DNA from: a virus
IMG/VR virus record: IMGVR_UViG_3300021964_005476
Coordinates: 1-22,613 of that record
DNA length: 22,613 nucleotides
Strand: one strand, 5' to 3'
Shown: positions 1-22,613 of the stretch, piece by piece
Position numbering within the stretch: position 1 is the first letter of the stretch
Layout of the letters: each line of letters starts with the position of its first letter
Notes under the pieces: model-generated
Seen by the model: the letters and a program-made list of their open reading frames with translations, nothing else
Told to the model about the DNA's origin: nothing
Databases searched by the model: none
Made by a program: the position numbers and the translations under genes

Positions 1-1054
1 CAACATCTGTAGTGTCTGTACTTACCTCATCTTCTACTTCTTTAAAACTGAGCATTAGTTGATCCAAACAACCGCCCTCGTTTGATTCCCAAGCCTTGCG
101 GAACTGTAGGATAGGCTCTCCGCCACTAATTGGTTCAAACATAAGCCTGTTACCGCTCTTTACCAGCAAGCCTTTTTTCTCAGCCATGTCCACTAGTCCT
201 GAATATGGATTCATACCTGTTTCATATGGAATCTTAACTTGTACGCCTTCAAACGGTTTTGCATAACGAGTTTTCATTACTTTACAACCTGCACGAATAC
301 CGCGCACATCTGAAATCTTGTTACCTGCTTCATCTTCTTTGAGCTTCATCTTCTTCATTGCAATAACAATACTTGATGCATAGATAAAGCCTTGTCCGCC
401 TGAGATCTTGTCATCTGGATCAAACATATCTTGCGATGCATATGTGTGGTTAGTACACACCATGCCAACATTGTAACTGCCAAACATGTTCACACAGTTA
501 CGCACCAATGCCGTAAGTGCCTTGGGCTTGCGGCCTAGATCGCCTTTCATGTCGCCTTTACTAAACTGATCAACATCTGTTGGAGTTAGCAACATGCCCA
601 AACTATCGATAATAAACAGAACTTTAGGACGCTCTCCATCAGGTAATGCTTTGTAGTCACTCATGAATGTTGAAATAGTTTTAGCAACATCATCAATCAT
701 ACTCATGCTAAGTTTAAGCAGTTTATCTTCACTGGTATCTACACCTAGTGCCAAAAGCCATTGCTCATCCAGTGCGTTCTCTGAATCGACCATTACAACA
801 AAGATGCCTTGCTCTTGAGCACTTTTAGCAATGTTACCTGATACAAAGTAACTTTTACCTGCACCAGATTCACCAGCAAACACAGTAACCTTGCCCAGTG
901 GAACACCTTTGTGAAAGTCTCCACTGATAAGATAGTTTAGTGCATAGTTACCTGTGCTGATCCAATCTGTTGGATCATTGAACCCAATGCTGAGTCCGTC
1001 GATACTCTTTGTAATGTCCTTGCGGAACTTTGCTACGTCAAATGGTTTTGCCAT
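1..1054 (-). CDS. uvsX: UvsX/RecA-like recombinase (3' end beyond window)
   Basis: This reads as the T4 UvsX homologue, a RecA-type ATPase that forms filaments on single-stranded DNA and drives strand exchange in recombination-dependent replication and repair. From the ATG at 1054 the frame stays open for 351 codons to the window edge, so the C-terminus is missing. Walker A is GESGAGKS (residues 61-68) and Walker B is VLFIID (145-150). A segment near residues 190-215 (NHTYASQDMF, then SGGQGF) fits the DNA-binding loop region of RecA-like proteins. The start overlaps the end of the upstream SGNH-like gene by 17 bases, and AGGTG lies four bases before the ATG as a ribosome binding site. Its partner gp32 lies five genes upstream in the same transcriptional direction, an unusual separation. 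Family assignment is firm; the UvsX name rests on the phage context. Confidence 0.93.
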   Translation of the reverse strand, partial: MAKPFDVAKFRKDITKSIDGLSIGFNDPTDWISTGNYALNYLISGDFHKGVPLGKVTVFAGESGAGKSYFVSGNIAKSAQEQGIFVVMVDSENALDEQWLLALGVDTSEDKLLKLSMSMIDDVAKTISTFMSDYKALPDGERPKVLFIIDSLGMLLTPTDVDQFSKGDMKGDLGRKPKALTALVRNCVNMFGSYNVGMVCTNHTYASQDMFDPDDKISGGQGFIYASSIVIAMKKMKLKEDEAGNKISDVRGIRAGCKVMKTRYAKPFEGVQVKIPYETGMNPYSGLVDMAEKKGLLVKSGNRLMFEPISGGEPILQFRKAWESNEGGCLDQLMLSFKEVEDEVSTDTTDV

Positions 1055-2000
1055 GTTTCACCTGTGTAATTAAATTTAAAATGTTTTCAGCATATTGTTT
1101 ATGCTGTTTTGGTCCTGGATGCAGTTTATCTGTGCCGTAATCCAAATATTTTGGCCTAGAGTAATCTCTTTCCATCATTGGCGATAGATCAATATACTTG
1201 TCGTGCGATTCAAATACTGCATGTACCCACGAGCACCCGAGCAGATTGACAAGATACAATTCTGCTCTAATTTTATTGCAATAGTTAATAACTTGATTTA
1301 TGCTGTGTATATATTTTACTATTAACCATTCATAATCTGTATATTCTGTGACTAATAGATTTTTATCTTTTTTGTAATGTAACTGGATATAATCTGCTAT
1401 TGTCCTAGATTTATACTTCCAAGATTCTGAAAAGTCCATTCTTGCGAAATTAGTCAATCCTAAAATCACTTTATCGCCGGCATTGATATCTGCTCTTAAT
1501 AATTGATCAGTAGCACATGATATCGACGCCCCTGATTTTGCAATATTATACTCGGGCAAATTCAATTCTGATGATAACAACTGTCCAAATCTCTCATCAA
1601 TGGCGACACCATCTCCTGCACTTACAGAACAGCCGGCAATCCATAGCACTGGTTGTTCTACTGTTCTATCTATAACTTTGTTAAAACTATTATAAGATAT
1701 TTTTTTAATCCAATCAAGTCCTTTGACCTTGTGTTTAATCTTGCACAACATATCAATCATTACACCGTAATGGTAAAAATCAGAACTTGAATCCTCTGAC
1801 AGATTTATCAACTCAATGTTATCAGCATCCAAAAAAATATCATTCATAACATCATCATGTGCCATATCATCCAGCGAAGTGTGACAATTCAAAACTTCGT
1901 TACTTGAAATTATTTTTTGGTAATTATCCTGATGCACCAAGCAAGTTTCATTGCTGTGTTTGAAGTCTACTGTGGATATCAATAATTTGCCTATTGTCAT
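1038..2000 (-). CDS. SGNH/GDSL-like hydrolase domain protein
   Basis: A 320-residue protein. The first ~115 residues are not recognised. The rest resembles the SGNH hydrolase fold (esterases and acyl hydrolases that often act on sugar or lipid esters). Block I is AGCSVSAG with candidate nucleophile Ser125, in GCS instead of the usual GDS. A Gly-containing block II is near NIAKSGAS (152-159), and GLTN (181-184) matches the GxND block loosely. Block V is DKLHPG with Asp291 and His294 as candidate catalytic partners. The ATG at 2000 overlaps the upstream radical SAM stop as ATGA, with AAGGA about eight bases before it, so translation is probably coupled. No signal peptide or membrane segment is evident, so action is probably cytoplasmic or on the virion. 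A role in deacylating or esterifying a glycan or lipid made by the neighbouring enzymes is inference only. Confidence 0.6.
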   Translation of the reverse strand: MTIGKLLISTVDFKHSNETCLVHQDNYQKIISSNEVLNCHTSLDDMAHDDVMNDIFLDADNIELINLSEDSSSDFYHYGVMIDMLCKIKHKVKGLDWIKKISYNSFNKVIDRTVEQPVLWIAGCSVSAGDGVAIDERFGQLLSSELNLPEYNIAKSGASISCATDQLLRADINAGDKVILGLTNFARMDFSESWKYKSRTIADYIQLHYKKDKNLLVTEYTDYEWLIVKYIHSINQVINYCNKIRAELYLVNLLGCSWVHAVFESHDKYIDLSPMMERDYSRPKYLDYGTDKLHPGPKQHKQYAENILNLITQVKHGKTI

Positions 2001-3169
2001 GTGTCATTTCCTTGATAAATGACATTTGCCAGGTTATATAAATCTCTGAACGTTTTCCTACTGTCTAAGTTTCTACGTTGATCTAACATTCTCAATCGAC
2101 TTATGCTGTTTGCTAAGTCTTTTTCAAATGGTTGTTCGACGTATCTTAGTAAATTCTTATAACTGTCTTCTAACAAGTATCCAGGTTGCTTGTCAATACG
2201 TTTTTGTAACCTAATTTTTATACATTCTAACATATCATCAGGCAGATGTCGAACATTTAGGTAAAGAGGACTCAGTAATGCACCAATAATAAAACTATTA
2301 TTATGATAACCTAAATCTTGAAAAAAGTCAACGGTATCAAACAAACTGTTGTAATTTAGCAGGAAATACAGCATATTAAAACTTATTTTGTGCCCTGTAC
2401 TTTTTACGATGCTTAGGTTATCTAAAAAATCTTTCCAACTACCCCCATGACGTATGTATTCAAATTCTTCACCTGTTGTTTCTGCACTAATAGTCCAATG
2501 AACATTTTCGAATTTGCATACAGTATCAAACACCCGGGTATCTGTTTTACTAAGGTTAGTGTTTATTCTTAGATTTACACCAGGATTTTGTTCTAGCAAT
2601 ATGTCGAGCAAGTCTTGATTCTGTTTCATTAACAGTGGTTCACCGCCTGCTAGATAAACATGCTTGTAGTTTTTAGCATTGTCAAATATGTAGTTTTTGA
2701 AATCGTCTAATTGTTGATCACTGGGTTGTTCTACGTGTTGTTTTAGTTCGCTTGCCCACTTACTGCTGAACTCACTGCTACAATACACACAAGCAAAATT
2801 ACACAGGTTACTCCATCTAATGTCTATTGCTTTTAGGTCATGATTGTTGTGTGCATAATCACTTAACGGTTCTTGTTTAAGTTCTCTAATGTAAAAGATC
2901 CTGTCACTGATTATATCAAATGCACGTTTACCACCTTCTAAATCGTAACAGGTATGGCAATCAGGACCAGGTTGATCATTGAGCATGCATTCTTGCGTGT
3001 GTAAATTTGTTTCTCCATAGAGGATATCCTGTATACTATTGTCTTTGATATTTCCTATGCTACCCGCACTGCGTATACAATTTTTTACCTTTCCGTCAAA
3101 GTTGTACATTAACCCTTTCCAGGGCATGGGACAAAACACTCCATTGGTTAGAATACGTTTTGCATCCAT
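1997..3169 (-). CDS. Radical SAM enzyme with N-terminal twitch-type Cys domain (copy 1)
   Basis: A 390-residue radical SAM protein. The core motif CxxxCxxC is at Cys123, Cys127 and Cys130 (CNFACVYC) and would hold the [4Fe-4S] cluster that cleaves S-adenosylmethionine. GGEPLL at 175-180 is the usual SAM-binding GGE motif. Ahead of the core lies a ~110-residue region with Cys13, Cys31, Cys61, Cys71 and Cys74, matching the N-terminal twitch arrangement (a small SPASM-like auxiliary-cluster domain) of a radical SAM group seen in phages. It resembles the third copy at 10726-11862 closely, sharing SSKWA after the core cysteines and RHGG near residue 240. The start overlaps the SDR stop by one base (TAATG), with only a weak Shine-Dalgarno, so reinitiation is likely. 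The reaction and substrate are unknown. Relatives with auxiliary clusters often modify peptides, but this cannot be assumed here. Confidence 0.85.
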   Translation of the reverse strand: MDAKRILTNGVFCPMPWKGLMYNFDGKVKNCIRSAGSIGNIKDNSIQDILYGETNLHTQECMLNDQPGPDCHTCYDLEGGKRAFDIISDRIFYIRELKQEPLSDYAHNNHDLKAIDIRWSNLCNFACVYCSSEFSSKWASELKQHVEQPSDQQLDDFKNYIFDNAKNYKHVYLAGGEPLLMKQNQDLLDILLEQNPGVNLRINTNLSKTDTRVFDTVCKFENVHWTISAETTGEEFEYIRHGGSWKDFLDNLSIVKSTGHKISFNMLYFLLNYNSLFDTVDFFQDLGYHNNSFIIGALLSPLYLNVRHLPDDMLECIKIRLQKRIDKQPGYLLEDSYKNLLRYVEQPFEKDLANSISRLRMLDQRRNLDSRKTFRDLYNLANVIYQGNDT

Positions 3170-3744
3170 TAGATATCCGGAGCCTGCTTTTTAAATGTAA
3201 TTGAAAAATCACTGGGAAAAAGTTTATGTTTTCTACATTCAATGTAGAAGTTACAAACTGCATGTACCCATTGGTTTACATCTGCTGCATTTTCGTTAGC
3301 AATATTATATGGTTGCGTAGCAACAGCACCCGGGCGAATAGTTACTATTCTAACTTTGTTGTCCTGTGCTTTTAAAGTCTTGCATGCATCTTCAAGAGCT
3401 CTTTTCTGTACCCTATATGCAATAATAGCTCCAGTGGAATGATTGTCAACTGTAGGAAGATTGTAACTCTCTGTCATTGCAGTTCCTATATTCCAAATCA
3501 TCTTGGTATTATCGTCTTGCCAATGATTAGCAACTTGCAAAAGCAGTTCGGTTTGAGCAAATCCACTTTGTGCATTGTTAATAAACATGTCACATTCTGT
3601 GATAATTTTAGTTACGTGGTCAATGTCCTTTATGTTAAATCCATTACGTTGACTGATTCCAACAATGTCGTGTCCTCTGTCAGTGAGGTAGGTTGCAAAC
3701 GCCTGTCCAATGCCGGCTGTGTGTCCAGTGATAGCAATTTTCAT
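3169..3744 (-). CDS. Short-chain dehydrogenase/reductase (SDR)
   Basis: A compact 191-residue NAD(P)-dependent oxidoreductase of the SDR family. The N-terminus has the Rossmann dinucleotide loop TGHTAGIG (6-13). NNAQ at 56-59 corresponds to the family NNAG motif, and the catalytic pair is Tyr110 and Lys114 (YRVQK). RPGAV at 137-141 follows, as in classical SDRs. The catalytic Ser usually found about 13 residues before the Tyr is not obvious, and the protein is shorter than the ~250-residue norm, so the substrate side may be reduced. The ATG overlaps the upstream radical SAM stop as ATGA, and AAAGGA lies seven bases before it, a good ribosome binding site. It is sandwiched between two radical SAM genes. 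SDRs in such settings commonly reduce or oxidise nucleotide sugars or other small carbonyl compounds; the actual substrate is not visible. Confidence 0.85.
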   Translation of the reverse strand: MKIAITGHTAGIGQAFATYLTDRGHDIVGISQRNGFNIKDIDHVTKIITECDMFINNAQSGFAQTELLLQVANHWQDDNTKMIWNIGTAMTESYNLPTVDNHSTGAIIAYRVQKRALEDACKTLKAQDNKVRIVTIRPGAVATQPYNIANENAADVNQWVHAVCNFYIECRKHKLFPSDFSITFKKQAPDI

Positions 3745-4778
3745 AGATAGTCCTTTATTGATATATTGCGCAAGGTATCCTGTTTGTTTATATAGTTGTC
3801 TAATTCTATTTGGTTGCAGTCTTGCGTAGCGATATGTTTTACAATATCTTGGTTTTGTAAATTATTTTTAGCGGATTGCGTTAGACTGTTTGTAAAGGTT
3901 GGATCAAGTGCAATAGGACTGGTAAGAAAAGCCCAATCATGATCAAGTCCGACGTTTCTGGCGTATGTTGTAATGTTATCAAAATCTTTTACGTTAAGAG
4001 CACTTACGGTAGTCCATGCTTGTAATTTTAAATTTTTGTACTCTGATTTCAAATGGTTATACTGATCCACAATTTTTGTGTATCGAGTCCACTTTATTGG
4101 CCAACGCACATAGTCATGAACTTGTCCAACACCATCGAGACTTAATGTTATTATAACAGTGATATTTCGTTTAAGTATATCTGTTAGGTGTGGCAAAACT
4201 TTACTACCATTGGTGTTTACTCTCAATACTTTTACGTGATCTGGCAAGTTTGCTAAGATTTGCTGATACGCTGGACTAGCAGTAGGTTCACCGCCATTTA
4301 AATCAAGTTCAACTATTCTGTCTCTAGGTATTTGTTTAAACAACTTACTATTGTCTACTTTTATATAATTGTTAGATGTTAAACTTCCTATTTTTGTGCT
4401 AAGTCTTGCACTACATGTTTGACACGCACTATTACAGATGTTGTCAAGGACACCGCCTAGGATTAGATAGTCTTTTCTGATAAACGATAATAACTTATCT
4501 CGCTCTATACTGTTCAAACGGATACTGTGTGGCTGTTCAGTTTCTTCAGTTTGCTGACAGCGACGGCATTCTAACGGCCATTGGTTATTGCTCATTTGAC
4601 TTTTTACACTGCCTAGCCAACTACTGTTTTCCATTTCTTCCCAACTACTAAATGTTGGACTGCCCACCATATGCCCACACTTGCCTATAGAGCCATTGGC
4701 ATTAAAGCGAACAAAATGTTCTAGTCTAGGGCAGTAAAGTTTTTGCAATTTCTCGAAACCTTTCTGTAAAGATATCAT
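3741..4778 (-). CDS. Radical SAM enzyme with N-terminal twitch-type Cys domain (copy 2, divergent)
   Basis: Counting from a possible GTG at 4787, the radical SAM core is Cys118, Cys122 and Cys125 (CNSACQTC), GGEPTA follows at 165-170, and the N-terminal auxiliary cysteines are Cys19, Cys37, Cys74 and Cys77. It is clearly the same architecture as the other two radical SAM proteins here, but more distant: it lacks SSKWA after the core and has VRWP where the others have RHGG. I chose the ATG at 4778 (345 residues). The GTG at 4787 is nine bases further upstream, and a TTG near 4750 would leave only a few residues before the first Cys. With the ATG the gene overlaps the upstream sulfotransferase by 53 bases, and no good Shine-Dalgarno is seen, so coupling to upstream translation is likely. 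Substrate unknown. Confidence 0.8.
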   Translation of the reverse strand: MISLQKGFEKLQKLYCPRLEHFVRFNANGSIGKCGHMVGSPTFSSWEEMENSSWLGSVKSQMSNNQWPLECRRCQQTEETEQPHSIRLNSIERDKLLSFIRKDYLILGGVLDNICNSACQTCSARLSTKIGSLTSNNYIKVDNSKLFKQIPRDRIVELDLNGGEPTASPAYQQILANLPDHVKVLRVNTNGSKVLPHLTDILKRNITVIITLSLDGVGQVHDYVRWPIKWTRYTKIVDQYNHLKSEYKNLKLQAWTTVSALNVKDFDNITTYARNVGLDHDWAFLTSPIALDPTFTNSLTQSAKNNLQNQDIVKHIATQDCNQIELDNYINKQDTLRNISIKDYL

Positions 4779-5382
4779 ACACACCACTTGGATGTTGTTT
4801 TACATGTTCAATGACTTGTCGGAAAGTTAAACTCACACCGTCGAAGTCCTGAAGCATCTGATCTAAGAACCACCATAGCTTCATGTCTTCACTGGTACTT
4901 GTTAACACCTTTTGTACAAAATCATTGCTCGGCTTTGTGATACCTGCATTTCTATTGTGTTTAGTGATATTTGCTATATCTTGGAAATTTCTGAAACATA
5001 GTTTAGCATTAACATTGCAAAACCTTGACAGATTTACTAACCACAGAAACTGCGGGAGATAATGTCTGTTTAAAAAATTATACCGGGTAGCAAACCAAAT
5101 GCAGGTACTAGGATCAAGATGAGGATGATCCCTTATTAGTTGCTGGATGTAAGTGTTTACGCCACTGATGTAACGCTGTTGTGGGTCTCTGATGTAAACG
5201 TCGATGTTGTCTAAATCAGCAATTTCGTGATTACTGTAAACCTTTAAGTTGTTATCTCTTATTTCGCGTCTCAATGAAGAACTGCCGTTTTTTTGTATGA
5301 GATAAACAAATTGATTGTGAGATAGCATTTCTACTACCTCACAATCGTTAGGAAACAGTTCAGTATCGAACTGTGTTAACAT
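4726..5382 (-). CDS. Sulfotransferase-like protein
   Basis: A 218-residue protein with the two hallmark segments of PAPS-dependent sulfotransferases. The 5'-phosphosulfate loop is QKNGSSSL (30-37), with Lys31 and the Ser run. The 3'-phosphate-binding segment is IRDPQQRYISG (64-74), with Arg65 and Ser73. Such enzymes move a sulfuryl group from PAPS to a hydroxyl or amine on a carbohydrate, lipid or protein. The protein is smaller than most cellular sulfotransferases but in range for phage and bacterial Sulfotransfer_2-like members. Its ATG shares one base with the gp32 stop (TAATG) and has no clear ribosome binding site of its own, so expression probably depends on gp32 translation. A glycosyltransferase-like gene lies just upstream of gp32, which makes a sulfated glycan a reasonable but unproven product. 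Confidence 0.72.
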   Translation of the reverse strand: MLTQFDTELFPNDCEVVEMLSHNQFVYLIQKNGSSSLRREIRDNNLKVYSNHEIADLDNIDVYIRDPQQRYISGVNTYIQQLIRDHPHLDPSTCIWFATRYNFLNRHYLPQFLWLVNLSRFCNVNAKLCFRNFQDIANITKHNRNAGITKPSNDFVQKVLTSTSEDMKLWWFLDQMLQDFDGVSLTFRQVIEHVKQHPSGVYDIFTERFREIAKTLLP

Positions 5383-6386
5383 TATTGAGTTTGTTGTCTG
5401 CTACGGATCATCGCTAGGATGTCTTCAGCCTTCTGATTGGTTGCTGGTGCTTCAGTTTGTACTGGTGCCTCAGCAACAGGGGCTGACTCAGCGGCCGACT
5501 CTGCCACAGGGGGAATTGGTGCAGGAGTCGGCGTTGGAGTTGCTTCCGCTACAGGAGTGCTAACCGTTCCAGAGCCATTATTTGGAGCAGTTGCAGGAGC
5601 ACTGAAGCCTGCTGGACGGAAGTAAGATCCCCAACGTTCTGGGTCATAAGGTTGCCCGTCTACACTGGCTTCGAACATTTCTTGCATGATCTTTTGCTCT
5701 TCTTCACTTGGACGCTTAGGAAGGAAATCGTTCAAGTTGAACAAGCCGTGATCGTTTACTGCTTGAAGTTCTTCTACAGTCAGTGCAGTTTCTTTACGGG
5801 CCCACTTACTGGTTGAGTAGTCTGCATATCCGCCTTTGCTTGTTTTGCTTACACGGAAGTCAAGACCACGTTCATAGTCTGTTGGCAGTTCTTCCAACTC
5901 AGGATCCATCAATGCTGATTTGATGATTTGGAAAATCTGCGGACCAATTATAAATCTGCGGATTGGGTTTGCTGGTGTATTATCGTCATTGATCGCATTC
6001 TCTCGAACAAATCCTTGCATGATGTAACTACGCTTCTTCCAATACTTGCGTCCCATGTCTTCAAGGCTTGCGTCCTTGAACCATGTGCGTACTTCAGAAA
6101 GAATAGAGCATGATTCGCCCCACATTTCCACACAAGGTACTTGTACCAATGTATTGCGAGAGTCCATCTCGCCTTTGATGCCATTGAATGGCAGTTTGAT
6201 CATTGCACGTTCTACCCAAAAGAACGTGTTGTTGTTATCCCCATCAGGAAGGAAGCGAAGTAACGATGAGTCGCCTTCGTTCATGTTCCAATGTGGGTAA
6301 ATTGCGTTGTCGCCGCCTTGACCTGAAGTGCCTTGTTTGCTCTCTGCGGCCGAGAGTCTAGCACGAATTTCTGCTAAAGATGCCAT
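5382..6386 (-). CDS. 32: Single-stranded DNA-binding protein gp32
   Basis: T4 gp32 homologue, the single-stranded DNA-binding protein of phage replication, recombination and repair. The N-terminal segment MASLAEIRARL is a basic, self-association-like arm. The core carries PHW (31-33), a Ser-Leu-Leu-Arg-Phe-Leu-Pro stretch (41-47) and WVERAMIKLPFNGIKG (57-72), typical of marine T4-like gp32. Length is 334 residues against 301 in T4. Two differences stand out. Only Cys85 and Cys93 are seen where T4 uses one His and three Cys for zinc. The C-terminal ~85 residues are Pro/Ala-rich with scattered Glu and lack the dense Asp/Glu tail of T4. AAAGGA lies nine bases before the ATG. The 125-base leader upstream carries a late-promoter-like box and two hairpins (listed separately). 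Confidence 0.9.
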   Translation of the reverse strand: MASLAEIRARLSAAESKQGTSGQGGDNAIYPHWNMNEGDSSLLRFLPDGDNNNTFFWVERAMIKLPFNGIKGEMDSRNTLVQVPCVEMWGESCSILSEVRTWFKDASLEDMGRKYWKKRSYIMQGFVRENAINDDNTPANPIRRFIIGPQIFQIIKSALMDPELEELPTDYERGLDFRVSKTSKGGYADYSTSKWARKETALTVEELQAVNDHGLFNLNDFLPKRPSEEEQKIMQEMFEASVDGQPYDPERWGSYFRPAGFSAPATAPNNGSGTVSTPVAEATPTPTPAPIPPVAESAAESAPVAEAPVQTEAPATNQKAEDILAMIRSRQQTQ

Positions 6387-6397
6387 ATTGTTTTTCC

Positions 6398-6477
6398 TTT
6401 GCCTATCTAAATGCCTACGATGAGCAACTACTCATCTGTGTTTGCCTAAATGCATAACACTGCGTACAGTATATGCA
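6398..6477 (-). promoter_or_regulatory. gp32 mRNA leader with two hairpins and an imperfect repeat
   Basis: Read on the minus strand, the first hairpin spans 6477-6451. TGCATA pairs with TATGCA and an inner ACTG pairs with CAGT around the loop TACG; with a T-G wobble this gives about 11 pairs and one bulge. The second hairpin is at 6436-6419, a 6-bp stem GATGAG/CTCATC with a six-base loop. Flanking the second hairpin is a repeat (plus-strand TTTGCCTAAATGC at 6441-6453, and the same with a four-base insertion at 6398-6414). The promoter-like box at 6482-6488 would start the RNA almost exactly at the first hairpin. T4 gp32 represses its own translation through a structured leader; this may be the equivalent, but that is inference. 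Confidence 0.5.
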
Positions 6478-6481
6478 ATGT

Positions 6482-6488
6482 TATTTAG
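6482..6488 (-). promoter_or_regulatory. Late-promoter-like box upstream of gp32
   Basis: The minus strand reads CTAAATA, close to the T4 late consensus TATAAATA and to boxes described in T4-like cyanophages. It lies in the only noncoding gap of this region, between the glycosyltransferase stop and the gp32 leader. By T4 geometry (box at about -13 to -6) the start would be near 6476, at the base of the first leader hairpin. gp32 may also be read through from upstream. Confidence 0.5.
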
Positions 6489-6511
6489 TATGTCTACACA
6501 AAACGGTTAAA

Positions 6512-7369
6512 TTATGTTCTCGAAATGGTAAGAATTTTTTCTTGGATATTTTGCGGTATCTGTACGTCATACTGCTCAAACCATTGAGGATCAATGTCCT
6601 TGTCAGTGCCAAAGAAGGTCCAAAATTTTGCTTGGTTTTCGACATCAGCGTCTATACGCAATGGCCAAAATTCAAGCCCTATGTCTTCACCAAGTATATT
6701 AGCACGAAACACTTCTAATAGATCCCATTCAGTCATGCTTAAACTTTCTTCTGTTGGTCCAAATCCTATTATACGCTCTTCTTTGATTAAATGCAAGTGT
6801 ACTAGATTAAAATCATTGACATGAATTTTACTTACATATTCACGTAATCGCATCAGGTGATGTTTTTCTACCCAACGGAAAGGTGCATGATGAGTGAACA
6901 ACAGTCGGTTATTTTTTTCTAACAGTATGTTTGGTGTTTTTAGAATGTGTTGCAGATAACTCCTATTCTGTGCGTGGATAAGTTTATTACGACGCGGTAC
7001 ATAATTAAAGGGTGTACTGCCGTAGTTTAGCATTTCTTTCAAATAGACGTCACCATCGGTGACGTACCAAAGATCTCCTGGCAAGAATCTATCAATGTTT
7101 AGTTTTACCAACTGTTGGGTAAGCCAACCATCCCAAATATATGGCCAGCCAAATTCACTAAACTTTACCACACGAAAATCAAAGTTGTAAAATTCTTGAA
7201 TGTCTTGAATATAATCGCCATCCCAAGTATTATATTGTTGCCCAATATCGTCTACAAAAAGATAAACAGGTACCTGCCAATCAGTAAGATTTAACAGATT
7301 TTTGATAGTGAGTAAGGTAGTAACGCAGTGACCAGGGTAGGTGATCACTGCGATTGCATCTGGAGTCAT
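6512..7369 (-). CDS. Glycosyltransferase-like protein (DUF6492 type)
   Basis: A 285-residue protein resembling putative glycosyltransferases of the DUF6492 kind. It begins with a Rossmann-like strand (AIAVITYPGH, residues 5-14) and has FVDD at 38-41. A DxD-type motif (YVTDGDVYL, Asp105 and Asp107) would hold the metal and nucleotide sugar in GT-A enzymes. WLTQQLVKL at 82-90 is a Q-x-x-K-L pattern common in this group just before the DxD. Pairs of His and aromatic residues follow at 172-195. The ATG overlaps the stop of the upstream 409-residue gene as ATGA, so translation is coupled. The phage could use it on host surface glycan, on modified DNA bases or on virion proteins; the sequence does not say which. 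It sits two genes from a sulfotransferase. Confidence 0.6.
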   Translation of the reverse strand: MTPDAIAVITYPGHCVTTLLTIKNLLNLTDWQVPVYLFVDDIGQQYNTWDGDYIQDIQEFYNFDFRVVKFSEFGWPYIWDGWLTQQLVKLNIDRFLPGDLWYVTDGDVYLKEMLNYGSTPFNYVPRRNKLIHAQNRSYLQHILKTPNILLEKNNRLLFTHHAPFRWVEKHHLMRLREYVSKIHVNDFNLVHLHLIKEERIIGFGPTEESLSMTEWDLLEVFRANILGEDIGLEFWPLRIDADVENQAKFWTFFGTDKDIDPQWFEQYDVQIPQNIQEKILTISRT

Positions 7370-8595
7370 TTAGATAACTGGAGAATTCTCTGGAGTTCGT
7401 CTTCTAGCATTGGGTCACGTTCTGCTTTGAGTGCTTGCTTGCCTGTGTCAATGTCAACTACTTCTTCAATTTCGTGCTGTCCGCCGCAGTGTTTGCATTC
7501 AGGTCCACATCCACACTTGCCCTGTTCGTCAATTTTAGCATCGCAACAACTACAAGTGTCGCCAGCGTGTGCTTCTTCTAATTGCTCGTCTTCTTCGGGC
7601 TCTTCTTCTGTTGGGTTTTCAATCAGATCATCCACCCAACGCTCAAAAATATCTGCTTCTTTCATGTTAGTTTCCTGAATCTTTGCTAGTAATGGAAGAG
7701 CTTGTTCAACCCTTTCGTCTAGACTTTGCTGGATAAACAGTTCACGCACAGCATCAACTGTTTCATCTAAATCTGAGATTGTAATAGGATCAAATGCTTC
7801 AAGCTCTTCGTGATAGCCTCTACGTCCAATCATACGTTTTGCTTTTCTTTTCAGTGCTGAATAGTGATTTACTGCTTGCTCAACTAGTTCGCCTGCTTCA
7901 CCTGAATAACCTTTATTTTTGCTTGCCCTTACAAATCTTTGTAGTGTAGCCATTTCAGCCATCATTTCAACGATGTGATGCCCAAATGCATCATATGGAT
8001 TACCGCCTTCAGCAACGTGACGTGCCATTGCTTTACCACCAGTAAGACTGGTAAATGGCAATTTAAAACGTTCACCTTCTTGGGTTTGTACAAAAAGTGT
8101 TTTTACATTGCGAAAACGTGCCTCATCCTCTCCAAGAGGACGGCTGTGTTTGATAATGAGTTTGGTTTCCATTGGCTGGTTGCTATAACTGGTTTTACTA
8201 GTGCCGTAGTAGCCTTCTAAGAGTTTGCCTTCTGTTACTGCTGCCATGGTTTTCATATTGTACTTTAAACGGTTCATGTTGTTTAAACTAAAAGTGTACA
8301 TATTCTTTTTGGCAAGGTTTCTCAACAGGTATAAAAAATCATACCAGTCATTCTTGTCATCACTTTCCATGGTGCGTCCTACGTTATCGCCGTAGTAGAC
8401 TTCCATGTTGCTTTCGCTGTCTAATAACACTACAACAGTGCCGTAGTTTTTGTTTTCAGTTTTGTATTCAAAACTAAAAAGGTCTGCTTGGCCCGGATCA
8501 ATAACATCTTTGCCCATAAGGTCAAGAGGCTTTGGATCAAAATCCTTGCTTACCAGTGTATCATATAATTGTTGTGATGTCGAATTAGTTGCCAT
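7366..8595 (-). CDS. Conserved phage protein with C-terminal Cys cluster
   Basis: A 409-residue protein of unknown function. The middle section (about 120-225: TEGKLLEGYYG, then TKLIIKHSRPLGEDEAR, then RNVKTLFVQTQEGERFKLP) resembles a family I recall from marine T4-like phages with no assigned role. After an acidic linker (PTEEEPEEDEQLEEAH, 328-343) comes a dense cluster of seven cysteines (348, 350, 351, 361, 363, 367, 370) in CSCC and CGCGPECKHCGG, which could bind zinc. It follows the terminase by 11 bases and overlaps the glycosyltransferase downstream by four. No signal peptide or membrane segment is seen. No Shine-Dalgarno precedes the ATG; instead a late-promoter-like box ends five bases upstream. 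A virion or packaging role would suit the position but is only a guess. Confidence 0.75.
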   Translation of the reverse strand: MATNSTSQQLYDTLVSKDFDPKPLDLMGKDVIDPGQADLFSFEYKTENKNYGTVVVLLDSESNMEVYYGDNVGRTMESDDKNDWYDFLYLLRNLAKKNMYTFSLNNMNRLKYNMKTMAAVTEGKLLEGYYGTSKTSYSNQPMETKLIIKHSRPLGEDEARFRNVKTLFVQTQEGERFKLPFTSLTGGKAMARHVAEGGNPYDAFGHHIVEMMAEMATLQRFVRASKNKGYSGEAGELVEQAVNHYSALKRKAKRMIGRRGYHEELEAFDPITISDLDETVDAVRELFIQQSLDERVEQALPLLAKIQETNMKEADIFERWVDDLIENPTEEEPEEDEQLEEAHAGDTCSCCDAKIDEQGKCGCGPECKHCGGQHEIEEVVDIDTGKQALKAERDPMLEDELQRILQLSK

Positions 8596-8600
8596 ATGCT

Positions 8601-8608
8601 TATTTATT
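8601..8608 (-). promoter_or_regulatory. Late-promoter-like box between gp17 and the 409-residue gene
   Basis: The minus strand reads AATAAATA and overlaps the gp17 stop codon (TAA at 8609-8607). Only five bases, AGCAT, separate it from the ATG at 8595. With T4-type spacing, transcription would begin at or beside the ATG and give a leaderless message. No ribosome binding site is present, which is consistent with this. AT-rich coincidence remains possible. Confidence 0.45.
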
Positions 8609-10163
8609 AGAACATTGCCACAAACGGCATAGGTTCTATACTATTATCCTCATGGTCTGTCATTTGTCCATCCAACTCTTGATGGTAACTTTGTAGCACC
8701 TGCATCATACGCACTGCTAGTACCGTCGACATAACAAGATCGTCTGTTTCTCCAGGCTTAGCGGCATAGCTTGTTCCGTGTGCAACAAAGTTTTTTAGTT
8801 CGCTAATCAATGGACGGCTGAATATTGTCATACGATTTGTTTCAATAAGGTTTTTAAGTTTTGCACAAGCGGCTAATTTTGGCTTGTGTGTGGTGTTGAA
8901 ACCTTTGCGTCCTCGGCCAGTCTTAGGATCACTTAAAAAATAACCTTGAATATTTTCCTCACCGTAATCCCTGATACTGATAAGTGACGCTTCACCAATG
9001 GTATTGTTTTCGACTGTGTAGTAAACGCTTTGTACATCTTGCACAATGTCATGAATGTGCTTGCAGATGTCGGCAAGGATACGAATCTGCTCTGGAATAG
9101 TTGTGCGATTATGCCGCCATTCAGCCACCTGTTCGTTGGTATTTGCTTCCCATACTTGTATAGCCGCTGGATCGCCACCTGTACCCAGACTTGGGTCTAG
9201 TGCAACAGCATATATACGTCCTGGTTGTGGTGTTTTGTACCACCGTACCTGTCCAGTTTTGTATGCTGGTTCTATGCCTTCTAAGTCTAATAATTTTGCA
9301 GGAGCAATCAATGTCTCGTCATTGATAATAAACTCGCAATCCATTTCTCTACGGAAACGATCTATACCCAAAATATTACGTTGCTCTTCGGCCCAATCAT
9401 CGTCACGGTCAGGGTGTTCGTGCCAGTATGCACGATATGCCTTAAAACCATTAATACCAGTTTCAGTTTCGTTGCCATACTGATCCTCAGTTTTGTTTGC
9501 GCCTTTCCAGATAAAAGCAAACTGGTCTTCATCACTGTTTGGTGTACTGGTTATAATTGCATTACCACCTGTGCTGAGTGTAGGCGATATGGATGTCCAA
9601 AACTCACGGGCAATAGTAGGTCGCACAAACGCAAACTCGTCACAGTACAATAAGGTAATACTCATGCCTCGGCCAGTGTTTTCAGTTGTGGTTTGCGCAA
9701 CTATTCGACTGCCGTTGTCAAACTCTATGCTCCCTTTGTTGTAACTGGTAACACCTGCTCGTATGTGATCAGGGCAACTTTCGTATGCATAACGCACACG
9801 TTGCATGATTTCCTGCGCACCTGCATATTTGTGTGCGGCAACAAGGATGGTACTGTCTGGCTTGAACATAGCAAACCATAACAAATAGCCAGCGGCACTT
9901 GTTGATTTGCCTGTTTGCCGTGGCATCATACTGATACTGTATCTGTAGTTGTGATAAGTGCTTATCAGCCTAGTTTGAAAGTCATAGGGCTGGTACAACA
10001 TTTTACCTTGCACAGGATGCTGAATGTAAAAGAAGTGGCTCATAAAGTATGCAGGACCAGTCTCAGGATTAGCACATTGTACAAAGTCTTCAATTTGTTG
10101 TTCTGTATAACTTTCTCGGCTGTAGGCTTTTTTAACCAGTACGCCTTCTAAACTTTTGCTCAT
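8607..10163 (-). CDS. 17: Terminase large subunit gp17
   Basis: The DNA-packaging motor ATPase and nuclease, 518 residues from the ATG at 10163. The Walker A-like loop is PRQTGKS (81-87), Walker B with the catalytic Glu is LLYCDEF (171-177), and the coupling motif is TSTPN (205-209). The RNase H-like nuclease domain begins near residue 316, with the first acidic residue at Asp323 (VALDPSLGTGGD), and ends with an ETDD segment near residue 485. T4 gp17 is 610 residues. In-frame starts exist further upstream (a GTG at 10214, an ATG at 10187), but these would overlap the divergent HNH gene, and MSKSLEGV is a natural N-terminus. No Shine-Dalgarno is seen; AATAAGTA ends five bases before the ATG. 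The small subunit candidate is 8 kb away, unlike T4, where 16 and 17 adjoin. Confidence 0.95.
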   Translation of the reverse strand: MSKSLEGVLVKKAYSRESYTEQQIEDFVQCANPETGPAYFMSHFFYIQHPVQGKMLYQPYDFQTRLISTYHNYRYSISMMPRQTGKSTSAAGYLLWFAMFKPDSTILVAAHKYAGAQEIMQRVRYAYESCPDHIRAGVTSYNKGSIEFDNGSRIVAQTTTENTGRGMSITLLYCDEFAFVRPTIAREFWTSISPTLSTGGNAIITSTPNSDEDQFAFIWKGANKTEDQYGNETETGINGFKAYRAYWHEHPDRDDDWAEEQRNILGIDRFRREMDCEFIINDETLIAPAKLLDLEGIEPAYKTGQVRWYKTPQPGRIYAVALDPSLGTGGDPAAIQVWEANTNEQVAEWRHNRTTIPEQIRILADICKHIHDIVQDVQSVYYTVENNTIGEASLISIRDYGEENIQGYFLSDPKTGRGRKGFNTTHKPKLAACAKLKNLIETNRMTIFSRPLISELKNFVAHGTSYAAKPGETDDLVMSTVLAVRMMQVLQSYHQELDGQMTDHEDNSIEPMPFVAMF

Positions 10164-10168
10164 ACAAT

Positions 10169-10176
10169 TACTTATT
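10169..10176 (-). promoter_or_regulatory. Possible late promoter for gp17
   Basis: The minus strand reads AATAAGTA, one base from AATAAATA, and ends exactly five bases (ATTGT) before the gp17 ATG at 10163. The spacing is identical to that at 8601 and 18451. It shares the base at 10176 with the plus-strand box of the HNH gene, giving a compact divergent control region. The A-to-G change makes it the weakest member of the set. Confidence 0.3.
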
Positions 10177-10183
10177 GTAAATA
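10176..10183 (+). promoter_or_regulatory. Late-promoter-like box for the HNH gene
   Basis: The plus strand reads TGTAAATA, followed by six bases (CCATGT) and then the ATG at 10190. The gene is transcribed against its neighbours and has no upstream gene on its strand, so it needs its own promoter. No Shine-Dalgarno lies between the box and the ATG, so a leaderless or nearly leaderless message is expected if the box is used. Confidence 0.45.
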
Positions 10184-10189
10184 CCATGT

Positions 10190-10738
10190 ATGAGCAATAC
10201 TTTGGTGCTTGCACCCGACTACCAACCTGTCAACTTTTTACCACTGAGCACCATCCACTGGACTGCCGCTGTAAAACTGTACTTTCTTGAAAAAGTCAAT
10301 GTGCTAGAGTGGTATGATGATTGGACGATTCACAGTGCAACTATTGAGATGCAAGTTCCTGCTGTTGTGGTTACCAAAAAAGGATTCAAAAGAGAAAAGC
10401 ATGGCAAGATGCGTTTCACAAGGCACAACATGTTCTTGCGTGATTTGTTTTCTTGTCAATATTGCGGCGAAGCCTACAGCGGACGTAATCTCACCATCGA
10501 TCATGTAGTACCACTTAGCAAGGGTGGCAAAACGAACTGGGAAAACTGTGTCACGGCTTGCAAAAGTTGCAACAGTGCTAAAAGTGACAGATTAGTACAA
10601 CCAAAAGTAAAACCTGTATGTCCTGATTACTGGAAATTGGTTAATGGTGTAAAAAATACAAGCGTTGTTGTACAGCACAGCAGTTGGCCACAATACATTG
10701 GCGTAAAAAATACCACGCTAATAAATCAAAGGGCCTGA
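10190..10738 (+). CDS. HNH endonuclease
   Basis: A 182-residue protein with a clear zinc-bound HNH nuclease domain in its second half. The first Cys pair is CQYC (Cys89, Cys92), the catalytic Asp104-His105 are in TIDHVVP, Asn119 is in ENCVTAC, and the second Cys pair is Cys124 and Cys127 followed by Asn128. The N-terminal ~80 residues (VLAPDYQPVNFLPLSTIHW) match a common bacterial and phage HNH architecture. It is on the opposite strand to almost everything else, diverges from gp17 by 26 bases, and overlaps the end of the convergent radical SAM gene by 13 bases. It could be a free-standing homing-type nuclease. Alternatively it could assist packaging, as HNH proteins beside terminases do in HK97-like phages. 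Free-standing and not intron-borne, since no interrupted gene is seen. Confidence 0.88.
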   Translation: MSNTLVLAPDYQPVNFLPLSTIHWTAAVKLYFLEKVNVLEWYDDWTIHSATIEMQVPAVVVTKKGFKREKHGKMRFTRHNMFLRDLFSCQYCGEAYSGRNLTIDHVVPLSKGGKTNWENCVTACKSCNSAKSDRLVQPKVKPVCPDYWKLVNGVKNTSVVVQHSSWPQYIGVKNTTLINQRA

Positions 10739-11862
10739 TGTATCTCTGGCCAAAGTTCAGCAAATTTTCCTTTTTGATCAGGATGATACTGTGTTTCAAT
10801 ATCCTCAATGTGTTGCACAAATTCTTGTGTGAGAGTTTCTCCTGAAATTTTATTTTCTAGACTGGCTTTAACGTTGTTGAAGAACCAGTTCTCTTGTCCG
10901 TTAAGATTGAACTGTGATTGTGCCTTTTGTATTTCTTGTAAAGCCAACTCTCTAATTACACTATTGTGTCTAAGTGGATCAAGATACTCAGGCTGGTAAA
11001 GGGTTTGCCACATGATGCTTACGCCTTTGCCGCGGGCAAACCGCATAATTTCAGTAAGCCTGGTACAATTGTATATATTATACACTGCATGGATGCCTCC
11101 ATGATGTCCCCTATGTTGCATTAAAAAAGTTACCCAAGAAAGATTCTTTTCTAATTGTTGCCAGTTGCCTCCATGTCTGACATATTCAAATCTTGGACCT
11201 ACATTTTCAAAACTCATGCTCCAGCCAACATTGCTACGCTCAAACAACTGTTTAGCAACTTGATTATTATCAAAGTCAACACTCATGTTTGTGATAATTG
11301 TTACAAGTCTGTCTTTAGGCAATAATGCTAGAAGCGTGGCGTTTTCTTTAAGTAGCAATGGTTCGCCACCAACTAGGGCAACTTCGCGAATGTCTCCACT
11401 ATTGGTCATCATATAATCAATAACCTGTGTGTGATAAGGTTTGACGCCATTGTCTACATATTCCTTTTTAAGTCCTGCCCACTTACTACTGCAATATGGT
11501 CCGCAATAGTTGCAACTTAGGTTACAAGTAATGTTCCAACGCACGTCAATTAAAGTAGGAAGATGTTCAGTTAACTCGGCAGTTTGAGCGTCAAATTCTG
11601 GATTTACATTGTTATGCCAGTCACGTTCGCTACTACCATTACGCTCTGCTTGAATACAATTATAACAGTATTCTGGATGCAAGTCACCCTGCTTGATACT
11701 AGCACGAATTTCTTGCATTTTGTCACTGTGTATAATGTCAACTAAGTTTTTGGTATTCAGGTCACCAAGCATGTTTGGATCGCCAGCACAACAGGTTTTG
11801 ACATCTCCACGAAAGTTTATATGCAGACCTCTCCAGGGTGCGGCACAATAACGTTTTGTCAT
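10726..11862 (-). CDS. Radical SAM enzyme with N-terminal twitch-type Cys domain (copy 3)
   Basis: A 378-residue protein of the same build as the other two. Core cysteines are 113, 117 and 120 (CNLSCNYC), GGEPLL is at 165-170, and the N-terminal auxiliary cysteines are Cys6, Cys24/25, Cys66 and Cys69. SSKWA (125-129) and RHGGNW mark it as the closer relative of copy 1, a paralogue about 8 kb away. It starts three bases after the stop of a 44-codon ORF and ends in a 13-base convergent overlap with the HNH gene. No strong Shine-Dalgarno is seen, so coupling to the small ORF is plausible. A small ORF directly before a radical SAM enzyme with auxiliary Cys is the layout of some peptide-modifying systems. 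No substrate can be assigned from sequence. Confidence 0.85.
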   Translation of the reverse strand: MTKRYCAAPWRGLHINFRGDVKTCCAGDPNMLGDLNTKNLVDIIHSDKMQEIRASIKQGDLHPEYCYNCIQAERNGSSERDWHNNVNPEFDAQTAELTEHLPTLIDVRWNITCNLSCNYCGPYCSSKWAGLKKEYVDNGVKPYHTQVIDYMMTNSGDIREVALVGGEPLLLKENATLLALLPKDRLVTIITNMSVDFDNNQVAKQLFERSNVGWSMSFENVGPRFEYVRHGGNWQQLEKNLSWVTFLMQHRGHHGGIHAVYNIYNCTRLTEIMRFARGKGVSIMWQTLYQPEYLDPLRHNSVIRELALQEIQKAQSQFNLNGQENWFFNNVKASLENKISGETLTQEFVQHIEDIETQYHPDQKGKFAELWPEIHQAL

Positions 11863-11865
11863 GTT

Positions 11866-12000
11866 TTACTTACGTGGTTTGCGGGGTTTGTGTTTGTTTT
11901 CTTGTTGTTGGCGAACAGTAGGATCCTGGCGAGGATCCACTGTTGGTTGTTTAGGTTTTTGTACTGGCTCCAACGAGCCAAAACGTATACCGGTTATCAC
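11866..12000 (-). CDS. 44-codon small ORF between nuclease and radical SAM genes
   Basis: The frame from a GTG at 12000 to TAA at 11866 encodes 44 residues, rich in Pro, Lys, Gln and Arg, with an internal near-repeat (TVDPRQ/DPTVRQ) and a basic end (KHKPRKPRK). The GTG overlaps the nuclease stop as GTGA, and AAGGA lies 12 bases upstream, so translation could be coupled. It nearly fills the gap between two sure genes. Three readings are possible: a real small protein; a C-terminal extension of the nuclease made by -1 frameshifting at GAAAAG just before its stop, since this frame is open there; or noncoding leader RNA for the radical SAM gene. It contains no Cys or Ser, which limits some peptide-modification chemistries. 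Confidence 0.4.
   Translation of the reverse strand: MITGIRFGSLEPVQKPKQPTVDPRQDPTVRQQQENKHKPRKPRK
11915..11943 (-). repeat. Strong hairpin inside the small ORF
   Basis: ACAGT plus GGATCC pairs with GGATCC plus ACTGT, giving 11 base pairs with a one-base bulge and a six-base loop. No T-run follows on either strand, so it is not a standard intrinsic terminator. Part of the symmetry is forced by the repeated peptide TVDP/DPTV if the ORF is translated. Confidence 0.6.
11965..11980 (-). repeat. Second hairpin inside the small ORF
   Basis: A perfect 6-bp GC-rich stem (TGGCTC/GAGCCA) with a four-base loop, 21 bases from the larger hairpin. On the minus strand it is followed by GTACAAAAACC, not a T-run, so termination is not indicated. 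Together the two hairpins suggest a structured RNA segment ahead of the radical SAM gene. Confidence 0.5.
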
Positions 12001-12473
12001 TTTTCTTTGCTTTCCTTGAGTACTGCTTTGTCATACTCTGCACGATCAACTATACCCTCATTTAGCAAACGCTCACGATTGATCATGTGCTGTGCTTGGA
12101 TATCATCCTTGCTACCGCCAAAGTAAGGAACACAATGTCCTTCTTCAATCATGATTTGTGTAACTAGACGTCCATCTGCGGCACGGAAGTCACCTAGTAT
12201 GCGTCCAAACTTGCCCTTCATGTCCTCGCCATTCTTATCTTCTGTGGTGATAAGTTTAGCGTCTTTTTCTAACAACGAGTACAATCTGTTTTTAGCAGCA
12301 AGCCCAAACAGTTTTTCTACATCATCGCTGGTGCGGCTTTCTGGTGTGTCAATTCCCATTACTCGCACACGCTCGTCTTTTAAACAAACGCCAAATCCCA
12401 AATCAATATCTACATCCACAGTGTCGCCGTCCACAACTTTGACCACATGAACGTCATACTCGTTAGTGTTCAT
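11997..12473 (-). CDS. Staphylococcal nuclease-like thermonuclease
   Basis: A 158-residue SNase-fold nuclease with its active site intact. VVDGDT (13-18) supplies the calcium-binding Asp17; RVRVMGIDTPES (35-46) supplies Arg37, Asp42 and Glu45; GRILGDF supplies Arg91. These match Asp21, Arg35, Asp40, Glu43 and Arg87 of staphylococcal nuclease. There is no signal peptide, so it probably acts inside the cell, for example on host DNA or RNA, or is packaged. It is well set for expression: a late-promoter-like box, a short leader, and AAAGGAG five bases before the ATG. Its last codons run GAA AAG TGA, and the -1 frame continues open for 44 codons. A few basic residues at the end (KESKEK) resemble a solvent-exposed tail. 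Confidence 0.88.
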   Translation of the reverse strand: MNTNEYDVHVVKVVDGDTVDVDIDLGFGVCLKDERVRVMGIDTPESRTSDDVEKLFGLAAKNRLYSLLEKDAKLITTEDKNGEDMKGKFGRILGDFRAADGRLVTQIMIEEGHCVPYFGGSKDDIQAQHMINRERLLNEGIVDRAEYDKAVLKESKEK

Positions 12474-12499
12474 ACTAGCTCCTTTTTATATTATATAGG

Positions 12500-12507
12500 T
12501 ATTTATT
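12500..12507 (-). promoter_or_regulatory. Late-promoter-like box upstream of the nuclease gene
   Basis: The minus strand reads AATAAATA and overlaps the stop codon of the upstream virion protein (TAA at 12508-12506). It is followed by an AT-rich leader and the ribosome binding site AAAGGAG at 12485-12479, five bases before the ATG at 12473. By T4 geometry the start would be near 12494, a 21-base leader. This is the most conventional promoter, RBS and gene arrangement in the window. Confidence 0.6.
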
Positions 12508-13807
12508 AGAGTTGGTACCAGCCAAGTCCGCCACCAACTGTGACGTTATTGTTGTCTGCTGTCACTGCAATGGTAAGCAAATCACTGGTACCGTCAATGG
12601 TTCGACCTAGTTGGTAAGTGAAAAGATCTTGGCCTTCGAGTGTTACTGGCTCCCCTTTGTTGGTAATAAATCCTTCACCAATTTGTGTACCGCCAGTGAT
12701 AGTTGCGGAGGTGGTGCTTGATTCAACAAAGGTGCTGGCATTACTAAAGCTCAGTGTGGTGTTTGCTGTGGCATTCAGTAATAGTTTATAGTGTAGATTT
12801 TGGTTACTGTCGGTGAGAATGTTTAAGTTGCTAGGTACAATTACCTTGTTTATACCTGCTGTACGCAACTGAATGCTTACAAGATTATAAAAAGTTCCGG
12901 CTGTTGTCATTGTATAATATGTTAAGCCTCTGCCTGCAAATACACTTTGACTGCGGCCTTGATAACCGCCACTGCTGATCACTGTGCTACAAATCTGTTT
13001 TAAGGTAGCACCTGTGCTTATTGCACCAGTGTTTGTGATTTCATATCGTATGCTTTGTTCAGCACTAGTCATATAAGTTGTATCACCAGTGATGTTTGCG
13101 TTGTGGAATGTATGTGCTAGCACCAATGTGCCATTGATAAAGAAACCGGTGCGAACACTTCCTACACCTAACCATTCAAGATCAATGTAAAAAATGTTAC
13201 TCTTAGTGACATCAAGTGTGATACCGCTACTGCCAGTACCGTCTAGTTTGTCACCATTCCACGAGTCTTGTGCTACACGGGTTTCAACTATGCTTCCTGT
13301 TACAAAACTGCGTAGTACCATGTACAATGTGTCATCATCTTGTTCAAAGTATATGCCGTTGTTGGTGGTAAAGTAGCCAACTCTCTGACGTAGATTGGTT
13401 TGAGCACTTGCCATACTAAATGTGTTTAAGATTTCTAATGCCTTGCCTGGCTGGTATGGAAATGTTCTGTAGCTCTGACGGATCACTTCATCGCCTGATG
13501 CAGTAGTGGTTGTCATGCTCAAAGAGCTTTCGTTAACATTGTATGTTGTGCTACCACTTCCTGTTGTATCAGTGTCAAACTTGCCGTTGTCCTCACCTAC
13601 AAGACTGCTATCAAAAAGTGTAAACGGTTGTGCAATTCTTTGTCTGCCAAATGCATCAGTTCCAGCACTGCCGTCTCCTGGTGCGTATGATACTGTTCTA
13701 ATAATTGGTTGACCAAGGCTGTTGTAATCCATAGCATTACACAGTCTCTCGGTGTTGGGTTCGAAACTGTGTGTATAGTTGGTGCTGTTTGGATTATAGT
13801 TGGCCAT
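12506..13807 (-). CDS. Virion structural protein (fibre- or decoration-like)
   Basis: A 433-residue protein rich in Thr, Ser, Gly and Asn with few charged residues, typical of beta-rich virion surface proteins. DAFGRQRIAQPFTLFDS (51-67), the YQPGKALEI segment and a DLEWLGVGSVRTGFFI stretch match a conserved structural protein that I recall from many large tailed phages. No cysteine cluster or signal peptide is visible. The gene lies between a small RAREFL-type protein and the nuclease, in a run of virion-associated genes, seven bases after the upstream stop and with GAGG ten bases before the ATG. Whether it is a fibre, a tail-surface or a head protein cannot be told from sequence. Confidence 0.7.
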   Translation of the reverse strand: MANYNPNSTNYTHSFEPNTERLCNAMDYNSLGQPIIRTVSYAPGDGSAGTDAFGRQRIAQPFTLFDSSLVGEDNGKFDTDTTGSGSTTYNVNESSLSMTTTTASGDEVIRQSYRTFPYQPGKALEILNTFSMASAQTNLRQRVGYFTTNNGIYFEQDDDTLYMVLRSFVTGSIVETRVAQDSWNGDKLDGTGSSGITLDVTKSNIFYIDLEWLGVGSVRTGFFINGTLVLAHTFHNANITGDTTYMTSAEQSIRYEITNTGAISTGATLKQICSTVISSGGYQGRSQSVFAGRGLTYYTMTTAGTFYNLVSIQLRTAGINKVIVPSNLNILTDSNQNLHYKLLLNATANTTLSFSNASTFVESSTTSATITGGTQIGEGFITNKGEPVTLEGQDLFTYQLGRTIDGTSDLLTIAVTADNNNVTVGGGLGWYQL

Positions 13808-13814
13808 CTACGAG

Positions 13815-14192
13815 TTACCTCGGATAGCCTTTAAAGCCTTGAATGGGACTCTTGTTGTTTACTGCGTCTGGTTCTTGGCTGCCACGTGATGCACCATCAG
13901 CAACTGCCATTCCTAGTGCCTTGTATGCTTGCTTGGCCATAGCACGTTCTTCGTCGGTGTATGTGCCAACAAATCCTTCTTGGCCCATCCAACTTTCTGG
14001 ATCAGGTTGAAACTCCATGTTTCCATCTTTGTCCATGCCAGCAACAGCCATTGCCGCACGATACATGTCATAGTAGCCACGAGTTCTAAGATGTCCAGGA
14101 CTAGCCTTCTCATGTGTAGGGTGTTGTTGTCCTTTTTGAAGTTTATTTCTTCCTAAACTTCTTAGTTCTGTTAGAAACTCACGGGCTCGCAT
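13815..14192 (-). CDS. Conserved phage protein of the MRAREFL type
   Basis: A 125-residue protein of unknown function. It begins MRAREFLTEL, a short N-terminal signature shared by many proteins of marine T4-like phages that otherwise differ. The rest has YYDMYRAAMAVAGM (40-53), VGTYTDEERAMAKQAYKALG (75-94) and ends in SPIQGFKGYPR, a pattern I recall as conserved in that phage group without an assigned role. The ATG shares one base with the upstream stop (TAATG), with AGGAG ten bases before it, so translation is coupled. Small, charged and soluble; no membrane segment. Confidence 0.65.
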   Translation of the reverse strand: MRAREFLTELRSLGRNKLQKGQQHPTHEKASPGHLRTRGYYDMYRAAMAVAGMDKDGNMEFQPDPESWMGQEGFVGTYTDEERAMAKQAYKALGMAVADGASRGSQEPDAVNNKSPIQGFKGYPR

Positions 14193-14479
14193 TAACTCAT
14201 TACTCCTGCGTTTGCACTGCTGGCTGTGCCATATTCTGCGGCTGTGCCATTTGCACCCACAATGGTGAGTTCATTGCCCACACCAACGTAGATATAACGC
14301 ACACTGTTTGCAGGAATCACAATAGCGGCACTCCAGATTGTGTCAGTGTTTTCATATGGCTTACCGGTAAGTTTTACCTGTGCCGTTACGCTGTTTGTGC
14401 CTGTGCTGATTTTTGCTTTGTCTGTGGTCCACACTGTATCAGCGATTGCACCTGCATAAACTGTTGATTGACTTGCCAT
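14192..14479 (-). CDS. Small virion-like protein, tandem paralogue B
   Basis: A 95-residue protein, paralogous to the gene immediately upstream. Shared elements are the MAS start, a VYxxxxxxxVxxTD segment, STGTxSVT (26-33), DTIxS, VIPAN (53-57), YVGVGNxxT and a GTASS end. It has no cysteines, few charges and a beta-strand-like pattern, suggesting a small structural or decoration subunit. The ATG shares one base with the stop of the paralogue (TAATG), with AGGAG seven bases before it. Function is not known. Confidence 0.65.
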   Translation of the reverse strand: MASQSTVYAGAIADTVWTTDKAKISTGTNSVTAQVKLTGKPYENTDTIWSAAIVIPANSVRYIYVGVGNELTIVGANGTAAEYGTASSANAGVMS

Positions 14480-14760
14480 TAACTAACTCCTGATGTTCCT
14501 GAACTTGCTGTGCCACATTCCTCAACTGTAAAGTTGCTACCTGTGACCGTCATGCGATTGCCTACGCCCACATATACACTCTCAAATGTGTTTGCTGGGA
14601 TAACTACATCTCCACTGAAAATTGTATCTGGAAATGTTCCATCACTGGCACGAAGTTTTACATTGTAGGTAACACTGGTTGTACCTGTGCTTACACGAAC
14701 TTGATCAGTAAACATCACAGCATTCGATACGGTGGTGTATACATTGGCTAGGCTTGCCAT
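14479..14760 (-). CDS. Small virion-like protein, tandem paralogue A
   Basis: A 93-residue protein, the upstream member of a tandem pair. STGTTSVTYNVKL (25-37), VVIPANTFESVYVGVGNRMTVTG near 50-74 and GTASSG near the end align with the downstream gene at the same places. One cysteine lies near the end (EECGTASS). AAAGGA lies nine bases before the ATG, and only three bases separate it from the upstream stop. A small repeated virion subunit is the likeliest role, inferred from composition and neighbourhood only. Confidence 0.65.
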   Translation of the reverse strand: MASLANVYTTVSNAVMFTDQVRVSTGTTSVTYNVKLRASDGTFPDTIFSGDVVIPANTFESVYVGVGNRMTVTGSNFTVEECGTASSGTSGVS

Positions 14761-14763
14761 CTA

Positions 14764-15258
14764 TTATTTTCCTTTTAGTATCTTGCTTACTGGTTTCTTG
14801 CTCCACATTCTGCAACTCCAGTAACCTGCTTTTGTGCGATCCTTTTTGTCTGCGCAGTTGTGACGAGCACGGAAGTTCTTACGAGCTTCTGGATTGTCCC
14901 TGCGTATCTGCATATTTGGATCACCAAAGTTTACTTTCTTTACGTTTCCTGTTTTAGGATCTTTTACATAAACTTTGTATTTCTTAACATCGCCACTCAT
15001 TGGCTTGCCAAGTTTAACTTCACGTCCTTGGTACTCTGCTTCGTCAATTTCTTTTTCATCGTCGATGTACTGACAACCGCAGTGTTCCATAACGTCGAGA
15101 GCAAATTCATCTGCTTCAAGGATAACCAACTCGTGGTTGTGATACATCACAGGCATTTCTACTGCTAGTTCTTCATTGATCTCCGCAGTGAAAATATCGC
15201 CTGTTACAGCAAACTCACTGCGTCTTTGGCTTTCTGTAATGTATCTCTTGAAACTCAT
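14764..15258 (-). CDS. Conserved protein with a DUF5872-like C-terminus
   Basis: A 164-residue protein. The first ~85 residues (MSFKRYITESQRRSEF and an acidic middle) are not recognised. The C-terminal half, from KKYKVYVKDPKTGNVKKV (91-108) through NFGDPNMQIRRDNPEARKNF to RARHNC and YWSCRMW, matches a short, strongly conserved domain found in phage and giant-virus proteins, which I recall as DUF5872. His and Cys in RHNC and WSC could bind a metal. The basic, Lys/Arg-rich end contrasts with the acidic first half. The ATG overlaps the upstream gene as ATGA, with AAGGAG 11 bases before it. No biochemical role is known to me. Confidence 0.65.
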   Translation of the reverse strand: MSFKRYITESQRRSEFAVTGDIFTAEINEELAVEMPVMYHNHELVILEADEFALDVMEHCGCQYIDDEKEIDEAEYQGREVKLGKPMSGDVKKYKVYVKDPKTGNVKKVNFGDPNMQIRRDNPEARKNFRARHNCADKKDRTKAGYWSCRMWSKKPVSKILKGK

Positions 15259-17339
15259 TTGCTCTTAAACTCCTTGTATAGTGTTTCTAAATGACTCTTA
15301 ACGTCTTCGCCTTCGCTTACTTGCTGGCTCATGTTAAGTGTGTCTTTGCCAATGCCTGTCATTGCCATTGGGTTGTCGCCTGGATTGTTTGGATTGATCT
15401 GCTTCTTTGGACCGTTTAGTCCACCTGAGATGCTATTGATCAGATAGTGCATGTCGTATGTAACACCGTTGTCTGCACTGTTTGCTTCGTCTGCTTCACA
15501 AGCAACCTCCATGAAGTTTTCTCCCATTGGATCCATGCAATCATATGGACAATCCATGTGCTCTGGCTTGCCTTGTTCGTCGCCACAGTTTTTGCAAACT
15601 TTCTTTGTCATTGCTTGAGGTTGTTGTGGTACTGCGGCAAGTTGTAGCAGTTGTGCTAGTGCCATTGCGTCTTCACCAGTTGCTGTAACGCTAACACTTG
15701 GCTCGCCTTGATCACTTGCACTGATGTTTACATTCATACCTTCTGTGATCATGTTATCGACACGGCTGTTGTATCCTTCGTATACACTAGCGTTCTTGTA
15801 AATGCCTGCGCCGTCTACACTTGTAGCGACTGCACCTGCTGTTGTAGTTTCTTCGACTTCTTCGTCGCCTTCATCTTTAGGTGGTTCAACATCATCGGCA
15901 TCTTCCTCATCATCCTCTACACTCTTCATGTAGTCACGGGCTGTGTCAAGATAATCCATTGCTTTGGTAATCTTGCTCTGTACCCATTCTGGAAGATTGT
16001 CATCGCTGTCAATAATGTCCTGTAGTTCTTGTGCGGCATCATGTACTACGTCAAGTTGATTGTCGGCCATTTCGCCTTCTTCATCATACTCGTCTTTGTC
16101 GTAGTCTTCGCCAAGACTGTCTTTAATACCCATTTTATCTTTTATTACAGCCTGTCCTTCAGGAGAGAGTGCCTTTCTCAACATAGCTTCGGCTTTCTTA
16201 ACGTCGCCTCCGACCATTTTTGCGTACTGTGCTATAATTTTCTTTTTCATTTCCTCAGGCATTTCTGAGTAGGCATCTTCGTTCACATCATCTGTGAGTG
16301 CATCAGCAGTGTCGGCGTCCATTTGGACCTTGTACTTTTTACCGTTGAACATAAAGTGGCTCTGTCCTGCTTTCTTAGCATTGGCAGCCGCGGTGTTAAA
16401 TGCATTATCTTCTTCAACATCTTGTTCTTTAAGAGCTTCAGGATAAAATTCCTCGAGTTCTTTTTTAAGTGCCATAGCATCCTTTGGTGACATTTTGCTT
16501 GCCATTTTGTTATATTCGCCTTGAATATTTTCATCAGCAAAGTCATGTTTGTCAAAAAAGTATTCACGAGCTTGATCTAAACTTACAGCTTCTTTGACTT
16601 CTACGTCTTCTAATTTCATATCTTCTTTTCCCAGTTGTTTGAGCACGTCGCGAACCATGTTGCTCACGTCGCTGGTACCAAGATCTCCACCTTCGTGGAA
16701 CTCGGCAACGCTTTCAATAGCATCGTTTAAATCTAGTATATCTACTTCACGCACCAATGCACCAAAGTTCTTGGCTCTCATCATACGCTGTGTGATTGCA
16801 CTGGCAATGTCTTCTACGCTTGCACCATCGTAATCATCTTCCATTGCTTCTTTCACGCTTTCGCCAACATAGTGCCAGTTATAAGCACCTGCACCCATGT
16901 AACCGCCGCGTTCGTAGCCGGCCATTTCCATTGCGTCATTACTGTCGATGCCATTTTCTTCGGCCCACTTCATTACATAGTAAGGACGCTGGCTGGCAGA
17001 TACTCTAGCAAACTTTTCTACAATCTCAGGATCAGGATCTGCACCTTCGTTTGTGGCTTTTTTTGCAGGGAAGTCAGCGTGGATGAAATCCATCATTTTG
17101 TCAAGGATTTGTTCTTGGTCGTCGTCTGGGTGTCCGCCAATCTCTTGTGAAGCATTAGCATACATGTTATCAACAAATTTGCGAACAGCGTCGCCATATT
17201 TGCCAATTTGTGCATCAGCTAACATTTCGTAACCTTCGTCACCTGCCGCAACAACAGCGTCCATAAACTTTTCAACTTCTGGGTCAACTGCTTCGCTTAC
17301 CTTATTTAGACTTTCTAAAATCTTGTAAATGCTATCCAT
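15255..17339 (-). CDS. Large acidic protein of unknown function
   Basis: About 694 residues from the ATG at 17339. The ATG at 17345 and a TTG at 17360 are alternatives, but AAAGGA is best spaced, about six bases, from 17339. The protein is strongly acidic (runs such as DDEEDADDVEPPKDEGDEEVEE) and largely helical in pattern, with repeated Ala-, Lys- and Glu-rich segments. A CxxC-11-CxxxC cluster lies at about residues 582-601 (VCKNCG, then CPYDCMDP) and may bind zinc. It is not recognised as a named family. A large acidic, low-complexity protein in the head and packaging neighbourhood could be an internal, scaffold-like or assembly protein, but no protease or scaffold motif is visible. It overlaps the next gene by four bases. 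Confidence 0.7.
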   Translation of the reverse strand: MDSIYKILESLNKVSEAVDPEVEKFMDAVVAAGDEGYEMLADAQIGKYGDAVRKFVDNMYANASQEIGGHPDDDQEQILDKMMDFIHADFPAKKATNEGADPDPEIVEKFARVSASQRPYYVMKWAEENGIDSNDAMEMAGYERGGYMGAGAYNWHYVGESVKEAMEDDYDGASVEDIASAITQRMMRAKNFGALVREVDILDLNDAIESVAEFHEGGDLGTSDVSNMVRDVLKQLGKEDMKLEDVEVKEAVSLDQAREYFFDKHDFADENIQGEYNKMASKMSPKDAMALKKELEEFYPEALKEQDVEEDNAFNTAAANAKKAGQSHFMFNGKKYKVQMDADTADALTDDVNEDAYSEMPEEMKKKIIAQYAKMVGGDVKKAEAMLRKALSPEGQAVIKDKMGIKDSLGEDYDKDEYDEEGEMADNQLDVVHDAAQELQDIIDSDDNLPEWVQSKITKAMDYLDTARDYMKSVEDDEEDADDVEPPKDEGDEEVEETTTAGAVATSVDGAGIYKNASVYEGYNSRVDNMITEGMNVNISASDQGEPSVSVTATGEDAMALAQLLQLAAVPQQPQAMTKKVCKNCGDEQGKPEHMDCPYDCMDPMGENFMEVACEADEANSADNGVTYDMHYLINSISGGLNGPKKQINPNNPGDNPMAMTGIGKDTLNMSQQVSEGEDVKSHLETLYKEFKSK

Positions 17340-17349
17340 TTTCATTCCT

Positions 17350-17952
17350 TTATCTCGCAAAACTCTTTACTTCGGGGATTTCATTTTGCTTGCTCATTGG
17401 ACTTTCATTGTTCATTGGAAAATCACTAGTGGTTTTTGCGGCCGGGGTTTTGCCACCTGCAATAGTAAAATCACTCTTGTATTCATTTTGTACAACAATC
17501 TTGTGCTCAAATGGATCAGCACTGTAATCATCGCTTAATTCTTTCTGCTCTGCGTTTGGTGCAGGGAAATCAGTGTCTGCTAGTACGCTTTCTGGTTGCT
17601 GTTCATAACCTTCACGCTCTTGATCCAACTTTTCAGCATACTCACGTGGTTGCATAAGCATGCGGTTTGGATCCATGCCCAGCAATTCGCATACTTGACG
17701 CATACCAATCTCTGTTGCCGGATAGTTAAACGAAACGTCCATGTGTGTTACACGCTCGTTTGCAAATGCTGGAAAGTCAGGCAGTGTCTTCATAACTGGA
17801 GTTGACTTCTTCTCGCTCATCTTGATTACATCAAATTGAGCCATACTTTTTTCCAATTGATTCATCTGTTCTGCGGTGATGTCACCTGCAATTTTAATAC
17901 GATAATCAAAGGTTTGTTTGGTTTCCACCAAATATTGTGCAAAATTCTTCAT
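17350..17952 (-). CDS. Conserved marine T4-like phage protein
   Basis: A 200-residue protein of unknown function. The N-terminal half (MKNFAQYLVETKQTFDYRIK, then ITAEQMNQLEKSMAQFDVIKM, then a MDVSFNYPATEIGMRQV segment) resembles a protein I recall next to structural genes in T4-like cyanophages. The second half is Pro/Gln/Asp/Ser-rich and probably disordered. A late-promoter-like box and AGGGG six bases before the ATG give it its own expression signals. Its stop TAA merges into the Shine-Dalgarno of the large acidic gene downstream. Confidence 0.65.
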   Translation of the reverse strand: MKNFAQYLVETKQTFDYRIKIAGDITAEQMNQLEKSMAQFDVIKMSEKKSTPVMKTLPDFPAFANERVTHMDVSFNYPATEIGMRQVCELLGMDPNRMLMQPREYAEKLDQEREGYEQQPESVLADTDFPAPNAEQKELSDDYSADPFEHKIVVQNEYKSDFTIAGGKTPAAKTTSDFPMNNESPMSKQNEIPEVKSFAR

Positions 17953-17968
17953 CTTTTTCCCCTATATG

Positions 17969-18445
17969 CTATTTAGCATCTTTGTCTAACAAACGCTTGA
18001 GCAACTCGTTTCTGTCCAGTACCATACCAGTGCCAGTCTCTGCTTCAGCATCAGGATCTTTGTTCATCTGATCCATGCGCAGTTTCTTGAGTTGCAGATC
18101 AATCATTTTAAGTTTCTTGTTTACCTTGGCATTCTTTGCTGTGATGGCATGCCCAAGCATGCTACTGGCTGTGTTGAATATCTCACTGGCCCATCTGCTG
18201 TCCACATTCATGCCAAGATCCATAAGATCGTCAAATGTCTTGGTTGCTTTTTCAGCAAGTTCATCCATTTCACGGTCACTGCTTTCTAGTCCACGTACTT
18301 GTGGCAGTGCGGCATTGATTTTATCCAGTTCACTGAGTGCATTAGTGTACTCAGGAATGTCGTCAGCAGTGCTGACTTCTTGTTTTGGTTCTACTGTTTC
18401 TTCCTGTTGCGGTAGATCAAACAGTTCTTCAAGTTTCTTTGTCAT
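17969..18445 (-). CDS. 16: Probable small terminase subunit (gp16-like)
   Basis: A 158-residue, mostly helical protein. It has an acidic N-terminus (LEELFDLPQQEETVEPKQE), a central helix pair (about 54-80 and 85-121) and a Lys/Leu-rich helix ending KLKMIDLQLKKLRMD. The order, length (T4 gp16 is 164 residues) and the pattern of a helical hairpin followed by a Lys/Leu helix fit the DNA-recognition subunit of phage terminase. SRWASEIFNTASSML corresponds to the conserved gp16 centre as I recall it. It is divergent from the 496-residue plus-strand gene across a 41-base spacer. A box TTAAATA ends five bases before the ATG and no Shine-Dalgarno is seen. The identification rests on pattern only. Confidence 0.55.
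   Translation of the reverse strand: MTKKLEELFDLPQQEETVEPKQEVSTADDIPEYTNALSELDKINAALPQVRGLESSDREMDELAEKATKTFDDLMDLGMNVDSRWASEIFNTASSMLGHAITAKNAKVNKKLKMIDLQLKKLRMDQMNKDPDAEAETGTGMVLDRNELLKRLLDKDAK
17970..17976 (-). promoter_or_regulatory. Late-promoter-like box upstream of 17952
   Basis: The minus strand reads CTAAATA and overlaps the final codons and TAG stop of the gp16-like gene. By T4 geometry transcription would start near 17964, directly before the ribosome binding site AGGGG (17963-17959), so the leader would be about 12 bases. Confidence 0.5.
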
Positions 18446-18450
18446 ACTGA

Positions 18451-18458
18451 TATTTAAC
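18451..18458 (-). promoter_or_regulatory. Late-promoter-like box for the gp16-like gene
   Basis: The minus strand reads GTTAAATA and ends five bases (TCAGT) before the ATG at 18445. The neighbouring gene diverges, so a promoter is required here. It abuts the plus-strand box, and together they form a nearly symmetric element, TATTTA-AC-TAAATA. The short spacing predicts a leaderless message. Confidence 0.5.
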
Positions 18459-18464
18459 TAAATA
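18458..18464 (+). promoter_or_regulatory. Late-promoter-like box for the 496-residue plus-strand gene
   Basis: The plus strand reads CTAAATA, 22 bases before the ATG at 18487. By T4 geometry the start would be near 18470, leaving a leader of about 17 bases with no clear Shine-Dalgarno. It is back to back with the minus-strand box for the gp16-like gene. Confidence 0.5.
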
Positions 18465-18486
18465 TACACATTGAACGGTATATTTG

Positions 18487-19977
18487 ATGAGAGACCTACT
18501 AGACAAACTTAATTTTATCACAGAAGCACCTATTACTACTAGTACAAACAAGTACGGAGGCAAGTATCTTGAAATACTACAACACAAGATTGCAAACGGT
18601 GAGGCTATTGAACTAATCCCTGACGTGCATGACACAATTGGTACAGACGTTGTGCTTACCAAAGACAATGTTGCCAAGATTAACCAAGCATGGTTTGGAC
18701 GTCCAGAGTTTCCTGCAATCAGTGATATGAACTTGGACATTGAAGGTCTTATTGTGCCAGCGGATAAAAATGCCAGAAACATTGAACTAACAACTGATGA
18801 TGGGCAGGTTGTTAAGCTCAATCAAGTTCTCAAAACAGCAGAGTACAAAGGTGGCAAGCCATTCAACAGTGGAGATGTAAGTGAAGGTTTGCTAGGTGCC
18901 GCGGTAGCCGCAAGATTTATGTCACGTGATAAAGACATAGAATCAAAAGACATTATTGCGGTGCTTAAGGATCTTGGGTCAGGCACCAAAGCAGGAAACA
19001 CTGGTAACAATCTTGCAGGCACAACTCGAGGACGCAGTGCAAACGACAGTGTAGAGTTTAAACTTGCACTAAACCAAGCAAACTACAAAATGTTACAAAC
19101 AGTAGCAAACAATCCTAACAACATACACCCAGACATCACTAAAATGATCAACAGTGCTGTTTTGTTTGCAAACACAAATCCTGGTGTGCTATCTGCTGTG
19201 GACAAGATTGTAGACGATCCCAAGGCAAACCAAGTTATTGTCAGCAGTGATGGTGTAAGTGAGCAAACTGGCACAAAAGCAGATTTATTTCTTAGTATCG
19301 ATGGCACAAGTGTAAACTTGTTAAGTTTAAAAGCAGGTGATGTTAAACAGTTTGGACAAGTAAGTGGCTACAACTTCCGTGCTATACAGCAGTTTTTTGA
19401 ACAAACTTTTGGTGCAGATATTCCAGACAACTTACGCACCGCTGACGAAGGTGATGCACTTGCAGGATTTAAAGACATACAAGCCGCTTATCAAGAAGCC
19501 GCGGACGATATCTCACAGGAACTAGCAGGACAGCGTCCAAAGAGAGAAGCAGACTTTGTAGAAAGACTTTACAAAGGCATTGCTTATCATGCAACCCGCA
19601 ACGACAGCGCCATTTCTATGGTCATCCTCAATACTGGGGCTATTCCAGGCTATAAAGAACTTGGGTTTGGCCCAGAACTTGATCAGGCAATGCGCCAAGT
19701 AGATCTTGATGTCGCACTCGAAACAAATCCTAAAAACAGTAGGCTACAGATATTCGGAACTAAAGCAGACGGTACACGCAGTCAGTTGCTACAAATGCGC
19801 AGTAACTATCAAATCGAAGCAGGTAAGCCGTACGTTCGTAACAGGGTAGAAATGGGTCCACTGCTTAAAGAGATTGCATTAATTGAAAAAGAAGAACAAA
19901 AACCAAAAGCTGCTAAAACAGCAACAACTGGATTAGATAAAACGCAACTAGGAAGAAAGCGTCGGAACGAAGTTTAA
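18487..19977 (+). CDS. Putative PD-(D/E)XK-type nuclease-like protein
   Basis: A 496-residue protein from the ATG at 18487 (a TTG lies one codon upstream). SGDVSEGLLGAAVAARF (128-144) followed much later by TKADLFL (263-269) and LLSLKAGDVKQ (278-288) resembles the E...D...xxK layout of PD-(D/E)XK nucleases. Candidates are Glu133, Asp266 and Lys282, with Ser280 where Asp/Glu is usual. The C-terminal ~35 residues are Lys/Ala/Thr-rich and basic. The gene opposes almost all others, has its own promoter-like box, diverges from the gp16-like gene, and meets gp4 tail to tail with a four-base overlap (TTAA). Its base composition is similar to its neighbours. It could be a host- or competitor-DNA nuclease, or a structural protein with a nuclease-like fold. 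The nuclease call is an inference from weak motifs. Confidence 0.4.
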   Translation: MRDLLDKLNFITEAPITTSTNKYGGKYLEILQHKIANGEAIELIPDVHDTIGTDVVLTKDNVAKINQAWFGRPEFPAISDMNLDIEGLIVPADKNARNIELTTDDGQVVKLNQVLKTAEYKGGKPFNSGDVSEGLLGAAVAARFMSRDKDIESKDIIAVLKDLGSGTKAGNTGNNLAGTTRGRSANDSVEFKLALNQANYKMLQTVANNPNNIHPDITKMINSAVLFANTNPGVLSAVDKIVDDPKANQVIVSSDGVSEQTGTKADLFLSIDGTSVNLLSLKAGDVKQFGQVSGYNFRAIQQFFEQTFGADIPDNLRTADEGDALAGFKDIQAAYQEAADDISQELAGQRPKREADFVERLYKGIAYHATRNDSAISMVILNTGAIPGYKELGFGPELDQAMRQVDLDVALETNPKNSRLQIFGTKADGTRSQLLQMRSNYQIEAGKPYVRNRVEMGPLLKEIALIEKEEQKPKAAKTATTGLDKTQLGRKRRNEV

Positions 19978-20417
19978 CGTCGGCGTTTATTGCCGCCCTG
20001 TCTAAAGATGTCATCCTCTGTGATTACTCGAAAAGCAATTCCCTGTTGCTTGCACCAAGCCCTTGCTGCTTCCCACTTAGCATGGTTCACCGCTACCACA
20101 GCACGTTGTGCGTTGTTTTGCTTGCTTTCTGCAATGCTTTGGCCTTTGGGTTTGATTTCAATTAGTTCCGTCACAACAATGTTGTTTTTGTTGCGGTATT
20201 GTATTAGGAAGTCAGGCACATAGGTTGTGCGCTGTCCTTTGAGTGGATTGTAGTAGGGTATGCGTACACTTTCACTGCTCCACTTTACAATATGTTCGTT
20301 AACATCGCAGAATCTCATGAAAGCGTGTTCCCAACCACTGCGGTATCTTGGACGCCCAGTGCCAATGTACTTCTGAGGATTCATGATTGTGTATAAACCG
20401 TTGGCAAATTTGCTCAT
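19974..20417 (-). CDS. 4: Head completion protein gp4, TnsA/PD-(D/E)XK-like
   Basis: A 147-residue homologue of T4 gp4 (150 residues), which is needed to complete filled heads. It has a restriction-endonuclease-type core: Glu30 (RSGWEHAF), Pro68-Asp69 (YVPDF) and Glu87-x-Lys89 (LIEIKPKGQ). This is the standard E, PD, ExK layout, so the active site is complete. The C-terminus is basic (GGNKRRR). The ATG overlaps the upstream stop as ATGA, so translation is coupled to the small conserved protein. It ends in a four-base overlap with the convergent plus-strand gene. Confidence 0.88.
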   Translation of the reverse strand: MSKFANGLYTIMNPQKYIGTGRPRYRSGWEHAFMRFCDVNEHIVKWSSESVRIPYYNPLKGQRTTYVPDFLIQYRNKNNIVVTELIEIKPKGQSIAESKQNNAQRAVVAVNHAKWEAARAWCKQQGIAFRVITEDDIFRQGGNKRRR

Positions 20418-20773
20418 GTTAAAACGTTACGAGCAGCGTAGAAGTTAGGTGTAATGGTTGCCGCAACTCCTAGTAGTGTCGCATTGCTCCTTAGGTTGTT
20501 AAGATAATAGGCAAAAGTAGCGGTAAGTTCAAGTTGTCCTTGCCCGCTCACCTGCTGTAAAAGATCGGTAACAGCAATGCCGCTTTCTTCACTGATTTGA
20601 AATAGATTTAATGTAAAGTTCTTAGCGGCTAGTTCGTCGCTGAAAACACTTTTGAAATAACTTAGTACCGTGTCATATAGATTGGCATCTACTTCTAACT
20701 GAAAGTTGTAAAAATTATCAAAAATAGTAATGTTTTGATCTTGGCTTGGATTGGTATAGTTTACTGTTGGCAT
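20414..20773 (-). CDS. Small conserved T4-like phage protein
   Basis: A 119-residue protein, largely helical, with paired aromatic residues and a characteristic end (PNFYAARNVLT). I recall close relatives ending NYYAARNV in marine T4-like phages, next to tail and neck genes, with no firm function. FDNFYNFQLEVDANLYDTVL (18-37) and LTATFAYYLNNLRSNATLLG (82-101) are the conserved-looking blocks. The ATG shares one base with the upstream stop (TAATG), and GAGG lies about seven bases before it. Placement between a tube-initiator-like protein and gp4 suggests a structural or assembly role. Confidence 0.65.
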   Translation of the reverse strand: MPTVNYTNPSQDQNITIFDNFYNFQLEVDANLYDTVLSYFKSVFSDELAAKNFTLNLFQISEESGIAVTDLLQQVSGQGQLELTATFAYYLNNLRSNATLLGVAATITPNFYAARNVLT

Positions 20774-22023
20774 TAGTCGTCCTCTAACCCTACAAACTGA
20801 ACCCGAGGTGCTCCTGCTAAGGCAGCGTCGCTGGTATCAGCACTTCTAGGAGTGTTAGTTTGTCCTAAAGTGGGCTGGTTATTGCTAGGCGTTTTACCAA
20901 AAAAGAAACCATCTGATGCATTAAGAGCGGTTTTGGTTGCTCGGGGACCTTGTCCTCTAATAACATCTTTAAACACAGTGTTTGCTTCTTCCTTGATGAC
21001 ACTCTTTAGATTCTTTCCTTTGGTCGCTTGGTATACTGTGCCGGCAGCCTGAACCGCTCCAAGGATACTTGCAGTAGGATTCTTCCCAGCCTGTAGATCA
21101 CTTATAGCGCCTCCAATTGCTCCAAGAGCGTCAAGCACACCGCCAGTACCTGTAAATGTACTGTTTGCACCAGGTCTAGCCAACGAACTGCGCTCAGTGT
21201 CATAGTGTGCAGGATCGAATGCACCACCAGCAAGACTACTCGGAGTTTGGAATTCGTTGAGATTACCAGCATAGTATTTCACTGTTTCGTATTCGATTCG
21301 CATGTTGTGTTCCATTATTCCTGTGCCTTCTTCATAGGCATAGGTGTCGTGTGCCCAACTTGTGATTAATGGATTTATTAAGGTATATGCTGCAAACTTC
21401 TGTTGAGCGAATCCATATATTGTAATATCTTTAAAAAAGCGTGGCTTGCCGCCTCCGGGTAAACTACTGGTGCCGTCACTATAACTTTCACCAATGTATC
21501 CCCAGTCAGGGGTTTCTAGATCTTGTGCGTATATATTTCGACTTTGATAATCAACTTTGTCTGAGCCTGTACCATCTAACACCCCGGCGGAGCCGTTTAC
21601 CGAAGGTAGATTTCCATAACTATGGCTAGGATCTTTGTAAAAATAACTAAAATAGTTGTACCAAAGTTGTCTGATTAAATCACTTTGATCGTCGTGAAAT
21701 TTAATGTTAACAGGATCATAGGCTATTGCTGTTTGAACCAGCCTTTTTCTATTGTACTGATTTTGAGTCTCAACATCAAAAGAATAACTCGGCAAGTCAA
21801 CACTTTTAACAAGTAAACCAAGGTCATTCAGTGAGTTACCCGATTTAAATAGATCGGTAACTTTTGATAAGCTGGTGTTGAGATTAAATTTAACATAGTA
21901 GAGAAATTTCTGTCGCGGTGCCAGCTCATAACCGTTTGCACGGAAAGTCTTGCTGGCATGCTTGTAGTCCTTAAGGTAGTCGCTACCAAAGAACCCTTTG
22001 AGAAAATCTTCGCCGAAGGCCAT
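20773..22023 (-). CDS. Tail tube/baseplate protein of the gp54/gp48 type
   Basis: A 416-residue protein. The N-terminal 230 residues follow the tail-tube fold pattern: FLYYVKFNLN (39-48), then LLVKSVDLPSYSFDVETQNQ (69-88), then VNIKFHDD (105-112), and later FKDITIYGF and NMRIEYETVKYY. T4 gp54 (tube initiator) and gp48 (tube cap) share this order with tail tube gp19 but add a C-terminal extension, as here (about residues 240-416, Gly/Ala/Ser-rich and low in charge). It directly follows the tail tube gene, as expected for proteins that nucleate or cap the tube on the baseplate. Which of gp54 or gp48 it corresponds to cannot be settled by eye. Seven bases separate it from the upstream stop. Confidence 0.68.
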   Translation of the reverse strand: MAFGEDFLKGFFGSDYLKDYKHASKTFRANGYELAPRQKFLYYVKFNLNTSLSKVTDLFKSGNSLNDLGLLVKSVDLPSYSFDVETQNQYNRKRLVQTAIAYDPVNIKFHDDQSDLIRQLWYNYFSYFYKDPSHSYGNLPSVNGSAGVLDGTGSDKVDYQSRNIYAQDLETPDWGYIGESYSDGTSSLPGGGKPRFFKDITIYGFAQQKFAAYTLINPLITSWAHDTYAYEEGTGIMEHNMRIEYETVKYYAGNLNEFQTPSSLAGGAFDPAHYDTERSSLARPGANSTFTGTGGVLDALGAIGGAISDLQAGKNPTASILGAVQAAGTVYQATKGKNLKSVIKEEANTVFKDVIRGQGPRATKTALNASDGFFFGKTPSNNQPTLGQTNTPRSADTSDAALAGAPRVQFVGLEDD

Positions 22024-22030
22024 GGTTTAC

Positions 22031-22613
22031 TTAGCCTGTAATTACGTCGCCCACAACTCTTGCAACGGTGCTACCAACACCACTACCAATTGGTGTTTGA
22101 AGAGCGTTGTCGTAACGAATAGTAAGTGCAATGGTTGCTGGATCATTTGTACCATAGTTCAACGAACCATAATCAACCGCCGATAGATAGCATCCATAAA
22201 GTTCCCAAGTTTCTAACACTGTTGGTGTGCTTGCACCATTACCACCGTCTAAGATTTCACAACGTGTGATAAACTTATAGTCAATACCTGCGGCAGCACT
22301 TGCTTGTTCAACAAAGTCTAATTGTCTTTGTAGTTGCTCGCCAACCAACTTTGCAACTTCGCCACCTGCATCATCTCGTAGATTACAAGATACATCCTGC
22401 CACTGGTGCTTACCAGCTAGTTTTAAAGTTGAGTTATAAATTGGAATGTCGATTGGATCAAACGATACGTTTGGACGTGTGAAATCCATAACCTGTTTGG
22501 TCAATTCGGTTCTTGGAGTGCTTACTCCAAAGTTTTCAAATACCACCCTAAAGCGATATTGTAGTTTTGGCATCAACAGACCTTGGGTAGGATTACTCTG
22601 ATCACTTGCCAAA
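22031..22613 (-). CDS. 19: Tail tube protein gp19-like (5' end at window edge)
   Basis: The frame is open to the edge of the window. The first in-window initiator is a TTG at 22612, followed by an ATG at 22573, so the true start may lie outside. The 193 visible residues have the tail-tube fold: PKLQYRFRVVFENFGV near the N-terminus, FTRPNVSFDPIDIPIYNS, a central helix (EVAKLVGEQLQRQLDFVEQA) and the typical end (ELYGCYLSAVDYGSLNYG, then ATIALTIRYDNA). T4 gp19 is 163 residues. This subunit stacks as hexameric rings inside the contractile sheath. The next gene encodes a larger member of the same fold. Confidence 0.85.
   Translation of the reverse strand, partial: LASDQSNPTQGLLMPKLQYRFRVVFENFGVSTPRTELTKQVMDFTRPNVSFDPIDIPIYNSTLKLAGKHQWQDVSCNLRDDAGGEVAKLVGEQLQRQLDFVEQASAAAGIDYKFITRCEILDGGNGASTPTVLETWELYGCYLSAVDYGSLNYGTNDPATIALTIRYDNALQTPIGSGVGSTVARVVGDVITG

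Follow-up and report, generated by a model that had tools for sequence, protein, structure and literature searches.

The gap between the gp32-like and uvsX-like genes of the 22,613-nt stretch of viral DNA analysed in this work (hereafter, the window) holds five genes encoding putative enzymes. The explanation that we prefer, and in which we place about even confidence, is a joint one: the gap is a slot for exchangeable cargo, it is under the control of RNA elements, and the cargo that it holds here is a mobile pathway that tailors a sugar of the host surface, with the substrate and activity being those that we infer for the encoded proteins.

All genes of the block, including its borders, lie on the minus strand. 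The upstream border is the gene for a gp32-like single-stranded DNA binding protein (5382..6386; phrog_1192, E 6.8e-65; 41-56% identical to the gp32 proteins of large phages), followed by the genes for a sulfotransferase-like protein of 218 aa (ST, 4726..5382), a radical SAM protein of 348 aa (rSAM1, 3741..4787), a compact classical short-chain dehydrogenase/reductase of 191 aa (SDR, 3169..3744), a second radical SAM protein of 390 aa with an N-terminal twitch domain (rSAM2, 1997..3169) and an SGNH/GDSL-like hydrolase of 320 aa (SGNH, 1038..2000). The downstream border is a uvsX-like recombinase gene (1..1054; phrog_97, E 4.8e-67; PF00154), truncated by the end of the window. These coordinates agree with the initial annotation, which had placed a five-gene block at this position with an overlap at every junction. 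From gp32 to uvsX the junctions are TAATG, 53 or 62 bases, ATGA, TAATG, ATGA and 17 bases, where the second value depends on whether rSAM1 is read from the in-frame ATG at 4778 or from its GTG start at 4787. The overlaps are more than chance, because they recur in relatives: between ST and rSAM1 in 88/88, between rSAM1 and SDR in 34/35 (33 of them ATGA), between SDR and rSAM2 in 58/62, and as TAATG between gp32 and ST in 21/51.

The block is indeed AT-rich, as had been pointed out before by comparison with the structural genes (GC of 0.34-0.38 vs 0.42-0.48 for uvsX and gp32). We reject this as a sign of acquisition, since in every relative measured the GC of ST, rSAM1 and rSAM2 lies below that of the gp32 and uvsX genes of the same phage, which makes the low GC a trait of these protein families and no evidence of a recent arrival. 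The evidence for acquisition of the block is its patchy distribution together with exact breakpoints. Among 72 phages, the slot between gp32 and uvsX is empty in 24, contains other enzymes in 27 and this cassette in 21, and its content has changed 15 times on the gp32 tree, with 10 of the changes forced by supported branches. The closest relative (L001) is identical to the window in 93% of its gp32 DNA and 89% of its uvsX DNA, yet its cargo is different; the homology stops 9 nt ahead of the stop codon of gp32 and resumes at the ATG of uvsX. Phages so nearly identical that differ in their cargo, with exact breakpoints on either side, provide a natural experiment on the exchange of pathways by lytic phages. 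With the co-transfer of genes described below, these data uphold the earlier reading of the block as acquired and operon-like. A bacterial donor was not found: a scan of bacterial genomes gave no match for rSAM2, and the only one for rSAM1 was a 10-kb MAG contig of phage-like appearance. Judged by the rSAM1 gene, the set is present in hundreds of uncultured viral sequences; at the sensitivity used, it was seen in no GenBank phage record, and we found no published paper on it. The virus itself is aquatic and infects bacteria.

In the 66 relatives with a resolved slot, ST and rSAM1 occur together in 15/15 cases (Fisher 3.7e-15; 7/7 independent pairs) and SDR and rSAM2 in 12/12 (Fisher 2.0e-13; 6/6 independent pairs). 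The ST-rSAM1 pair is found without the other pair in 7 slots, and the order of the two pairs is reversed between carriers, the swap being seen in 6 complete slots. SGNH is an occasional fifth gene, restricted to L084, L032 and L101. The cassette is thus a core of four genes, ST, rSAM1, SDR and rSAM2, with SGNH as one extra. The initial annotation had envisaged five genes in one order, to be abandoned if relatives showed them scattered; four of the five stay paired, while the order of the pairs is free and SGNH is no fixed member. A 185-aa protein that takes the place of ST in L040 and L101 was considered as a divergent ST, which was not supported. The optional nature of SGNH, as well as the occupation of the slot in relatives by single genes of many kinds, would be expected if the five genes were independent morons that became neighbors by accident and share no pathway. 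Against this stands the perfect pairing in the 66 slots, which recurs at a second genomic location; the accidental origin is therefore disfavored, and we regard it as very improbable.

The features of the individual proteins fit the enzyme classes named above. In 29 homologues of ST, the residues K31, R65 and R70 are invariant and S73 is nearly so (at least 90%). K31 belongs to a candidate 5'-phosphosulfate loop, which here reads K-N-G-S/T-S, and R65 and S73, which lie eight residues apart, make up the candidate 3'-phosphate site. A spacing of eight residues between Arg and Ser is the rule for this site in sulfotransferases. The AlphaFold2 model of ST (pLDDT 87) gave only weak similarities to known structures (best Z 5.7, with no Foldseek match at E <0.1), but the first 33 PDB matches listed by VIA (Z 5.7-3.7) were all PAPS sulfotransferases. 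The motifs and, more weakly, the predicted fold are consistent with a PAPS-dependent sulfotransferase. A PAPS-making enzyme was not found in most carrier records. An APS-kinase-like fold was detected beside the cassette only in L004 and L107, as well as in one non-carrier; since it is rare and the nearest named relatives of the protein are NMN adenylyltransferases, we do not take it as support for carriers making their own PAPS.

The CX3CX2C motif of radical SAM enzymes is invariant in both families, at positions 118/122/125 of rSAM1 (28 homologues) and 123/127/130 of rSAM2 (44 homologues), as are four additional cysteines, C19/C37/C74/C77 and C13/C31/C71/C74, respectively. rSAM2 (249.9 bits) and a further protein, rSAM3, score above the cut-off of 170 for NCBIfam NF033640, a family of radical SAM proteins with an N-terminal twitch domain and without an assigned reaction; rSAM1 (127.8 bits) falls below it and has a similar architecture without being a member. 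By these motifs, and for rSAM2 by its model (pLDDT 92), both proteins fit twitch radical SAM enzymes. A role in defense was rejected, as the radical SAM domains showed no more than weak viperin-like matches in PADLOC. SDR exhibits the motifs of a classical SDR, TGxxxGxG, NNA(G) (here NNAQ) and YxxxK, with T6, G7, G11, I12, G13, N56, N57, A58, Y110 and K114 invariant in 26 homologues, and its profile matches SDRs in the PDB. SGNH remains below the cut-off of Pfam PF00657 (19.5 vs 23.6 bits); its Ser-block and DxxH-like motifs are present, and GCSVSAG and DKLHPG are kept in the L101 homologue.

In other phages of the same family the slot is empty and the unit is located 27-47 kb away, with one high-scoring copy per record. 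The ST-rSAM1 pair recurs at this second site and so does the SDR-rSAM2 pair, apart from 12 loci where SDR and ST-rSAM1 are present and rSAM2 is absent, so that SDR is not tied to rSAM2 everywhere. The neighbors include a UDP-sugar dehydrogenase and an epimerase (in L118), porins (at about half of the loci), an FkbM methyltransferase and, in 24/27, a homologue of the SGNH gene of the window. This sugar-gene neighborhood is a property of the second site, mainly in L118, and is not seen in the window.

We propose that the core encodes a four-enzyme pathway assembled from the two gene pairs and that the enzymes probably remodel a sugar. rSAM2, with its one four-cysteine auxiliary cluster, would oxidize or dehydrate a sugar or nucleotide sugar at an unreactive position, and SDR would reduce the product, with epimerization or deoxygenation as the net result. 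rSAM1 could introduce a second radical change beside the site that ST would sulfate with PAPS from the host, and SGNH may, where required, cleave off an acyl group. The product would most likely alter the surface glycan of the infected cell, e.g. against competing phages. With the four-gene set named, its products become directly testable.

Most SPASM/twitch maturases act on peptides or proteins, and the cassette could likewise serve a RiPP-like pathway or modify a phage structural protein, with no sugar involved. The best structural neighbors of rSAM2 include SuiB, SkfB, anSME and sactisynthases, and many of the weak NCBIfam matches are peptide maturases. However, the genes overlap from end to end and leave no room for a precursor gene within the cassette (one may lie elsewhere in the genome), the four invariant cysteines indicate one auxiliary cluster, i.e. 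a twitch domain as in BtrN (PMC9012708) rather than the seven-Cys SPASM, and nucleotide-sugar and surface genes adjoin the second-site copy. We consider a peptide substrate unlikely. A modification of phage DNA or nucleotides that counters restriction would agree with the position between two replication genes, with the DnaB-like helicase and primase genes close to the second site, and with the weak similarity of the radical SAM domains to QueE and viperin. That similarity is far below the family cut-offs, many relatives do without the cassette, their slot being empty or filled with unrelated cargo, and further occupants of the slot (formyltransferase, acyl-adenylating enzyme, Asp-hydroxylase-like protein, SGNH proteins) have no link to DNA; we find this possibility improbable.

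The proposed sugar pathway has partial counterparts among known systems. In the biosynthesis of apramycin, the radical SAM diol dehydratase AprD4 and the NADPH reductase AprD3 jointly deoxygenate a sugar (PMC5461906), a partnership resembled by the adjacent, co-inherited rSAM2 and SDR genes (12/12 in the slot, with exceptions at the second site), for which the pairing of activities is predicted from the genes. AprD4 is just one of many structural matches of rSAM2, which mix peptide-modifying and small-molecule enzymes (SuiB, SkfB, MoaA, BlsE, DesII, AprD4). BtrN, a twitch radical SAM dehydrogenase of a sugar-like small molecule, likewise has a single auxiliary cluster with four cysteine ligands (PMC9012708); its auxiliary domain is C-terminal, whereas the cluster cysteines of rSAM2 (C13/C31/C71/C74) are N-terminal. 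Hypervariable islands of pelagimyophages, as presented in the searched part of PMC7029224, gain and lose radical SAM cassettes together with LPS-related genes, and a change of the host surface against coinfection was proposed there. The gain and loss of radical SAM cassettes is common to both cases, as is the proposed effect on the host surface, but the pelagimyophage island is found among the structural genes, and that part of the text mentions no sulfotransferase, gp32-uvsX slot or RNA hairpin.

Two RNA hairpins at the beginning of the ST gene, absent from the initial annotation, are encoded on the minus strand. Hairpin I (5355..5374, ST codons 3-10) has 7 perfect pairs (p_syn 0.005 in the sequence of the window; 20 ST genes with TAATG coupling have a mean z of -2.92 +- 0.54, vs 0.08 elsewhere), and hairpin II (5313..5346, ST codons 13-24) has 15 pairs, a GAAA loop and covariation (synonymous-codon z -4.5 to -5.1 in ST genes that abut gp32 vs -0.36 elsewhere). 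A hairpin is written into the codons of 40/40 ST genes that abut gp32 and 0/43 others. The nearly invariant arms TGTGA...TCACA, in a slot that is a hotspot of recombination, could suggest a DNA palindrome used in recombination or bound by a regulator. Against this, compensatory changes preserve the pairing and not the sequence, the hairpins behind gp32 in empty slots differ in sequence while their stems are alike, and most cargo genes that abut gp32 and are unrelated to ST carry their own, different hairpin. We therefore hold the palindrome to be rather unlikely and return to an RNA element, found 3' of nearly every gp32 examined. An Rfam scan of the window gave no match. Most of the hairpins have no clear U-run in their tails, which makes plain termination doubtful.

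The hairpin in the first cargo gene thus seems to belong to its neighbor gp32, as a control element of one gene carried inside the coding sequence of unrelated others. Co-expression of the cassette with gp32 is plausible, and with no gap for ending translation between them the two would be translationally coupled. The hairpin suggests that the cassette, rather than being simply co-expressed, is kept separate from gp32: it probably marks or protects the end of the gp32 message, or partly stops transcription, which would hold the output of the cargo below that of gp32. We regard this control, coupling and hairpin together, as partly demonstrated. The ending or protection of gp32 messages thereby becomes directly testable in these phages. 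More tentatively, with confidence somewhat short of even, we suggest that the gap is a standard RNA-governed cargo port, in which the lineage requires a hairpin after gp32 and any gene that lands flush gains one inside its reading frame while its protein stays functional. Different enzyme sets would have entered this port on many occasions, the ST/radical SAM/SDR/radical SAM pathway being the most recurrent found here, and the product of that pathway would be a sulfated sugar, as yet undescribed, that is formed exclusively during infection.

This arrangement recalls the free-standing homing endonucleases of T4, which are inserted between core genes, by uvsX and gene 32 (PMC2988022), and in which the inserted genes also contain control elements of the neighbor in their own coding sequence. 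The embedded element in T4 is a promoter that precedes the neighbor, whereas here it is a hairpin that follows gp32, and the cargo here consists of enzymes, with no endonuclease seen in the cassette. On the other side of gp32, its leader contains three TAGGCA repeats (6400..6447, minus strand), a candidate autogenous operator; copies of AGGCA per 150 nt average 2.75 in 85 gp32 leaders vs 0.13 in shuffles and 0.02-0.24 before other genes.

The genes for gp32 (5382-6386) and uvsX (1-1054, cut by the window end) are clear members of phage families, the window gp32 sharing 41-56% identity with GenBank phage proteins from large myoviruses, PA5oct and Atu_ph07 among them. Between them on the minus strand the order is gp32, a sulfotransferase-like gene (ST), the radical SAM gene rSAM1, SDR, a second radical SAM gene (rSAM2), an SGNH hydrolase-like gene and uvsX, with an overlap at every junction, and the initial annotation was right about this gene block and its coupling. 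Its further reading, that the block is an acquired cassette serving one pathway, stands in part: sequence comparison establishes the interval as a cargo slot and the cassette as a structure of gene pairs, and a shared pathway is inferred.

We retrieved 80 IMG/VR loci using gp32 alone, so that the sample was not selected for the cassette. Among them gp32 and uvsX lie between a few bases and more than 4 kb apart, and of 72 readable phages 24 have an empty slot, 27 other cargo and 21 cassette genes. On the gp32 tree the cassette label changes 15 times, at least 10 of these changes being forced by well-supported branches. Among the other cargo are a formyltransferase, an AMP-binding enzyme, an Asp/Arg hydroxylase-like protein, SGNH proteins and a radical SAM of a second type. 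The nearest relative, L001 (protein identity 96% for gp32, 97% for uvsX), encodes a 281-aa protein in place of the cassette, and its homology to the window ends 9 bases before the window gp32 stop codon and restarts exactly at the uvsX start codon. Directly upstream of uvsX (L001:3000-3110) we noticed by eye an apparent SGNH gene remnant with the middle deleted, LLVGCSFTDPL being fused to KHPNTEEHKL. Upstream of the window gp32, a DUF6492-like (glycosyltransferase-like) gene (6512-7369, minus strand) is itself an insertion, since it is absent from L001 between flanks otherwise 92-93% identical.

Of the 66 slots resolved, 15 have both ST and rSAM1 and 51 have neither; for SDR and rSAM2 the counts are 12 and 54, and phylogenetically independent pairs are concordant in 7 of 7 and 6 of 6 cases. 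Over all loci with these genes in the slot, 33 complete cassettes read ST-rSAM1-SDR-rSAM2 and six SDR-rSAM2-ST-rSAM1; ST-rSAM1 stands alone in seven slots. The slot SGNH gene is limited to the window and L084 (identical over 5,814 bases), L032 and L101. Other slots encode, between the two pairs, a small protein whose HxD...H pattern, as seen by eye, resembles that of 2-oxoglutarate oxygenases; the protein had no match in Pfam. In L004 (12226-13059) and L107 (9908-10741) the SGNH position is taken by a fusion of a P-loop (APS-kinase-like) kinase and an NMN-adenylyltransferase-like domain.

SDR(-rSAM2)-ST-rSAM1 recurs at a second location in 27 loci. Several of the phages concerned are of the window phage's own family (by terL, 58%, in one; by gp32, 58-61%, and uvsX, about 76%, in four). 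In all four fetched, the gp32-uvsX interval is about 85-180 bases, in which the cassette would not fit. Each record searched has one rSAM1 copy with a high score; where it shares a contig with uvsX, the two are 27-47 kb apart. An SGNH gene, homologous to that of the window by profile comparison (E 3e-5), lies around the second site in 24 of the 27 loci, porins in about half, and FkbM methyltransferases also occur nearby; L118 adds a UDP-sugar dehydrogenase and an epimerase. Two of the phage-encoded porins near the second-site cassette are of Gram-negative type (L117:2422-3639, PF00267, E 5.5e-9; L121:1594-2691, PF13609, E 1.4e-34), and an FTR1-type iron permease (L147:9854-10456, PF03239) adjoins one such cassette.

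ST retains the 5'-phosphosulfate-loop lysine and the Arg/Ser pair of the 3'-phosphate site, and the first 33 structural matches of its model (pLDDT 87) are all sulfotransferases, heparan sulfate enzymes on top, at modest Z scores (up to 5.7). In both rSAM1 and rSAM2 the CX3CX2C motif is retained, as are four N-terminal cysteines. A twitch domain carries a single auxiliary cluster; in BtrN, an enzyme that oxidises an aminocyclitol, four cysteines ligate it (PMC9012708). In another precedent, a sugar loses a hydroxyl through the joint action of AprD4 and its reductase AprD3 (PMC5461906). Given these precedents, SDR and rSAM2, which are inherited together, plausibly act like BtrN or AprD4/AprD3. 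The structure search leaves sugar and peptide substrates undecided; we favour a sugar, and the cassette may form a pathway with a role at the host surface. A third twitch radical SAM gene, rSAM3 (10726-11862, minus strand; NF033640, 199.6 bits), is separated from the terminase by an HNH-endonuclease-like ORF on the opposite strand (10190-10738), with a CxxC...DH...CxxC pattern seen by eye. Radical SAM matches reach ten in a single relative's record.

A terminator test of the gp32/ST junction brought to light a stem-loop inside the ST coding sequence, also established by comparison of sequences. Nucleotides 31-78 fold at -17 to -28 kcal/mol in each of the 40 distinct ST genes that lie no more than 25 bases from gp32; none of the 43 other ST genes falls below -15. 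Within the limits set by kinship among the sequences, mean z against synonymous recoding is -4.49 ± 0.22 (n 20, TAATG) and -5.08 ± 0.23 (n 18) for gp32-abutting ST, -0.36 ± 0.17 (n 35) for ST elsewhere, -0.29 (n 6) for ST with a spacer, and near zero for the same stretch in other cassette genes. Both partners have changed in 6 of the 15 pairs of one set and 7 of the 17 of the other, a level that 1 and 0, respectively, of 500 shuffles attain; the pairing is lost when the partner is slid, and the TCACA arm is maintained in two different reading frames. Where a spacer is present, in empty slots and with other cargo, it contains a hairpin, and 17 of 21 empty slots have a stem of at least 9 pairs, wobble pairs counted. 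Of nine unrelated cargo genes abutting gp32, seven have a hairpin within them (best z at or below -2.7); the mean z is -4.1 for the nine and -1.5 where a spacer sets the cargo off from gp32. Read most simply, the hairpin is an element of gp32 to which cargo has to adapt; it could serve message end, stability or attenuation.

In this lineage two to four AGGCA repeats occur in the gp32 leader (mean 2.75 copies in 85 relatives vs 0.13 in shuffles) and at none of the other genes tested. This specificity suggests that gp32 is probably autoregulated, and a coupled cassette would follow gp32. In the window, the leader (6400-6447, minus strand) holds three TAGGCA repeats, a candidate autogenous operator.
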